A stretch of DNA of 64,000 nucleotides from positions 1,054,001-1,118,000 of the forward strand of contig OY282447.1 of assembly GCA_958296165.1 (NCBI GenBank), given 5' to 3'. The notes under the pieces were generated by a model, which was not told where the DNA came from, did not search any database, and saw only the letters and a program-made list of their open reading frames with translations. The DNA is from an uncultured Pseudomonadales bacterium. GTDB lineage: Bacteria; Pseudomonadota; Gammaproteobacteria; Pseudomonadales; Azotimanducaceae. A program made the translations under genes and the position numbers. Shown one piece after another: positions 1-64,000 of the stretch; position 1 is the stretch's first letter; every line of letters starts with the position of its first letter.

Positions 1-819
1 TTCTCCGCCAAGCTCGCCGAAGTGATGGCGTATCACAACTTTCTGCTCGAGAACTACTACCAGCAGCCGCCGCAGGACTACGAGCAGACGCTGGACGGCG
101 CGCGCCGCCTAGCGGACGAACTGCTCCCGCTTGTGGCAGACATCGGCCCGCTCTTGCACGACCTGCGCGAGCGCGGCGAGAACATCCTGTTCGAGGGCGC
201 CCAGGGCTCCTTGCTCGATGTTGATCTGGGCACCTATCCATTCGTCACCTCGTCCAACACCACCGCTGGCGGCGCCGCCTTTGGCAGCGGCTTCGGGCCA
301 CGCTACTTGGACTACATTCTGGGCACCACCAAGGCGTATGCCACGCGGGTGGGTTCTGGGCCTTTCCCTACCGAACTGTTCGACAACGTAGGCGAGCACT
401 TGTCTGTGCAGGGCGCGGAATACGGCGCCACCACCGGTCGATCGCGACGCTGCGGCTGGTTCGACGCCGTGGCGATCCGCCACGCGGTGCAGGTGAATAG
501 CCTCTCCGGCCTTTGCCTTTCTAAACTCGATGTGCTGGACGGCTTGGACACTATCCGCATCTGCGTCGGCTACGAAGACGCGGCCGGCCAGCCCGTCCGG
601 CCGCGCTTCGACAGCGAGTTCTACTCCGAGATTCGACCCGTCTATGAGGATTTGCCCGGCTGGAGCGAATCCACCGCCGGGGCCCAAGATCTGGCAGCTC
701 TGCCCAAGGGCGCCCGCCGCTACATCGAACACATCGAGCAAGCCGTGGGCGCACCCATTGCCGTCATCTCCACCGGGCCTGACAGAGACGAGACCATCAT
801 GCTGGAAGAACTGTTTTGA
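1..819 (+). CDS. purA: Adenylosuccinate synthetase, C-terminal part
   Basis: PurA joins IMP and aspartate using GTP to make adenylosuccinate, the first committed step to AMP, in the cytoplasm. The reading frame is open from base 1, so the N-terminus lies outside the window; about 272 residues remain. The family signature [20 protein letters not shown] is followed by the [14 protein letters not shown] stretch, and [12 protein letters not shown] and STGPDRDET occur further on, all typical of PurA. The stop overlaps the next start by 4 bases (TTGA). Identity is secure; only the 5' truncation by the window edge is unusual. Confidence 0.97.
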
Positions 820-1034
820 TCGACGCCAAGTTGCTTGAAGTCCTCGTCTGTCCGGTCAGCAAGGGGCCGCTCAAGTACAACCGCAAGACCGATGAGCTAT
901 GGTGTGCCCAAAGCGGCCTCGCCTACGCCATCGAAGACGACATCCCGATCATGCTGAGCGACGAGGCCCGCGAACTCACCGCGCAAGAGCGCAAATCGTT
1001 GGCGGAATGTTGGCGGCATGCTGACGAGCGTTGA
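816..1034 (+). CDS. Trm112/UPF0434 (YcaR-like) family small protein
   Basis: A 72-residue protein of the Trm112-like family. Members are small folds that often act as activator subunits for methyltransferases; the bacterial role is poorly defined. The N-terminus [14 protein letters not shown] and the central [14 protein letters not shown] are family hallmarks. It starts at a TTG overlapping the purA stop, so it is probably translated by coupling. The second CxxC of zinc-binding relatives is absent, as is common in UPF0434. The stop lies inside a 10-base triplicated repeat. Location beside purA instead of the more usual lpxK/kdsB is a local arrangement. Confidence 0.85.
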
Positions 1035-1050
1035 CGAGCGTTGACGAGGA
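1021..1050 (+). repeat. Three tandem 10-base units
   Basis: Three consecutive decamers (ctgacgagcg, ttgacgagcg, ttgacgagga) span the 3' end of the Trm112-like gene and the folE2 leader. The last unit supplies the GAGGA ribosome-binding site of folE2. It looks like slippage duplication. Confidence 0.8.
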
Positions 1051-1056
1051 AACGAG

Positions 1057-2016
1057 TTGAACGCGCCGAAACTGGTGAAACTGCGAACGTCGAGCGACAT
1101 GCCCGATGTGGCGAGCCGCGCCGTGCAGCATGTGGACGGAACGCTCGATTGGGTGGGCATGGGCGACATCCGTCAACCCATCGATATCCGCGACGGCAGC
1201 GCCGTACACAGCGTGGATGCGCGGGTGCAGGTCTACGTGGACTTGGCGGACGCGCAGGCCAAGGGCATTCACATGTCGCGGCTGTACCTCATCTTGGACG
1301 AACACGCCGCGACGCGGCCGCTCTCCTGCGCTGGGTTGAAGCTGCTGCTCGCATCCTTGCTGCAATCGCACAGCGGGCTTTCGGGCCAGGCGTTCGTGGA
1401 GTTCGCGTTCGACTATTTCCTGCGCCGCCGGGCGCTGGTGACTGAACATGCTGGCTGGAACAGCTATCCGGTGGCCATTCGCGGTACGGTGGTCGATGGC
1501 GAGGTGCGCACGGAGCTGCATATCGGCGTGTGGTATTCGAGCACCTGCCCTGCTTCCGCGGCACTGGCGCGGCAGCTCGTGCAGCGCCGTTTCGAACGTG
1601 ATTTCGGCACCCGAGGCGAGGTTCGAGCGGCGGAAATGCAGGCTTGGCTAGGCACGGAGGATGCGATCGCCGGCACGCCCCACGCGCAGCGCAGCATCGC
1701 CCGATTGCGCGTGCGGCTGCACGATACGCTTGCAGCATTCCCCATCACGGCGCTCGTCGATGCCGCCGAGGAAACGCTGGCGACGCCGGTGCAAACCGCC
1801 GTCAAGCGCGAGGACGAGCAGGAGTTCGCCCGCTTGAACGCCGCCAACTTGATGTTCTGCGAAGACGCCGGGCGACGCCTGAAGGCCATGCTGAACGCCC
1901 GTGCGGACGTCGTCGACTTCCATGTGCGCGTTGAGCACCACGAAAGCCTGCACGCCCACGACGCGGTGAGCGTCTTCGTCAAGGGCGTTAAGGGCGGCTA
2001 CCGGCCCGTTCCCTGA
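1057..2016 (+). CDS. folE2: GTP cyclohydrolase FolE2 (type IB)
   Basis: Converts GTP to dihydroneopterin triphosphate, the first step of folate/pterin synthesis, using the metal-flexible type IB enzyme in place of zinc-dependent FolE. Diagnostic stretches are the central AQAKGIHMSRLYLIL segment, the YPV strand and VWYSSTCPASAALARQ with the conserved metal-binding cysteine. The 319-residue length is normal. The start is TTG at 1057, chosen because GAGGAAACGAG lies just upstream and the N-terminus then matches the family. The organism may use FolE2 alone or as a zinc-limitation paralogue; no Zur-type site was recognised. Confidence 0.93.
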   Translation: MNAPKLVKLRTSSDMPDVASRAVQHVDGTLDWVGMGDIRQPIDIRDGSAVHSVDARVQVYVDLADAQAKGIHMSRLYLILDEHAATRPLSCAGLKLLLASLLQSHSGLSGQAFVEFAFDYFLRRRALVTEHAGWNSYPVAIRGTVVDGEVRTELHIGVWYSSTCPASAALARQLVQRRFERDFGTRGEVRAAEMQAWLGTEDAIAGTPHAQRSIARLRVRLHDTLAAFPITALVDAAEETLATPVQTAVKREDEQEFARLNAANLMFCEDAGRRLKAMLNARADVVDFHVRVEHHESLHAHDAVSVFVKGVKGGYRPVP

Positions 2017-2034
2017 CCGGCGAGACGCGCTCTT

Positions 2035-2412
2035 TCAGTCGCCGCCGGCCAGCGATTGCGCGAACATATAGCTGTTGCCGTCTGGGTCCTTGAACGTCGT
2101 CAACTTCACTAGGCCGGGCATCTCGATGATGTCGCCCTCGAAGCGCACGCCCTTGGCTTCAAGGGCTGCGCGGGCAGCCTCGATGTCGGTGACGCCGAAC
2201 ACCGGCGTAGCACCGCCGCTGCCGCCCTCCGCCGCTTCGCTCTCCGCCAAGCCAATGGTGACGCCGGCGGTCGGCGTGGACACTTCCGCCCAGCCCGGCA
2301 CTTTGAAGGTTTCCTCGAAACCTAGAGTCTCCTTGAACCAGGCGATCGAGGCGTCGATGTCCTTCACGTCACAAGCCAGCGTGATCGTTTGGTCGTAGCT
2401 GAAGTCGGGCAT
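2035..2412 (-). CDS. VOC (glyoxalase/bleomycin-resistance) family protein
   Basis: A 125-residue single-domain protein of the vicinal-oxygen-chelate superfamily, which binds a divalent metal and small substrates. The pattern is a first betaalphabetabetabeta unit (IDASIAWFKETLGFEE) followed by FGVTDIEAARAALEAKG and a C-terminal TTFKDPDGNSYMFAQ. The substrate cannot be read from sequence. A longer frame runs upstream to 2487, but it enters the IS terminal repeat; the ATG at 2412 has an AGGA site and a proper family N-terminus. The ISKra4-type element sits 62 bases upstream and may have separated the gene from its promoter. Confidence 0.85.
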   Translation of the reverse strand: MPDFSYDQTITLACDVKDIDASIAWFKETLGFEETFKVPGWAEVSTPTAGVTIGLAESEAAEGGSGGATPVFGVTDIEAARAALEAKGVRFEGDIIEMPGLVKLTTFKDPDGNSYMFAQSLAGGD

Positions 2413-2474
2413 GCTCGGATCCTCGTCGAACTCTCTGAAACAGACGGGCACAGTATGGCCCCTGCAAGCGCTCA

Positions 2475-4077
2475 GGGTGTGCGACAAATCGTAGGTCAGC
2501 GATCGCTCACGGGTTCTTCAGGCGGCGAGTTCGGCGACGCGGTCGTCCCAGTAGTGGTCGAACCAGCCGCCGAGCCAGGCGCAGCGCAGCCAGAGCACAG
2601 GGTTGGCGCCGGCGACGGTCCAGCGCATGCCGGTGCATTTCATGCGCCGGCCGACGACGTTCTTGCAGCCCGCCTCGACGATCCCCGAACCGATCGGCAG
2701 GCCGGCCGCGAGGTAGGCGTCGTAGCGCATCCGGTCGCGCCGTTCGGCGAGGTAGCCGACCGCCCTGCGGCATTCCTCGACGTCGCCGCCGCGCCGCCGC
2801 AAGTCGGCCAGCACGTCGTCGAGGCGGCCCGCCTTGAGCATCCCGCACAGCTTCCCCGCCCACGCCGCGGCCAGGTCGCCGGCGGCGTCGTGGCGGGCCC
2901 GCGCCGCCGCCCACAGGTATTCCGCCGCGTGGCAGGAGTCGACGATCCTGGCGGCGTCCGGGAACCAGTCGTCGAACAGCCGCCGGATCCATTCGGCGCC
3001 GTCGCCGACGCACACGTCCACGTCCTGCGGCGCGCAGCCCGCGGCCGCCAGTTCGCGCAGCAGCCGCCGCTCGAACGGCGACTCCTCGCCGGGCGTCTCC
3101 GCCGCGCTCTCGATGCCGCCGAACAGAACCGCCGCGCCCTCGACCATGCGCGGACGCCCCTGGTCGTCCGTCTCGGACACCCACAGAACGCCCACCTTCG
3201 CCTCGCGCGTGCCCGCCCGTCCTCCGTCCTTGCCGGCGCGCCCGGCGGTCTCCCGCGGCAGCGCCGGCACGCCGGTCCCGTCCAGGGCGCAGCACAGCTT
3301 CCGGCCCGGCTTCGACGCCTCGCCCGACAGCGAACCGCCGCATGCGCCGACCGGCTCCGCCGACCGCCACGCCTCCAGGTCCGCGCCCGCCGCCCGCGTC
3401 GCGCGCTCGATGCGCTTCGCGCCGAAGTTCAGCTCCGACAGCTCGCGCAGCAGCCCGTCCGCCCTCGCGTAGCTCGCCTCCAGACCCGCCAGGCTCGCCA
3501 GACGCCGCGCCGACGGCGTCATCGATCCTTCGATGCCGAGCAGCCGCTCGCGCGGGCGCCAGCTGCGCCCGCACTCCCGGCACACGCGCCGCGCCATCTC
3601 CACCGGCACCCTGCCCAGCACCGTGTCCACCGCCGCCTTCCCGCGCCGCGACAGCCGCGCCCGACCGCCGCAGCGCGGACACGGCCCGGGCGCCGCGTCG
3701 TCCTTCCCGTACGCCGCCCGCAGGCCCCGCCGCGCCGACTCCAGCGCCGCAGACCGCAGCCGCCGGTCCAGCAGCGCCGCAGGCGCCGCGCCAGCCTCCG
3801 AACACGCCAGCTCCGCCGCCGCGAACTTCGCCATTGCCGCGTCCACTTCCCGGCGCGCCTCCTCCCGTTCCTCTTCGCGCTTGCGTTTCCCGTCCGACTC
3901 GTCGACAGTCCTCGTCGCCATGGCGGGCCTCCTTGCCCTTGGCTGCTCTGGAAAACACCAAGAGTACGAGGCCCGCCCTGGCTCTCCAAGCCGCTTCGCC
4001 AACCGCACGCCCCATCGTCGACCAATCGGCGATCACCTCGGGTGAGCGATCGCTGACCTACGATTTGTCGCACACCC
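2475..4077. mobile_element. Complete ISKra4-family insertion sequence
   Basis: A 1,603-base element bounded by perfect 36-base inverted repeats (2475-2510 and 4042-4077) beginning gggtgtgcgacaaatc. It is flanked by the 9-base direct repeat aagcgctca (2466-2474 and 4078-4086). It carries one transposase gene on the minus strand. The outer 11 bases of the repeat are the same as those of the other ISKra4-type copies here, although the transposases are clearly diverged. Intact repeats, duplication and gene suggest recent insertion. Confidence 0.95.
2518..3921 (-). CDS. ISKra4-family transposase
   Basis: A 467-residue transposase. An N-terminal region is followed by a zinc-binding segment (CPRCGGRARLSRRGK with CRECGRSW, about residues 95-145), a central catalytic domain (VCVGDGAEWIRRLF, RIVDSCHAAEYLW) and the C-terminal GLPIGSGIVEAGCKNVVG motif typical of ISKra4. 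The start at 3921 is supported by AAGGAGG 7 bases upstream; a longer frame to 4008 lacks such a site. The stop lies 7 bases inside the left terminal repeat. It is intact and may be active. Confidence 0.92.
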   Translation of the reverse strand: MATRTVDESDGKRKREEEREEARREVDAAMAKFAAAELACSEAGAAPAALLDRRLRSAALESARRGLRAAYGKDDAAPGPCPRCGGRARLSRRGKAAVDTVLGRVPVEMARRVCRECGRSWRPRERLLGIEGSMTPSARRLASLAGLEASYARADGLLRELSELNFGAKRIERATRAAGADLEAWRSAEPVGACGGSLSGEASKPGRKLCCALDGTGVPALPRETAGRAGKDGGRAGTREAKVGVLWVSETDDQGRPRMVEGAAVLFGGIESAAETPGEESPFERRLLRELAAAGCAPQDVDVCVGDGAEWIRRLFDDWFPDAARIVDSCHAAEYLWAAARARHDAAGDLAAAWAGKLCGMLKAGRLDDVLADLRRRGGDVEECRRAVGYLAERRDRMRYDAYLAAGLPIGSGIVEAGCKNVVGRRMKCTGMRWTVAGANPVLWLRCAWLGGWFDHYWDDRVAELAA

Positions 4078-4146
4078 AAGCGCTCAATGCAGCTTGCGTT
4101 CGCCTGCGGGCCGCGAACGACATGGGTGCGGGAAGATGCGCAATCG

Positions 4147-4196
4147 GAAAATCGCCCATGATGTGAGCGATAATCGCCCACCTTGTGAGCGATCAA
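4147..4196. repeat. Two degenerate ~23-base tandem units
   Basis: Two adjacent units of the form atcgccca(4 bases)gtgagcgat occur just downstream of dgcA. They resemble in period and composition the five-unit array at 35329-35439. The rest of the 134-base gap between the IS and dgcA shows nothing recognisable. Confidence 0.6.
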
Positions 4197-4220
4197 ATCT
4201 ATCCGCTGTGAAGGCCACCT

Positions 4221-5213
4221 TCAGGCCGGCGTGAATCCCCACGCGCCGGGCTTGAAGGACGCCCGCCCTGCTCGGTAGTCCAAGCCGGGCGAGCGATCAC
4301 GCGCCAAGAGCAGCGGGCCGTCGAGATCCACGAACTTGGCGCGGTCGGCCAAGAGCAGCGCCGGGGCCATAGACAGCGACGTGGCAACCATGCAGCCCAA
4401 CATGACGTCCACGCCGAACGCCTGCGCCGCAGAGACCAGCGCGAGCGCATGCGTGAGCCCGCCGGTCTTGTCGAGTTTGATGTTAAGGGTGGAATAGCGC
4501 TCGGCGACGGTGGCCAGGCTCGCGCCGTCAAGGCCGTCACGGAAGCTCTCGTCCGCGCCGATCGGCACCGGCGGGCGGTAGCTAAAGAGCACGCCGTCGG
4601 CGCCTTCGGGCAGCGGTTGTTCGATCAATTCCACGCGCGCTGCCAAGGCGGCCGGCATGAAGCGTTGCAGCGCGGCAAATGACCAGCCCTCGTTGGCGTC
4701 CACGATCAGGCGAGCGTGCGGCGCACTTTCGCGCACGGCGCGAAGCCGCTCGATGTCGGCTGCGATGTCGGGCGAGCCCAGTTTGATTTTCAACAGCGGC
4801 CGGCCGTGCGAGGCGGCGGCCTGCTCCGCCATCGCCGCTGGGGAATCCAAGCTGAGCGTGAACGCTGTGAGGACGTCGACTGGCCGGGCAACGCCCACCA
4901 ATTGCCAAACCGGCCGCTTGGCGCGTTGTGATTCCCAATCCCACAGGGCGCAATCGATGGCGTTGCGAGCCGCCCCGGCCGGCATCGCGGTCAACAGCGC
5001 TTGCCGGTCGAAGGGGCCGTTGAAGGCGTTGATGGCAGCCGCCACTGCGGCCACGGACTCGCCGTAGCGACGATAGGGAACACACTCGCCGCGGCCGCGG
5101 CAGTCGCCGTCGTCTATCGTCGCCACCACGACTTCGGCGCTGGTCTTGGTGCCGCGAGCAATAGTGAACGGGCGGGCGATTGGCCAGCACTCGACGCTGG
5201 CGGTGACCTTCAT
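4221..5213 (-). CDS. dgcA: Enolase-superfamily epimerase, probable N-acetyl-D-glutamate racemase DgcA
   Basis: A 330-residue enzyme of the muconate-lactonising/dipeptide-epimerase branch of the enolase superfamily. The KxK catalytic lysines (LLKIKLG, ~residue 142), metal ligands in IVDANEG, LIEQPLP and GADES, and the second-half lysine in NIKLDKTGG are all present. Alone it would be called L-Ala-D/L-Glu epimerase. Its 4-base overlap with a DUF1611 (DgcN) gene instead favours DgcA, which racemises N-acetyl-D-glutamate in the DgcN/DgcA route of D-glutamate catabolism. The partner supports the specific assignment; the fold is certain. Confidence 0.78.
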   Translation of the reverse strand: MKVTASVECWPIARPFTIARGTKTSAEVVVATIDDGDCRGRGECVPYRRYGESVAAVAAAINAFNGPFDRQALLTAMPAGAARNAIDCALWDWESQRAKRPVWQLVGVARPVDVLTAFTLSLDSPAAMAEQAAASHGRPLLKIKLGSPDIAADIERLRAVRESAPHARLIVDANEGWSFAALQRFMPAALAARVELIEQPLPEGADGVLFSYRPPVPIGADESFRDGLDGASLATVAERYSTLNIKLDKTGGLTHALALVSAAQAFGVDVMLGCMVATSLSMAPALLLADRAKFVDLDGPLLLARDRSPGLDYRAGRASFKPGAWGFTPA

Positions 5214-6208
5214 GCCAAGAGCGCGTCGACGATGTCCGCCACGCCGTCGCGGAGCGGATCGCAGGCCGGCAGGCCGAAGGTTCGGCGCGTCTCGGCAATG
5301 GCGTCGGCGGCGTGTACGCTGCTCAGCAACGCCGTGTTCAAGGCGATGCCCACGCAGCGAATGTCCGCATTGGTCAAGCGGCCAAGCGCGACGGTGTGCT
5401 CGATCACATCTTCGATGCTGGCGATGGGTGTCTCTACGTTGCGCATTGTTTGTCGCGTTGGTTCATGGCAAACCACGAAGGCGTCCGGCTGCGTGCCGTG
5501 CAGCAGCGCCAGGCTGACTCCGGCGAAGGACGGGTGGAACAGAGAGCCTTGGCCTTCCACCACATCCCAGTGATCGGCGGCGTTGTCCGGCGACAGCGCC
5601 TCGGCCGCGCCAGCGGCGAAATCCGCCACCACGGCGTCTATGGCGATGCCGGATCCGGCAATGAGGATGCCGGTCTGCCCGCTGGCGCGGAAGTCGGCAC
5701 ACACGCCGCGCCGGCGCAGTTCGCGCTCGATGGCGAGTGCGGCGTATTTCTTGCCCACCGCACAGTCCGTGCCCACCGTCAGCAAGCGTTGGCCGGTGCG
5801 CTTGCGGCCGCTGGCGGTGTGGAACGAGCCCACGGGCTGACGCACATCGATGAGCCGCCGACCGCAACGCTTCGCAGCATCGGAAACGTCCCGCAGGCTG
5901 GTCAAGCGCGTGTGCAGGCCGCTGGCGACATCGAGCCCGGCCCGCACTGCCTCGATGATCGGCGTCAGCCACGCTGCCGGCAGCACGCCGCCCGGATTCA
6001 CGGCGCCGATCACGAGGGTCTTCGCGCCCAGCGCCGCCGCTTCACGCACCGATAGCTCTGCAACGCGGAGATCGGCCCCGCAGCCGGGCAGCCGCAGCTG
6101 CCCAACCACCGCATCCGGCCGCCAATCGACGATGCCTTGGCCGGTCTTCGCAGCCAGCGCGTCCTTGGCATCGCCAAGGAACAGGAGATAGGGCCTCTCG
6201 ATCACCAT
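5210..6208 (-). CDS. dgcN: DUF1611 protein, probable D-glutamate N-acetyltransferase DgcN
   Basis: A 332-residue DUF1611 protein with an N-terminal Rossmann-like half (AAALGAKTLVIGAVNPGG) and a C-terminal P-loop half with LLTVGTDCAVGKKYAALAI (a GTDxxxGKK nucleotide loop) and VVEGQGSLFHPSFAG. DgcN-type members acetylate D-glutamate so that DgcA can convert it to the L form. It lies upstream of dgcA in a two-gene operon with an ATGA overlap, the arrangement described for this pathway. D-glutamate from peptidoglycan turnover is the likely substrate. No dedicated regulator is visible nearby. Confidence 0.78.
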   Translation of the reverse strand: MVIERPYLLFLGDAKDALAAKTGQGIVDWRPDAVVGQLRLPGCGADLRVAELSVREAAALGAKTLVIGAVNPGGVLPAAWLTPIIEAVRAGLDVASGLHTRLTSLRDVSDAAKRCGRRLIDVRQPVGSFHTASGRKRTGQRLLTVGTDCAVGKKYAALAIERELRRRGVCADFRASGQTGILIAGSGIAIDAVVADFAAGAAEALSPDNAADHWDVVEGQGSLFHPSFAGVSLALLHGTQPDAFVVCHEPTRQTMRNVETPIASIEDVIEHTVALGRLTNADIRCVGIALNTALLSSVHAADAIAETRRTFGLPACDPLRDGVADIVDALLA

Positions 6209-6308
6209 GTGGCGATTCTAGTGGTGATCCTAGGGCGGAGACAGACGCGACCGGCGCGATGTCCCGAACGCATGACGGATCGCGGGCGGCGTTGCCGCCA
6301 CGTCATCG

Positions 6309-6748
6309 TCAGCCGTATATCGGCACTGCCTCCGGTTGGTTCTCAAGCACAGAAAAGTCGCGGTCGTGGGTTACCAGCGCGATGCTGGATGTTTCCAACG
6401 CGGTGGCGACTTGAACAGCGTCCGGCAGCCGCAGTTTGAACAACGCTCGTATTCGTGCGGCGCGATGAGCAATCGAAGCGGTCAGATCGGCTAGTCGCCA
6501 GGTGGGCGGCGCGGTGAGAGCGTGCCGATAGCGTTGTGCCAGAGCTTCGTCGCCGGTGCGTAGAGGGCCGGTCAGCACTTCGGCGAGCGTGACTGTAGCG
6601 ACGATAACTGATAGTCACCGGCTTCGGCACGCTCGAAGAGCGGCGCGTAGCGCGGTGCGAAATGAGGATGGCCTTCAAGGAAATAGATGATTGGTGCGCT
6701 GTCCACTGTAACCGTGCCGCCGAGAGGCAGTGCGCGGATGTCTCTCAT
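6309..6748 (-). pseudogene. PIN-domain (VapC-like) toxin, frameshifted
   Basis: PIN toxins are Mg-dependent ribonucleases. The N-terminal half has VDSAPIIYFLEGH with the first acidic residue. The C-terminal half, in another frame, has TLAEVLTGPLR, LPDAVQVATAL and VTHDRDFS with the remaining acidic residues. The two halves meet at about 6595-6605 with a one-base frame change, so a single chain would be about 146 residues. The start (6748) overlaps the antitoxin stop. A real frameshift that disarms the toxin, or a read error, are both possible. Confidence 0.8.
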
Positions 6749-6993
6749 CGCCAATCGTCCCGCAAGGAGCTGACGAACTCTCCCGCATCGCCGAAGCAGC
6801 CCTCTGCCGAGCCGCACAAGCTAGAAAGGTCAGGCGCTTCGCGCAGGGCTTGCCACACGGGAACGACTGCGGCATAGGGCTTGCCCTGCTTGGTGACGAT
6901 AGTGACCGTGCCTTCGCTATTGGCGGCCCGCAAGATTTCCGGCAGCGTTGTTCTGGCCTCGCCGACGCCAGCGGTTTGAACTTTGCGCTGCAT
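6745..6993 (-). CDS. Phd/YefM-type antitoxin
   Basis: An 82-residue antitoxin. The N-terminal fold ARTTLPEILRAANSEGTV with TIVTKQGKPYAAVVPV is the Phd/YefM DNA-binding unit that represses its own operon. The acidic C-terminus would bind the PIN toxin. It precedes the toxin gene by an ATGA overlap, the usual order. The partner is frameshifted, so the antitoxin may now be orphaned. About 60 bases upstream begins an ISKra4-type remnant, which may have replaced the native promoter. Confidence 0.85.
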   Translation of the reverse strand: MQRKVQTAGVGEARTTLPEILRAANSEGTVTIVTKQGKPYAAVVPVWQALREAPDLSSLCGSAEGCFGDAGEFVSSLRDDWR

Positions 6994-7056
6994 TGTTCCG
7001 GCCTCAACTCGTGCGTTCCGTACAACTTAATCCGACGTCCCGCCGCGGCGCAACTG

Positions 7057-7882
7057 CGGAGACGATGTACTGCAGCCCGGACGGCACGGGCGTGCCGGTG
7101 GTGCGGCGCGACGCGGGCACGGGGGAGGACGGCAAGCCGTCGAAGACGCGGGAGGCGAAGGTGGCGGTGTTCCACACGGCGGAGCGGCGTAATCCGCAGA
7201 CCGGCCTGCCGGAGCGGGACGCGGGTTCGGCGCGGCACACGGCGGCGATCGACAGCGCGGCGTCGAAGGACGTGGACGCGGAGCCGTCGGCGTTCGCCCG
7301 GCGGCTCGGGCGGGCCGCCGAGCGGTTCGGCTTCGCGGCGGCGAAGCGGCAGGCGGTGGTCGCCGACGGCGCGAAGTGGATCTGGAACGCCGTCGCGGAA
7401 CTGTTCCCGAACGCCATCTGCATCGTGGACGTCTGGCACGCCCGGGAGCGGCTCTGGGAAGTCGGACGCGCCGTGCACGGCGCCGGCACGGCGCGGTGCC
7501 GGGCCTGGTCGGAGAAGGTCTGCGCGGCGCTCCGCGCGGGGCGCGTCGACGACGTGCTGCGGGAACTGCGCCGGCACGCCGGCGACAAGACCGCCGGCCA
7601 GTGCGCCGGATACGTCGAGAACAACCGCAGCCGGATGCGCTGCCCCGCATACCGGGCAATGGGGCTGCTGATCGGGTCGGGCATGGTCGAAAGCTCCTGC
7701 CGAACGCTGGTCGGCGAACGCCTGAAGTGCGCCGGCATGCGCTGGAGCAAGGCCGGCGCCAACGACGTCATGGCCCTGCGTTCCTGCGTTCGCAGCGAAC
7801 TCTACGACGACTTCCGGCGCCATCGGCACAAGCCGCCGCCAAGCGCTGCCTCACCGCTGGCGCACTAAAACGTCGCACACCC
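7057..7882 (+). mobile_element. 5'-truncated ISKra4-type element
   Basis: The right-hand part of an ISKra4-type copy closely related to those at 8899-13025 and 32474-34012. It keeps the last 270 or so transposase residues, from ETMYCSPDGTGVPVVRR to the C-terminal SGMVESSCRTLVGERLK motif (stop at 7868), and the right terminal repeat ending cacaccc at 7882. The left third of the transposase and the left repeat are missing; similarity stops near 7057. No target duplication can be read. It cannot move by itself. Confidence 0.9.
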
Positions 7883-8022
7883 AGGCGCATCATCAGCCTT
7901 GGAAGATATCTCGCGGCGGGCCAAGATCATGCGGCTACGTCGGGAGGATTCGGCATGAGAGCGGGTGCCCTCAAATCGCGGTGCGGTAACGCGGCATCAA
8001 ACTTGCCCCGCTGCAAGCTCGA

Positions 8023-8484
8023 CTACGCCACCTCGCGTTCCGTCACCACAGTGACCTGCAAGGTCGTGCCTAGTGCTTCAAGCGCCTCGGCGAGATTGTC
8101 GATCCGTGTCGCTCGGCGTGGCTGGAGCATACGTCTTACAACCGCTTCGTCTACTCGGAGCCGCCGCGCCAAATCCGATTTGGTGGCGTGGCTCTGCTTC
8201 AGTGCATTGTGCAGGGCAGCCTTGGCGGCCAGCAATGGACGCAACCGAACGAGAATGTCGCCACGCTTGGCGGCACTAGCGGTGGGCACTTCCTCCCCCC
8301 GATCCATGCGCTCCGCCACGGCAAGCTCAAGCACCTCGGCGGCCATCATCCTCACTTCTCGATCATCGGTGCCGTAGGTAATGGCCTCCGGGAAATCTCG
8401 GAAAACGACAGTGGCCCCGCCTTCGAGCTCCCGCGTTAACGCCGCTGGGTAGAGATTAGGTTGGGGCGCTTGCGGACGATGCAT
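8023..8484 (-). CDS. hicB: HicB-family antitoxin
   Basis: A 153-residue antitoxin. The N-terminal HicB fold (YPAALTRELEGGATVVFRDF with PEAITYGTDDREVRMMAAEV) binds the HicA toxin. The C-terminal region KSDLARRLRVDEAVVRRML is a helix-turn-helix of the XRE type, used for autoregulation. The ATG at 8484 follows GAGGAGG. It is encoded 12 bases downstream of hicA on the same strand. Domain content is complete, so this module is probably functional. Confidence 0.9.
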   Translation of the reverse strand: MHRPQAPQPNLYPAALTRELEGGATVVFRDFPEAITYGTDDREVRMMAAEVLELAVAERMDRGEEVPTASAAKRGDILVRLRPLLAAKAALHNALKQSHATKSDLARRLRVDEAVVRRMLQPRRATRIDNLAEALEALGTTLQVTVVTEREVA

Positions 8485-8496
8485 TTGAGCCTCCTC

Positions 8497-8742
8497 TTAG
8501 GTTTCCCGTGTTTGAGTTCTTGTGCGAGCAGGCTGAAGCTCGCTTGGCGACACACCGAGTTGACGCAGGATCGCTTGGCGGGTGCCGGGTGGCAACTCGC
8601 GAGAAGATGGCACGAAAGACCTGCGGCCACCCACACAGACCATGACGTGGCTGCCCTTGCCGCGCCGGCGCACTACCGAGAAGTCCAAGCCGTTGGACCT
8701 CGCATATGCGTGCAACATGCGGATCAGTTCCTCGCTTCGCAT
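8497..8742 (-). CDS. hicA: HicA-type mRNA interferase toxin
   Basis: An 81-residue HicA toxin, a double-stranded-RNA-binding-like ribonuclease that cleaves mRNA independently of translation. The essential segment RRRGKGSHVMV carries the catalytic histidine at residue 32, and PSSRELPPGTRQAILRQLG is the typical C-terminal helix region. It is followed by hicB 12 bases downstream. The 147 bases between this gene and the outer target duplication at 8890 hold no recognised gene and probably contain the promoter. Confidence 0.9.
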   Translation of the reverse strand: MRSEELIRMLHAYARSNGLDFSVVRRRGKGSHVMVCVGGRRSFVPSSRELPPGTRQAILRQLGVSPSELQPARTRTQTRET

Positions 8743-9064
8743 GGTCGACCAATCATCGGACTCAAACGTCCGAAGTGCAAGTAGAGGTGCGGCATTCGTC
8801 TGGCGTCAGGGTCTGGCGCTCGCGGTCAAGGAAGCTCGGCGCTTCCGGCCCGTCAACAAACGCTGCGGTCCGCGACTGTCAAGCCGAACCTCACGGTTGG
8901 GTGTGCGACGTTTTAGTGCGCCAGCCGTCAGGCGGCCAGTGGCGGCGGCTTGTGCCGATGGCGCCAGAAGTCGTCGTAGCGTTCGCTGCGGACGCAGGCT
9001 CGCAGGGCCATGACGTCGTTGGCGCCGACCCTGCTCCAGCGCATGCCGGCGCACTTCAGGCGCT

Positions 9065-9271
9065 TGTCTGTTTAGATTCCCCCGTGGGCCTTCGGGAGGG
9101 TCCACCCTGCGGAGCCCTTCGAGGCGCCGCAGGGCAGGCGGTGGTCGGACCGTTTCAGGCGTTGGCCGCAAAGGGCCGCAGGCGAGTTTTGGTCGGCCGC
9201 CGTCTTCCCTCCATGTCCTGAACGGATACATGAGCATCGTGGCTCGCAAGACAAGCACGGGAGGAAGGAAG
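9065..9271 (+). ncRNA. Candidate IS110 bridge-RNA region
   Basis: The non-coding left end of the IS110 element, directly before the transposase ribosome-binding site. Characterised IS110 members transcribe a structured bridge (seeker) RNA from a non-coding end to specify donor and target. This stretch is GC-rich with local self-complementary pieces, for example gtgggccttcgggagggtccac and ccctgcggagcccttcgaggcgccgcaggg-like pairings between 9083 and 9140. The placement is family knowledge; the structure and borders are not established here. Confidence 0.4.
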
Positions 9272-9313
9272 ATGAAGCAGGATACAGCGAACATGGTCGG
9301 CGTGGACATCTCG

Positions 9314-10481
9314 TGAACTGGTTCAGTAGTTATGGCACAGGGGCTAGGCAGCCTCCTGAGCGACAAGGTACTCGTTGGGGGCGAGGTAGTCGAGGGCCGA
9401 GTGCGGGCGTTCGTAGTTGTAGAAGAACTCGTGTTTGAGGAGCTTCCTGGAGACGGCCTTGACGGTGAGGTCGCAGTCGAGGAAGTTCCAGAACTCGATG
9501 CGCGCTGTGCGGTTGGCGCGTTCGACGTGTCCGTTCCACTGCGGTCGCCGCGGCGGCAGGACGCGGAGGTCGATGCCGAGTTCCCTGCAGGCGTCCTCGA
9601 ACTCGGCCATGAACTCGCTGCCGCCGTCGACCTGGATGGAGAGCACGGGCACGGGGAAGCACTCGACGAGGGCGTCGAGGAAGCGCTTGGCGTTGAAGGC
9701 GGTGGCGCGGGAGAAGACGCGCGCGACCATGAACCGGCTGACCGGGCAGATGGCGCGGAACTCCTTGATGGTCTGGCCGTCGCGGGAGAAGGTCATGTGG
9801 TCGATCTGGACGAGCTGGCCGGGGCGTTCGGCCTTGTCGCCGTACTTCCAGCGCCGCGCCCAGCCGTCGAACCTGCGGCGGCGCCTGGGCTTGACCCGGC
9901 CTTCGCAGATGCTGGCGAGGGGCACGGCGCCGGCGGCGATGGCGCGCGAGAGGATGCGCCCGACGGTGGACACGCTCAGGCGCAGGCCCTTGCGTTCGAG
10001 CATGCGCTGGATCGGCGCCTTGCCCATGAACGGATGCCTGCGGCGCAGATCCAGGACGGCCTTCACGTCGCTCGGCTTGTACGACCAGCGCCGGACGCGG
10101 CGCGGGCGGGTGGACTTCGGCGCCAGGCCGCGCTGGCCGCTCGCGGCCAGCGCGGCCTTCCACCGACACATCGTGCGGCGGCTGACGCCGATCTCCCTCA
10201 GGGCGGCCGGCGCGGCGCAGCCGGCTCCGCGCAGTTCGTCGTACCGGCGGATCGCCGACAGGCGCTCGCGGGCCTCGGCCGGCAGCTCGGCGTCGTCGAC
10301 CTTGAAACTGCGGTACGATCGCGTCCGCATCGATTCGATCTTCATGGTTCGGGTCTCCTTTCAGTGGGTTTTGCGTTCACTGAAGGCTACCCGATCCGGC
10401 GTCGGCGGCGGGTCTTCCGTCGCCGACGCCGCCTCAGCCAATCACGGCCCGGGCTGTGCCAAATCTATCTGAGCCGGCACA
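9314..10481. mobile_element. IS481-like insertion sequence (innermost)
   Basis: A 1,168-base element with imperfect terminal repeats (left tgaactggttcag, right in reverse tgtgccggctcag, both followed by a tggcacag-containing stretch). The 6-base target duplication atctcg is at 9308-9313 and 10482-10487. It lies in codons 13-14 of the IS110 transposase gene and encodes one transposase on the minus strand. It is the youngest of the three nested insertions. Confidence 0.9.
9344..10345 (-). CDS. IS481-like DDE transposase/integrase
   Basis: A 333-residue transposase. An N-terminal helix-turn-helix (LREIGVSRRTMCRWKAALA) is followed by a linker and an rve integrase core. The catalytic triad is visible as VQIDHMTFS (Asp), IQVDGGSEFMAEF (Asp) and GHVERANRT (Glu). 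The C-terminus HEFFYNYERPHSALDYLAPN is typical. AAAGGAGA precedes the ATG. It is full length and intact, so the inner element may still be mobile. It is related to the 45984-46973 transposase but clearly different. Confidence 0.92.
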   Translation of the reverse strand: MKIESMRTRSYRSFKVDDAELPAEARERLSAIRRYDELRGAGCAAPAALREIGVSRRTMCRWKAALAASGQRGLAPKSTRPRRVRRWSYKPSDVKAVLDLRRRHPFMGKAPIQRMLERKGLRLSVSTVGRILSRAIAAGAVPLASICEGRVKPRRRRRFDGWARRWKYGDKAERPGQLVQIDHMTFSRDGQTIKEFRAICPVSRFMVARVFSRATAFNAKRFLDALVECFPVPVLSIQVDGGSEFMAEFEDACRELGIDLRVLPPRRPQWNGHVERANRTARIEFWNFLDCDLTVKAVSRKLLKHEFFYNYERPHSALDYLAPNEYLVAQEAA

Positions 10482-13094
10482 ATCTCGAAGTCGCATCTGG
10501 ACGCGCATCGGCTGCGCACCGGCGAGGCGGCGCAGTTCGGCAACGACGCGGCCGGGTTCGAGGAGCTGGCGGTCTGGATCGGCGCGGCGGACTGCGTGGT
10601 CCACGAGGCCACCGGGCGCTGCCACAGGGACTTCGAGGAGGCGCTCGCCGGGGCGGGTCTGCCGCTGGCGCGGGCGAACCCGCTGCGGGCGCGGCGCTTC
10701 GCGCAGTCGATGGGGCGCAACGCGAAGACCGACGCGGCGGACGCCGCGGTTCCGGCGCGGATGGGCGCGGCGCTGGATCTGCGGCCGACGGAGCCGCCGG
10801 GCAGGGCGCTGCGCGACCTGGGAGACCTGACGGTTGCGCGCGAGGCGCTGGCGCGGGACCGGGCGGCGGCGCTGAACCGCCGGAAGGGCCTGCGCGTGGC
10901 GCTGCTCGGGCAGCAGTGCCGGCGGCGGCTGGAGCAGATCGACCGGCAGCTCCGGGCCGTCGAAGCGGAGATCGCGCGCGTGCTGGCGGGCGACGAGGGG
11001 CTGTCGCGCCGCGCCGAGACGCTGGCCTCCATTCCAGGCGTGGGGAAGGCCACCGCGGCCGGGCTGCTGGCCGCGATGCCGGAACTGGGCGGCCTCGACG
11101 CCAAGGCGGCGGCCAGTCTGGCCGGCCTTGCGCCGGTGGCGCGCGAGTCCGGGCAGTGGCAAGGCAAGCGCTTCATCCAGGGCGGTCGCGCGCGCGTGCG
11201 CCGCCTGCCCTGCATGGCGGCCGTCGCCGCCGTCCGGCACAACCCCGATCTCGGCCGCAAGTGCCGCGACCTGATCGGCCGCGGCAAGCCGCCGAAGGTG
11301 GCGCTGGTCGCCGTCATGCGCAAGCTCCTGCTGCTGGCCAACGCGCTGCTCCGCCAGAACCGGCTCTGGACACCGCGAGCGGGCGACGAGCCGGCCGCCG
11401 CTCCGCCCGCGGAGGCGGCCGAGGAAGCCGGCGGCCCTTCGGGCCTTGGCGAAGGGAGCCTCGGCGACCGCAGCCAAGGCCCGAAGGGCCAGCCGCCAGC
11501 CCGCCCCGCCTCCGCGGGCGCCCAACCGCCGCACGGCACCTCCGACCTGCTTCCAGCCCCTGCCTGACACTCCGAAGACCGCAGCGACGGCCAACCTCGA
11601 GAGGTGTGTCTACATACAGCTCCAAAATCGACACTTGCAACACGGATACTCGCCGACCAGCGTGCGACAGGAGCTTTCGACCATGCCCGACCCGATCGGC
11701 AGCCCCATTTCCCGGTACGCGGGATAGCGCATTCTGCTCCGGTTGTTCTCCACGTAGCCGATGCACTGGTCGGCGATCCTGTCGCCGGCGTGTCGGCGCA
11801 GTTCGCGCAGCACGTCGTCGACGCGCCCTTCGGAGAGCGCCGCGCAGACCTTCTCCGACCAGGCTTGGCACAGATCCGTGCCGGCGCCGTACACGGCGCT
11901 CCCCACTTCCCAGAGTCGCTCCCTAGCGTGCCAGATGTCGACGATGCATATGGCGTTCGGGAACAGTTCCGCCACGGCGTTCCAGATCCACTTCGCGCCG
12001 TCGGCGATTGCCACCTGCCGCTCCGCCGCCGCGAATCCGAACCGCTCGGCGGCCCGCCAGAGACGCTGCGCGAACGCCGACGGTTCCGCGTCGACGTCCT
12101 TCGACGCGGCGCTGTCTATCGCCGCCGTGTGCCGCGCCGAACCCGCGTCCCGCTGCGGCAGGCCGGTCTTCGGGTCCTTCCGCTCCGCCGTGTGGAACAC
12201 CGCCGCCTTGGCCTCCCGAGTCTTCGACGGCCTGCCGTCCTTCCCCGTCCCCGCGTCCCGCCGCACCACCGGCACGCCCGTGCCGTCCGGGCTGCAGTAC
12301 ATCGTCTCCGCCGGCGCTTCGCGCAGCGCGACCGTCGCCTCGTCCCACGCCGCGATCTCCCGCCCGACCTGCTTCGCGCACCGCTCCGCCCGCTTCGCCG
12401 TCGTCTCCACCCCAGCCAGCCGGCCCAGACGCGCCGCCGCCTTCGCGAAGCTCTTCTCCGCACCTTCCTCCGCCAGCGCCCACAGCGCCGCCGGCGTCAA
12501 CCGCGCGCCGCTTCTCCCCGCGATGCCCAGCGCCCGGTCCAGCATGTGCAGTCCGCCCTTCGAGCACCCGCACGTCCAGTACCCGCGCCGCAGCGACAGA
12601 CGACCCGGCAGCGACAGCGGCACCGTCGAACGCGTGCCCCGACGGTGCATCGCCGAGCCGCACCGCGCACACGCCGGCGCCTCGAACTCGCCGTCCAGCT
12701 CCGACAGAATCTCCGACGCGCCCAACGCCGCGCCGCCCAGCAACGCGCCCCGCAGGTCCAGCTCGAACTCCCGGAATCCCCGAACCCCGCGCAGAGTCCC
12801 GCGGCAACGCTCGCGGAACTCCGGCGACGACATCAGCAGCAGACGCACCGCCGCCACCAGAAAGGCCCACTCCTCCTTGCGTTCCAGCGCTTCCCGCGCC
12901 AACATCACGTCCGTCATCGCGATTCCCTTCGCTCTGGTCTTCCATACCCTCAGCGTATCCCAGAATCGCGATGACTCTCCAACCCCTGCTCGCAACACCC
13001 GAGCGCACTAAAACGTCGCACACCCCTCACGGTTTCAAATGCAATCGCCCTTGGCCAGTCCGCAGTCGAAAGGCCCTTTGCTATAGTGCGGCCG

Positions 13095-15044
13095 ATGATC
13101 GTAGAACTCGGCCACGCCGCCACCATCGTTGCCTTGGCGCTGGCGCTAGCCTTGGCTGGCGCCGGCCAACTGAGCGCCGTCAACGCCTCTTGGCGAAACG
13201 CCGTGGCAACGCTCGCATCGGCGCAGTTCTTGTTCATCGCGTGCGGATTCGCCGCACTCGCCTACGCCTTCATCGGCAACGATTTCTCGGTGGCCTATGT
13301 GGCGCGCAATTCCAGCACCGCGCTGCCTTGGCACTATCGACTCAGCGCCACCTGGGGTGGCCACGAAGGTTCTTTCCTGTTCTGGACTCTAGTGCTGGCC
13401 GGCTGGACTTGGGCAGTGAGCTTAGGCGGTCGGCAGCTGCCGAATGACGTCCACGGCCGCACGTTGAGCGTGCTCGGCCTCTTGAACGTCGGCTTCCTGC
13501 TGTTCCTGCTTAGCACCAGCAGCCCCTTCGCCCGCTTGGTCGGCGCCCCGGCGGATGGCACGGATCTGAACCCGCTGCTGCAAGATCGCGGCATGCTCGT
13601 CCACCCGCCTTTGCTTTACTGTGGCTACGTCGGCTTCGCGGTGCCTTTCGCGTTCGCCGTGGCCGGTTTGCAGTGTGGGCGTTTGGATTCCGCGTGGGCG
13701 CGCTGGACGCGGCGCTGGGCGAACTGCGTGTGGGCGTTTCTCACCGTTGGCATCGCGCTCGGCAGCTGGTGGGCCTACTACGAGCTGGGCTGGGGCGGCT
13801 GGTGGTTCTGGGATCCGGTGGAGAACGCATCGTTCATGCCCTGGCTGGCCGGCACGGCGCTCATCCATTCCCTCGCGGTCACCGAGAAACGCGGCGCGTT
13901 TAAGAGCTGGACCGTGTTCCTCGCCATCGCGGCGTTTTCGCTCAGTTTGCTGGGCGTGTTCATCGTCCGATCCGGCGTCATTACCTCCGTTCACGCCTTT
14001 GCCGCTGATCCCGATCGGGGACTGTTCATCCTATTGCTCTTGGTGTTGGCGGTCGGTGGCGCGTTGGCGTTGTACGCCGTGCGTGCGCCGAGCACCCGCG
14101 CCCGTGCCGGCTACCACGGTATTTCGCGCGAGTTCATGCTGCTCGCCAACAACCTGCTGCTGGTGCTGGCGCTGGCGGTGGTGCTGATCGGCACACTGTT
14201 TCCGCTCGCCTACGAGGCGGCTACAGGCGGCGAGAAGATCTCCGTCGGGCCACCTTACTTCAACCGCGTATTCGTGCCGCTGGCGCTGCTGCTGGCCGGC
14301 TTTCTGGCGCTCGTGCCCATCGCCCGCTGGAAGCACACGCCTGTCAAACTGTTCAAGAGCGCGGGCCTGCTCGGCATCGGCGCCGCGGCCTTGGGAGTCG
14401 CGCTGCCGCTGGTGATCTTCGGCACAGTGCAGTTCGGCGCAGCCATCGCCATCGCCTTGGGCACGTGGCTGGCGGCGGTCCATCTAAGGGATGTCGCCGG
14501 CAGACGTCGCCTCTTGACGCGAGGCTATGTGGGCATGACGACCGCGCACTTGGGCTTTGCCATCGCCTTGATCGGCGTCGGCGTGACCAGCGAGTTCTCG
14601 CGCGAACTGGACGTGCGCATGGCGGTCGGCGACAGCGTGGAATTGGATGGAGTGACTTGGCGATTCCAGGCAATGCGGCAAGTGCAAGGCCCCAACTATG
14701 TGGCCGACCAAGGCGAGTTCGTGGTGAACGAAGACGTAACGCTGATTGCAGAAAAGCGTCGCTATGCGTCCAGCGGCGATGTCATGACCGAAGCCGGCAT
14801 CGCCGCTGGCTTTACTCGCGATCTGTTCGTGGCTTTGGGGGAACCTTTGCCGGACGGCGCCTGGGGCGTTCGCATCAACCATAAGCCGCTGCTGCGCTGG
14901 GTTTGGCTAGGTGCGTTTCTGATGGCCTTGGGCGGCGTTTGGGCGGCGACGGATCCGCGCTATCGACGCCTTCAACGGCGTCGAACCGCGCCCACGGACA
15001 GCACCTCGCCGAGCGCCCAAGAGCCGCGCCCGGCGGTGGCTTGA
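13095..15044 (+). CDS. ccmF: Cytochrome c-type biogenesis protein CcmF
   Basis: CcmF is the large inner-membrane subunit of the System I haem lyase that attaches haem to apocytochrome c in the periplasm. The 649-residue chain has many membrane helices and the haem-handling WWFWDPVENASFMPW signature (~residue 236), plus TWGGHEGSFLFW and LVHPPLLYCGYVGF. The ATG at 13095 gives the family N-terminus MIVELGHAATI; a GTG 9 bases upstream is less likely. It heads ccmFGHI. The ccmABCDE genes are not upstream: the pre-insertion neighbour was hicA. Confidence 0.96.
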   Translation: MIVELGHAATIVALALALALAGAGQLSAVNASWRNAVATLASAQFLFIACGFAALAYAFIGNDFSVAYVARNSSTALPWHYRLSATWGGHEGSFLFWTLVLAGWTWAVSLGGRQLPNDVHGRTLSVLGLLNVGFLLFLLSTSSPFARLVGAPADGTDLNPLLQDRGMLVHPPLLYCGYVGFAVPFAFAVAGLQCGRLDSAWARWTRRWANCVWAFLTVGIALGSWWAYYELGWGGWWFWDPVENASFMPWLAGTALIHSLAVTEKRGAFKSWTVFLAIAAFSLSLLGVFIVRSGVITSVHAFAADPDRGLFILLLLVLAVGGALALYAVRAPSTRARAGYHGISREFMLLANNLLLVLALAVVLIGTLFPLAYEAATGGEKISVGPPYFNRVFVPLALLLAGFLALVPIARWKHTPVKLFKSAGLLGIGAAALGVALPLVIFGTVQFGAAIAIALGTWLAAVHLRDVAGRRRLLTRGYVGMTTAHLGFAIALIGVGVTSEFSRELDVRMAVGDSVELDGVTWRFQAMRQVQGPNYVADQGEFVVNEDVTLIAEKRRYASSGDVMTEAGIAAGFTRDLFVALGEPLPDGAWGVRINHKPLLRWVWLGAFLMALGGVWAATDPRYRRLQRRRTAPTDSTSPSAQEPRPAVA

Positions 15045-15586
15045 GCAGCCCATTGCCGGGCGCCAAGCGATTGCTGCCGTTGGCGGTGTTCGCCGCACTG
15101 GCGGCGATCCTCTTTGCCGGCTTTTCCTTGCGTGATCCACACCTGCTCCCGTCGGCGCTCTTGGGCAAGCCGTTTCCAGATTTCGATCTGCCCCTCTTGG
15201 CCGACGCGCGACGGGTCGGCCGCGACGACTTGGTCGGTGCGCCGCGGCTCGTCAACGTATGGGCCACTTGGTGCCCAACGTGCTTGGCCGAACACGGCGA
15301 GCTGCTGCGCATTCGGATGGAGACGGGCCTGTCGATCGTCGGCATCAACTACAAGGACGACAGCGCCGAAGCGATCGCATGGCTGAACCGATACGGCGAT
15401 CCTTACGACTTCAACATCGTCGACTCGAACGGCGACCTCGGCGTGGAGCTGGGGGTGTACGGCGCTCCGGAGACGTTCCTAGTCGATGCCGATGGAGTGG
15501 TGCGGCACAAGCATGTCGGCGCCGTCACCGCGACCGTCTGGCGCGACCGGTTCGCACCCGCGCTGCGCAACCTGCTTGAGCGATGA
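15041..15586 (+). CDS. ccmG: Thiol:disulfide interchange protein CcmG (DsbE)
   Basis: A membrane-anchored periplasmic thioredoxin-fold protein that keeps apocytochrome c haem-binding cysteines reduced. One N-terminal membrane helix ([19 protein letters not shown]) is followed by the active site [14 protein letters not shown] and the cis-proline region [13 protein letters not shown]. The start is TTG at 15041, overlapping the ccmF stop by 4 bases; the frame is open further upstream but that would run inside ccmF. The length of 181 residues is normal. Confidence 0.94.
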
Positions 15587-16041
15587 CCAGGGCGCTCATC
15601 CCGCTCGTCCGGCTCGTCCTGCTGGTCGGCGGCGTACCCGTGCTGGCTGCTTCCGCCATCGACGCGTTCGGCTTTGAGGATGCGCAAGCGGCGACTCGCT
15701 ATCAGCGGCTGCTTGCGGAGTTCCGCTGCCCCAAATGCTTGAACGAGTCGCTGGCCAGCTCCGGCGCGCCCATCGCCGTGGACTTGCGCCGTACGGTGCG
15801 GCGCCTGCTGGATGCTGGCGAATCGGACGACTCCATCCGCGCCCACCTGCAGGCTCGCTACGGCGATTTCGTGCTCTACGACCCGCCCCTGCGCCCGTCC
15901 ACCTGGCTGTTGTGGTTCTCGCCGCTGTTGCTGGCGCTTGTGGCTGGCGTCGTGCTGGCGCGGGTAGTGCGCAGACCAGCGCCAGCGCCAACGGCCACGG
16001 AACGCGAGCAAGCGCGCCAGCTCATGCAGAAGATCCAGTGA
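15583..16041 (+). CDS. ccmH: Cytochrome c-type biogenesis protein CcmH
   Basis: CcmH is a membrane-anchored thiol protein of the haem ligation complex that works with CcmG on apocytochrome cysteines. It has a signal-like N-terminus, the motif [14 protein letters not shown] (the CxxC of CcmH) near residue 49, the helical [20 protein letters not shown] region and a C-terminal membrane helix ([18 protein letters not shown]). 152 residues is the short CcmH form, with the TPR part encoded separately as ccmI. It overlaps ccmG by ATGA and ccmI by GTGA. Confidence 0.94.
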
Positions 16042-17543
16042 TCGACGCCTGGCTTGGCGCCGTCGCGGTGGCCCTGTTGGCGGTGGGGTATGTGGTCGTC
16101 GGCGCACGGCGCCGCGGCCGCCACACGGCGACAAGCGCCGAGGTCGATGCGACATTCGCGCAACGACGCCACGAGCTCGAAGCAGAAGCGCGCGGTCAGG
16201 GCCTGGACGCCGCCACCGTCGAAGCGCTTGAAGAAGAACTCGCGCTGGACACGTTGGACGAAGCGGCCGGGGGCGGCACGGAGCACAGTGCGCGTACCGA
16301 CCGGCCGCCGTTGTTGCACGTGCTCGCCGGCGGCCTCGCCGTGGCGGCATTGGCGGTTGGCTTGTACGCCCTTTGGGGCGAGCCGTATGCGCCCGTGCTG
16401 GCGCAGGCGTCGCAGCTGATGCAGGCCGATGGAGACGGGGGCGGCGTGGGCGGTAAGGCAGCTGCGCTCGAACGCTTGCAGGAAGCGCTGGTCGATCGCA
16501 CGCGGCGCCGGCCGAACGACGCCGACAGCTGGTTCTTTCTTGCCCACCTGCACATGGTCGCATCCGACTACGCCGCCGCAGCCAGCGCCTTTGCGACCTT
16601 GCGCGAGATCGCCGGCCCCAGCGAACAGATCGACATCGCCTGGGCGCAGGCCAGCTATCTGGCAGATGGCGCCGAGATGTCTGCGGCAACACGAGAAGTC
16701 GTCGATCGCGCCCTGGCCGCCAACCCCAACCACCCCGACCTGTTCGAGCTGCTTGCAATGGACGCCCTGCGCGGCCGCCAGTTCCTCACCGGCGCGCGTT
16801 ATCTGGTGCGCGCTCTCGGCCAGCCGATGGCGGACTCGCGCCGTCGCGTGTTGGCCGAGACTCTCGCCCTCGCCCGGGCGCGGCTCGATCCGCAGCGACC
16901 GTTCATCAAGGCGACCATCAATATCGAGGGCGAACCTATGCCGTGGTTGATGGTGTTCGCCCGTCCGGCCGATGGCGGCGCGCCGTTGGCCGCGCTGCGA
17001 CTGCCGGCGCGCAAGACGCAAACCGTAGTGCTCGACGCCGCCACCAGCATGGACGAAGCAAAATCTCTAGCCGGCGGCATGGTCGAATTGGTGGCAAGGC
17101 TCTCGGAGACAGGCGATGCGACGGCAGGCCCGCAAGCCATCTCCGCGCCGGTGGACGCGGCCACCCAACCCCGCATCGAGTTGACGCTCACCCGTCCGCG
17201 GCCGGCCCGGCCCAGCATCGCCCTCGACGTCTCTCTGCAGGAAGACCTCGACGCTGCGGTGCCGATCTTCATCATCGCCCGCCACCCGTCGCGGCCTGGC
17301 CCGCCGGTTGCCGTGCGGCGTTTGTTCGCAGGAGACTTGCCGGCGCACGTTGAACTCAGCGATGCGGACGCGATGCTGCCGGGCCAGCGTTTGTCCGATC
17401 TCGACGCCGTGCAGGTGGTGGCGCGCGCCAGCATCGGCGGCACGCCGAACGCCCAGAGCGGTGATTTCGAGAGCGATGCTGCCACCATCACGCCTGGCAC
17501 CGGCGGCACGACGCCGCTGCGCATCCATCGCCGCCTGCCCTAG
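16038..17543 (+). CDS. ccmI: Cytochrome c-type biogenesis protein CcmI
   Basis: CcmI is the TPR-containing apocytochrome c chaperone of the System I ligase. It has an N-terminal membrane helix ([18 protein letters not shown]), a cytoplasmic coiled loop with [20 protein letters not shown], a second helix ([21 protein letters not shown]), TPR repeats ([18 protein letters not shown]) and a C-terminal beta-rich domain. The start is GTG at 16038, overlapping the ccmH stop. At 501 residues it is a bipartite CcmI. It completes a four-gene operon with an overlap at every junction. Confidence 0.88.
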
Positions 17544-17603
17544 GGCCAGCTTGAGCGCTACTATTGACATGACTCCACCGACTAGACACGGCACGCTAGC
17601 GCC

Positions 17604-19082
17604 ATGAATACGCTGTCTGCCGGCACGATCATGTTGGCCGCCGATGGCCGGTCTTTCGCCGTGCCGGAAACGCTTGCTGCAACGTTCCAAGCTGGCGATC
17701 GGCTGATTGCCGACCCGGTGGCCGGCTTGCTGCACATCCCGGCCCGCGAACTCGACCGCGCCAAGCAGGCTGTCGATGTCGCATCGGCCGCGTTCGCGGC
17801 CATGCACCGCGTCGCCGACGAGGCCATCGTCGCCTTCTATGGCCACGCCGCCGCAGCGCTGGCCGACGATGCCGTTTGGACCGAAATCGCCACCGTAAAC
17901 GCCGAAGACGTGGCCAAGGCCGCAGGCCGCGGCCGGTCCACCACGCGATTGGCCGTCTCGGCCGCTATGCGCGAGAAGATGATCGACGGCTTGCGCGGTT
18001 GGGCACAGATGCCGTCGCGCCGCGGCGCCTTGCTGGAGACGGTACACCACGACGGCTTCGACATAGAGCTGGTGGGCGCGGCGTTGGGCGTGGTGGCCTT
18101 CGTCTTCGAGGGCCGGCCCAACGTGCTCGCGGATGCCTGCGGCGTGTTGCGCGGGGGCAACGCGGTGGTGTTTCGCATCGGCAGCGACGCCTTGGCGACG
18201 GCGCGGGCGATCATGCGCCTGGCCATCGAGCCGGCGTTGCTCGCGGCTGGGCTGCCGGCCGGCGCGGTCGCGCTGGTGGACAGTACCGCGCACGCGGCCG
18301 GCTGGGCGCTCTTTGCGGACGCGCGCTTGGCGCTGGCGGTGGCGCGCGGTTCCGGCGCGGCGGTGGCGACCTTGGGCGCCATCGCTCGAACCGCCGGCAC
18401 GCCGGTCAGTCTGCATGGCACCGGCGGCGCTTGGATGGTGGTTTCCGAACACGCGGACGACGCCGATCTGCACGAAGCGGTGCTCCGCTCGCTCGATCGC
18501 AAGGTGTGCAATACGCTGAACACTTGCTGTTTGGTCGGCAGCCGCAGCGCTCGCCACCGCGCCGAGATCGTCCTTAACGCGCTGCGAGAGGCCGCTGCCG
18601 TGCATCAGCAGCCGTTCAAGCTGCATGTCGCAAAAGGCAGCGAGCGTTTAGTGCCGCCGTGGATGTTCACCAACACCATACGGGTCGCTCGCGCCACCGG
18701 CCCGGCCGCGGAACCGCAAGCGGAACCGATTGACGAGCACGATCTAGGGGTTGAGTGGGAGTGGGAACGCACGCCTGAAATCTCCCTCGCCGCCACCGAG
18801 ACGCTGGATCAGGCGGTGGCGCTGTTCAATGCGCTGAGCCCACGCCTGGTCGGCAGCTTGATTTCCAGCGCCGGCGCCGAACACGAGCGCTTCTTCGCCG
18901 CGCTCGACGCGCCTTTCGTCGGCGACGGTCACACGCGCTGGGTAGACGGCCAATACGCCCTCAACAAACCCGAACTGGGGCTCTCCAACTGGCAGCACGG
19001 GCGGTTGTTCGGCCGCGCCGGCGTGCTCACCGGCGACAGCGTCTACACGATACGCACGAGGCATCGCCGAGCTGTCGCGTAG
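17604..19082 (+). CDS. ProA-like aldehyde dehydrogenase
   Basis: A 492-residue NAD(P)-dependent dehydrogenase similar to glutamate-5-semialdehyde dehydrogenase (ProA). FVFEGRPNVLADACGVLRGG matches the ProA Rossmann segment and RKVCNTLNTCCLV holds the expected catalytic cysteine. It is about 70 residues longer than typical ProA, with an extra N-terminal region. Its operon partners are a MaoC hydratase and a CitE-like lyase instead of proB. It could be a true ProA or a paralogue acting on another acyl phosphate or semialdehyde; the context favours keeping the substrate open. Confidence 0.75.
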   Translation: MNTLSAGTIMLAADGRSFAVPETLAATFQAGDRLIADPVAGLLHIPARELDRAKQAVDVASAAFAAMHRVADEAIVAFYGHAAAALADDAVWTEIATVNAEDVAKAAGRGRSTTRLAVSAAMREKMIDGLRGWAQMPSRRGALLETVHHDGFDIELVGAALGVVAFVFEGRPNVLADACGVLRGGNAVVFRIGSDALATARAIMRLAIEPALLAAGLPAGAVALVDSTAHAAGWALFADARLALAVARGSGAAVATLGAIARTAGTPVSLHGTGGAWMVVSEHADDADLHEAVLRSLDRKVCNTLNTCCLVGSRSARHRAEIVLNALREAAAVHQQPFKLHVAKGSERLVPPWMFTNTIRVARATGPAAEPQAEPIDEHDLGVEWEWERTPEISLAATETLDQAVALFNALSPRLVGSLISSAGAEHERFFAALDAPFVGDGHTRWVDGQYALNKPELGLSNWQHGRLFGRAGVLTGDSVYTIRTRHRRAVA

Positions 19083-19115
19083 GCGCTTCGGCATGCAGAC
19101 ACAAGTAGGCACGCG

Positions 19116-19574
19116 ATGGCAGGCAAATACCTAGAGGAGCTAGAAGTAGGGCTAGAGTTCCAGCACGAGCCGGGCCGCACGGTGACGGAAACGGACAACC
19201 TGCTGTTCACCGCTCTTACGTTGAATCCGCAGCCCTTGCATCTAGACGCCGAGTTCGCCAAACACAGCTTGCACGGCCGCATCCTCGTCAACAGCATCTT
19301 TACGTTGGGGCTGGTGGTGGGCCTATCGGTGCGCGACACCACGCTCGGCACCACGCTCGGCAACTTGGGTTTCGACGAGACCACCTTTCCGAACCCGGTC
19401 TTCATCGGCGACACCATCCGGGCGAGCAGCACCGTCGTGGCTCGCCGCGTGAGCCGCAGCAAGCCGGACCGCGGCATCGTCACCTTCGAGCACATCGGCA
19501 CCAACCAGCGCGGCGAAATCGTCTGTTCGTGCCAACGCGGCGCGATGATGATGCGCCGCCCGGCAGCAACGTGA
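19116..19574 (+). CDS. MaoC-family dehydratase (hotdog fold)
   Basis: A 152-residue single hotdog protein of the MaoC/R-hydratase family, which adds water to enoyl-CoA substrates. LTLNPQPLHLDAEFAKHS carries the hydratase-2-like catalytic histidine region, and GRILVNSIFTLGLVVGLSV with FPNPVFIGDTIRAS are typical. It lies 33 bases after the ProA-like gene and shares a TGATG junction with the CitE-like gene. With a lyase partner, mesaconyl-/beta-methylmalyl-CoA chemistry is conceivable, but the substrate is not shown by sequence. Confidence 0.85.
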   Translation: MAGKYLEELEVGLEFQHEPGRTVTETDNLLFTALTLNPQPLHLDAEFAKHSLHGRILVNSIFTLGLVVGLSVRDTTLGTTLGNLGFDETTFPNPVFIGDTIRASSTVVARRVSRSKPDRGIVTFEHIGTNQRGEIVCSCQRGAMMMRRPAAT

Positions 19575-20476
19575 TGGCTACACGCCGCTCCCTGCACTTC
19601 GTGCCAGGCGGCAACGAGCGCATGCTCGCCAAGGCACTGGCCACCAACGCCGACAGCGTGGTGCTGGATTTGGAGGACGCGGTAACGCCACAGCGCAAGG
19701 GCCAAGTGCGCGAAACGGTGGCGCGTTGGCTTGCAGAGGTGGACTTCTGCGGCAAGGAGAAGACCGTGCGCGTCAATCCGCTGGACACGCCGTGGGGCCA
19801 CGCGGACTTGGTTCGCACGATGGCGGCGCCGCCGGACGCCTATCTGATACCGAAGCCTGAGACGCTGGAAGGTCTTGAAGTGATAGACGCCCAACTCTTG
19901 CAGCTCGAGCGGCGCTTCGGCCACGCGAGGCGCCGCGTGCGGCTGATCCCGATCGTGGAAACGCCGCTTGGCGCACTCAACGCTGCAACGTTCGCTCGCT
20001 GTCCGCGTGTGGACGCGCTGACTTGGGGCGCGGAGGATTTGGCGGCGAGCCTAGGCGCGCCGGGCAACCGCGACGCCAGCGGCCGCTATCTGCCGGTGTA
20101 CGAACACTGCCGAGCGCAAACGCTGCTCTGCGCGGCGACTGCCGGCATACAGGCAATCGACACCGTCACCGTCGACTTTCGGGACGACGACGGCCTGCAA
20201 CGCGATTGCGAATGCGCGGCCAGCCTCGGCTTTACCGGCAAGCTCTCCATTCACCCGAACCAGATCGACGCCATCAACGCCGCGTTCACGCCGTCGACGG
20301 AGCAGGTCGCCGAGGCGCGAGCACTCGTTGCCGCCTTCGAGGAAGCCCAAGCCGCCGGCCGCATGGCGTTTGCCTTCAAGGGTCAAATGGTGGACGCGCC
20401 GCATCTCAATCGCGCCAAGGCCCTGCTGCGACGAGCGGCGGCCGTCGCGCCGGGCATTTCCATCATCGGACCGTAA
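19574..20476 (+). CDS. CitE-like HpcH/HpaI family CoA ester lyase
   Basis: A 300-residue TIM-barrel lyase of the CitE/malyl-CoA lyase group. It shows RRSLHFVPGGNERML, the metal-binding DSVVLDLEDAVTPQRK, the IPIVETPLGALN strand (catalytic Glu), TWGAEDLAASLG and KLSIHPNQIDAIN near the C-terminus. Members cleave or form (S)-malyl-CoA, citramalyl-CoA or related esters. The start at 19574 overlaps the MaoC stop by one base; the longer upstream frame lies in the MaoC gene. Hydratase and lyase are thus translationally linked. Confidence 0.87.
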   Translation: MATRRSLHFVPGGNERMLAKALATNADSVVLDLEDAVTPQRKGQVRETVARWLAEVDFCGKEKTVRVNPLDTPWGHADLVRTMAAPPDAYLIPKPETLEGLEVIDAQLLQLERRFGHARRRVRLIPIVETPLGALNAATFARCPRVDALTWGAEDLAASLGAPGNRDASGRYLPVYEHCRAQTLLCAATAGIQAIDTVTVDFRDDDGLQRDCECAASLGFTGKLSIHPNQIDAINAAFTPSTEQVAEARALVAAFEEAQAAGRMAFAFKGQMVDAPHLNRAKALLRRAAAVAPGISIIGP

Positions 20477-20532
20477 AGTCAGGGTGGATCCCGCCAGCCC
20501 CAACATCGCGCACGCACGCGCCAAACGCGGTG

Positions 20533-20564
20533 TTGACAAACGCCGCCCATAAAGTGTTACAAAT
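20533..20564 (+). promoter_or_regulatory. Candidate promoter for the large TonB receptor gene
   Basis: TTGACA at 20533-20538 is followed, after 18 bases, by TTACAA (20557-20562) in an AT-richer patch. This leaves a leader of about 140 bases before the start at 20703. The -35 hexamer is perfect; the -10 is weak. The remaining 226-base gap shows no other feature. Confidence 0.4.
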
Positions 20565-20702
20565 ATGTCTGAGCCTGCAACAAGGAGGTTGACGCGCCGC
20601 TCGCGTGAGCATACTGTGCGCCAATCTGCTCGGATGGGCACGTGGCTCGCACGCAGCATGGCTGGCGTCGAGCGCAAAGCAACGAACTGGGAGAGCCAAG
20701 CT

Positions 20703-23700
20703 ATGTGGTTTCGAAGGATGTTCTGTACGCTGTCTGTGGCCGCGCTGTTGATGTGCAATGCGGCGCTGGCGGAAGACGAAGATGACGATGCGAGTGAAGC
20801 GGAGGCGAGTGAAGCGGAGGCCAGCGCAGCTGAAGACGAGGAGGAAGTAGTCGAGGAGATGGTCGTAACCGGGTCTTTCATCCGGCGCGACAACTTCGAC
20901 CTGCCGTCCCCAATCGCCACGCTGGACGAGCTCGACTTGGAGCTGGCGGCAACGCCGGACCTCGGCGACATCATCTTCGACCAAACCTTTCAAGTAGGCG
21001 TGAACGCCTACTCGGCACCGTTCGAGTTCGGTGGCGGCGACGACCAGAACTGGCAGCAGGGCGGCGAAGTGTGGGCCAATCTGCGCGGTCTCGGTACGCG
21101 CGCCACCATGACCATGATGGACGGCCACCGCGTGCCAGCCAACGTGACCGGCTATAGCTGGTGGACCCGGCGCGCTGGCACCGACCTTACCAACCTCTAT
21201 CCCGGCATCGCCATCGGCCGAGTCGATACCGTGCTGGACGGCGCTTCGGCGCTATACGGCTCGGAGGCGGTTTCCGGCGTTATCAATCTGGTGCCGCGCA
21301 AGGAATTCGACGGCATGATGGTGTCGTACGAGTTCGAACAGCCCGTCGAGAGCGGCGCGCCGAACCGGCGGCTGAGCTTGCTGGCCGGGGCGCAGGGCGA
21401 ACGCACCAGCGTCATCTTCGCGATGGAGATTCGCGATCAGGATCGCATGAAGCTCACTGATCGGCCAGACTACATCGTCAGTTCCGCCAACTGGACCGGC
21501 CAATACTTGCCACCCTACAACGAAACAGGCCGCGGTAATCCAGGCGACTGGTCGGTGCCGATTCGCAACGCCGGTGGCGACCTGATTCCCTACCGCGGCG
21601 CCAACTGGCATCAGATCGAAGGCGTGTGGTTCAACGACGGCGGCTCGATGACTGGCGACAACCAAGGTCGCGTGGCCGCCCGACGCCAAGCCGACCCGGG
21701 CTGCGGCTATCCCTTTGGCGCCGGCAACGACAACATCCCACAACGCCCGGTCATTGACCCCAATGGCGACAATCCGAACGACACGGTCGACGACGACGAC
21801 CACGTCAGCGGCTTGGGCTATGCGGATCACAACAAGCCGGGCAGCTTTCTCAATGGCTTCATGACCGGCGGGCTGCGCGGCATTTCGCGTTGGGAAGGCT
21901 CCGAAGGCGACACTGCCGGCAACCGCGACGACTGTCGCCAGGTATTGGCAGACTGGCAGGACATCCGCGAGGAGCGCGACCAGCAACAGGGCATGACCTA
22001 TTTCGAGCACGAGCTCAACGACTACGTGAAGTTCCGCGGCGAGATCGTGGTGTCGAATATGGACTACGACACGCGCGACATACCCGGCAACTTAGACGAG
22101 TGGGACGGTCGCAACCTATACGGCAACAACGTGCCCATCGTGGTTGGCTCCAACCCCGGCAATCCGTACCGCGCCTTTGCCGACGGCTCCGGCACCGGTG
22201 GCTGGAATCCGGCTTGGAACACGCCCAATACGCTGGATTATTTTGACGCGAACGAGAACGGCCGCTACGACTATCTTCAGGAACCCGGCGAGTATCTCAT
22301 CTGGGCGCAAGACGCGGACGGCAACGGCATACCAGACCGCGACGCAAACGGCGACGGCGAGGCGGATCCGGATGCAGAGCGCCGCCCGGAGTATCGCGTG
22401 CTGCTCCTGCCAGCCTATGCCGATGCCGATGGCGACGGCACCTTGGATAGCGCGGTCGACACCGACGGCGACGGCATCCCGGATCGATTCGACCCCACGC
22501 CCGGCGACGGCGTCAGCGGGGTACGGCTGTTCGAGGACGTCAAGCTCATGGAAATGACGATCTCGCCCAAACAGCCGCACGGCAACACCATTGGCTGGCT
22601 CAACGACGACATGACCTACAGCCGTCGCCGCCAAATCGACAACCTGCGCGTCCGCCTAGGCACGGAGGTCAACATCCCCAACACCGAGTGGGTGGCGGAT
22701 TTGGACTGGATTTGGGCATCGAGCAAGCGTGAGGAGGACTACGCTGAACCGGTCTGGCCGTGGGCGGTCGCCGCAATGCGCTGTCAGGGTGGGCAGTTCG
22801 CAGATCAATGCTGGAACCCGTTCAGCACCGCATGGCTCGATTCGGACGAAGACGGCCAGATCCTGCCAGCGTGGCGCGACCCAGACGATCCGGCTGCGAA
22901 TACCGAGCTTGAGCACCGCAACGCCGGCGTGTTGCTGCGGCACGACCAACGCAACATCGGCATGTACATCGTCGACTTCACGCTTTCCAACAACAGCCTG
23001 TTCAACCTGTGGTACAACGATGCGCCGGTCGGCATCGCCGCCGGCACGCATTGGCGCTTGGAGAGCGAGGAATACCGCCCGAACCAGCTGGGCGCCTCGG
23101 CGCTCGGTTCGGCGCGCACCAACTTCCAATACACCGAGGAAGAGACGCGCGCGGTGTTCGTGGAGCTGCAGCTGCCCTTGATCTCGCATCCGAAATGGGG
23201 CGACATGGAAGTGCAAGCGGCCGTCCGCTACGCCGAGTTCGAGGGCAGGGGGACGATTTTGCAGGGTGGCAGTACAGCGAAATTCGACACCACGATCCCG
23301 AAGCTCGCCGTGCGCTATGCACCCACAGACTGGCTGGCGTTCCGCGGCAGCCTCACGCAAGGGTTCGTGTTGCCGGGCATGTTCCAGTTGTTCCAGACCA
23401 CACAGAATCCCAACTCCTTTGCGACCGTGCGCGATTACATCTGCGACCTCATGCCCGAGCTCGCGCATTGCGCCGACGTGCCACAAGGAGGCGGCACCCC
23501 CAACGTGCTGACACCAGACACCCGCAATTCCTCCCTCGGCGCCGAAGAGTCCGACTTGTGGAACGCCGGCTTGTCGGTGCGCTTGATGGACGGCGACCTG
23601 TCGTTCGACGTCGATTACACCACTGTGGACTTCAACGGCCGCGTCGAGCGGCTGGGCCCGGGCGCGAACGTCAACGTCAACGAGATCTCGTTCCGGCCAT

Positions 23701-24641
23701 TCGTGGAGGCGCGTTGCCCGGGCACGCTGCTCAACTACGACAGCGTCTCCGCACTTGGGCCCGGTGCAGACCTCATCACGCCGGGCGAGTTCCGGCAAAA
23801 CGGCTCAGATGGCTACGCCGGCTCGGTCGACGAGGAACTCGCCTGCCGCCTAGCGGCTGCGCGAGCCTACGTGGCCACCGAGGAGATGGGCCTAGGCGGC
23901 GCCGTGCTGGTACGTGGCGGCGAGAACGGCCTGCGGCTCTTGGAGGCTGGCGACCCTTGGCTCAACCAAGGGGCGCAAACGGTCACCACGCTCATCTACG
24001 CGAGCCGATACCGCTTCGAGATAGGCGACTACGGCAGCATGGAGGTCAGCATGAGCGCCACGCAAATGCTGGAGATGAGCTTGACGCGCTACCAAGCGGG
24101 TAGCGGCCACCGCTTCGAGGCCATCAAGGTCGATGGCGTCGGCAATCGCAACAATGCCAACTGGGGTGCTGGTGTGCATGGCGGCGAGTTGTTCTGGCCG
24201 CTGCCACCGACGCCGGAGTGGCGAGTAGACATGGCGCTGCGCTGGTTCCGCGACAACCATGTCGCACAGCTGCGGATGCGCTGGCACGACGAGCTCACGG
24301 ACGTCTCCGCGGCGTTCGACGAAGTGCGCGACATACCCGGTGCCATCGACTTCAACGGCTCGCACAATGGGCGCTCGATCGCCGACTGGGAAGAGCGCGA
24401 CTCCTGCACCGACCAGGACCGCAATCCCTACTGCAACATCGATTCGGCCGCCTATTGGGACTTGAGCTATACCTACACGCGCCCAGACGTGTTGGGCTTC
24501 GGCTACATGTCGATGAACGTGGCGATGCGCAACATCTTCAATAACAATCCGGACCCGATACCGTCGGGCGTTGGCCACGAGTCATACGTGGACAACATCA
24601 TGGGCAGGATCGCCTTTGCGCGGTTGACCATCGGGTTCTAA
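20703..24641 (+). CDS. Very large TonB-dependent receptor
   Basis: A 1,312-residue outer-membrane receptor. It has a signal peptide (MWFRRMFCTLSVAALLMCN), an acidic stretch, a TonB-box-like VVEEMVVTGSFIRRD, a plug domain (LRGLGTRATMTMMDGHRVP, GASALYGSEAVSGVINLVP) and a long beta-barrel ending in the terminal phenylalanine of RLTIGF. An aspartate-rich, thrombospondin-type-3-like segment (DADGNGIPDRDANGDGEADP and DTDGDGIPDRFDPTPGDG, about residues 540-605) is inserted in the barrel. It probably imports large or chelated substrates powered by TonB. ATG 20703 gives the signal peptide; an upstream frame to 20565 does not. Confidence 0.9.
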   Translation: MWFRRMFCTLSVAALLMCNAALAEDEDDDASEAEASEAEASAAEDEEEVVEEMVVTGSFIRRDNFDLPSPIATLDELDLELAATPDLGDIIFDQTFQVGVNAYSAPFEFGGGDDQNWQQGGEVWANLRGLGTRATMTMMDGHRVPANVTGYSWWTRRAGTDLTNLYPGIAIGRVDTVLDGASALYGSEAVSGVINLVPRKEFDGMMVSYEFEQPVESGAPNRRLSLLAGAQGERTSVIFAMEIRDQDRMKLTDRPDYIVSSANWTGQYLPPYNETGRGNPGDWSVPIRNAGGDLIPYRGANWHQIEGVWFNDGGSMTGDNQGRVAARRQADPGCGYPFGAGNDNIPQRPVIDPNGDNPNDTVDDDDHVSGLGYADHNKPGSFLNGFMTGGLRGISRWEGSEGDTAGNRDDCRQVLADWQDIREERDQQQGMTYFEHELNDYVKFRGEIVVSNMDYDTRDIPGNLDEWDGRNLYGNNVPIVVGSNPGNPYRAFADGSGTGGWNPAWNTPNTLDYFDANENGRYDYLQEPGEYLIWAQDADGNGIPDRDANGDGEADPDAERRPEYRVLLLPAYADADGDGTLDSAVDTDGDGIPDRFDPTPGDGVSGVRLFEDVKLMEMTISPKQPHGNTIGWLNDDMTYSRRRQIDNLRVRLGTEVNIPNTEWVADLDWIWASSKREEDYAEPVWPWAVAAMRCQGGQFADQCWNPFSTAWLDSDEDGQILPAWRDPDDPAANTELEHRNAGVLLRHDQRNIGMYIVDFTLSNNSLFNLWYNDAPVGIAAGTHWRLESEEYRPNQLGASALGSARTNFQYTEEETRAVFVELQLPLISHPKWGDMEVQAAVRYAEFEGRGTILQGGSTAKFDTTIPKLAVRYAPTDWLAFRGSLTQGFVLPGMFQLFQTTQNPNSFATVRDYICDLMPELAHCADVPQGGGTPNVLTPDTRNSSLGAEESDLWNAGLSVRLMDGDLSFDVDYTTVDFNGRVERLGPGANVNVNEISFRPFVEARCPGTLLNYDSVSALGPGADLITPGEFRQNGSDGYAGSVDEELACRLAAARAYVATEEMGLGGAVLVRGGENGLRLLEAGDPWLNQGAQTVTTLIYASRYRFEIGDYGSMEVSMSATQMLEMSLTRYQAGSGHRFEAIKVDGVGNRNNANWGAGVHGGELFWPLPPTPEWRVDMALRWFRDNHVAQLRMRWHDELTDVSAAFDEVRDIPGAIDFNGSHNGRSIADWEERDSCTDQDRNPYCNIDSAAYWDLSYTYTRPDVLGFGYMSMNVAMRNIFNNNPDPIPSGVGHESYVDNIMGRIAFARLTIGF

Positions 24642-24654
24642 AAAGGGCCCGCAG

Positions 24655-25389
24655 ATGGTCGTTGCGACCGCGGCCCGGCGGGGGCGTAGCCTTCGCCGGG
24701 CCGTTCTTTCGTTGGCCTTGCTTGTGCCGTCGGCGAGCGTTTTGGCAGGCGAACAGTCCGTACACTGCAACGATCTGCCCGAATCCGAACGGGCGCTATG
24801 CTGGCTGGTGCTCAGCTGCTCGGCGATCGACGACGAGAGCCGCCGCTTGGAGTGTTTTCAGGCTGCCGCAGAGCAGCGTGCCGCCGGCGCCGTGCCGGCT
24901 GCGCCCGTCGACGCCGAGCCGGCCGATGCTGAGCCCGCTGCGCCGGCCGATGCTGCATCCACAGCCCGCGCGGTCGAAGACGCGCCCGTGCGCCGCAAGG
25001 ACGCCGCAGAGCCGCGCGCGGAGCGATCGGCGGTGCGGCGCGAGACCGTCCAGCAAGTGGTTCTCGATGTCCCGGATCGCTTCTCGGCGCAGGTGACGAG
25101 CGTGCGCAAGCTACTGCACAACCGCCAGCTCATCGCGCTGGACGGCCAATTGCTCTTCGAGACGGATCGCGCCGGTCAGAGCCACATCGCGGTCGGCGAT
25201 CGTGTACAGGTCACTCGAGCATCTGCGCTGTTCGGGCGTCGCTACCGCATTTCCGGCCCTGCGCGCGGTGCCGTCAACGCCACGCGCCTGCGCTGCGAGC
25301 GCTTGGAGCTGGGCAGCGATACACGGCGCAAGTGTGCCGTACTTGATCGACGGTCTGGCCAACAGGCAGCCGCGCCAAGCGGTGGCTGA
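24655..25389 (+). CDS. Exported protein of unknown function
   Basis: A 244-residue protein with a signal peptide (VLSLALLVPSASVLAGE), a cysteine-bearing segment (HCNDLPESERALCWLVLSC, LECFQAA), a low-complexity Ala/Pro/Asp linker (about residues 80-125) and a C-terminal segment FSAQVTSVRKLLHNRQLIAL that looks like a small beta domain. The family is not recognised. It lies 13 bases after the receptor and 34 bases before the TPR lipoprotein, so it belongs to the same locus. Its 5' codons overlap a terminator-like hairpin, so the exact start is less certain. Confidence 0.65.
   Translation: MVVATAARRGRSLRRAVLSLALLVPSASVLAGEQSVHCNDLPESERALCWLVLSCSAIDDESRRLECFQAAAEQRAAGAVPAAPVDAEPADAEPAAPADAASTARAVEDAPVRRKDAAEPRAERSAVRRETVQQVVLDVPDRFSAQVTSVRKLLHNRQLIALDGQLLFETDRAGQSHIAVGDRVQVTRASALFGRRYRISGPARGAVNATRLRCERLELGSDTRRKCAVLDRRSGQQAAAPSGG
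24671..24710 (+). terminator. Terminator-like hairpin inside the next reading frame
   Basis: A perfect 10-base stem (cggcccggcg, 24671-24680, with cgccgggccg, 24694-24703) with a 13-base loop is followed by ttctttc. It lies 30 bases after the receptor stop but within the first codons of the downstream frame. It could end the receptor transcript or act as partial termination between the genes. Confidence 0.5.
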
Positions 25390-25423
25390 GGGTTGCTTCC
25401 GCCCGACATCGCGCTTGAAGCAC

Positions 25424-26842
25424 ATGCCGCACACCAAGGCCATCGCCGGCATATGCGCCGCGACTTGGCTGGCGATTCTGGTCGGATGCGGGGATGCGCC
25501 AAGGCGGCTGCAAGCGCCCCCTGTGGTCTCCTTGAACGATGCGGATCCGCGCTTGGTGGAGCTGCTTGACGAGCTGCACGGCGCTGTGCGCGCCGCGCCG
25601 CGTTCAGGAGAGATGCGCGGTCGCTTGGCGATGGCCTACGACGTAAACGGCTTTGCGGACGCCGCGCTCGATACCTACCGGCAAGCCGAGCTTCTCGACC
25701 AGGGCGAGTTCTCGTGGCCATATTTCGGTGCCCTGCTGCTGGGCAAGCGAGGGGATTTGGCCGACGCTTTGGCGGCGATGGAACGGGCGCTTGCCAACGA
25801 CCCCAAGTACATCCCGGCTTGGCTCTCGTACGGCGCGTGGTGTCTGGACGAGGGCCGCCTGGAGAAGGCAGCGGACGCCTACGAAAACGCTCGCGCATTG
25901 GGCGCCGGCTCGCCGGCGGTAGCCGGCTTGGCGCAAGTGCAGCTGCGCCGGCAGCAGCCGGCAGCTGCCGTTGCGCTGCTCGAACCCGTCAATGCCGAGC
26001 TGCGCCATCCGCACCTGTACCGCATGCTCGGCAGTGCCTATCGAGCGCTCGGCCGGCACGAAGACGCGCGGATTGCGTTCGCCCGTGGCCGGTTGGCGAC
26101 GCCGATGCGATGGCGCGACCCAGTGCTAGCCAAGCGAGCGAACTTCATCGCCAGCTTCGGCGGCCAGATCACGTACGCGCAGCAGCTCATACAAGCCGAG
26201 CGCATCGATGACGCGATAGAGGTGCTGGCACCGTGGCAGGCCGAGTACGGCGAAGACGCCGTGTTGTTGGGAACATTGGCCTCGGCGTACATCGGCAGCG
26301 GCGACCTGCAACGTGCCTTTCCGGTGTTGCAGCGCGGGCTGGCGCTGCATCCAGACGACTTCCACTTCCACTTCCACATTGCCCGCCTCTACGCCCAAGA
26401 AGGAAACGCCGCGAGCGCCGAGAAGCACCTGCGCCAAGCGATCCAGCTAAACCCGTCGCAAGCGGTGGTTCACGAGGAGTTCGGCCACTTGCTGTTGAGC
26501 CAAGGCCGGCCTGACGAAGCCGCGGTCGCTTTCGATGCAGCCATCCGCCACGGCGCGGTGAACGGCAGCGAGCTGCTGCATGCCACCGGCCTGATCGAGG
26601 CAGCCCGCGGCAATTGGGAAGCGGCCGTCGAGCGCTTCACGCGAGCGACCGAAATCGACATCTCGCTGACCCGCACATATGTCCATCTGGCGCGCAGTTT
26701 GGCGGAGACGGGGCGTTTCGCTGAAGCCCGAGCAGCGCTGGCTTGGGCCGAACGCCTGGGTACGCATCGCGACGAAGTGGCTGCGGCAGCACAGCTGGTG
26801 GAAGCCATGCGAGCGCAGTCGGCAAGCGTCGAGCACACCTGA
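25424..26842 (+). CDS. TPR-repeat lipoprotein
   Basis: A 472-residue protein with a lipoprotein signal (LAILVGCGD, cysteine near residue 19) followed by about ten TPR-like units, for example DAALDTYRQAELLDQGEFSW, DALAAMERALANDPKYIPAW and AEKHLRQAIQLNPSQAVVHE. TPR arrays make protein-binding scaffolds, here probably on the periplasmic side of a membrane. The start at 25424 gives the lipobox. It shares one base with the CRTAC gene. A paralogous TPR gene lies on the opposite strand (28518-30065). Confidence 0.85.
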   Translation: MPHTKAIAGICAATWLAILVGCGDAPRRLQAPPVVSLNDADPRLVELLDELHGAVRAAPRSGEMRGRLAMAYDVNGFADAALDTYRQAELLDQGEFSWPYFGALLLGKRGDLADALAAMERALANDPKYIPAWLSYGAWCLDEGRLEKAADAYENARALGAGSPAVAGLAQVQLRRQQPAAAVALLEPVNAELRHPHLYRMLGSAYRALGRHEDARIAFARGRLATPMRWRDPVLAKRANFIASFGGQITYAQQLIQAERIDDAIEVLAPWQAEYGEDAVLLGTLASAYIGSGDLQRAFPVLQRGLALHPDDFHFHFHIARLYAQEGNAASAEKHLRQAIQLNPSQAVVHEEFGHLLLSQGRPDEAAVAFDAAIRHGAVNGSELLHATGLIEAARGNWEAAVERFTRATEIDISLTRTYVHLARSLAETGRFAEARAALAWAERLGTHRDEVAAAAQLVEAMRAQSASVEHT

Positions 26843-28512
26843 TGGGTGGCCGCTGGCCGCGTCTCTTCCTCATTGGTCTGGTGTCCGGCGTCGCCGGCGC
26901 GTGTGCGGACTACGGCAGCGCATCGGCGCCTTGGTTCGAGGAACAGGCGGCCCAGCGTGGCATCGACTTTCGCCACCAGTCGGGCTTCTCAGGCCGCTAC
27001 CTGTTGCCGGAGATAGTCGCCGGCGGCCCAGCCTTGCTGGACGTAGACGGCGACCGCGACTTGGACGTCTACCTCGTCCAGAGCGGCTCGCTGCTGGATG
27101 CGGACTCGCCTCCCAATCGACTCTACCTGAATCAAGGCGACGGGCGGTTCGTCGCTGCCCCTGCCGGTCACGGCGCCGACCACCGTGGCTACGGCATGGG
27201 CGCAGCGGCGGGCGACTACGACGACGACGGCGACGTGGACATCTACATCGTCAACACCGGCAACAACGTGCTGTTGCGCAACGATGGCCAAGGCCGGTTC
27301 GAGGACGTCTCGGCGGCTGCGGGGGTCGACGACGCCGGCTTGAGCACCGCTGCCCTGTTCGCAGACATCGACGCCGACGCCGACTTGGATCTGTTCGTCG
27401 GCAACTACGTCGACTGGCACATTTCGATGGCGCGGGATTGCTATGTGCAGGGCATCCTCACCTACTGTCCGCCGCAGAACTACAACGCGCCAGCGCCCGA
27501 TCGGCTGTACCGCAACGACGGCAACGGCGCTTTCACGGATATCACCGCAACGGCTGGCCTCGATCGCGCCTTCGGCAATGGCCTAGGGGCGACCGCAACC
27601 GACTTCGACCAAGACGGCAACATAGACATCTTCGTCGCCAACGACATGATGGTGAACCAGCTCTGGATGAATCAGGGCGACGAGAGGTTCCAGGACGAAG
27701 CCGCCTATCGCGGCTGCGCCGTGGACGAGCACGGCACAGCCAAGGCAGGCATGGGCGTGGCCACTGGCGACGTCGACGACGACGGCGACGCGGACCTGCT
27801 GGTGGTGAACCTGCGCGGCCAGACGGATTCCTTCTACCGCAATCAAGGCGGCTGGTTCCAGGATGCTACGCAAGAGATGGGCCTGAGCGCCACGAGCCGC
27901 CGCCACACCCGCTTCGGCGTGGTGCTGGCGGACTTCGACAACGACGGCTATCTCGACCTCTACCAAGCCAACGGGCGCGTCGGCCCCAGGGAGGGCGTGC
28001 AGGGCTTAGGCGACGAGTTCGCCGAGCCGAACGTGCTCTATCGCGGCACTGCGGACGGGCGCTTCGAGCTGATTCCCGACGGCGGCTTGGCGGCATCGCT
28101 GGTTCACACCGGCCGCGGCTTGGCGGTGGGCGACGTGGACGACGACGGCGGCTTGGACCTGCTCGTCGTCAATCGCGATGCGCCGCCCTATTTGCTGATG
28201 AACCGCGTCCACGATCGCGGCAACTGGCTGCGCTTTCGCGTGGTGACGGATAGCGGTCGGGACGCCTACGGCGCGGTGGTGTCGGCGTTGGTCGGCACTC
28301 GGCGTGTGTTTCGGGAAGTCGATCCCGAGGGCAGCTACCTCGCATCCAGCGACCCGCGCCCGCACTTCGGCTTAGGCGCTGAGACCGCCTTGCGGGACGT
28401 CAAAGTGCGCTGGCCTTCGGGCCCTCGGCCGGCTGTGGAAGCATTCGGCGACTTCAAGGCCGGGCGCACCGTGGTGTTGCAGCGCGGTCGTGGCCGGCCA
28501 GCTGCGTGGTGA
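26842..28512 (+). CDS. CRTAC-type FG-GAP/VCBS repeat lipoprotein
   Basis: A 556-residue protein with a lipoprotein-like signal (LIGLVSGVAGAC). It has at least seven FG-GAP/VCBS blades with DxDxDGxxD calcium loops, such as LLDVDGDRDLDVYLVQ, DYDDDGDVDIYIV and DFDNDGYLDLYQAN. A C-terminal ASPIC/UnbV-type domain has VVSALVGTRRVFREVDPEGS and FGLGAETALRDVKVRWPSG. The fold predicted from the family is a beta-propeller on the cell surface or in the periplasm. Substrate and role are unknown. It pairs with the TPR gene through a one-base overlap. Confidence 0.88.
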   Translation: MGGRWPRLFLIGLVSGVAGACADYGSASAPWFEEQAAQRGIDFRHQSGFSGRYLLPEIVAGGPALLDVDGDRDLDVYLVQSGSLLDADSPPNRLYLNQGDGRFVAAPAGHGADHRGYGMGAAAGDYDDDGDVDIYIVNTGNNVLLRNDGQGRFEDVSAAAGVDDAGLSTAALFADIDADADLDLFVGNYVDWHISMARDCYVQGILTYCPPQNYNAPAPDRLYRNDGNGAFTDITATAGLDRAFGNGLGATATDFDQDGNIDIFVANDMMVNQLWMNQGDERFQDEAAYRGCAVDEHGTAKAGMGVATGDVDDDGDADLLVVNLRGQTDSFYRNQGGWFQDATQEMGLSATSRRHTRFGVVLADFDNDGYLDLYQANGRVGPREGVQGLGDEFAEPNVLYRGTADGRFELIPDGGLAASLVHTGRGLAVGDVDDDGGLDLLVVNRDAPPYLLMNRVHDRGNWLRFRVVTDSGRDAYGAVVSALVGTRRVFREVDPEGSYLASSDPRPHFGLGAETALRDVKVRWPSGPRPAVEAFGDFKAGRTVVLQRGRGRPAAW

Positions 28513-28517
28513 GATCG

Positions 28518-30065
28518 TCAGCGCAATTCCGCCGGCAGCCACCAGCCGGAATCGGCGGCGAAGGGCCGCGCCGGCAGCTTGCCCTTGGCGAGCGCCGCGA
28601 GCAGCATCCGCGCATCGTCGTGCGGCATGGCTGCTGCGGCGCGCTGTCGGGCGGCATCGGCGCGACCTAGGCCAAGCTCGGCGAACGCCAAAGTGATGCG
28701 CGTGTCGGCATCGGCGCGCGCAGCAAGGAGCCCCTTGGCCTTCGCGTAGGCGGCAAGTCGCGTTGCGCTGTTGCCGCACAGGGCGTCTGCACGAGCAAGG
28801 GCGACATGCGCCTGGCCCCAGTTGGCCTGCCGCTCAAGCGCTTCCTCGAGCGGCCGGCGGGCGGCTTGGCACTCGCCAGCGGCAAGCCGTGCCATCCCCA
28901 GCCAATAGCGGTAGTACGCCGCATCGACGTGCTCGCCGGCCAAGGCGTGATAGATTGCCGCCGCCTCGTCGAACTGGCCGGCGCGCATCATCAGCGCTGC
29001 CAGCAAAGTACGAGCCGTGGCGTCGCCCGCCAGCCGCGCGGCGCGTTGGGCGGCGTCGATGGCTTCTTCGGCGTCTGCTTCGGTACGCAACTGCAACGCC
29101 AGCACATACCAGCCTCGCGCCGACTGCGGATCGATCGCCAGCACCCGTCGCGCCTCCTCGACAGCCGCCTCGCGCTGGCCGAGGGCACCCAATGCGTGCG
29201 CATAGACGAGGCCGGTGTCCAGGTCGTCCGGCGCAAGTGCCACGGCGTTGCGCCACGCCGCCAATGCATCCAGCCGATCGCCGCGCTGCCAGGCGCGTTC
29301 GCCGGCCTTGACGAAGAACTTGGCGCTCAAGCTCAGTTGCGCCACTTCCAGCAGCAGCGGATCATCCACCGCCGGCGCCGTCGCGTTGCGTTCCGCGAGC
29401 CAGTAGCGAGCCTTTTCGAGATCGCCGAAGTGCCGGTGTGCCAACGCCAGTTTATAGGCGATGCGACCGGCGTTCGGTTCCAGCGCCGCGGCGCGTTCCA
29501 ACAGCGACTTGGCCTGCCGCCAGTCGCCCACTCCCACTGCCGCATCGGCGAGCGCTGCCAGCACCGCGGCAGAGTCCGGCATCCCTCTACGCGCCTCGCC
29601 CAAGGCCGTGGCGGCGGCCCGATGGTCGCCTTCCAGCAAGTGCAAGAGACCGAGCCGATAGGAAGACAAAGCATGCCCTCCAGCATGCCCTCCTTCGCCG
29701 TTGGAAGCGGCAGCCAATGCGTGCCGGTATGCGGCGATGGCGCCTTGCGTGTCGCCGCGTTCGCCCAGCACCACCGCGAGCAAGTAGTGCCAACGCAGGG
29801 CCGGCTTCTCCGCCAAGGCCCTGCGGTAGGCACCCTCGGCCTCGTCGAGCAGATCCTGGGCGTGGTAGAGCATCGCCAGCCGGCCCCATGCTTCGGCGCG
29901 TTCTCCAGGCTCGGCGAGTTGCGGCAGGTCTCGGTGCAGGTCGTCTAGCGCCGTTTGCAGGGTTTCGGAGACGGGGGCTGGCCGATCCTGCGCGACGGGC
30001 TCTGGCGCCGCCGCAGCGAGCGGCGTTGCCATGAGCGCCAGAAAGCTGATTGCCAGGGGGCTCAT
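28518..30065 (-). CDS. TPR-repeat exported protein
   Basis: A 515-residue exported protein with a signal peptide (LAISFLALMATPLAAAAPEP) and about ten TPR units (LDEAEGAYRRALAEKPALRW, QGAIAAYRHALAAASNG, EAVEEARRVLAIDPQSARGW). ATG 30065 overlaps the upstream CRTAC gene by 4 bases. Its stop is only 5 bases from the stop of the forward CRTAC gene, so the two pairs converge tail to tail. The pairing repeats that at 25424-28512 with reversed gene order, which suggests functional partnership between TPR and CRTAC proteins. Confidence 0.85.
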   Translation of the reverse strand: MSPLAISFLALMATPLAAAAPEPVAQDRPAPVSETLQTALDDLHRDLPQLAEPGERAEAWGRLAMLYHAQDLLDEAEGAYRRALAEKPALRWHYLLAVVLGERGDTQGAIAAYRHALAAASNGEGGHAGGHALSSYRLGLLHLLEGDHRAAATALGEARRGMPDSAAVLAALADAAVGVGDWRQAKSLLERAAALEPNAGRIAYKLALAHRHFGDLEKARYWLAERNATAPAVDDPLLLEVAQLSLSAKFFVKAGERAWQRGDRLDALAAWRNAVALAPDDLDTGLVYAHALGALGQREAAVEEARRVLAIDPQSARGWYVLALQLRTEADAEEAIDAAQRAARLAGDATARTLLAALMMRAGQFDEAAAIYHALAGEHVDAAYYRYWLGMARLAAGECQAARRPLEEALERQANWGQAHVALARADALCGNSATRLAAYAKAKGLLAARADADTRITLAFAELGLGRADAARQRAAAAMPHDDARMLLAALAKGKLPARPFAADSGWWLPAELR

Positions 30066-31714
30066 TGCGCCGCCGCGGCGCGCCGCAAGGTGTGGTAGCG
30101 ATCGACGGCGAGAGGGCCGAAACGCTGTTCGGCGCCGTCCGGCCAGCGCACTCGCACCCACTGCGGCGCGCGTTCGCGGCCTAGGCCGAACACGATCCGG
30201 GCGTCGTGCGCGGAAGCATAGCTGCCGTCCGTATGCGAACGGCGGCGACGCGGTGGTTTCGCGTCGAGCCACGCGGTGCTGCCAAGCGCGGTGCCTGCAT
30301 CGACTTCGAGGGCAAGCCCCAGCCAGTGCATCGGCGCCGAATCGTTGCGATAGAGGCGGGCCGGGCCGTGATTGTTGGCGACTACGATGTCGATGTCGCC
30401 GTCGTTGTCCAAGTCCCCGAATGCCGCGCCGCGGCTGGTGGCGTGCGAGGCGAATGCCGGGCCGCCGTCGGTCTGCTCAAAGCGGCCCGCTGCGTCGTTC
30501 AGCCATAGCTGATTGAACTGGCGCAGCGGCGGTAGGATGCGCTCCGCGCGCTGCGCTTCGACGATGCTGACCGCGCCGTTGGCAGCGAACAAGTCCAAAT
30601 CGCCGTCGTTGTCGGCATCGAACCAGCCTGTGCCGAAGCCCGTATAGGCCATGCTGCCGGCGGCGAGGCCGGCTCGGCTGGTGCGGTCCTCGAACCAACC
30701 TTTTCCATCGTTGACGAACAGGGTATTGCTCTCCTTGACGTCGTGCGTCAAGAAGATGTCTACGTCGTCGTCCGCGTCGTGGTCCGCCGCAGCGACGCCC
30801 ATGCTCGCTTCGGCCACCCCATAGGCGTTGACGGCGGCGCCGCCGAGCAGAGCGCCGTCGGCGAAGCGACCGTCGCCTTGGTTCAGCCACAGCGAGTTTT
30901 CGTCCGCATCGTTGGCGACGTAGAAGTCGATCCTGCCGTCGGCGTTGAAGTCGGCGGCGACCACGCCCATGCCAGCGCGCGCCACAGCGTCGATGCCCGC
31001 TCTGCGGCTGACATCATCGAACCGACCGTCGCCTAAGTTCCGATACAGTCGATCCGGCACCCGCTCGTAGTTGCTCGGCGCACAATAGCTGGGCCGGGAG
31101 GAATAGGTGCTGCAAGGCGTACTGGTTTGGCGGCCGGCGATCTGGAAATCCAGATAGTTGGCGACGTAGAGGTCGAGCAGGCCGTCGCCGTCGATGTCCG
31201 CGAAGCTGGCGGCGATGGACCACCGCTCGCCGGTGAAGCCGGCGCTGGCGCTCGCGTCTCGAAATCGTCCTTCGCCGAGATTCAAGAACAGTTGGTTGGC
31301 GCCGAAATTGGCGAGAAAGACGTCCGTGTCGCCGTCGTTGTCGACGTCGGCGCAGGCGATGCCCATGCCGTAGCGTGTGGCCGACACGCCCGCCGCTTCG
31401 GTAACATCCTGAAAGCGCAGCTCGCTGCCCACGCCGACGTTGCGGAACAGCCGATCGCTCGGCGGCGGCTGCTTGTGCGGGCCAACGAGCGGGCCTCCCT
31501 GTACCAGCCAGACGTCCAATCTGCCGTCATTGTCGAAATCCAACAGACCTACGCCGGCGCCGGTGATCTCCACAGTCCATAGCTCGCCGACCATGCCGCT
31601 GTCGTGAACGAACTGCAGGCCCGCCTCGGCGCTCGCATCGACGAAGCGAATCGCCGCCCATGCCGGCAGCGCCAGCGTCGCCCACAGCATGCAGCCGAGC
31701 GGGCGGGCGACCAT
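30062..31714 (-). CDS. CRTAC-type FG-GAP/VCBS repeat exported protein
   Basis: A 550-residue protein with a signal peptide ending WAAIRF. Repeated calcium-loop blades (LLDFDNDGRLDVWLV, CADVDNDGDTDVFLANF, DIDGDGLLDLYVANYLDF, DLDNDGDIDIVVANNHG) are followed by a shorter ASPIC/UnbV-like end (SYASAHDARIVFGLGRERA, WVRVRWPDGAEQRFGPL). Unlike the forward CRTAC protein, its signal shows no clear lipobox. It is probably the first gene of a minus-strand pair with the TPR gene, and shares only family-level features with the forward copy, so any duplication is old. Confidence 0.88.
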   Translation of the reverse strand: MVARPLGCMLWATLALPAWAAIRFVDASAEAGLQFVHDSGMVGELWTVEITGAGVGLLDFDNDGRLDVWLVQGGPLVGPHKQPPPSDRLFRNVGVGSELRFQDVTEAAGVSATRYGMGIACADVDNDGDTDVFLANFGANQLFLNLGEGRFRDASASAGFTGERWSIAASFADIDGDGLLDLYVANYLDFQIAGRQTSTPCSTYSSRPSYCAPSNYERVPDRLYRNLGDGRFDDVSRRAGIDAVARAGMGVVAADFNADGRIDFYVANDADENSLWLNQGDGRFADGALLGGAAVNAYGVAEASMGVAAADHDADDDVDIFLTHDVKESNTLFVNDGKGWFEDRTSRAGLAAGSMAYTGFGTGWFDADNDGDLDLFAANGAVSIVEAQRAERILPPLRQFNQLWLNDAAGRFEQTDGGPAFASHATSRGAAFGDLDNDGDIDIVVANNHGPARLYRNDSAPMHWLGLALEVDAGTALGSTAWLDAKPPRRRRSHTDGSYASAHDARIVFGLGRERAPQWVRVRWPDGAEQRFGPLAVDRYHTLRRAAAAQ

Positions 31715-31720
31715 GCCGAC

Positions 31721-32395
31721 TTAGCCGTCGCCTACCACCGCGACGTCGGTGGCGGTGAGATCGTTCATGGTCTCGCCGGTCTGGCCGTAGAGGTGCTCGT
31801 CCATGAACCGGCAGGTAAGGTGCTTCACGAACGTGCCGGCTTTGTAGCCTGTATCGCAGCTCACGCGGTTGGCCTGAGCGCCGTACTTGCGCTCGTAGCT
31901 GTCGATGAGGTCGGCGAGCTCCGGCCGGTAGAGGTCTGGTATTTTCGCCCACACTGAATTGAAGTGGTTTCGTATCTCGGGCATGGTGGCGCCCCGCGCC
32001 GCGACGCCTAGCCAGGCAACCGCCTCGTGTGGATCCTGCGCCGTGCCCAAGCCCTGTTGATAGAGAAAGCCCACTCTCGCCTGGGCGAACTTGAAGCCGC
32101 GCTTGGCGGCTGTGAGCAGGTATGGGAATGCCTCGTCGTAGCGACCTCGCTTGTAGAGATAGGCGCCCTGACGCCTTGCGTCGTAGACCTCCAACAAATA
32201 CTCAAGCGGCGGCACTCTGTTGTGGCTTGGCCGCGTTGCCGTAACGATCACCTCTTCCACCGGCTCGTCTGGCGACGCCTGCACTTGGCGCGGCGGCTTG
32301 ACCTCCTCCGCCGGCGTCTTCGCTGCTGCAGGAAGGCCGCAAGCGGCTACAGCCACCACCAGGGAGGCGACGAAGGAACTAGATACAGTGTGCAT
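31721..32395 (-). CDS. Sel1/TPR-like exported protein with a TonB-box-like motif
   Basis: A 224-residue protein. It has a signal peptide (FVASLVVAVAACGLPAAA), then PVEEVIVTATRPS, a motif normally seen at the N-terminus of TonB-dependent receptors, then Sel1-like helical repeats (GAYLYKRGRYDEAFPYLLTA, GFLYQQGLGTAQDPHEAVAW). A C-terminal region with two cysteines (VSCDTGY, LTCRFMD) follows. No barrel is present. It lies 6 bases upstream of the minus-strand CRTAC gene and may head that operon. It may contact TonB or mimic a receptor's TonB box, which is inference. Confidence 0.75.
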   Translation of the reverse strand: MHTVSSSFVASLVVAVAACGLPAAAKTPAEEVKPPRQVQASPDEPVEEVIVTATRPSHNRVPPLEYLLEVYDARRQGAYLYKRGRYDEAFPYLLTAAKRGFKFAQARVGFLYQQGLGTAQDPHEAVAWLGVAARGATMPEIRNHFNSVWAKIPDLYRPELADLIDSYERKYGAQANRVSCDTGYKAGTFVKHLTCRFMDEHLYGQTGETMNDLTATDVAVVGDG

Positions 32396-32473
32396 AGCGG
32401 GTTCTTCGGATGCCGGCCAACTCGCCCTATGTTCGCACATGACGTCGCAACCATCCATCCAAGCCCGCACTTG

Positions 32474-34012
32474 GGGTGTGCGACGTTTCAGTGCGCGGGC
32501 GGCTCGAGCAGGTGTTGGAGAGTCATCGCGATTCCCGGCTACGCTGAGGGTATCGACAACCAAAGCGAAGGGAATCGCGATGACGGACGGGATGTTGGCG
32601 CGGGAGGCGCTGGAGCGCAAGGAGGAGTGGTCCTTTCTGGCGGAGGAGGTTGGCCGGCTGCTGGCTTCGTCGGCGGAGTTGCGGGGGCGTTGCCGGGGGA
32701 CGCTGGGCGGCGGGCGGGGATTCCGGGAGTTCGAGCTGGACTTGCGGGGCGCTCTGCTTGCCGGCGCGGCGGCGGGGGCTTCGGAGGTTCTGTCGGAACT
32801 GGACGCGGAGTTCGAGGCGCCGGCGTGCGGGCGCTGCGGCGCGGCGATGAACCGGCGCGGCACGCGCGCGGCGGCGCCGCTGTCGCTGCTGGGTCCGCTG
32901 TCGCTGCGGCGCGGCTGCTGGACGTGCAGGTGCTCGAAGGGCGGCCTGCACGTTCTGGACCGGGCGCTGGGGATCGCGGGGCGCGACGGCGTCCGGCTGA
33001 CGCCGGCGGCGCTGTGGGCGTTGGCGGAGCTGGCGGCGGAGACGAGCTTCGCGAAGGCGGCGGCGCGTCTGGGCCGGCTGGCCGGGGCGGGCGCGACGGC
33101 GAAGCGGGCGGAGCGCTGCGCGAAGCAGGTCGGGCGGGAGATCGCGGCGTGGGACGAGGCGGCGGCCGCGCTGGTCGAAGCGCCGGCGGAGACGATGCAC
33201 TGCAGCCCGGACGGCACGGGCGTGCCGGTGGTGCGGCGCGACGCGGGGACGGGGGAGGACGGCAAGCCGTCGAAGACGCGGGAGGCGAAGGCGGCGGTGT
33301 TCCACACGGCGGAGCGGAAGGATCCGAAGACCGGCCTGCCGGAGCGGGACGCGGGTTCGGCGCGGCACACGGCGGCGATCGACAGCGCGGCGTCGAAGGA
33401 CGTGGACGCGGAGCCGTCGGCGTTCGCGCGGCGGCTCGGGCGGGCCGCGGAGCGGTTCGGGTTCGCGGCGGCGAAGCGGCAGGCGGTGGTCGCCGACGGC
33501 GCGAAGCGGGTCTGGAACGCCGCCGCGGAACTGTTCCCGAACGCCGTTTGCATTGTCGACATCTGGCACGCCCGGGAGCGGCTCTGGGAGGTGGGGCGCT
33601 CGGTTTACGGCGCCGGCACGGAGCTGTGCCGGGCGTGGTCGGAGAAGGTCTGCGCGGCGCTCTCCGAGGGGCGCGTGGACGACGTTCTGCGGGAACTGCG
33701 CCGGCACGCCGGCGACAAGACCGCCGACCAGTGCGTCGGCTATTTCGAGAACAACCGCGGCCGGATGCGCTACCCGGCGTACCGGGAGATGGGGCTGCTG
33801 ATCGGTTCGGGCATGGTCGAGAGCTCCTGCCGCACGCTGGTCGGCGAGCGCTTGAAGTGTTCCGGCATGCGCTGGAGCCGGGCCGGCGCGAACGACGTCA
33901 TGGCGTTGCGCTCCTGCGTCCGCAGCGGACGGTACGACGACTTCTGGCGCCATCGGCACAAGCCGCAGCCAAGCGCTGCCTCACCGCTGGCGCACTAAAA
34001 CGTCGCACACCC
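32474..34012. mobile_element. Complete ISKra4-type insertion sequence
   Basis: A 1,539-base element with terminal repeats starting gggtgtgcgacgtttcagtg (left) and ending cactaaaacgtcgcacaccc (right). The 9-base duplication ccgcacttg lies at 32465-32473 and 34013-34021. It encodes one intact transposase on the plus strand. It is the uninterrupted sister of the nested copy at 8899-13025 and of the remnant at 7057-7882. The target was intergenic, between the Sel1-like gene and a DUF4143 gene. Confidence 0.95.
32580..33998 (+). CDS. ISKra4-type transposase
   Basis: A 472-residue transposase starting MTDGMLAREALERKEEWSF. It has a paired-cysteine zinc region (CGRCGAAMNRRG with CWTCRCSKGG, about residues 83-125), HCSPDGTGVPVVRRDAGTG, the catalytic core VVADGAKRVWNAAAELFPNA with VCIVDIWHARERLW, and the C-terminal IGSGMVESSCRTLVGERLK motif. 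The frame is open upstream to 32220, but ATG 32580 matches the nested copy. The TAA stop lies within the right terminal repeat. It is intact and is the likely source of transposase for related copies. Confidence 0.93.
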   Translation: MTDGMLAREALERKEEWSFLAEEVGRLLASSAELRGRCRGTLGGGRGFREFELDLRGALLAGAAAGASEVLSELDAEFEAPACGRCGAAMNRRGTRAAAPLSLLGPLSLRRGCWTCRCSKGGLHVLDRALGIAGRDGVRLTPAALWALAELAAETSFAKAAARLGRLAGAGATAKRAERCAKQVGREIAAWDEAAAALVEAPAETMHCSPDGTGVPVVRRDAGTGEDGKPSKTREAKAAVFHTAERKDPKTGLPERDAGSARHTAAIDSAASKDVDAEPSAFARRLGRAAERFGFAAAKRQAVVADGAKRVWNAAAELFPNAVCIVDIWHARERLWEVGRSVYGAGTELCRAWSEKVCAALSEGRVDDVLRELRRHAGDKTADQCVGYFENNRGRMRYPAYREMGLLIGSGMVESSCRTLVGERLKCSGMRWSRAGANDVMALRSCVRSGRYDDFWRHRHKPQPSAASPLAH

Positions 34013-34024
34013 CCGCACTTGCGC

Positions 34025-35292
34025 TCATGGCCCTAGTGCGCAAACGGGTATCACGCCAACGTCCATGGCACCGCCGGCGTAGCCGTAGCCGCTTGGGAGA
34101 ATCACGGCGAGGGCCGATGGCGGGCCGTAGTCGCTGTTCTCCATTCGCTTGGCCAGGCGGCGCAGACTCTTCGTGCCGTCGTCCACCCAGCGGTCGCCCA
34201 GCTTGATCTCGAAGGCGGCCCAGCGTCCGTCCGTGGCCTCGACGATCGCGTCTACCTCAAGGCCGTCCTTCTCACGATAGTGGAACACTTCAGCGTCAGA
34301 GGCTTGCGCGTAGACGCGCAAATCGCGGATGACCATGGCCTCGAACAGGAAGCCGAAGAACTCGAGGTCGGCCGCGAGCTGCGCTGGCGACGCACGCAAC
34401 GCGGCAACCGCCAAGGAGGGATCGACAAAGTGGCGCACGGGCGTTGAACGCAGCGTAGTGCGCGAATGCAGGTGCGGGCGCCACGCGGGCTGATGCTCCA
34501 CGACCATCAGCCGTTCGAGGGCGTTTAGATATTCCGCCGCCGTGTCCGTCTTCATTTCCGCGCCGGGGCCGCCAACATCAGCGGCCAGCCGCGCCAACGA
34601 GACGGGCGTGCCGACGTTGCGCGCCAGGGACTGCATGAGCCGGCCAATCCGCACAGGGTCACGCGATTTGCCGTCGAGGCGCGAGATGTCGGTGCGTCGG
34701 ACGTCTTCCAGATAGCCTCTATTGACGCGCATGGCCGGTGCCGCATCGCGGCCGATGTGGGCTGGCCAACCCCGACGGCAACGCGCTCGGCCAACTCGGC
34801 GACGGGGAGAGGTGCTGTACGACCCTGCTGCGATTCGCCGTCAAGCAGGCCACGCAGCGAGATGCTGCCGGTGGAGTGGCCGGCCTCGAAGAGTGACATT
34901 GGCCGCATCCGCAGCCGGGTGAAACGGCCTGCGCCGGTATGGCGGGTGATGTCGTCGGCCGGCACTGCCGAGCCGGTCAAGATGAATTGCCCGCGTGCGG
35001 AGCGCTCGTCCACGCGGCGACGAACGTGGTTCCAGATGTCCGGTGCCAACTGCCACTCGTCGAGCAATCGGGGCGCTTCCCCTTTGAGGATGGCGCCCGG
35101 ATCGATGCCCATCATTCGTTGCGCGTTGAGGTCGATGTCGAAGAGCACATGGCTGGCGCTGGCCTGCATCGCCATCGCCGTCTTGCCAACCGCCCGAGCG
35201 CCCTCCACGACGACCGCGCCGGACGCCTCCAACAAGTCGGCAAGTTCGGCGTCTGCGACACGCGGACGATAGGTGGAACGTTGAGAAGCCAT
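34025..35292 (-). pseudogene. AAA ATPase with DUF4143 domain, frameshifted
   Basis: The N-terminal part (from ATG 35292) has a Walker A-like VVVEGARAVGKTAMAMQ and a Walker B-like APRLLDEWQLAPDIW. The C-terminal part, in another frame, starts near RGWPAHIGRD and contains the DUF4143 core DLEFFGFLFEAMVIRDLRVY and an EIKLGD nuclease-like end. The frames meet at about 34772-34780, where one base appears to be missing. Such proteins are ATPases of unclear role, often linked with mobile or TA-like loci. A paralogue with an intact frame is at 56819-58042. Confidence 0.85.
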
Positions 35293-35328
35293 GCCCAAAG
35301 GTAGCGCGGTCCGAGCCAGCCATGCAAC

Positions 35329-35439
35329 TTCCAGAGGGTGATTCGGCGATCTTCCAGAGGGTGATTCGGCGATCTTTCAGAGGTGATTCGGCGGATTATG
35401 AGAAGGTGATTTGGCGACGGATTGGAGGGCGATTTGGCG
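35329..35439. repeat. Five degenerate ~23-base tandem units
   Basis: Two perfect copies of ttccagagggtgattcggcg followed by atc (35329-35351, 35352-35374) are followed by three degenerate units ending near 35439. The array lies directly upstream of the DUF4143 gene start, in its presumed promoter region. Confidence 0.85.
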
Positions 35440-35492
35440 TTTCTTAGCACGCCCGTCCTAGCGGGTGCCGTAGGGCTTGTATTACCTCTGTG

Positions 35493-38400
35493 CTATTGCG
35501 GCACTGGTCGCCAACGGATGGCGTCGGCGATGACCACCTCTCCGTCCGTGCGGTTGGAGACCACCAAACGCACGTTGCCGGGCGGCAGTGCGAAATCACC
35601 AAGGTGGACCCAACCTGGCGCGGCAATCGATGCGTCGAAGTCCACTTCCGCCGGCGCTCTTTGCACTCCCTGCACTCCCTGCACTCCCCGCACTCCCTGC
35701 ACTCCCCTCACTCCGCCCCACTCGAGCCGCAAGTCGTAGCGGCCCTGTGCCCCATAACAGCGTTCTGAGCCGATTACCGGCGGGAGGGCGGCGGATCCGA
35801 CTCGGTAGGTGGTATTCAAGACGCCATCGACCGCCGAGGGGAAGTTCAGCCTTGAACACGGCTTTCTCGCCTCCATCCCCCCGTGTTGCCATGGCAACGG
35901 TGCGTCGGTGCTTCCCCCAGCCCCAGCCTTGGTCTGTGCGGCGATGCCACCGTCCTGCCGGTACGGGCACGGAGTCCGCGTACACCGGCAGTCCGCCGTC
36001 CAGTTCGCCGTCTTGCTGGTCGCGGAAGTTCAACCAGGAACGCCAAGTGCTCTCGCCCCGGCCGTCGCCCTCGACTACGAAGCCGGCGTCCAAGTCGTCG
36101 ACGACGATCTCCATCCTTGGCCGACCTTGCCGAGGTCGCCAGGCGCTGGGACGGACGCCCGCGAACGGCGCCACGTCGACCGTCGCTGCCGCATCGAAGC
36201 TCGGCACATCGAGGAAGACCATGGTGCGGTTCAGGGCCAAATAGGGGTCGAGCGACAGGCTGACGGGCGGCCCGGTCGACAAGATGCCGATCTGCACAGA
36301 CGTGAAGCCCGGCACGCGGATGGGATCGGTGGCAGCGAAACGCGTCGACCTGTGCAGAACACGCACGAGGCCCGGGGTCGGTTCGTCGTTTCGGACGTGC
36401 AACCGAGTCTGGTAGCGCGGCGAACCCTGCTCGTCGTCCGCCAGACGGAAGACTTCGACGGGCGAGATGAGAAAACCCGGCAGCGATGACTGGCCCAGCC
36501 AGTCGCCTACCAGCCCGGGCGAAGGCAGCCCTAGCTCGTGCGCGATCCGTTCCACATCCGCTGCGTCGAAGCGCCTGCCTACGTGCCGCCGTCGCAATGC
36601 GGCAAGCAGATCGAACGACGCATCCACGCCCAGCTCATCGACGATCGCACGCGCGACGGTTCCGCCCTTGCGCGTCATGGCTGCCAATGCCTCCGTTCGC
36701 CCTTGGCCGCGGGCGAGTGTGCCAAGCGGCACGCTCTCCGCCAGTTCCCGCACGGACGGTCGACTGGGTTCGTTGCGTACTTTGCGATGGATGGCCGCCG
36801 GGCTGGCCATTGTCCAACGTAGGACGCTCGCGTCTGCACCGTCCAGCTCGAACAGATGCGGTGCCGAACGATCTTGTTGGACGTTGAAGTAGAGGCCCAG
36901 CGTCTGCGTGGCCATCCGCTCCAGAAGGAAATCCATGGCTCGGCTGTCTGCCGCTGTTTGGAAGTGCAGGAAGTTGCGCAATACGCCGACAAGCGGATCG
37001 CCACCGCCGAAATCTCCGTCGAAGTAGTACCGCAGTTCGCCGATTTGCTCGCCACCGCTCTGGTCACGAATGCGAGGCGGAAAAGAGGCGGTCGGGAAGC
37101 CGTACTCGCGTAGCAGCAGGATGCCGGGCAGCGACTGCACGGAGCGCCAGCCGCCGTCGTAGCTCCGCAGTGCGCCCGGCGTCTCGACGACCGTCAGGCC
37201 GTCGTACGGATGGGGTAGTCCGGCGCGCGCCGCAAAGCTGAAGGCGAACTCCATCTGTGCCGCGAGCTCGTCGCTGGCGTTGGCAAACAGCTCTACATTC
37301 CCCAAGTGCTTCGGATGCGCCAGCAGTTCGAATTCGATGCCGGCGACTTCCATCGCGCGACGCTCGAACCGAGCGGCGATGATGGCCACTTCCGGCAGTG
37401 GCGACCGAGGACGAAAACGAAACCGTCCACTGCCGTTGCCTTCTACCTCCACTGCGCGGCCCGGCCCTGCCACCAACCACCCGCGCGGCACCTGCACCTG
37501 CAAATCCAACGTGAAGAGGTCTCGCCCTAATCCCGACGGGCCGTCGCCGGCGAAGTTGGCTCCAGGCATTGGCAACCAACGCACGCCCGGCATGAGCGCA
37601 ACGTAGCGCGAATGGAATATCGAGCCTTCGGTACCCAACACGTGCAGCAGGCTGTTGGCAAGAGTCGTCGTCATGGCATTCCTGGCGCTGTCGAGATACG
37701 CAAAGCGCGCGTCCGGCACGCCTTCGGCGCTCAAGCTCAGGATGAGGTCGGCTTCACCGGCAGGAGCGCGGGGCAGCTGTACGGTAAGCAGACCACCGGC
37801 ATGGCCGTGCGGTGCTGGTTGGCCGCCGACCGTTAAGTCGTCAACCACCAAACCTGGGTTGAAGCTCAAGGCCAGTGTGCCGGGCGCCTGTTCATCGGCT
37901 AGCTCCAGATGCACATCGACCTGCAACGCCAAGCGTCGGCCCGGCTCGATCACCAGCCGCGCCTCATAGTGCTTGACGTCGGCTCGGCGCGCGTTGCGCT
38001 TCTCGGCGTGGAGCGTGGCCCATTGGTCGCGTTCGTTCATCGCGTAGACGGCGTCGGCGATGAGCGCGAACGCGCCGCTCAAACCCAGCACCGTGAGCGT
38101 GAGGCCGATCGCCGGCAGGCGCGCTCTCGAAGCGTCGCGGCGCGGGTAGGCCGCCGCCGCGAGCGCGAGGAAGCCGGCGGCCAGGAGCAGCAGGCAGCCG
38201 CGCTGAGCCAACGCGCGGCCATCGGCGAACTGCGGCAGCACATCCGAGCCGATTGCGCTCACGTCGCCAACGGTGGACAACACTGGCAGCAGATAGCGCG
38301 GCGTGTGCAGCAGCCAGAGGAACTGCAGGCCCAGCAACAGGAAAGCGACAGACGCGGTCAGCAGCCGACTGCGGAGCGTGGCTGCCAGCAGAACCACTGT

Positions 38401-38931
38401 CGCGCCCCAGAATGTGAGCGCTGGCAGCGCATCGACCACGGCAAATGCGATCAAGGACGTCGGTTCCACCCAACCGCGCACGGGTCCCACGGGCAAGCCG
38501 AAGACCATTGCGACACCGGCCGCGCTCGGCGCCAATGCCGTTAGGACCAACACCAGCGCAAGCCACATCGTCAGCACTAGGCCCGCTAGCCGCCCGGTTA
38601 GCAGCCGGACGTTCGAGATGGGCTTGGAGTCGAGCACCTCCGCAATCCGTTCGCGCTCGTCGCGCGCTCTGCCGTCGAAGGCCATGAAGACGGTGCCGAC
38701 CAGCAACACGGCCAATATGCAAGTGCCGAAACCACTTACCAAGAAGCGCGGATCAACAGCGGCATGCGTAGGCCCGTAGCCGTACACAGGGTGGTGGACG
38801 AAAGTGAAACGAAGGTACGCCGCCACTCCAGCGCCGAACGCCAGAGTAGCGCAAGACCATAGAGCGGCCCGCCGCCAAAGGCAGCGCATTTCGGCGGCGA
38901 ACATTCCCGCAGCGAACGAAAGCGACGACAT
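35493..38931 (-). pseudogene. ABC-2-type permease fused to an M1-like domain, frameshifted near its C-terminus
   Basis: The N-terminal ~320 residues form an ABC-2-type membrane domain (helices such as FGTCILAVLLVGTVFMAF and LTMWLALVLVLTALA). A periplasmic region resembling M1 aminopeptidases follows (LTVVETPGALRSYDGGW), but no HExxH zinc motif is seen, so peptidase activity is doubtful. The original frame ends at 35596 in low-complexity sequence. A second frame gives a sensible C-terminal beta domain (YDLRLEWGG, GWVHLGDFALPPGNVRLVV, DAIRWRP; stop 35493). The change of frame lies near 35780-35800. ATG 38931 is chosen; a longer frame overlaps speD. Confidence 0.78.
35662..35715. repeat. Six 9-base tandem units in the permease C-terminus
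   Basis: Units of tgcactccc with small variations run in tandem. In the domain-bearing frame they encode a glycine-valine-rich tripeptide repeat (GVQ/GVR). In the other frame they encode Ser-Ala-Gly repeats. The array sits between two well-formed beta segments. Confidence 0.85.
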
Positions 38932-39028
38932 GCTGGTGGCCTCTCTGGCGCGGCGCGACACCACCGCCACTTCGTGATTCGGCGCGACGGTTGCGTCTTT
39001 GCAGCCATCGGCCCTAGGATGACTGCCC

Positions 39029-39406
39029 ATGTCCACGCACGCCAGTCCGCCCCGATGCGCCGGCCGCCATCTGCTCGTCGAGTGCTTCGGCGCGTTGGCG
39101 GCCTGCAATGCTGCCGATCTTGAAGCGCTGCTGCGTCGCGCCGCTGCGGCCGGCGGCGCCAACGTGCTGTCTTGCCACATGCATGGGTTCGGCGGCGAGG
39201 GCGTAACGGGCGTGGCGCTGCTCGCAGAGTCGCACATCACCGTGCATACTTGGCCGGAACGAGGCTACGCCGCCTTTGACGTATTCCTCTGCGGCGGGTG
39301 TGATGCGGATCGCGCCGCAGCCGTGATCGTAGAGGCAGCGCCGGATGCGCAGGCGCAGGTCTACGCGATAGACCGGCCGACTGCGCTAGGCGAGGAGAAG
39401 GCATGA
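39029..39406 (+). CDS. speD: S-adenosylmethionine decarboxylase proenzyme
   Basis: SpeD makes decarboxylated AdoMet, the aminopropyl donor for spermidine. The protein self-cleaves before a serine that becomes the pyruvoyl cofactor; the site is Glu67-Ser68 in LLAESHITVHTWPERGYAAF. The conserved CHMHGFGGEGVTGVALL cysteine region precedes it. At 125 residues it is the short prokaryotic class. It is divergent from the permease gene (98 bases between starts) and heads a four-gene cluster with a lipoprotein, DUF350 and a SpeE-like protein. Confidence 0.95.
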   Translation: MSTHASPPRCAGRHLLVECFGALAACNAADLEALLRRAAAAGGANVLSCHMHGFGGEGVTGVALLAESHITVHTWPERGYAAFDVFLCGGCDADRAAAVIVEAAPDAQAQVYAIDRPTALGEEKA

Positions 39407-39425
39407 TGCAGGCAGGAGAAGGGCA

Positions 39426-40424
39426 GTGCCGAAGCGCACATTGATCGCTCTCGGCATGGCGTGCGTCGCAGCGATATTGACGAGCTGCGGCGATGGCGGC
39501 CTACGAGCTAGAGTAGACAGCGCCGTCGCCCGGCTGGAGACGATGGTGGTGCGCCTAGGCGAAGAGCTAGACCGCGACCGGCTGCGCAACGGCCAGCTCA
39601 TCAAGCAATACGCCGCCACAGTGGCGGAGGCGAAGCCGCAAGTGCGCGGTTTGGCCAGGGTGCTTGAACAGGAAGCGACCAAGGAAGGCACGCTGTATCG
39701 CGGCTTGCAGACGCGGCTGGCCGACGTCAAGGCGTCGCTGCCCAAAGACGGCTCGCCGGCCGAGGCGTACACCGCCGTCGCGGAGGAACTGAACAGCCTG
39801 GCGGTGGCTGCCGATCCCACAGAGTTCAACCGCGCCTTGAGCGACCCATTGAACGTGCTGGCCGACCTTTCCGACGGGGCGCTGCCGCGCGTAGACGCGG
39901 TCTCGGCGAGCGCATCACGCGCCGCCAACGGTGCGGCGAACTTCGGCCCCGGCAGTCAGCTCGTGGGCAATCCAAACTACGGCCAGTGGCGCACCGATTC
40001 CGGCGGCGGCTCCTTTTGGATTTGGTACGGCCAATACGCGCTCATTCGCGATCTGCTCGGCGGCCCGCGCATCGGCTACGGCGCTTGGGCGGGCGGTCGC
40101 GACTACAGCTACTACCACGACTATGGGCGTCGCAGCTACACATCGCCGAGCGCCCGCAGCCGACAAGCGCAAGTGGAATCTTCGGCGCGACGCAAGTTCG
40201 CCTCCGAGGGGCGCACGTTCTCGAGCCCCTACGCCAGGCAGCGCCAAGGCGCATCGCGCACCGTGGCGCGGCAGAAGTTCGCCAGCGGCGGCAACCGCTT
40301 CGGGGCCGGTGCATCCCGCACTGGCGCATCCAGAACATCTGCCTCCGGCAGCAGGCCGCGCAGCAGTCCGGCATCCTTGCGCGGCTTCGGCGGCAGCCGC
40401 GGGCCGCGCCGCGGCGGCAAGTGA
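39426..40424 (+). CDS. Lipoprotein of unknown function in the polyamine cluster
   Basis: A 332-residue protein with a lipoprotein signal (LIALGMACVAAILTSCGDGG, cysteine ~21), a helical, probably coiled-coil segment (VDSAVARLETMVVRLGEELD), an aromatic stretch (SFWIWYGQYALIRDLLGG, YSYYHDYGRRSY) and a basic low-complexity Ser/Arg/Gly tail. GTG 39426 is supported by AGGAGAAG upstream. The family is not named here; similar lipoproteins occur beside DUF350 and SpeD genes. It may be an envelope partner of the DUF350 protein. Confidence 0.75.
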   Translation: MPKRTLIALGMACVAAILTSCGDGGLRARVDSAVARLETMVVRLGEELDRDRLRNGQLIKQYAATVAEAKPQVRGLARVLEQEATKEGTLYRGLQTRLADVKASLPKDGSPAEAYTAVAEELNSLAVAADPTEFNRALSDPLNVLADLSDGALPRVDAVSASASRAANGAANFGPGSQLVGNPNYGQWRTDSGGGSFWIWYGQYALIRDLLGGPRIGYGAWAGGRDYSYYHDYGRRSYTSPSARSRQAQVESSARRKFASEGRTFSSPYARQRQGASRTVARQKFASGGNRFGAGASRTGASRTSASGSRPRSSPASLRGFGGSRGPRRGGK

Positions 40425-40449
40425 CTACGTTGGCAGCAGGAGAACGAAA

Positions 40450-41346
40450 ATGATCGATTCGCTGAGCCTTTGGATCTGGGGCATCGTCGCGCTGGACTTG
40501 GTGGTGGCGGTGGCGGCCATGTGCGCTTTGCGCTACGGCTCGGGCGTTCTGTTTGGCGTGGACTCCCGTGACGAGCTGGCCGAGAAGGACAACGTCGCGT
40601 TCGGCGTGGCGCTAGCCGGCGGCACGTTGGCAGTGGCGCTGGTGCTGGCCGGGGCGGCGGCGGGCGAGGCAGCGGCGACCTTCCTAATGGAACTCGGCGT
40701 CATCGCGGCCTATGTGGCGGTGGGCTTGGTGCTGCTCAAGATCGGCATTCTCGTGAACGACTGGATCGTCTTTCACAACTTCTCCGTGAAGGGCGCGATC
40801 AAGGCGCAGAACACCGCTGCCGGCACCGTGCAGGCCGCCAATCTGGTGGCGCTCGGCATTCTCATCAACGGTGCCATCAATTGGGCTGGCGGCGATCTTG
40901 TGCAGAGCTTGGTGTCTGTGGTCGTGATGTTCTTCCTGGCGCAATTCGTGGTACTTGGGGTTACGCGCACCCGCGCCATCATCTATGCGCGCCGCCATGC
41001 TGGCCAACAATGGCAAGCGGCCATTGAAGGGGGCAATACGGCGTTGGGCGTGCGCTATGCGGGGCACTTGATCGGCACCGCTTTGGCATCGTCTTCCGCC
41101 GGTGGCATGGTGGCGTATGTAGCCGGCACAGACGGCGGCGCACTGATCGCCTACGCTGCCTGGTTTGTCTGGGCGGTAGTGCTGGCCGCAGCGCTCCTGC
41201 TGCTCTCCATGTTGGCCCAGCGCGTGATCTTGAGCGGGATCGACGTCATCGAAGAGGTAGACCGCCAGCGCAACATCGGCGTCGCCTCCATCGAAGCAGC
41301 CGTCTTTATAGGCATCGGCCTCGTCTTCCGGGCCGTGGCGGGCTGA
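40450..41346 (+). CDS. DUF350 inner-membrane protein
   Basis: A 298-residue membrane protein of about eight helices in two DUF350-like halves. The first is around NVAFGVALAGGTLAVALVLA and the second around WQAAIEGGNTALGVRYAGH. The pattern of a polar N-A-x-x-x-G within helices is typical. The start follows AGGAGAACGAAA. Function is unknown; DUF350 genes repeatedly neighbour speD/speE-like genes, suggesting a role in polyamine-linked envelope physiology. It is flanked by the lipoprotein and the SpeE-like gene at short spacing (25 and 35 bases). Confidence 0.85.
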   Translation: MIDSLSLWIWGIVALDLVVAVAAMCALRYGSGVLFGVDSRDELAEKDNVAFGVALAGGTLAVALVLAGAAAGEAAATFLMELGVIAAYVAVGLVLLKIGILVNDWIVFHNFSVKGAIKAQNTAAGTVQAANLVALGILINGAINWAGGDLVQSLVSVVVMFFLAQFVVLGVTRTRAIIYARRHAGQQWQAAIEGGNTALGVRYAGHLIGTALASSSAGGMVAYVAGTDGGALIAYAAWFVWAVVLAAALLLLSMLAQRVILSGIDVIEEVDRQRNIGVASIEAAVFIGIGLVFRAVAG

Positions 41347-41381
41347 ACATTGCACCGCCGGCGCGACGCGCGGCGGACACG

Positions 41382-43121
41382 ATGAGCAACTCCGACGTGC
41401 CGCGTCGGGCTCGCTTGCACGATGCTGCGCTGATCGGCGCTATGGGTCTGGTCGCCGCTTGCGGCCTCGTCTATGAATACCTGATGGCCCACTACGCCGG
41501 GCGCATTCTCGGCGCCGTGGAACCCACGTTGTACGCGATGATCGGGCTGATGATCGTGGCGATGGGCATAGGTGCCTTTGCCGCCAAGTGGATCGCGGCG
41601 ATCTATCGCGGCTTCGCTTGGCTGGAGCTCAGCATCGCTCTGCTCGGCGGCAGCTCGGTGTTGCTGTTGTCCGGCGCCGTAGCGCTCACTTATTCGCTGC
41701 CGGAGTGGCTGCGCAGCGTCTACGGCATCGACGTCGCCGTGCCGTTGGAGGGTGGCGTAGTGGCCACCCTGGTAGCCACTTCCCGGATACTGCCTTTCGC
41801 CGCCGGCTTCTTGATCGGCTTGCTGATCGGCATGGAGATTCCCCTCATCGCTCGCGTGCGCGAGCACGTTCACGCCCGCCATTTGGAGCACAACCTTGGC
41901 ACCATGTACGGAGCGGACTACATCGGCGCGGGCATTGGTGCGGCCATTTGGGTGCTGGTGTGCTTGAAGCTTCCCATCGTCTACGCCGCGGTCGGCGCGG
42001 CGGCCGTGAACACTCTGGTGGGAGTGGGGTTTCTGATCGTCTATCGAGCGCGGCTCAAGCCGCTGCGCTGGCTGTGGACCGGCCATGTGGCGCTGGCGCT
42101 GCTGCTGGCGGCGCTGGCCGGCTTCGGCACGCAGTGGATGGCTAGCCTAGGCGACACGCTGTTCAAGGATCGCGTTGTCCATCGCCTGCAAACGCCGTAT
42201 CAGAACGTGGTGATCACCAAGCGCCACGTGGCCGCTGGCAAGCCGGACGTGTTAAGCCTGTACATCAACGGCGCACTGCAATTCGCTTCCAACGACGAAC
42301 GCATCTACCACGCCCATCTCACTACGCCGGCGATGCTGGCCGCCTACCGTCGCGAGCGCGTGCTCGTGCTGGGTGGCGGCGACGGCCTGGCAGTGCGCGA
42401 CTTGCTGCGCTGGAATCCCCGCTCGGTGACGTTGATCGACATCGATCGTGAGCTGCTGCGCCTGTTTCGCGGCAAGGCCGAGGATGCTCCGGCGTGGCTT
42501 GGCCGCGCTCTCGTCGCGCTTAACGAGCATGCCCTCGCGGATCCGCGCGTGCGGATCATCGAGGGCGACGCTTTCGTAGAGGTGGAACGCTTAGCGGCGC
42601 TTGGCGAGCGATTCGATGTGGTGATCGCGGACCTGCCGGATCCCAATCATCCGGACCTCAACCGGCTCTACAGCGACTACTTCTACGCCCGCGTCCGCCA
42701 GCTGCTCTCGCCAGACGGCGCCTTCGTAACGCAGTCCACATCGCCGTTTCACGCCAAGACGGCGTTCTTGTCCATCGGCAAGACGCTCGCCGACGCCCAG
42801 TTCGATGTGGAGCAGTATCGTGCCAACGTGCCGAGCTTCGGCGAGTGGGGCTTCAGCATCGGCACGCTCTCCAGCAAGGGCGGCCAAGCCGGGAAACCTG
42901 CCTCGGCGCGCATCGCAGCAGCAGACGCTGCCATTCCAGACGGCTGGCTCGACAAGGCCCAAATCGCTGCGGCCTTCGCCTTCCCGACCGGTTTCTACGA
43001 CGACTTGCCGGCGATTCGCGTGAACAACTTAGGCAGCCATGCGGTGTACGACTACCACCAGCAAGCGTGGCAACGCGAGCGAGGCGTTTTCTTCGCTGTC
43101 CGCTCTATGGATGATCCTTGA
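41382..43121 (+). CDS. Membrane-anchored spermidine synthase-like protein
   Basis: A 579-residue protein with about seven N-terminal membrane helices (residues 15-260) and a cytosolic polyamine aminopropyltransferase domain. It shows RLQTPYQNVVITKR, the nucleotide loop VLVLGGGDGLAVRDLL, VTLIDIDRELLRLF, RIIEGDAFVEVERL and VIADLPDPNHPDLNRLYSDY with the catalytic Asp. The membrane-fused class is less studied than soluble SpeE. With speD at the head of the cluster it probably transfers aminopropyl groups from decarboxylated AdoMet to an amine whose identity is unknown. Confidence 0.88.
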   Translation: MSNSDVPRRARLHDAALIGAMGLVAACGLVYEYLMAHYAGRILGAVEPTLYAMIGLMIVAMGIGAFAAKWIAAIYRGFAWLELSIALLGGSSVLLLSGAVALTYSLPEWLRSVYGIDVAVPLEGGVVATLVATSRILPFAAGFLIGLLIGMEIPLIARVREHVHARHLEHNLGTMYGADYIGAGIGAAIWVLVCLKLPIVYAAVGAAAVNTLVGVGFLIVYRARLKPLRWLWTGHVALALLLAALAGFGTQWMASLGDTLFKDRVVHRLQTPYQNVVITKRHVAAGKPDVLSLYINGALQFASNDERIYHAHLTTPAMLAAYRRERVLVLGGGDGLAVRDLLRWNPRSVTLIDIDRELLRLFRGKAEDAPAWLGRALVALNEHALADPRVRIIEGDAFVEVERLAALGERFDVVIADLPDPNHPDLNRLYSDYFYARVRQLLSPDGAFVTQSTSPFHAKTAFLSIGKTLADAQFDVEQYRANVPSFGEWGFSIGTLSSKGGQAGKPASARIAAADAAIPDGWLDKAQIAAAFAFPTGFYDDLPAIRVNNLGSHAVYDYHQQAWQRERGVFFAVRSMDDP

Positions 43122-43133
43122 CTCCGATACCAA

Positions 43134-43385
43134 ATGCAGTATCGTCTTGCAGTGGCAAGAGTACATCGGCTGTTAGCCGCCATGAAGGCCAATCCAAAGG
43201 GGGATTGGTCGCCCGAGGATGTTCGCACGGTGGCCCGTGCGTGTGGCCTCCGCTTGCGGCAACGCGGTACAAGCCACGCGGTTGTCACCAATGCCGTTGG
43301 CGACCATGTGACCGTGCCAATGCACAAGCCGATCAAGCTGGTCTACATCCGGCAGTTGGTTAGGTTGATCGAGGCAGCGTCTTGA
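43134..43385 (+). CDS. hicA: HicA-type toxin
   Basis: An 83-residue HicA mRNA interferase: the helix DVRTVARACGLRLRQRGTSH carries the catalytic histidine (residue 48), followed by VTVPMHKPIKLVYIRQLVRL. It begins 12 bases after the SpeE-like gene but is probably an independent TA unit. The stop overlaps the TTG start of hicB. Confidence 0.88.
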   Translation: MQYRLAVARVHRLLAAMKANPKGDWSPEDVRTVARACGLRLRQRGTSHAVVTNAVGDHVTVPMHKPIKLVYIRQLVRLIEAAS

Positions 43386-43717
43386 AATTCGAGGATTACG
43401 CCATCCGCATCGATCCGCTTCCTATTGATGAAGGTGGCGGCTTTTTGGTGACCGTGCCAGATCTTCCAGGCTGCATGGCTGATGGCGAAACGGTGGCCGC
43501 GGCCATTGAAGAAGCCCACGATGCCTTCGCGGCTTGGACGATGGCCGAGCGCGAAGACAAAGGCGAGTTGCCTGCCCCAAAAACCTACAGCGGCCAGTTC
43601 GTGCAGCGCATTCCGAAGAGCCTACACCAGCGGTTGGCGACGCGCGCCGCGACGGAGGGCGTAAGCTTGAACCAGCTTGCAGCCACGTTTCTTGCCCAAG
43701 GACTCGCGCGGCGGTGA
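43382..43717 (+). CDS. hicB: HicB-type antitoxin
   Basis: A 111-residue antitoxin. Its HicB fold has GGGFLVTVPDLPGCMADGET and AAIEEAHDAFAAWTMAERED. The C-terminal ribbon-helix-helix (RIPKSLHQRLATRAATEGVS) is for DNA binding. It starts at TTG 43382 inside the hicA stop (TTGA), so the toxin gene comes first, as in classical hicAB. Both domains are complete. Confidence 0.9.
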   Translation: MKFEDYAIRIDPLPIDEGGGFLVTVPDLPGCMADGETVAAAIEEAHDAFAAWTMAEREDKGELPAPKTYSGQFVQRIPKSLHQRLATRAATEGVSLNQLAATFLAQGLARR

Positions 43718-43786
43718 GCCTGCTCGTTCGCGTACACAAGCGCAACCAACGCTGTTAGTCTTACGCCTCGCCACAAGCGGCTTCTC

Positions 43787-43863
43787 CGGGGAGTAGCGCA
43801 GTCTGGTAGCGCATCACACTGGGGGTGTGGTGGTCGTCGGTTCAAATCCGGCCTCCCCGACCA
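43787..43863 (+). tRNA. tRNA-Pro(GGG)
   Basis: A 77-base cloverleaf: acceptor CGGGGAG pairs with CTCCCCG, D stem GCGC/GCGC, anticodon stem TCACA/TGTGG with loop CTGGGGG (anticodon GGG), T stem GTCGG/CCGGC with loop TTCAAAT, and an encoded CCA end. Confidence 0.97.
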
Positions 43864-43883
43864 ATGCGTCGGCATAGAGGTCT

Positions 43884-45236
43884 CTAGCCAGGCCGGGAAA
43901 TCATCCGCAGGCGCACGAACAAGGCCATCGAAACGGCCGCCAAGCCGACTACTAGACCCCACCACAGCCCTTCCACGCCAATGGCGGTTACGTTGAGGAA
44001 GTCGGCACCGAAACACGCCGCGTAGCCGAAAGGCAGGCCAAGCGCCCAATAGCCGATCAACGCGATCACCATCGGCGCGCCGGTATCCTTGTAGCCGCGC
44101 AGAGCCCCCATCATGGTCGCTTGGCTGGCATCGAATATCTGAAACGCGGCCCCGATGGTGAGCAGTCCGGCGGCCATTTGGACTACTTCGTGCTCGCTGC
44201 TGTAGAGGCGGACTAGGTCGTGCCGGAACAGCATGAGCGCAGCAGCCACAACTACACTCCAGACCAGCGTTGCCGCGACGGCCACGCCGGCAGAGATCTG
44301 GGCGGCGGCACGGTTCTCGGCACCAACATTGAAGCCGACTCGGATGGTGGCCGCCATGCCCAGCGCCAACGGCACCATGAAGGCCACCGCGATGATGCTG
44401 AAAGCGACTTGGTGTGCGGCAACGGTTTCCACGCCAAGGCGGCCGATGAGAATCGTTGCAACGGAAAAGAATGCGAGCTCCACGAACAGCGTTACGCCAA
44501 TTGGCAGGCCGAGCCGAAGCAAGCGCCAGATTTCGCCTATCCGCGGCAGCGAGAAGGCGGCTAACACGTTGGACGCGCGGGCGCGCGAAAAGCACACGAC
44601 CACGATCATCACCAGCAACGAATACAGCATGGCGATCGCGGTCGCCCAGCCGCAGCCGGCGCCGCCGAGCGCCGGCACGCCGAGCGTTGGCGAACCGTAG
44701 ATGAACAGCCAGTTCAACAACACCTTGAGCGGTAGCGCGCTCAAGCTGATAAGCATCGCTGCCCAAGTCCACGCCATGCCCTCGCACAGGCAGCGCAACG
44801 CTACATAGGCGAGCACCGGCACGAGCCCAAGGCTCGCGGCTTTGAGATAGGCCACCGCCACAGGAATGGCGCGCTCGTCGACCCCCGCCAGCCTATACAG
44901 CGGCCCGATGTTGTGCAGCACCGCGACCAATAGACCGCCGCCGCACACGGCAATCCAAAGCGCTTGGCGCACGACCGCGCCCGCCTCGCCCAGTCGGCCG
45001 GCACCGTGCAGCTGCGAAACCGATGGCGTTACGGCCATGATCGTGCCGGACATGAACAGCATCAACGGGAAGTAGAGGTTGCCGCCCAACGTCACGCCAG
45101 CCAGATCGGTGGCGCCGACGCGGCCAGCCATGATCGCGTCCGCAACACCCATGCTCACCTGCGAGAGCTGCGTGAGGATGATCGGCAAAGCTAGAAGGCC
45201 GAGCGTGCGGAACTCTGCGAATGCGGATCGAATCAT
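43884..45236 (-). CDS. MATE-family multidrug exporter
   Basis: A 450-residue inner-membrane protein with about twelve helices in two MATE halves. The N-terminus LALPIILTQLSQVSMGVADA, the following DAIMAGRVGATDLAGVTLGG and the second-half LRLGLPIGVTLFVELAFFSV are NorM/DinF-type signatures. Such pumps use Na+ or H+ gradients to export cationic drugs or metabolites; the substrate is not predictable. It ends just after tRNA-Pro on the opposite strand. The 230 bases upstream, before the Rpn pseudogene, hold nothing recognised. Confidence 0.93.
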   Translation of the reverse strand: MIRSAFAEFRTLGLLALPIILTQLSQVSMGVADAIMAGRVGATDLAGVTLGGNLYFPLMLFMSGTIMAVTPSVSQLHGAGRLGEAGAVVRQALWIAVCGGGLLVAVLHNIGPLYRLAGVDERAIPVAVAYLKAASLGLVPVLAYVALRCLCEGMAWTWAAMLISLSALPLKVLLNWLFIYGSPTLGVPALGGAGCGWATAIAMLYSLLVMIVVVCFSRARASNVLAAFSLPRIGEIWRLLRLGLPIGVTLFVELAFFSVATILIGRLGVETVAAHQVAFSIIAVAFMVPLALGMAATIRVGFNVGAENRAAAQISAGVAVAATLVWSVVVAAALMLFRHDLVRLYSSEHEVVQMAAGLLTIGAAFQIFDASQATMMGALRGYKDTGAPMVIALIGYWALGLPFGYAACFGADFLNVTAIGVEGLWWGLVVGLAAVSMALFVRLRMISRPG

Positions 45237-45970
45237 GGGATGGTGCGCCAGCGAAGCGCCGGCGATGAGCGAGCGCGGATTCTACACACACGCGGTGGTT
45301 CCACGGATGTGCGACAAGAATTGCCTTAAGGAGCGTCGAATAGTCGTCGCGCTAGCGGCTACGAGCCTGTCACCTCGGCCTCAACGCACAACGATGGCGG
45401 ATTTCCTACACGGCGGCGGGGCGATGGCGCACAGGACCGGCGACCGGGAGCGGCTATGGTGGCCGCATGAGCCAGACGACGCCGACCAACGACCCCGTCT
45501 ACAAGCGCCTCTACACCTTCCGCGAGATGGTGGCGGACCTGCTGCGCAGCCTGTTCCCCGCCGACCTGATCGCCGCGGTGGACCTGCGCTCCCTGCACAG
45601 GCTGCCGGCCGAGTACGTCGGAGACGACTTCCGGCAGCGACGCGGTGTGGCGGGCGCGGGTGCGCGGGCCCGGAGCGGGCTGGCTGCACGTGCTGGTGCT
45701 GCTGGAGTTCCAGTCGCGCGGCGACCGCGAGATGGCGCTGCGGGTGCTGGAGTACACGGCGATGCTGTACCGGGAGCTGCTGCGCGCCCGCGAAGGCACG
45801 GGGCGTTCCGGCCCGCTGCCGGCGGTGCTGCCGGTGGTGCTGTACAACGGCGAGTCGCGCTGGAGCGCGGCGCGGGACGTGTCGGGGCTGGTCGAGGCGG
45901 TGGGGCCGGGGCTGGCGCCGTACCAGCCCAGGCAGCGCTACGCGGTGCTGTGGGGGATCACCGACCTTCA

Positions 45971-47053
45971 AGACAGCCACTGGTCATGCAGCCATGTGGC
46001 CAACCTTAGCAGCCTGTGCGGGGGTTTTCATCCCCAAGGACCTGTGCGGGCGGCTGTGGTTGTAGTAGTCGAGCCACCGGCGCTGGGCCTCGTTCATGGC
46101 GGCGCAGGTAAGCAGCCCCTGGTACTGGCTCCAGCATTCGATGCGTTCGGATCGGTTGGCCCGCTCGACGATGCCGTTCAGTTGCGGCGAGCGCGGCGGC
46201 AGCACCGTCAAGGGCAGCGCCAGCGCCGCGCATTCGGCCTCGAAGTCGCCCATGAACTCCGAGCCGCCGTCCACCTGGACGCTGTCCGGCGCCAGCCGCT
46301 CGACGACCTCGCGCAGGAACGACCGCGCCACCCCCGAGGTGGCGCGCGAGTACACCCTGGCGTGCTGGCGGCGCGTCTTCGGACAGACCGCCCGGAACGA
46401 CTTGAAGGTCGAGCCGTCCACGTTCAGCGTCATGTGATCCGCCTGCACGCCCCGATGCCAGTCGTCCCGCGTCCAGCGCTCGGCGTGGCCCTCCCCGAAG
46501 TCGCGCCGACGCCGCGCCCCGACGCGCCCCTCGCAGATCGAGCAGGGCCGCGCCCGACCGGTCTCCACGCCCCGGCGCAGGATGCGCCCCACCGTCGCCT
46601 CCGACAGCGGCCGATCCGGGCGCCGCGCCGCCAGCTCGAGGGCGATCCTCGCCTTGCCCGCCCACGGCATCTCGCGCCGAATGCCCAGCGCCAGCGCCGC
46701 GTCCTCCATCGTCCACTGCCGACCCGGATGCCGGCGCGGTCGGCTGCTGTGCGGAACCAGACCCGCCAACCCGCCGTCCCGCAAGCGCCGGCGCCACTCG
46801 TAGTACGTCGCCCGCGACACCCCGAACGCCGAGCACGCCGCAGCCGCGGAAAAGCGCTCCCGCATCGCCTCGATCCCTTCCAGGATCGTCAGCCGGCGCC
46901 GCGCCTCCGCATCCTCCGTCCCGTCCACTCGGATGCGTCGGTACAACGCTCCTTCTTGTGCGAACATCCGCATGTTCGGTCTCCCATTGGTCTTCAACTC
47001 TTAGGCTACCGAACCGTCGCCCCCAACGGGCTTCCCCTTGGGGGCGACTGTCT
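45971..47053. mobile_element. IS481-like insertion sequence within the Rpn gene
   Basis: About 1.08 kb bounded by short inverted ends (agacag at 45971 and, inverted, ending at 47053). It carries one DDE transposase on the minus strand. No target duplication could be read, so the exact borders may be off by several bases. Rpn-type coding sequence occurs on both sides. Confidence 0.75.
45984..46973 (-). CDS. IS481-like DDE transposase/integrase
   Basis: A 329-residue transposase with a helix-turn-helix (ACSAFGVSRATYYEWRRRL) and an rve core. The acidic triad is VQADHMTLN (Asp), VQVDGGSEFMGDF (Asp) and GIVERANRS (Glu), followed by WLDYYNHSRPHRSLGMKTP. ATG 46973 follows GGGAGA at good spacing; an upstream TTG at 46997 is less likely. 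It is intact. It differs in length and sequence from the 9344-10345 transposase, so the two elements are separate IS types. Confidence 0.9.
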   Translation of the reverse strand: MRMFAQEGALYRRIRVDGTEDAEARRRLTILEGIEAMRERFSAAAACSAFGVSRATYYEWRRRLRDGGLAGLVPHSSRPRRHPGRQWTMEDAALALGIRREMPWAGKARIALELAARRPDRPLSEATVGRILRRGVETGRARPCSICEGRVGARRRRDFGEGHAERWTRDDWHRGVQADHMTLNVDGSTFKSFRAVCPKTRRQHARVYSRATSGVARSFLREVVERLAPDSVQVDGGSEFMGDFEAECAALALPLTVLPPRSPQLNGIVERANRSERIECWSQYQGLLTCAAMNEAQRRWLDYYNHSRPHRSLGMKTPAQAAKVGHMAA

Positions 47054-47807
47054 AGAAGGAGCTGAGCCCGCACAGGTGCTTGACGAGCGGCACGCGGAGG
47101 CGGACGATCTGGGTCCGCTGACGCGGGCGGTGGCGCTGCTGGAGCAGAGCCGCTCGGCGGAGGACCTGGCGCGCGTGGCGGGCCGTCTGGCAGAGTGGCT
47201 GGGCGGGCCGGGGCGGTCGGAGCTGAGGCGGGCGTTCACGGACTGGCTGTGGACGCTGTGGAGGCGTTTGGAGCGCCGCAGCGAGGAGCCCGGGGCGCCG
47301 CCCGAGGAACTGACGCTGGAGGAGATGAAGATGACGTTGGAAGAGCGCGTGAGCCGCTGGCCGGAGCCGTACATTCGCCAGGGCATCGAGCAAGGAATCG
47401 AGGAGGGCATGCAGCGGGGCATTGAGCGCGGCATGCAACGGGGCGTGGCGGAAGGCGTCCAGCGCGGTCTTGCCCGGCAGCGGGCGCTGCTGCGGCGCCA
47501 GGCCGAAGCGCGGTTCGGCACCGAGACCGCGGAGCGCCTGTTCGCGCGGCTGCGGCGGGTGGAGGATCAGGAGCGGCTGGAGGAGATCGGCGAGGCGATC
47601 GTGCGTTGCGAAACAGGCGATGAGCTGCTGCTGTGGACTGATACCTGATGTACTTCCCGCAACGCTGCTGCGACCGCTTGCGTTGCAACATGCCGAACTT
47701 CGGCGCCGCGGCATCTGTCGTACCTCTATCGACGCTTGCGGCGGCAGCGGCACGGCAGCCAAGTGTATACTCGCCATCCTTCGAGACCACTTGCAACGGG
47801 AGATAGC

Positions 47808-48224
47808 GTGGAACTCAAAGACAGCAGCACTCTGCAGAACCTCAAAGACGCCTTCGCTGGCGAATCCCAAGCCAACCGGCGCTACTTGTACTTCGCCGCC
47901 AAGGCGGACATCGAGGGCGAGAACGACGTCGCCGCGGTATTCCGCTCCACCGCCGAAGGGGAAACCGGCCATGCCCACGGCCACTTGGAATACATGGAAG
48001 GCGTGGGCGATCCAGCCACCGGCCTGCCGATCGGCACCACCGACGACAACCTGAAGGCGGCGATTGCTGGCGAGACCCACGAGTACACGGACATGTACCC
48101 CGGCATGGCCAAGACGGCTCGCGGCGAGGGCTTCGACGAGATCGCAGACTGGTTCGAGACGCTCGCCAAGGCCGAACGTTCGCACGCCAATCGCTTCAAG
48201 AAAGCGCTCGACGCGATGGCCTAA
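47808..48224 (+). CDS. Rubrerythrin-family ferritin-like protein
   Basis: A 138-residue four-helix di-iron protein. The helix pairs carry [53 protein letters not shown] and [15 protein letters not shown], which together supply the ExxH-type iron ligands. The C-terminal rubredoxin domain of classical rubrerythrin is absent. It probably reduces peroxide with electrons from a partner. GTG 47808 follows GGGAGA. It is closed by a strong terminator and precedes the Fe-S oxidoreductase and DUF3501 genes, a recurring trio. Confidence 0.92.
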
Positions 48225-48242
48225 CGGGCTAGGCCGCTGGCC

Positions 48243-48275
48243 AAGGGCCTCGTTACCGTAACGAGGCCCTTTTGT
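48243..48275 (+). terminator. Rho-independent terminator after rubrerythrin
   Basis: A perfect 13-base stem (aagggcctcgtta / taacgaggccctt) with loop ccg, then ttttgtt. It lies 18 bases after the rubrerythrin stop. Confidence 0.92.
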
Positions 48276-48313
48276 TCGCGCCTAGTGCAGTTGGAACCCG
48301 GCTGGGGAGATCG

Positions 48314-49660
48314 ATGCCCACCACGGTGAAGGAAGGCAGCCTGGAGGCGCCGAAACGCGAGTCCATCGATTGGCGCGACCCTGCTTTCCACAACCGCGAG
48401 GCCGTCGATGCGGAACTCGAGCGCGTCTTCGACGTCTGCCACACCTGCCGCCGTTGCGTGAGCCTATGCGCCGCCTTCCCCACCCTGTTCGACCTGATCG
48501 ATGAGTCCGAGACGATGGAAGTGGACGGCGTGGCCAAGGCGGACTACGCCAACGTGGTGGATCACTGCTTCCTGTGCGATCTGTGCGCCGAGACCAAGTG
48601 CCCGTATCTGCCGCCGCACGAGTTCCGGGTGGATTTCCCGCATCTGATGCTGCGCGCCAAGGCGGCGCGCTTCAAGGAACGCAAGCCGCGCTGGCGCGAC
48701 CGTTTGATTACCAGCACCGTGCCGGTGTTCAGAACGCTCGCCACCCCCGGCATTCGCCAACTGGCAAACGGCGGTGCAAGGAACAAGGCTCTGCGCAGCA
48801 TCGGCGAGCGTGTCGCCGGCATCCATAAGAATGCGCCGATCCCGGCCTTCCCACCTCGAACGCCCCGCCCGAGTGAGAGCACGCACACTGCGCCAGCGCA
48901 CGGGGGCGAGGCGCCGATCGCGGGTTCCGCCACCACCGGCAAGGTGGCCGTGTTCGTTACCTGCTATGGCGAATACAACGAGCCTGACGCAGTGGACGAC
49001 CTGTTGCGCGTACTGCGCCACAACCACATTGAGGTCAAGCTGCTTGCGAGCGCCGCTTGTTGTGGGATGCCCAAGCTCGAACTGGGCGATCTAGAAACCG
49101 TCGCGGCCAACAAAGACGCCAACCTGCCTGTGTTCCTCGAAGCTGTCGAGGACGGCTACGACATCATGGCCATCGTGCCGTCGTGTACGCTGATGTATCG
49201 GCAGGAAATGCCGCTCTTGTTCCCGCAGGACGAGCAAGTGGCGCGCATCCGCCGTGCGTTCTTCGACCCGTTCGAGTACCTGATGTCGCGCCATCGCGAC
49301 GGTCTCGCCAACGTGGATTTCGAGCAGCCCTTGGGCAAAGTGGCCTACCACGCCGCTTGCCACCAGCGCGTACAGGCCATCGGTCGGCGCACGCAGGAAT
49401 TTCTTTCGCTTGTACCGGATACCGAAGTCACGCTCGTGGAACGCTGCTCCGGCCACGACGGTACCTACGCCGTGAAGGCAGAGACCTACGAAGACGCCAT
49501 GAAGATCGCGCGTCCGGTCGTCCGTGCCGTGCGCAACGCGGCGCCGGCCGCCTACGGCTCGGACTGTCCGATGGCGGGGCGCATGATTGAGCACGGCTTG
49601 GCGGATGGCAGCAGGGCCACCCACCCCATCTCCATGCTGCGCCAAGCGTATGGGCTCTGA
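48314..49660 (+). CDS. Fe-S oxidoreductase (GlpC/HdrD-like)
   Basis: A 448-residue electron-transfer protein with two N-terminal [4Fe-4S] motifs (FDVCHTCRRCVSLC and HCFLCDLCAETKCP) and two CCG-type domains (LLASAACCGMPKLELGD; VAYHAACHQR with LVERCSGHDGTYAV). This is the GlpC/heterodisulfide-reductase-like plan. The operon with rubrerythrin and DUF3501 suggests it passes electrons to the di-iron protein for peroxide or oxygen defence. ATG 48314 is chosen over an upstream start in the terminator region. It overlaps DUF3501 by one base. Confidence 0.88.
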   Translation: MPTTVKEGSLEAPKRESIDWRDPAFHNREAVDAELERVFDVCHTCRRCVSLCAAFPTLFDLIDESETMEVDGVAKADYANVVDHCFLCDLCAETKCPYLPPHEFRVDFPHLMLRAKAARFKERKPRWRDRLITSTVPVFRTLATPGIRQLANGGARNKALRSIGERVAGIHKNAPIPAFPPRTPRPSESTHTAPAHGGEAPIAGSATTGKVAVFVTCYGEYNEPDAVDDLLRVLRHNHIEVKLLASAACCGMPKLELGDLETVAANKDANLPVFLEAVEDGYDIMAIVPSCTLMYRQEMPLLFPQDEQVARIRRAFFDPFEYLMSRHRDGLANVDFEQPLGKVAYHAACHQRVQAIGRRTQEFLSLVPDTEVTLVERCSGHDGTYAVKAETYEDAMKIARPVVRAVRNAAPAAYGSDCPMAGRMIEHGLADGSRATHPISMLRQAYGL

Positions 49661-50250
49661 TGATGCGCAAGCTCAGTCGGGACTGTCTCTGGTCCCTTGA
49701 GGAATATGCGACGGAACGCGCTACGTTCCGCCAAGCCGTCATCGCGCACAAGAAGCCGCGCCGCATCGCGCTGGGACCGCACGCCACGCTGCTGTTCGAG
49801 GATTTCCTCACCATGAAGTATCAGGTGCAGGAGATGCTGCGAGCGGAGCGCATCTTCGAGCCGGCCGCCATCGAAGAAGAGATCGAAACCTACAACCCGC
49901 TGATCCCGGATGGCCGCAACTGGAAGGCGACGTTTCTGATCGAATACGAGGATGTGCAGGAACGCGCCGCCGCATTGGCGCGAATGCCGGGAGTGGAATA
50001 CCGCGTTTGGCTGCAAGTCGGTGATCTGCCGCGTAGTTTCGCATTTGCCAACGACGACATGGAACGCACCGAACGGGACAAGACCGCGGCGGTGCATTTT
50101 TTGCGTTTCGAGTTAAGCGAAGCCGAGCTTGCCGGCGTGCGCGACGGCGCGGCAGTAACCATCGGCATCGATCATGACGAACTGCGCTGCCGGGTGACGC
50201 TTAGTGCGGAGAGCGTGGCGGCGCTGACGCGAGATCTGGAAGGCCAATAG
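49660..50250 (+). CDS. DUF3501 family protein
   Basis: A 196-residue soluble protein matching DUF3501: EEYATERATFRQAVIAHKKP, then LGPHATLLFEDFLTMKYQVQ, EEIETYNPLIPDGRNWKAT and FLRFELSEAELAGVRDGAAV. Its biochemical role is unknown. It is repeatedly found after rubrerythrin and Fe-S oxidoreductase genes, as here, and is probably part of that redox system. It starts in the stop of the preceding gene. Confidence 0.9.
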   Translation: MMRKLSRDCLWSLEEYATERATFRQAVIAHKKPRRIALGPHATLLFEDFLTMKYQVQEMLRAERIFEPAAIEEEIETYNPLIPDGRNWKATFLIEYEDVQERAAALARMPGVEYRVWLQVGDLPRSFAFANDDMERTERDKTAAVHFLRFELSEAELAGVRDGAAVTIGIDHDELRCRVTLSAESVAALTRDLEGQ

Positions 50251-50254
50251 GGGC

Positions 50255-52663
50255 GTGTCGCTGCGGGACCACGCATTGGAGCGTTCCTCTCCACCCTATC
50301 GCAATCCTCCCCGCAATCCTCCCGCTCGACCACGCGCGAGTTCCAAGCGGGCCCGCATCGGCGCTCTTATGGCGGCATTGCCGCTTGCTGCGTTGGCGGC
50401 CGAGGAAGATGAAGGCGCGGCCATCGAAGAGGTCGTCGTCACGGCTCGCGCCGAGTTGCTGGGCTTTCGGCAAGCCCACGCCAACAACGCCATCGACGGC
50501 GACGCCCTGCAAGCTGAAAACCCCATGTTGGACACGCTCAGCCGTCTCAATCGCCTGCCGGGCGTGAACGTCACGCAGGGAGACGCGGTGGGCGGCAACG
50601 ACTGGTCCACGCGCATCTACATTCGCGGCATGAGCAACGGCACGGATACCGCCCAAATCGGCTACATGGTGGACGGCATGCCGAATGGCGACTCGGTGTA
50701 CGGCGGCGGCCAGAAGCCCAGCGCTTTCGTGGACAACGAGAACGTCGCCCTTGTGCGCGTCGGCCAGAACACCGCCGACATCGGCAGCGCCTCCAACTCC
50801 GCGCTCGGCGGCACCATCCGCTACACGACCACCGATCCGCTCGATCGCCGCCGCGTTCGGCTTGGCTACACCGGTGGCGAATATGGCCTACGGCGCTTGT
50901 TCGTCCGTGCAGACAGCGGCGACCTCGCGTCTGATCTATCGGGCTATGTCAGCGTTTCCGATTCCTCCCTACGCTCGTGGATCGGCACCGGTTCCGGCCG
51001 CTTCGACCGCCGCCATGTGGATCTGAAGGCAGTCAAGCGCTCCGGCGGCGGCACGATCGCTAAGCTGAAGGCTGCGTGGAACTACCGCAACGAGACCGAC
51101 TACAACTCCATTACGTTGGCCGATTTCCGCGCCGATCCAACCAGCGACCATCTGCTGGACGAGTTCGACATCAACACGGTGGCGTACTGGCGGCCCGGCT
51201 GGGGCGGGACGCGCTGGCACAAGTCCGCCGCCTTGGAGATCCGCCACCACGGCCCCGGCCCGGACACGGCCTTCACGGCGACTCCGTACATCCACCGACA
51301 GCAGGGCTGGGGCTGGTGGGTGCCGCCCTATCGCGTCGCCACGTTGGATGGCCGCATCGAAGGGCCGGAGGCCGTGCGCGAGTTCTACCGGCGCACTTTC
51401 GAGCGCAGCGCCAGTGGTGGCCTGGTGCCGGCGCAGAACACGCCGGTCGCCGCGCACGCTTGCCTGCGCGGTCGTTACCAAGAAGACCTAGTGGACTACG
51501 CGCTCAGCGCCGATTTCGACTGTACAGCCGCCGAGCGTATAGCTTCGCGTCGACGTTCGGGCTATTGGAACCGTCGCTTGGGCGTCACCGGCGAGGCAAG
51601 GCACACCATTGGCCGCCACACGCTCACGGCCGGCCTTTGGCTCGAACGTCAGAACCGAGACAACAACCGCCAATGGTTCGATCTTGATCCCCGCGACCCC
51701 GGAACGCTCGAACCGGCCGCGGCAGCGCTGCACTGGACCCACTTCGACCGCCGCTACGAGACCGTCAGCATGCGCCCCTACGTGCAGGACAGCATCAGCT
51801 TGGACGCCGTGGAACTCACGGTCGCGCTCGTGTACCACGACGTGGAAACGCGCTATGTATCGCGCTTGGACGCGGCAAGACGGCAGCAAGCACGGGCCGA
51901 GTGGCTGCCGAAGCTCGGCGTCATCTATTCTTGGCAGCCTAATGTCGAACTGTTCGGGAGCTACTCGCGCAATGTATTGATGCTGGCCGACGACCTGCTT
52001 GCGGCCGGCGCCACGCAACACTTGCGCCCGGAATTGTCGGACAACTTCGATGTTGGCCTGCGTTGGAACGGCGCCCGCGCCGGACTCGCCATGCAGGCAT
52101 TCGTGCAGCGCTTCGATGGTCGGCTGGGGGCCGTCAACTTGGCTGCCGTTGGCGGCGATCTATATTTACAGGGCGCTATTGAAATCCTGAACGTCGGCGG
52201 CGTGGACAGCGGCGGCTTCGAGTTGGCGGCATCCTTCGATTTCGGCGATACGATCACGGCCTACGGCGCTTATTCGTACTTGGCCACGGAATATACGGAC
52301 GCCGTGCCGGGCGAAGGAATCGTCGCCGGCAACCGCTTGGTGAACGCGCCAAAGAACCAATGGTTCGGCGAGTTGACGTGGCGGCCAGCAGCCTCCTGGC
52401 GCTTGGCGTTGAACGCCAAACACATCGGAGAACGGCCGGCTGATTTGGCGAACTCGGAAATCGTGCCGGCCTACACCTTGATCGGCCTAAACGCTGAATA
52501 CGTGCTGCGGCATGAGGGCTTGGTCGAGAATGCGAGTGTGCAATTCAGTGCCAGCAATCTCGCCAACGAACGCTATCTCTCTGCGCCGGACGGAGACCAA
52601 GGCGGCACGTTCTTCCTTGGGCCGGCACGAATGCTCAGCATGACGTTTCGTTTGGATTTCTAA
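50255..52663 (+). CDS. TonB-dependent receptor
   Basis: An 802-residue outer-membrane receptor. It has an N-terminal signal with an unusually long proline/arginine-rich head before ALMAALPLAALAAEE, a TonB box (AIEEVVVTARAELLG), a plug (LNRLPGVNVTQGDAVGGNDW, YIRGMSNGTDTAQIGYMVDG, NSALGGTIRYTTTDPL) and a barrel ending in MTFRLDF with terminal Phe. It starts at GTG 50255, 4 bases after DUF3501; an internal ATG at 50369 would shorten the signal region. The ligand is unknown; proximity to the redox trio hints at iron or haem. Confidence 0.9.
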   Translation: MSLRDHALERSSPPYRNPPRNPPARPRASSKRARIGALMAALPLAALAAEEDEGAAIEEVVVTARAELLGFRQAHANNAIDGDALQAENPMLDTLSRLNRLPGVNVTQGDAVGGNDWSTRIYIRGMSNGTDTAQIGYMVDGMPNGDSVYGGGQKPSAFVDNENVALVRVGQNTADIGSASNSALGGTIRYTTTDPLDRRRVRLGYTGGEYGLRRLFVRADSGDLASDLSGYVSVSDSSLRSWIGTGSGRFDRRHVDLKAVKRSGGGTIAKLKAAWNYRNETDYNSITLADFRADPTSDHLLDEFDINTVAYWRPGWGGTRWHKSAALEIRHHGPGPDTAFTATPYIHRQQGWGWWVPPYRVATLDGRIEGPEAVREFYRRTFERSASGGLVPAQNTPVAAHACLRGRYQEDLVDYALSADFDCTAAERIASRRRSGYWNRRLGVTGEARHTIGRHTLTAGLWLERQNRDNNRQWFDLDPRDPGTLEPAAAALHWTHFDRRYETVSMRPYVQDSISLDAVELTVALVYHDVETRYVSRLDAARRQQARAEWLPKLGVIYSWQPNVELFGSYSRNVLMLADDLLAAGATQHLRPELSDNFDVGLRWNGARAGLAMQAFVQRFDGRLGAVNLAAVGGDLYLQGAIEILNVGGVDSGGFELAASFDFGDTITAYGAYSYLATEYTDAVPGEGIVAGNRLVNAPKNQWFGELTWRPAASWRLALNAKHIGERPADLANSEIVPAYTLIGLNAEYVLRHEGLVENASVQFSASNLANERYLSAPDGDQGGTFFLGPARMLSMTFRLDF

Positions 52664-52691
52664 GGCGGCGTTCTACATAGCCGCACCACGT

Positions 52692-54068
52692 CTAGCGGCC
52701 CTCGCCGTACCTGGATGCGGACCTCGACAAATCCGTTGCGCCGCGTATGGCAAGCGCGACTGCGTCGCCGTCTTTGACATGCTTCTCGAATGTGTCGCCG
52801 AGGTAGGAACTCATCGACGGGATCGTGACCGCCAATCCGCCATGGCCGGCCGCCGGCGTGAAGATGCCACGCCTGATCGCCTTGGCGAGCAGCTTCTTGG
52901 CGGGCCGAAGCTTCACTTCATCGCCATCGTCGTTCGTAGTTGCCAATGTGGTCCTAGCGTCCGTTTTCATCACCGCATCGATGCCGTGCTCGATCATCCG
53001 CGAACATAGCGAACCAAGCGCCAGCGAGTGTTCCTGCAGCGGACCTAGGCGCGTATCGTAGTACGCGCCTTTGAGACCGTTCAGTTCCGCCAGCATCTCG
53101 TTGATTAGATCGCGGGTTGGAGAAAACGAACGCCGGTCGCGCAGCAGCTGGTTGCACACTGCCCGGACGGCGTTGGTAACGTGATGTGGGAAGTTCTCGG
53201 TTTCCTGGTCTAGGGCGCAAACCAGTCTGTCGCTCCACTGCTGCCAATCATCGAACCCGAACCCACTCGCCAGAACGAAGTCGCGCCATTCGTCGTTCTC
53301 CCACTGTAGCCCCAGCGCTTGCATGGTGCGGAGAATCAACTCACGTCCTTCGCCTGGCGCCAGCGTGTTCAACGGGATGCCCGCTCCGGCCGTCAACCGC
53401 GACAGGCTCAATCCGTCTTCGTCGCACAGCACATCCATCGCGTTTTGCAGCCCGAACGCCAGCAGCACGATTCGGTGGTTGCCGATGTTCTCGTGCAATT
53501 CGCGCACGAGCGCCCGACTTTTGGCAGTGATGGGAACGGCTTGGAACTCATCCACCGCCAGCACGATGGTTACGTCCTTCGCCCACAGCGACCCGTAGGC
53601 TTGCAGACAATCGCCCAGGCCGCTGTTCGCAGCCAGCCCGAGCGAGCGGTTCAAAACCTCCACGGAGGACTTCCGCGATAGTGCCGCCACGGTCGTGGAC
53701 GCCGCTCGCGACACGACCGTCTGTAGTTTTGCCGGCAGACCGCCACGCAGCGGCAGATGGCGGAGCAACGTCGCGGCAAGCTGCCGCGGCCTAGCGTCCA
53801 ACGCCCCCACGCCGAGACGAACCACGCACACCGGGCGACCCTCCACTAGCCGGCCGGCCCAGCGTTTGGCCAGCTCTCTCGCCAGCGCGGTCTTGCCGGC
53901 CCCCGGCACCCCATACACCAGTGAAGTGGCGCCCTCCGTGCCGTTTTCGGCCACATTGACGATCGTGGCGTCCAGCCGCTCCAACTCGCGCTGCCGCCCC
54001 ACGAACACCAGCGGTGAGGCGCGGTCGCCACTGTTTGCATAGCGGCGCATATCGTCGAACACGGACAT
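52692..54068 (-). CDS. AAA-family ATPase
   Basis: A 458-residue P-loop ATPase: ERLDATIVNVAENGTEG leads into Walker A SLVYGVPGAGKTALAREL (~residue 55), with Walker B IVLAVDEFQAV and a C-terminal winged-helix-like region. It resembles orphan ORC/STAND-like ATPases of mobile regions. ATG 54068 is chosen; an upstream frame to 54155 adds no domain. Divergent from the PhyH gene with 148 bases between. Its stop is 28 bases from that of the TonB receptor. The biological role is unknown. Confidence 0.8.
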   Translation of the reverse strand: MSVFDDMRRYANSGDRASPLVFVGRQRELERLDATIVNVAENGTEGATSLVYGVPGAGKTALARELAKRWAGRLVEGRPVCVVRLGVGALDARPRQLAATLLRHLPLRGGLPAKLQTVVSRAASTTVAALSRKSSVEVLNRSLGLAANSGLGDCLQAYGSLWAKDVTIVLAVDEFQAVPITAKSRALVRELHENIGNHRIVLLAFGLQNAMDVLCDEDGLSLSRLTAGAGIPLNTLAPGEGRELILRTMQALGLQWENDEWRDFVLASGFGFDDWQQWSDRLVCALDQETENFPHHVTNAVRAVCNQLLRDRRSFSPTRDLINEMLAELNGLKGAYYDTRLGPLQEHSLALGSLCSRMIEHGIDAVMKTDARTTLATTNDDGDEVKLRPAKKLLAKAIRRGIFTPAAGHGGLAVTIPSMSSYLGDTFEKHVKDGDAVALAIRGATDLSRSASRYGEGR

Positions 54069-54216
54069 GCCGCGATCATAGCGATGGGCTTGAGAACCGG
54101 CAAATAACGCGCTGGCCGCGCTGGCCCACTCCTGATTGTTAACTTGGACTCGCACGCCGGCGGCAAGCTCCTTGGCGTACTATGGATGGCACGCAACATA
54201 AGACGGGAGACCTGCA

Positions 54217-55161
54217 ATGCAATTCGGCGAGTTCAAGAACACGCAAGCGTTCAATGGCACGTTCAAGCGCATTCGCGAGCTTGGTTTGGAGAAGCACATT
54301 TTCGAGCTCGACTCGTATGGCTTCACGGTGGTGCCGCCGGAACAAGTGGCCGATCGCGCCTTTTTCGAGCGGCTGCGCGAGACGGTGCTGCGGATTTGCC
54401 ACGAACGCACCGGCGTGGAGTTCCGGTTGGACGGCAACGGCGAGTTCGGCCACTACAAGGCGCAGCCGCAGACGGATGGCCAGTTCCTGCTGTTCTACTT
54501 GCTGATGGCTGATCGCATCTTCGAGGAGTGGGTGCTGAATCCCACTCTCTACACGCTGATCGACTACTTGATGCGCGGCCAGCAGCAGGTATCCAGCCTC
54601 ACATCGTTCGTGAAGTGGAAGGGCAAGCGCGAAACGCTGGGCCTGCACAGCGACTGTCCGCCGGACCGCGATGGGCGCTTGCCGTCCTGCTCGGATGTGG
54701 CCAACGCGGCCTATTGCCTCACCGACTACACGCTGGACAACGGCGCCATCGCGATGGTGCCTGGCAGCCACACCTGGTGCCGCCTGCCGCGCCCGGGCGA
54801 AGGCGAGAACTCCGCGGTGCCGGTGGAAGCCGAGGCCGGATCGCTGATCGTTTGGCATGGCAACACTTGGCACGGTGCCTTCGAGAAGAAGACCGACGGC
54901 CTGCGCCTGAACGTGACCAGCTACCACTGCCACCGACGCCTGAAGACTCAAGAGAACTACCAGTGGCGCGTGACGCAGGAAATGCTGGACCGCAATCCAC
55001 CGGAGTTCGCAAGGCTGGTGGGCGCCGACGATCAGATGGGCTGGGACGAAAACGGCCCGGACTATTCGCGGATGGCTCGGCACGGCAGCCCTGAGGTGAA
55101 GAAGCGCATGGCGGCGATGCGGCGGATGGCGAAGGAAGCGGAGCGGGCGGACGCGGCGTAG
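54217..55161 (+). CDS. Phytanoyl-CoA dioxygenase (PhyH) family protein
   Basis: A 314-residue Fe(II)/2-oxoglutarate dioxygenase-like protein. The double-stranded beta-helix holds LGLHSDCPPD (HxD, ~residue 143) and WHGNTWHGAFEKKTDGLRLN with the distal histidine and the arginine for 2-oxoglutarate. NGAIAMVPGSHTWCRLP is a typical PhyH strand-loop. Members hydroxylate fatty acyl chains, amino acids or secondary metabolites; the substrate here is unknown. The start has GGGAGA upstream. It stands alone as a transcription unit. Confidence 0.9.
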   Translation: MQFGEFKNTQAFNGTFKRIRELGLEKHIFELDSYGFTVVPPEQVADRAFFERLRETVLRICHERTGVEFRLDGNGEFGHYKAQPQTDGQFLLFYLLMADRIFEEWVLNPTLYTLIDYLMRGQQQVSSLTSFVKWKGKRETLGLHSDCPPDRDGRLPSCSDVANAAYCLTDYTLDNGAIAMVPGSHTWCRLPRPGEGENSAVPVEAEAGSLIVWHGNTWHGAFEKKTDGLRLNVTSYHCHRRLKTQENYQWRVTQEMLDRNPPEFARLVGADDQMGWDENGPDYSRMARHGSPEVKKRMAAMRRMAKEAERADAA

Positions 55162-55232
55162 CGGTGGCCCGTTAGCGTTATGCAGGAAGAAGCCACTCGG
55201 GTGCGTCGTGGAGGTGCCATGAGGGGCAAGAG

Positions 55233-56776
55233 GTGACATCTCAGGCAGACCGAATTCGAGAGCACGTAGTAAGACAGTTGGCATCTCTCGCCAAGACTCG
55301 CGGATGCTTGCTCGCTATTCGTTCGGGAGATGTCGTGCATAGCATGGGCCTGGTCAATCGAACGCCCGCCGTTTGCAGTGTGCTTGAAGGGACGAAGTTC
55401 CAGCGAATGGCAGGTCTTGAACTTGCCGACCGAGATGGACCGGCGCCAAGCACGACGACCACCTACTTGTATAGGCAGCTACGCCCAATCGCCGCCACGC
55501 CTTCAGAGATAGGCGAACCCACAGGACAAAGAACGCGACAGCCGGTTCTGCGAACCATCTCGGCACGTCGCACGGATGTGTCTGCGGGCCCCATTGCGCC
55601 GCCAGAAGCCGACTTGTGCTTTGTGTCCTGCGTTGCAAAGAAGCTTGCCCGCCCGGCAGCTGCGAAAGATCTCTATACGTCGCCCTGGTTTGTAAAGGCG
55701 CGTCGCCTCGTCGAGGCCCAAGGCTGGCCTTGGTTCATCCTCTCTGCAAAATATGGCTTAGTGGCTCCAGAGGAGGAAGTCGCGCACTACGAAAAGACGC
55801 TGAACGACATGGGCGTCGCCGAGCGGCGGGACTGGGCTAGGAAAGTGCTGGAGGCCCTTGAGCCTCATTTGGCAGGAGTGCAGTCCGTCGTCTTCCTCGC
55901 AGGGCAAAACTACCGGGAGTTCTTAGCACCTGAGTTGCGCAGCCGCGGAATCGACGTACATGTGCCCATGCAAGGATTGGGCACGGCAGTTGCGTTGGCT
56001 CGACAGAGCCGCCTCGTGAGCAAGCCGCCGCGCTCGGATCGAATAGCCCATACCGTCCACTTCTACGACCTACTCCAGCAGTTGGCGGCTGGCCTCGGCT
56101 TTCGCCGGCTTGTCGACTGCAACGGCCGCATGGACTGGCCGCAGCGCGGCGTGTACTTCTTCTTCGAGCCGGGCGAATCACGCGCCCTGTCAGGTGTTGG
56201 CGATAGCGTGGTGCGCATCGGTACGCACGCACTAACGGACGGTTCCCGCTCCACATTGTGGCAGCGGCTTTCGCAGCACCGCGGCAGCGCCAAGAGCGGC
56301 GGCGGCAACCATCGCGGTTCCATCTTTCGCTTGCTTCTCGGCCTAGCGCTGGCGCGACGCGGGGACTGCGTGCCGCCACGCTCGTGGGGAGTCGGCGCCG
56401 ATCCTGGCGCTGCCGCACGCAAGCTGGGCTAGGTTCACGTGCAGCAGTGAAGGAGGCGGAGGCGGACTTGGAACGGCGAGTTAGCGCCTACATCGGCGAA
56501 ATGCCCTTCCTGTGGTTGAACGTACCAGATGCCCCAAGCCCAGCCAGCACTCGTGGGCGGATCGAACGCAACGCCATCGCGCTACTCAGCCACGCACGCA
56601 CGCCTGCCGCCGACTGTCCTTCCGCCGACTGGCTCGGCGCACACAGCGACCGGCCACGAGTGCGCGCGTCTGGGCTGTGGAACAACAACCATGTCGATGA
56701 AGGCTATGACGCGGCTTTCCTTGACGAACTGGGCACGCTGATCGATGCGGCTCTGAGCATGACCCATTTGCCATAA
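55233..56776 (+). pseudogene. DUF6884 plus GIY-YIG-like protein, frameshifted
   Basis: A GTG start at 55233 opens an N-terminal segment, then a DUF6884-type domain (LCFVSCVAKKLARPAAAKDL, WFILSAKYGLVAPEEEVAHY). A GIY-YIG-like nuclease region follows (RGVYFFFEPGE, VVRIGTHALT, LWQRLSQHRG, GNHRGSIFRLLLG). The frame stops at 56432. The continuation in another frame (AAVKEAEADLERRVSAYIGE to SGLWNNNHVDEGYD, stop 56776) fits the same family, so one base seems lost near 56425-56432. Possibly a defence or DNA-damage protein, now split. Confidence 0.78.
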
Positions 56777-56818
56777 AACAGCCTATCTTTCTGACTGAAT
56801 TAATGTAAATTAAGCGCT

Positions 56819-58042
56819 ATGGCTGAAGGTGCCTACATACCGCAGGCCCAGCTTGGCCGGTTGGCTAGCGTGGTGGCACCTGGCAAGGTGGCCGTGCTGT
56901 ACGGCCCGCGGCGTGTCGGCAAGACCACGCTGATACGTCGCTACGTGCGCGTGTACGCGCCGGACGCGATGGTCGTGACGGGCGAAGACATCGCCGTGCG
57001 CGAATATCTCGAATCCCAGTCCGTTGCCAAGCTGCGCGAATTCGTCGGCGATCGGCGCACGCTGGTAGTGGACGAGGCCCAGCATGTGCGGCAGATCGGG
57101 CTGAACCTGAAACTGCTGGTGGACCATGTGGATGGCCTGCGCATCGTCGCTACCGGCTCATCTTCATTCGACTTGGCGGCACAAACCGGCGAACCGTTGA
57201 CCGGTCGCAAGACAACGCTGCTGCTCCTGCCGCTAGCGCAGTTGGAACTGGCACCGGTGGAATCAGCCCACGAGACGCGAACCAATCTGCAAGCCCGCCT
57301 GCTCTACGGCACCTACCCGGAAGTCGTCCTGCTCGCATCCAACGAAAGGCGCGAGGAATACCTGCGCGAACTCATCTCCTCCTACCTATTCAAGGACGTG
57401 CTGCAGCTGGAGGGCATTCGACACACGGCCAAGCTGACGCTGTTGCTGCAACTGCTCGCCTTGCAGATTGGCAAGGATGTATCCATCAGCGAACTGGCTT
57501 CCAGCGTTGGTATGAACAAGAACACCGTAGACCGGTACTTGGACTTGCTGGAGAAAGCCTATGTGATCTACAGCCGATACGGCTTCAGCCGCAACCTTCG
57601 CAAAGAGATCACGAAGAACCGCCGCTACTACTTCTACGACAACGGCGTACGCAACGGCCTCATCAGCAACTTCAATCCCCTCACGCTGCGCGACGACGCC
57701 CGCGCTCTTTGGGAGAACTATGTGCTAGCCGAGCGGACGAAGTACAACCTTTACACCGGCCGCTACGCGACGAGCTACTTCTGGCGCACCTACGACCGAC
57801 AGGAAATTGACTTGGTGGAAGACTATGCCGGGCAACTGACGGCAGCCGAGATGAAATGGTCGCCTAGAAGGGTGCCGCGGGTGCCGGGCGGATGGAGAAG
57901 TGCCTATCCGGAGAGCACGTTCCAAGTCGTGCATCCGGGGAATTACATAGGGTTCGTGACGAATGGTGGGGAAGACGGGCAGCTAAGGATCGCCACATCG
58001 AGCTCGTTCAAGTTCGTTGATAGCACATTCCACTTCCGTTAG
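56819..58042 (+). CDS. AAA ATPase with DUF4143 domain
   Basis: A 407-residue ATPase: Walker A VLYGPRRVGKTTLIRRY (residues ~26-42), Walker B TLVVDEAQHV, a sensor segment RIVATGSSSFDLAAQ, a winged helix (ISELASSVGMNKNTVDRYLD) and a C-terminal DUF4143 part ending with nuclease-like RQEIDLVEDYAGQLTAAEMK. Such proteins are common in accessory regions; the substrate is unknown. AT-rich sequence upstream may contain the promoter. It is intact, unlike the 34025-35292 relative. Confidence 0.9.
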   Translation: MAEGAYIPQAQLGRLASVVAPGKVAVLYGPRRVGKTTLIRRYVRVYAPDAMVVTGEDIAVREYLESQSVAKLREFVGDRRTLVVDEAQHVRQIGLNLKLLVDHVDGLRIVATGSSSFDLAAQTGEPLTGRKTTLLLLPLAQLELAPVESAHETRTNLQARLLYGTYPEVVLLASNERREEYLRELISSYLFKDVLQLEGIRHTAKLTLLLQLLALQIGKDVSISELASSVGMNKNTVDRYLDLLEKAYVIYSRYGFSRNLRKEITKNRRYYFYDNGVRNGLISNFNPLTLRDDARALWENYVLAERTKYNLYTGRYATSYFWRTYDRQEIDLVEDYAGQLTAAEMKWSPRRVPRVPGGWRSAYPESTFQVVHPGNYIGFVTNGGEDGQLRIATSSSFKFVDSTFHFR

Positions 58043-58061
58043 ACGCGGCAACAGAAAGACG

Positions 58062-58141
58062 CAGTTGCCGTGCATGGTTCGCGCAAAGACTTGGACGCAG
58101 GGCTTGTGGCCAAGATCAAGAGAGATCTGGAGCTAGAGTAA
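58062..58141 (+). pseudogene. hicA C-terminal remnant
   Basis: The last ~25 codons of a HicA-type toxin (VAVHGSRKDLDAGLVAKIKR then DLELE, stop 58139-58141) directly follow the ATPase gene. The N-terminal catalytic part is absent. The stop overlaps the next hicB start by one base, as in an intact hicAB pair. Confidence 0.7.
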
Positions 58142-58510
58142 TGCTCTCGTATTCAATCCATTTGGAGCCGGATGACAACGGCACCTTCTTGGTCACTTGC
58201 GCGGATTTCCCGGAACTCACGACCTTTGGCGAAGATCGCGACGAAGCGCTGGCCCGAGCGCTCGATGCGCTCGAGGAAGCGATTGCGGCCCGTATGGACG
58301 AGCGGGAAGATATACCGGTGCCATCTCGAGGCAATGACCGCGTTGCCCTACCAGCCTTGTCGGCAGTTAAGGTTATTCTTTATCAAGAGATGCGAAGCCA
58401 AAACATCGGCAAGGCCGAATTGGGGCGACGTCTCGGTTGGCCGCTCTCCAAGGTGGACCATGTGCTAGGCCTGCAACACAGATCGCGTTTGGATCGAGTT
58501 GCGGATCAGA
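58141..58510 (+). pseudogene. HicB-type antitoxin with replaced C-terminus
   Basis: The first ~120 residues are a normal HicB (YSIHLEPDDNGTFLVTCADF, FGEDRDEALARALDALEEAI) with an XRE-like helix-turn-helix (KAELGRRLGWPLSKVDHVLG). Similarity stops near 58505. The frame stays open to 58848, but through sequence belonging to an unrelated gene on the other strand, so the 235-residue product would be a chimera. The partner hicA is also truncated. Confidence 0.75.
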
Positions 58511-58800
58511 TGAACGACGCGGGTCTGGACCAGCGTCTGCGGATAGGCCGTCTCGATGGCTTCCGTCAAGTCCCGTGCGTTTCCTGTCTCAAGGTCAAGC
58601 GCCGACAGGGTGCGAGATTCGCCGGCGGCCAGCGTCAAGGTCGCCGGCCCGGCCCAGGTCTCTTGGTCGTCATAGCCATGCATTTCCACGCTTTCGGCGT
58701 CCGTCCCGGTGTTGACAAGGCGCAGTCTGCTGACTTGACGGCTGTTGCTTCCGGGGTTGAACGTTTGCGCCACAGTAACCGTTCGCCATTTGATGACCAT
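58510..58800 (-). pseudogene. Fragment of a secreted beta-rich protein
   Basis: The minus-strand frame (58465-58800) contains VAQTFNPGSNSRQVSRLRLV, NTGTDAESVEMHGYDDQ and TLTLAAGESRTLSALDLETG, resembling the C-terminal repeats of large secreted or cadherin-like proteins. Neither the rest of such a gene nor a proper start is nearby. It is joined head-on to the truncated hicB. Confidence 0.55.
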
Positions 58801-59131
58801 TGGCCACCCCCACCGGGGCGCTCCCTCTTAATGTCCGAAAGGTGGTGATCCCCTGATCCCCCCTGATCCCCAGGGCGATTGCATTTGGGAATCTTTGGTG
58901 GGTTACGTGGCCAAACAGCCCCCGGCCGGGCCGATTTCACCTCCAAAACGCCCGAAATGGGTCTGACAAGACGGTTTTTGAGGGGTCGCTTGCCACTGTT
59001 CGGCGTGCGTTTGGGCGACGAGACGACATTTTATGTCCTAATGCAATCGCCCTGCCCTGATCCCCTACACATCGTCGAGTAACACGGGCACTGTGATACG
59101 CTGGCCCGAAGCGCGCTACGAGGATAGGACG

Positions 59132-59365
59132 ATGACCCTTGAGCAAGCCGTGTGGGTGGACCCGGGGCGCATGAGCGGCGCACCATGTTTCCGAGGCAGC
59201 CGCCTGCCGGTACAGCAATTGTTCGACTGGCTCGCAGATGGCGTGTCGCTGGACGAGTTCATTGAGGATTTCCAGATTGACAGGGCCGCCGCGGAGACAG
59301 TCTTGTGCGCGGCTGGTGCCGAGCTTTGTCGCCTGACGGCGCTCAGCGTGCGGCCCGCGGAGTGA
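59132..59365 (+). CDS. DUF433-family antitoxin
   Basis: A 77-residue protein with WVDPGRMSGAPCFRGSRLPV and LFDWLADGVSLDEFIEDF, the hallmark of DUF433 antitoxins, which have a helix-turn-helix fold. ATG 59132 follows GAGGATAGG. The stop overlaps the GTG start of the DUF5615 toxin gene (GTGA). The toxin gene is cut by an IS, so this antitoxin is probably an orphan. The 283 bases upstream (58849-59131) show no gene. Confidence 0.88.
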   Translation: MTLEQAVWVDPGRMSGAPCFRGSRLPVQQLFDWLADGVSLDEFIEDFQIDRAAAETVLCAAGAELCRLTALSVRPAE

Positions 59366-59508
59366 GAGTTCTGCTCGACGTCGGCATTTCGCCGCGCGTG
59401 CGATCAGATCTTGCGGATGCCTTGGATGGAGCAGTTGTTGAGAGCGCGACATATCGAGGCTGGCATACGCTCCGAAACGGCGAACTGCTGAGGCTGGCAA
59501 AGCAGCAT
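59362..59508 (+). pseudogene. DUF5615 PIN-like toxin, truncated by an IS
   Basis: The N-terminal ~49 residues of a DUF5615 PIN-like nuclease (VLLDVGISPRVRSDLADALD, RGWHTLRNGELLRLAKQHG) remain. The expected continuation with the second acidic cluster is missing, because IS4-derived sequence begins at about 59509. No 3' half was found after the IS remnant. Confidence 0.82.
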
Positions 59509-60607
59509 GGCCGAGGAGGTCACCGAGAGGTCGGCGCTCGAACAGATTGAGTTGGAGAAGGCGCAGGATTTCGGCGCGGCTCCAGCCGAGGCGGCTGGCG
59601 AACTTGAGATGGGACACCAGCAGGTACATGCACATGGCGATCCAGAGCTGCGTCATGACCGCGTTGCGCGAGGCGCCCACGAAGCTCTTCACCTTCAGGT
59701 TCCGCTTGATCCACTTGAAGAACAGCTCCACCTGCCAGCGCGACCTGCAGATGTCCGCGATCGTCTTCGCCGACAGCTGGAAGTTGGTCGTCAGGAGGAC
59801 GCAGCGCTTCCCGGTCTCCAGGTCGCGGCAGCCGATCCGCCGCAGCCGGCGCGGGCGCCGCCGGCGCCCGCGCGCGCTCGTGAACTCGATGGTCTGGTCG
59901 GACGTGACGCCCTGCCGCCGGTTCGCTCCGCGCCGCTCCACGACTCGGTGCCCGATCCCCTTCTTGAGCCGCGTCACCAGGAAGACCCCTTGCAGAATCA
60001 ACGAGTTGATCCACTCGAAGTCCAGATGCGCCCGATCCGCCGCGACGATGCTCCCCTTCGGCAGGCGCAGCGTCCGCGCCACTTCGATGTCCGACGTCCG
60101 GCCCTCCGTCACGGCCGCGAACGTCGGCAGACGGCCCTCGTGATCCATCCCCGCGTGAACCTTCAGCGCCCCCTTCGCGCGCCGGAACTTCGCCCACGGA
60201 AACATCGACAGGCACAGGTCGATCACCGTCGCGTCCAGCGAGTACAGCTTGTTCTTGAACCTGAACCCGTGGCCCGGCGACGACGCCTGGCAGCGCGACG
60301 GCAGCCGCCCGAACAGCGCCTCGCACGGTTCCCACGGCTTGTCCGCGTTCACCCGCGACGGCGACGACCTCGACACCTCGCCAGCGCCCAGGCGGCACGG
60401 CTTGCGCGACTGCGCCGACAGGTTCGACACGATGTCCCGCAAGCTGCTCCGCCCCGCCAGCTGCGCCATCCCCATCGCCACGAACTGGCTCCACCGCGTC
60501 AGCTTGCGCGCCTTGCGGCCCGATCCGTGCTCCCTCGCCAGCCCCTCGAACTCATGTCTCGGCACCAGCTTGAGCAGCTGTGCGAATACCGTGCCATTGT
60601 GCGCCAC
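59509..60607 (-). pseudogene. IS4-family transposase lacking its C-terminus
   Basis: The N-terminus LLKLVPRHEFEGLAREHGSG, the RFKNKLYSLDATVIDLCLSM strand (first Asp), KGSIVAADRAHLDFEWINSL (second Asp) and SRWQVELFFKWIKRNLKVKS (the YREK-like Glu region) are typical of IS4. About 366 codons remain, ending at LFERRPLGDLLG. The frame then continues into unrelated sequence to 58937, which would make a chimeric 556-residue product. Confidence 0.85.
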
Positions 60608-60716
60608 GGGCTTGGATCTCCTGTGTTCCGATTGGTTTTCTCAGAACACGATCTTAGCAGCGCAGGACGATCCAAGCCCTCTTTCACTTCCCTGTTAATG
60701 GGACAGCAATGAGGAA
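59509..60716. mobile_element. IS4-family element, 3'-truncated
   Basis: About 1.2 kb of an IS4-family element. Its right end is probably at ctgttaatgggacagcaatg (to about 60716); the left end is lost together with the last transposase codons. No matching inverted repeat or target duplication was found. It sits inside the DUF5615 gene. Confidence 0.75.
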
Positions 60717-60837
60717 GAATAAAGGCGCTTTTTCGAACGAATCGCAAAGTAACGAGTATCCGCAAGCCATCTGTTTTGGCGTGATTCTTTGGGGTTGTTG
60801 GCTTGCGGGTGTTGCTTGTCCGCGCCGCTCGGGGCTG

Positions 60838-61195
60838 CCCATGTCGCCACGGCCTAGGTCGATGTCGTCGGCCAAGGTGAGCGTCACGGCCATCGGCGGG
60901 GGGCCTCATCCAAAATGCCATCCATGGTGACGATGCGCGTCACGCTGGATGTTCGGCGGGAGGGCAGCGCGAGCACCGCGTCGCCGGGGCGCACCACGCC
61001 GCGGGCCACCGTGCCGCTGTAGCCGCGGAAGGAGGCGTCTGGCCGGTTGCCGCGCTGCACCGCCATGCGGAAATGCGCGAGGTCTATCGCTGCGCCGACC
61101 GGCACGTTTCCAACAGTGCATGAGGGTGGCGCCCGATACCACGGCATGTTCGCCGATGACTGCACCACGTTGTCGTTGCGGGGCCATGCCCCAAA
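60838..61195 (-). pseudogene. cysN (sulfate adenylyltransferase subunit 1) fragment
   Basis: Pieces of the CysN beta-barrel region are visible: DNVVQSSANMPWY, VGAAIDLAHFRMAVQ, NRPDASFRGYSGTVARGVVR with PGDAVLALPSRR, RIVTMDGILDEA, and in another frame AVTLTLADDIDLGRGDM. At least two frame changes occur, one in a C-run near 60895. The rest of cysN and cysD is absent, so this is a decayed, transferred fragment. Confidence 0.75.
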
Positions 61196-61219
61196 TAGCC
61201 CTGTACGCGGCAGAGCCAC

Positions 61220-61297
61220 CGTGTGGACGATCTCTTGCGAGAGCGCCGCCCCGCCCGGCTTCATGGCAGCGGAATTCGGCGTGCGCTCCACCAGCAC
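61220..61297 (-). pseudogene. Degenerate second copy of the small-ORF sequence
   Basis: LVERTPNSAAMKPGGAALSQ followed by EIVH closely matches residues 23-46 of the 52-residue protein at 61946-62104. It is fused to cysN-derived sequence and lacks the proper start. It indicates an earlier duplication of this small module. The bases to 61417 show nothing further. Confidence 0.6.
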
Positions 61298-61417
61298 ACG
61301 ACAACTAATAGATTTGATCCAGCTGTCGACAGCGATGCTGCTTCGCCCATGGCACTGGCGTCAGGGGGCATCTGTGGTAGGTACGTGGCATCCTGGTCCG
61401 CGCCGGCTCTCCCGTCG

Positions 61418-61624
61418 TCAGAGTTCCGACTCTTCGATCTTCGCCACCTTCATCATCTTGCGCTGTAGGCCGATCTTTAGGTCGGCGTTCCCGTGAACGG
61501 GCACGGACATCCGGTGTGGCATGTCGTCCCTCATGTAGACGTGATGACTGCCGTTGACGCGAACAAGCCTCCAACCCCTTGCTTCCAACAGTCGGCAGAA
61601 TCGCCTGCCGCTAACAGCCTTCAC
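61418..61624 (-). CDS. hicA: HicA-type toxin
   Basis: A 68-residue Hic[21 protein letters not shown] leads into GSHHVYMRD with the catalytic histidine (~residue 27), then [20 protein letters not shown]. The GTG start at 61624 overlaps the hicB stop (GTGA), and the order hicB-hicA is the reverse of the two other complete loci here. It is the last gene of a chain of four overlapping frames. Confidence 0.88.
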
Positions 61625-61824
61625 ACGGCGATTTCCAATACGCTGTCGGTGTCGGATACGAGACAGTCGCGGACATCCACCGACAGGCAACCTTCTACTG
61701 CTTCCTGAACATTGGCGAGCAAGTCTTCGACGGTCTCCGCTTGCGTCATGCAGCCTGGTATGGCTGGGACCTCCGCCCAATAGCCACCTTCCTCGGCGTG
61801 GTGGACTACAACTTTGAGTTTCAT
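61621..61824 (-). CDS. hicB: HicB-type antitoxin (short form)
   Basis: A 67-residue HicB consisting only of the RNase-H-like fold ([40 protein letters not shown]). There is no DNA-binding domain, so transcriptional control may come from elsewhere. It overlaps hicA downstream and the 42-codon frame upstream (ATGA). A remnant of a second copy is at 62150-62213. Confidence 0.88.
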
Positions 61825-61949
61825 GTGTTCTCCTGATTGTTGCCTGCTACTGCCTTCTGGGCCAAAGAGCCAATGCGACGCGCTTCATGCCAGTGCGGCG
61901 CGTGTCGCGCGTGAATCGCAGCCAACGCAGTGTCCAGATCAGCGCTCAT
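61821..61949 (-). CDS. Small protein of unknown function (42 aa)
   Basis: A short frame ([20 protein letters not shown] ...) without recognised domain. Its stop overlaps the hicB ATG and its start overlaps the upstream 52-residue frame, both as ATGA, which supports real coupled translation. It could simply be a spacer that couples the flanking genes. Confidence 0.45.
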
Positions 61950-62104
61950 ATTCGCATGACTACCAAGTGGACGATCTCTTGCGAGAGAGCCGCCGCCCCC
62001 GCCTTCACAGCAGCGGACTTCTGCGTGCGCTCGACCAGCTTGCGGCGCACCGCCTGCGACTTCTTCCCTTCCAAGATGCGCTGCTTGGCTTCCTTTTCCT
62101 GCAT
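61946..62104 (-). CDS. Small basic protein of unknown function (52 aa)
   Basis: Encoded in MQEKEAKQRILEGKKSQAVR followed by RKLVERTQKSAAVKAGAAAL and a short end. It is strongly basic and helical in character and could bind nucleic acid. AGGGAGAGGGA directly precedes the ATG. The stop overlaps the next start (ATGA). A degenerate second copy exists at 61220-61297, evidence that the sequence is a conserved unit. No family is recognised. Confidence 0.6.
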   Translation of the reverse strand: MQEKEAKQRILEGKKSQAVRRKLVERTQKSAAVKAGAAALSQEIVHLVVMRI

Positions 62105-62149
62105 TCCCTCTCCCTAGCCCTAGATGGCTGCGCACACGATATTAGTGGA

Positions 62150-62213
62150 TTGATGCGATTGTTCATCCACCGATAAGCAACCTACCACCGCTTCTCGAAC
62201 ATTGGCGAGCAAG
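62150..62213 (-). pseudogene. hicB remnant
   Basis: LLANVREAVVGCLSVDEQS matches the [16 protein letters not shown] segment of hicB at 61621-61824. Only this middle piece remains, just upstream of the intact small-ORF/hicBA module. The sequence between it and the PIN toxin gene (62214-62334) shows no gene. Confidence 0.7.
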
Positions 62214-62334
62214 CGTTATGCAGCGTACTCCGTGCTGGGTGAGGACATCGCCGCGCAGCTAAACCTAGACCCGCCTTGGCCGTGTCTGGGCGAACCACAT
62301 ATTGCCGCCTTGACGCGCGTTCGCGTAGGAGCAG

Positions 62335-62718
62335 CTATGCGGCGGCAATGTCGGTTCGTGCAAAATCGTTGCCCTTGAACAGTAACGGTTCGCTCGTCGT
62401 GCGGGCGAGCGCGTACGCGAAGCAATCGCCGAAGTTCAACGCCGCCGGGTGGTTGCCTTTGCCAAAGCGGCGCCAAGCGTCGCGCGCGGCCTCAAGCTGA
62501 GCTACTGTAACCGGTGCTGTTGTAATTTCGGCGCTGGCGAGAAAGGCATCCAACGTGTTGCCCGCCGCTCTTCCGCCTCGGCTCTCCAACACCATCGCCG
62601 CTTCGAGCACATTGGCGACCGACATGCGACAGCGCGATTCGGCGATCAGCGCTTCGAACCGGGACGCCTCATCTTCACGGAATAGCACCGCCAACAGTGC
62701 GGAAGTGTCCACGATCAC
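62335..62718 (-). CDS. vapC: VapC-type PIN toxin
   Basis: A 127-residue PIN ribonuclease with all four acidic sites visible: VDTSALLAVLF (Asp near residue 4), NVLEAAMVLESRG (Glu), NFGDCFAYALA (Asp) and LLFKGNDFARTD (Asp). It probably cleaves tRNA or rRNA like other VapC toxins. GTG 62718 overlaps the antitoxin stop by 4 bases (GTGA). The longer frame to 62796 lies in the antitoxin gene. Confidence 0.9.
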   Translation of the reverse strand: MIVDTSALLAVLFREDEASRFEALIAESRCRMSVANVLEAAMVLESRGGRAAGNTLDAFLASAEITTAPVTVAQLEAARDAWRRFGKGNHPAALNFGDCFAYALARTTSEPLLFKGNDFARTDIAAA

Positions 62719-62972
62719 TGAGGCAGCCCTTGCTCGTTGTAGAGGAGGTCGCCATGCTCCGCGGACGAAACGCCCGGCCCCACCAGCGCGGCGCAACGCT
62801 CCGCGATGGCACGCATCTCGCGCAGTCGCGCCGCCGTGCCGCGCAACCTCGACTCACGTTCCAAGCGTTCGCGCAGAGCCTGCGTAATGGCACCGGTCTT
62901 GGTCTCGCCCATAAGCCGCGCCAGCTCGCTGGCCAGCCGGCACGTCTCCTCATTCTTGATGTTGAGTCCCAT
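62715..62972 (-). CDS. vapB: VapB-type antitoxin
   Basis: An 85-residue antitoxin of the short ribbon-helix-helix-like VapB group (MGLNIKNEETCRLASELARL, MGETKTGAITQALRERLERE) with a flexible C-terminal toxin-binding tail. ATG 62972 is chosen; an upstream frame to 63056 has no family similarity. It precedes vapC in the standard order. Confidence 0.88.
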   Translation of the reverse strand: MGLNIKNEETCRLASELARLMGETKTGAITQALRERLERESRLRGTAARLREMRAIAERCAALVGPGVSSAEHGDLLYNEQGLPQ

Positions 62973-63273
62973 CCGTCGACTGCCAAGGGTATAAAGGATG
63001 TAGAAACTATACCATGCTGCCGCGCCACTGCTTCGTTTCAGCAGCGGGCAGCGCACCCAACACGGTGGTCATCTGGAACTGGCGGTCTGTGCCGGTGGTC
63101 TCGCCGGCACCAGTTCTGGTCGATCGACGCTAGGGCGTTGGTGACTTACTCTGGGCTTAGGCATACTGGCGCTTACAGGAAGAGGCGGTTGCGCTTGTCT
63201 TGGTCGACTGGCGCGGGTCGTGGCCAGATCGAGCGACCGGGTTCGGGTAGTAGCCGCAGGAGCTTGGATCGGA

Positions 63274-64000
63274 ATGACATCGCTCTTGGAAGCACTGTAT
63301 CAAGCACGGTTCCGGCTGGCTTACAGCGAGAAGAAAGACACTGCGTTCGAGGCGTGGTTTGCCGCCCTCGCCAGCCATGCTCTACGTGGAGACTTCGAGC
63401 CCGTGGCCGCGCATGGCCGCGATGGGGACTTCAAGTGCGACGGCAGACGGCTGAGTACGAGGACGATATTCCAGTGCTACGCGCCTGTCGAGATGGAGTC
63501 ACGTCGAACCATCGCCAAGATTGACAGCGACTTCCACGGCGCACTAGATCATTGGTCCGGCTGGATGAGAGAGTGGACGCTGGTTCACAATCGCCGACAA
63601 GGCCTGCCGCCCAGAGTAATCCAACACCTAGATCAGATACGGCTGGGAAATCGAAGCGTCGCCATTCACGTCTGGGATCGCCCGCGCCTGCACGACGAGC
63701 TATTCAGCAAGCTCGATGTGGCTGGTTGGGAGGCCGTGTTCGGATTCGCGCCGTCCACTGACGAGGTCGACAAGTTGACCTTCGCAGACATCGTTCCGGT
63801 GATCGACAGCCTGCAGAAAGAGGTATCGGTCGCCGACTTGCCGCCGATAGAACCACCATCCCCACGGAAACTAGAGAAGAACGCGCTGTCGGAAGACGTG
63901 GCAGAGCTCCTTAGAGTCGGCCGCAGGAAGGAGGCATTGGTGGAGCGCTACTTCCGTAGCCACCCGAAGCCGGATCTCGGCGAGAACATCGCGGTCTCGT
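63274..64000 (+). CDS. Probable ABC-three-component-type defence protein, N-terminal part
   Basis: The frame is open from ATG 63274 to the window end (at least 242 residues). The N-terminus LYQARFRLAYSEKKDTAFEA with WFAALASHALRGDFE, the GRDGDFKCDGRRLSTRTIFQ segment and the following CYAPVEM resemble the nuclease-like N-terminal domain of ABC-three-component system proteins. HNRRQGLPPRVIQHLDQIR follows. A PD-(D/E)XK-like Asp/Gln arrangement is possible. The true partner genes would lie to the right, outside the window. The 300 bases upstream hold only a 7-base inverted repeat (gtgccgg/ccggcac) near 63097-63118. Confidence 0.55.
   Translation, partial: MTSLLEALYQARFRLAYSEKKDTAFEAWFAALASHALRGDFEPVAAHGRDGDFKCDGRRLSTRTIFQCYAPVEMESRRTIAKIDSDFHGALDHWSGWMREWTLVHNRRQGLPPRVIQHLDQIRLGNRSVAIHVWDRPRLHDELFSKLDVAGWEAVFGFAPSTDEVDKLTFADIVPVIDSLQKEVSVADLPPIEPPSPRKLEKNALSEDVAELLRVGRRKEALVERYFRSHPKPDLGENIAVS

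Follow-up and report, generated by a model that had tools for sequence, protein, structure and literature searches.

Probable RNA-guided and recurrent insertion of an IS110 element into the transposase gene of an ISKra4-type insertion sequence, with guide shifts and suggested silent escape

Introduction

Among the closest described systems, IS621 and the IS110 group rely on a bridge RNA with two loops, namely a target loop and a donor loop, whose left and right guides include the core, i.e., the dinucleotide CT (PMC11208160). IS4321 and IS5075, belonging to the IS1111 group, insert in the terminal inverted repeats of Tn21-type transposons (PMC8269217). In IS1111 and IS110 elements, a noncoding RNA called seekRNA sets the target of each insertion sequence (IS), and the existence of near-identical IS621 versions with different sites was raised as a possibility only (PMC11187229).

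The locus described here resembles the IS621/IS110 group in its IS110-family recombinase, the predicted bridge RNA of its long left end, its target and donor loops with core-including guides, and its CT core. It differs in that the target lies in coding sequence, namely that of a transposase from another IS, and in that a single genome harbours two guide versions, with targets to match, in copies about 97% alike. As for IS4321 and IS5075, an IS110-family element has other mobile elements as landing site; unlike these two, which hit terminal repeats, the class A copy in the window (the whole stretch of 64,000 nucleotides analysed) splits a transposase gene, while some class B copies come nearer to them in hitting the repeats that bound an IS481-like element. 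As in the seekRNA elements, a noncoding RNA, here a predicted one, assigns each IS a target of its own; beyond the targets per IS given in that report, near-identical versions with different sites are seen here. Searches of an open-access library, mostly at the level of listings, brought up no IS110 element reported to target the transposase gene of an IS. The IS110 element very probably inserts repeatedly, by RNA guidance, into the ISKra4 transposase gene, with guide shifts and suggested silent escape; a recurrent junction, guide-target and donor matches, guides tracking targets and silent site diversity are all read directly from the sequence.

Organisation of the locus

As an earlier note on this DNA had claimed, three insertion sequences are nested at 8890..13034, i.e., an ISKra4-type element outermost, an IS110 element in the middle and an IS481-like element innermost, with ends that agree with those of homologous copies. 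Since each layer has homologues elsewhere in the same genome, the nest is not a matter of chance. The proposed order of entry, from ISKra4-type through IS110 to IS481-like, is supported, and joining the flanks by script after removal of the inner inserts did restore the open frames of 373 (IS110) and 467 (ISKra4) codons. The earlier note took both outer elements to have been intact when they were hit; this agrees with their open frames, and both may have been active. The features are the following:

8899-13025: ISKra4-type element, whole, inverted ends GGGTGTGCGACGTTTTAGTGCG
8890..8898 and 13026..13034: left and right copies of its 9-bp target duplication, CTCACGGTT
8899..9064, minus strand: ISKra4-type part 1, inverted end and C-terminal transposase codons (stop 8928-8930)
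11651..13025, minus strand: ISKra4-type part 2, inverted end plus transposase running from ATG 12917 as far as the IS110 junction
9065-11650: IS110 element, whole, CT core at 9063-9064 and 11649-11650
9065..9313, plus strand: IS110 left part, with left end, predicted bridge RNA gene and first 14 transposase codons (ATG 9272)
10488..11650, plus strand: IS110 right part, with right end and remaining transposase (stop codon ending at 11567)
9314..10481, minus strand: IS481-like element, transposase 9344-10345
9308..9313 and 10482-10487: 6-bp duplication ATCTCG of the IS481-like element

The joined IS110 frame, interrupted by the IS481-like element after 14 codons, counts 387 codons from an upstream ATG and 373 from the ATG chosen in the earlier note; an uninterrupted copy elsewhere has the same length as the joined frame. 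The 467 codons of the joined ISKra4 transposase are counted from the first ATG. A longer frame, of 476 codons, sits elsewhere in the ISKra4-type element.

As to family assignment, the window piece scores 225.1 bits with the NCBIfam ISKra4 model (cut-off 205) and an uninterrupted copy scores 252.9, and the element has terminal inverted repeats and a 9-bp duplication, target duplications of 8-9 bp being characteristic of the ISKra4 family. The NCBIfam IS110 model gives 202.9 bits for the uninterrupted copy L123 (cut-off 140), and DEDD_Tnp_IS110 and Transposase_20 domains are present both in this copy and in the larger piece of the window. The left non-coding end (9065-9271, 207 nt) is longer than the right one (11568-11650, 83 nt), as expected of the IS110 group, to which the predicted bridge RNA in the left end, the short core and the sites matching the RNA loops also point on sequence grounds. 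The inner element is called IS481-like because its score with the NCBIfam IS481 model, 176.2 bits, lies under the cut-off of 224, yet this was the best match; rve domains are present, and the target duplications at six full copies are of 5-6 bp.

Predicted bridge RNA and the recurrent junction

The predicted target loop in the left end of the IS110 element spells the ISKra4 site (UUCAGGCG, GGCGAG) and the predicted donor loop spells the element's own ends:

9105..9262, plus strand: predicted bridge RNA body, i.e., 5' hairpin, target-binding loop and donor-binding loop; ends approximate
9154..9163, plus strand: left target guide TTCAGGCGTT, letters identical to the left target
9179..9186, plus strand: right target guide CAGGCGAG, matching the right target CTCGCC through its reverse complement, CTCGCC(TG)
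9222..9229, plus strand: left donor guide ACGGATAC, equal to the IS110 right end at 11642-11649
9248..9255, plus strand: right donor guide AAGACAAG; its reverse complement, CTTGTCTT, agrees with the left end CTTGTCTG at 9063-9070 in 7/8 positions
9055..9064, plus strand: left half of the IS110 target in ISKra4 (TTCAGGCG with CT core)
11649..11656, plus strand: right half of the IS110 target together with the CT core (CT CGCCGA)

The consensus fold of 16 left ends shows both loops, with a compensatory change in at least one sequence at 11 of 29 predicted pairs; folded by itself, the window left end does only slightly better than its shuffles, with z values of -2.27 and -0.88 in the two stretches folded, and an Rfam scan of the locus matched no bridge RNA family. 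The single weak match of that scan, to CRISPR-DR29 inside the IS481-like element, was put down to chance (E 0.025; 25.6 bits, the gathering score being 39).

In this genome, the same CT of an ISKra4 transposase gene is occupied by 8 of the 12 end-bearing IS110 copies, and 8 of 11 first-group ISKra4 copies retaining the site are split there (L181, bearing the second-group site, is left out of this count). In a second genome of the genus (G013), IS110 lies beside ISKra4-type sequence at five loci. When 293 genomes sampled from the order were searched at E up to 1e-90, the IS110 transposase turned up in its own genome only; wider guide-target pairs were drawn from a named genome collection (78 loci).

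In the proposed mechanism, the IS110 left end would be expressed as a bridge RNA. The target loop of this RNA would recognise, by base pairing, a stretch of about 14 nucleotides within the VGERLKC motif of the ISKra4-type transposase gene, and its donor loop would likewise recognise the ends of the IS110 element itself. A presumably active recombinase would then put circular IS110 in at the CT core. Insertion at the junction cuts the ISKra4 transposase near its C-terminus, and this splitting would have happened repeatedly, the IS481-like element having entered the IS110 transposase later by its own, unrelated transposition. As such, the locus would exemplify RNA-guided recombination between selfish elements, where one IS disables another.

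Guides and their targets

The left ends of 22 of the 78 loci were inspected and 17 entered the guide table, the others being L190, L191 and L192 (left boundary ambiguous), L198 and L220. With L213 and L215 lacking a readable right flank, the shuffle test comprised 15 distant pairs plus 6 close ones. Over these 21 pairs, the left score was 141 versus a shuffle mean of 93.7 and the right score 70 versus 30.2, neither being reached in any of 20,000 shuffles; the same held for the 15 distant pairs alone (0/20,000), and the corresponding numbers for the 6 close pairs alone were 461 and 364 of 20,000. Two of the 21 pairs match badly (L189 and L209). L128, for its part, is located in a protein-coding frame.

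Guides also change with targets among close relatives. Between L169a and L170, which have different targets, guides differ at 5 of 17 columns versus 3 of 191 elsewhere (Fisher 1e-4), and between L123 and L127 at 5 of 18 versus 6 of 189 (the target of L127 being ambiguous); in the class A pairs window/L123 and L123/L125, 0 of 18 guide columns differ. L169a and L173, both beside ISKra4-type sequence, differ at 4 of 18 guide columns and in their left targets too, which weakens a simple rule of same target, same guide. Close relatives with other guides are found at other sites matching those guides. Because such targets include the terminal repeats of an IS481-like element, the lineage appears to use other insertion sequences as landing places, and the sequences argue strongly that it shifts among them by small guide changes. 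There is thus a strong case for one IS being parasitised by another via an RNA guide with natural guide switching, offering a natural example of bridge-RNA guides that vary among near-identical elements of one genome while their targets vary to match.

Silent changes at uninterrupted sites

Three uninterrupted ISKra4-type sequences lie elsewhere in the window:

7056..7881, minus strand: ISKra4-type fragment, TTCAGGCGTT|CGCC, the genome's only exact unoccupied match to TTCAGGCGYTCGCC
32473..34011, minus strand: ISKra4-type element (L134), silent mismatch TTCAAGCGCT|CGCC
2518..3921, minus strand: second-group ISKra4-type transposase frame, site TTCATGCGCC|GGCC

Silent mismatches at guide-paired codons occur in 20 of 22 uninterrupted ISKra4 copies (2/3 in this genome, 18/19 full-type copies in G013) and in none of the seven readable occupied left flanks of this genome. 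The exact target TTCAGGCGYTCGCC is unoccupied once in each of the two genomes, both times within ISKra4. The escape test pools related copies and two genomes, its Fisher counts ignoring relatedness and omitting both a G013 copy that is uninterrupted but mismatched (L304, 383-558) and the short ISKra4 derivatives, of which eight (L304-L311) are uninterrupted and two (L169a and L173) occupied; when the window's genome is taken by itself, Fisher p is 0.067. In G013, all three readable occupied left flanks depart from TTCAGGCGCT: L169a mismatches its own guide at two positions; in L173, guide and target are shifted by two bases against each other at the core; and L176 (TTCAGCCGCT) retains just 26 bp of IS110. 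A mismatch is therefore no absolute bar to insertion.

Codon diversity was read from an alignment of 18 uninterrupted copies, of which G013 supplied 16 and the window's genome 2 (7056-7881, L300, L303 and L304 being left out). Among 403 conserved codons, the guide-paired R424 and L425 have the two highest synonymous diversities, and they rank first of 352 as an adjacent pair. This pattern suggests that uninterrupted ISKra4 copies lost the guide match silently, and selection may lie behind the changes, the odds of silent escape by the host IS being about even. An arms race, in which the ISKra4 transposase gene would escape the RNA-guided IS110 synonymously with its protein kept and the IS110 would shift guides, is given an equal chance of being right or wrong. 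Silent escape predicts that single wobble mismatches would lower insertion; the same open-access searches brought up no report of such escape from an IS110 element.

With guided insertion being real, the silent diversity might instead reflect neutral drift or recombination between ISKra4 subgroups, the guide having adapted to one allele, an explanation that falls a little short of an even chance. It accords with the raised silent diversity at several other codons around the site, between 413 and 434, and with the relatedness of the aligned copies, 16 of 18 being from one genome; it accounts less well for a peak lying on guide-paired codons among 403 and for the guide-matching allele being found in none of the 18.

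Origin of the repeated junction

Alternatively, a single IS110 could have entered one ISKra4 element and the pair then been moved by ISKra4 transposition. A separate 9-bp duplication flanks every one of the five nested copies that have both ISKra4 ends, which is what a mobile composite would produce, and short ISKra4 derivatives in G013 carry IS110 (L169, L171). As a sole cause, however, such spread is improbable considering the discordant divergence of the two partners: over the long part, the ISKra4 hosts of the junction are 85.5-99.6% alike, i.e., 0.4-14.5% different, whereas IS110 copies are mostly 2-5% apart (closest pair 0.6%), and between the window and L123 the hosts differ at 7 of 1541 columns and their IS110s at 29 of about 1411. 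On the ISKra4 tree (ignoring two duplicate window rows that are wrongly labelled as occupied, being the uninterrupted L134 and 7056-7881), occupied copies are scattered with empty relatives between them, and L124 keeps on its left side the TT of the empty relative 7056-7881 and has the donor CT on its right, both arguing against such spread. Some empty copies could be explained by precise IS110 excision rather than independent insertion.

That repeats were collapsed or misjoined is very improbable: the genome is indeed rich in repeats, but it is a single contig, the copies have distinct flanks and duplications, and the same junction is found in a second single-contig genome. A sequence-blind hot spot, or chance, is scarcely credible, having nothing in its favour beyond the repeated junction itself and being at odds with junctions that are exact to the base, with the matches of guides and donors, with guides that change along with their targets, and with second-group ISKra4 copies with an altered site, uninterrupted at 7/7 sites read (of 8 matches).

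Timing of the layers

The view of the earlier note that the bursts were close in time finds no support, copy divergence differing strongly by layer: in addition to the ISKra4 and IS110 values above, six full IS481-like copies differ at 0-1 of 1168 bases from the window copy. The IS110 step being site-specific and recurrent, it provides no clock of a random burst, a point the earlier note had missed. The region upstream of ccmF, which that note had proposed for comparison, was uninformative on empty sites, no reading frame within 1.5 kb in nine relatives matching the window.

H53, C59 and P103 set the window IS110 transposase apart from some other copies, in which these positions are occupied by Y, Y and L. 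Decay was considered from these unusual residues and dropped; since each change is shared with other copies, they are no sign of decay after the hit. The polymorphisms of this transposase are mosaic among copies, and gene conversion may therefore blur the history of the IS110 layer.

Nested organisation and age of the three insertion sequences

The window is part of a single-contig genome of 5.07 Mb, where the nesting described in an earlier note, i.e., an ISKra4-type element split by an IS110 element, itself split by an IS481-like element, is borne out by the sequence:

8899-13025, outer ISKra4-type element, copies of CTCACGGTT on both sides
9065-11650, middle IS110 element, splitting the ISKra4-type element, CT at both sides
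9314-10481, innermost IS481-like element, copies of ATCTCG at both sides, splitting IS110 after 14 transposase codons

Joining the flanks also restored the reported open frames, namely 373 codons for IS110 from the start chosen there (387 from an upstream ATG) and 467 for the ISKra4 transposase. The IS110 and ISKra4 layers score above the family-model cut-offs; the best family model for the innermost element is IS481, at a score under that model's cut-off. HicB-like and HicA-like (toxin-antitoxin) reading frames at 8026-8742 adjoin the outer element, the HicB-like matches being under gathering scores.

The six full IS481-like copies display 0-1 differences per 1168 bases and the innermost insertion is therefore part of a recent expansion, while divergence is mostly 2-5% among IS110 copies and up to 14.5% among ISKra4 copies (long part). 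Since the three layers differ in divergence, they give no basis for the earlier proposal that the bursts were close in time. Among named relatives, the closest transposases are from MAGs of uncultured bacteria, several of which, going by isolate names, presumably come from sponges. No sign of a pathogen was noticed.

Recurrence of the IS110/ISKra4 junction

The genome was searched with each of the three layers and the flanks were read. Twelve IS110 copies keep at least one end, eight of which abut the same base of the ISKra4 transposase gene, the contact being seen at 7 of the 9 left ends that can be read (window and loci L123, L124, L125, L129, L130 and L132) and at 5 of the 9 such right ends (window, L123, L124, L125 and L126); the remaining four (L127, L128, L131 and L141) lie away from this site. 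Regarding the hosts, 8/11 copies of the first ISKra4 group with the site kept are occupied and 3/11 empty (L133, L134 and window 7056-7881). Each of the five nested copies with both ISKra4 ends has its own 9-bp duplication. The hosts are 85.5-99.6% alike (long part) and the IS110s inside mostly 95-98%, in a pattern discordant with the hosts, e.g., 7 differences over 1541 between the hosts of the window and L123 vs 29 between their IS110s. In a tree built from the long part of ISKra4, where several forks are unresolved, occupied copies are scattered with empty relatives in between. Provided precise excision is rare, we read these comparisons as pointing to at least three independent IS110 insertions into ISKra4; a caveat for this count is that the IS110 transposase polymorphisms (such as L/P, Y/C, Y/H and V/A) are spread as a mosaic among the copies in L123-L131, which suggests gene conversion between them. 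The ISKra4 copy of L124 bears, in addition to IS110, a second insert of ~1.6 kb near its end (947-2559).

G013, a second genome of the genus, shows this junction too: IS110 lies directly against ISKra4-type sequence at the corresponding position in L169 (5601), L171, L172 and L173, and L176 retains 26 bp of IS110 there. Each of the two genomes has a single uninterrupted copy of the exact 14-base target TTCAGGCGYTCGCC, in both cases within ISKra4. In a second ISKra4 group of the window's genome (8 matches in all), the site reads TTCATGCGYC or TTCATGCGGC, followed by GGCC, and 7/7 sites read are uninterrupted.

Predicted bridge RNA and target choice

The IS110 left end contains a conserved structured region. 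Aligning 16 left ends yields two looped stems, in which 11/29 predicted pairs show compensatory changes. The predicted guides are as follows:

9154-9163, first loop, left target guide TTCAGGCGTT, same letters as the left target TTCAGGCG plus core
9179-9186, first loop, right target guide CAGGCGAG, its reverse complement starting with the right-target letters CTCGCC
9222-9229, second loop, left donor guide ACGGATAC, identical to the element's right end
9248-9255, second loop, right donor guide AAGACAAG, mirroring the left end CTTGTCTG at 7/8 letters

This predicted loop and guide architecture is the same as that reported for IS621 (PMC11208160). Outside ISKra4, L127 and L128 carry other guides, TTTCATGCTC or TTCCATGCTC with CATGTGAG or CAAGTGAG, and other targets, TTGATGCT or TTCATGCT then CACATA or CACGTA. 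In L170 (G013), the left guide resembles one class and the right guide the other, and the target agrees with both.

Guides and targets were compared in 21 elements whose guides could be read and whose two flanks are present, some of them from Alphaproteobacteria and Gemmatimonadetes records. The match exceeded all 20,000 shuffles, left and right, as did the 15 distant pairs alone; the 6 close pairs alone gave a weaker result (461 and 364 of 20,000 shuffles). Matches were poor in L189 and L209, and the left score was only 5/9 in L197, L210 and L212. Where targets differ between close copies, the differences are concentrated in the guides, with 5/17 guide columns vs 3/191 others between L169a and L170; 0/18 guide columns differ in the pairs window/L123 and L123/L125, all directed at the ISKra4 gene. 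At the sequence level, IS110 guides track targets. Nevertheless, 4/18 guide columns differ between L169a and L173, which both lie within ISKra4-type sequence; their left targets, CTCCAGGCT and TTTCAGGCT, are likewise different. At L169 1445-1635, the left end of one IS110 breaks off at its right donor guide and continues, in inverted orientation, into the right end of another IS110 copy; it looks as though the guide's copy of the left end had been used as a pseudo-donor site.

Possible silent escape of ISKra4

Whether ISKra4 escapes IS110 by silent changes at guide-paired codons is, in our view, about an even bet. In favour, uninterrupted copies mismatch the guide in 2/3 cases in the window's genome and in 18/19 full-type copies of G013 (six TTCAAGCG, seven TTCAGTCGCT followed by CCCC, three TTGAGGCG and two TTCAGCCG; the one that matches, L303, is a fragment), whereas 7/7 readable occupied left flanks of the window's genome match it. 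The amino acids GERLK are kept in 18/18 uninterrupted long copies aligned; codons 424 and 425, paired with the left guide, show the highest synonymous diversity among 403 conserved codons, this neighbouring pair ranking 1/352. For mismatch vs occupancy, Fisher's test gave p = 1.7e-4 when pooled, the copies being related, and 0.067 for the window's genome alone. Against a clean escape, all three occupied left flanks that can be read in G013 (L169a, L173 and L176) depart from TTCAGGCGCT as well, and several codons near the site are also above average in diversity. Eight uninterrupted short derivatives in G013 (L304-L311) match the element's first ~190 bases and show minor deletions at the target. 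In L169 and L171, IS110 is present in related short derivatives made up of the first ~190 and last ~70 bp.

Targets other than ISKra4

A pattern search in both genomes, followed by comparison of the matches, identified the target of the L127-type guides as the terminal repeat of an IS481-like element (L323): TTCATGCTCACTTTCTCATTGGACATTACT marks one terminus and TTCATGCTCACATAGCATTGGACAGTTCT, inverted, the opposite one. From these repeats the bounds of the element are put at 824-2487, and its transposase matches the IS481 model weakly (32 bits). The target of L127 itself has no clear assignment. On their right side, L131 and L141 are flanked by terminal repeats of the L323-type element, and their guides are unreadable because both lack the left end; L141 is only 78% like the right end of the window's IS110. 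The L170 target is a 69-bp repeat, present uninterrupted in both genomes, and at L326 it adjoins such an IS481-like end. For the four IS110 copies on OY282433.1, a similar repeat lies within ~80 bp of L186, L193 and L194, and the one at L187 is weaker. IS110-family elements landing in transposon ends are already known from IS4321/IS5075 (PMC8269217); insertion into the transposase gene of another insertion sequence is, as far as literature searches show, a new twist. The L128 IS110 (2035-3435), with guides of the L127 type, is inserted in a protein-coding frame at TTCATGCT followed by CACGTA, and its predicted bridge RNA lacks ~10 nt of the target-loop stem.
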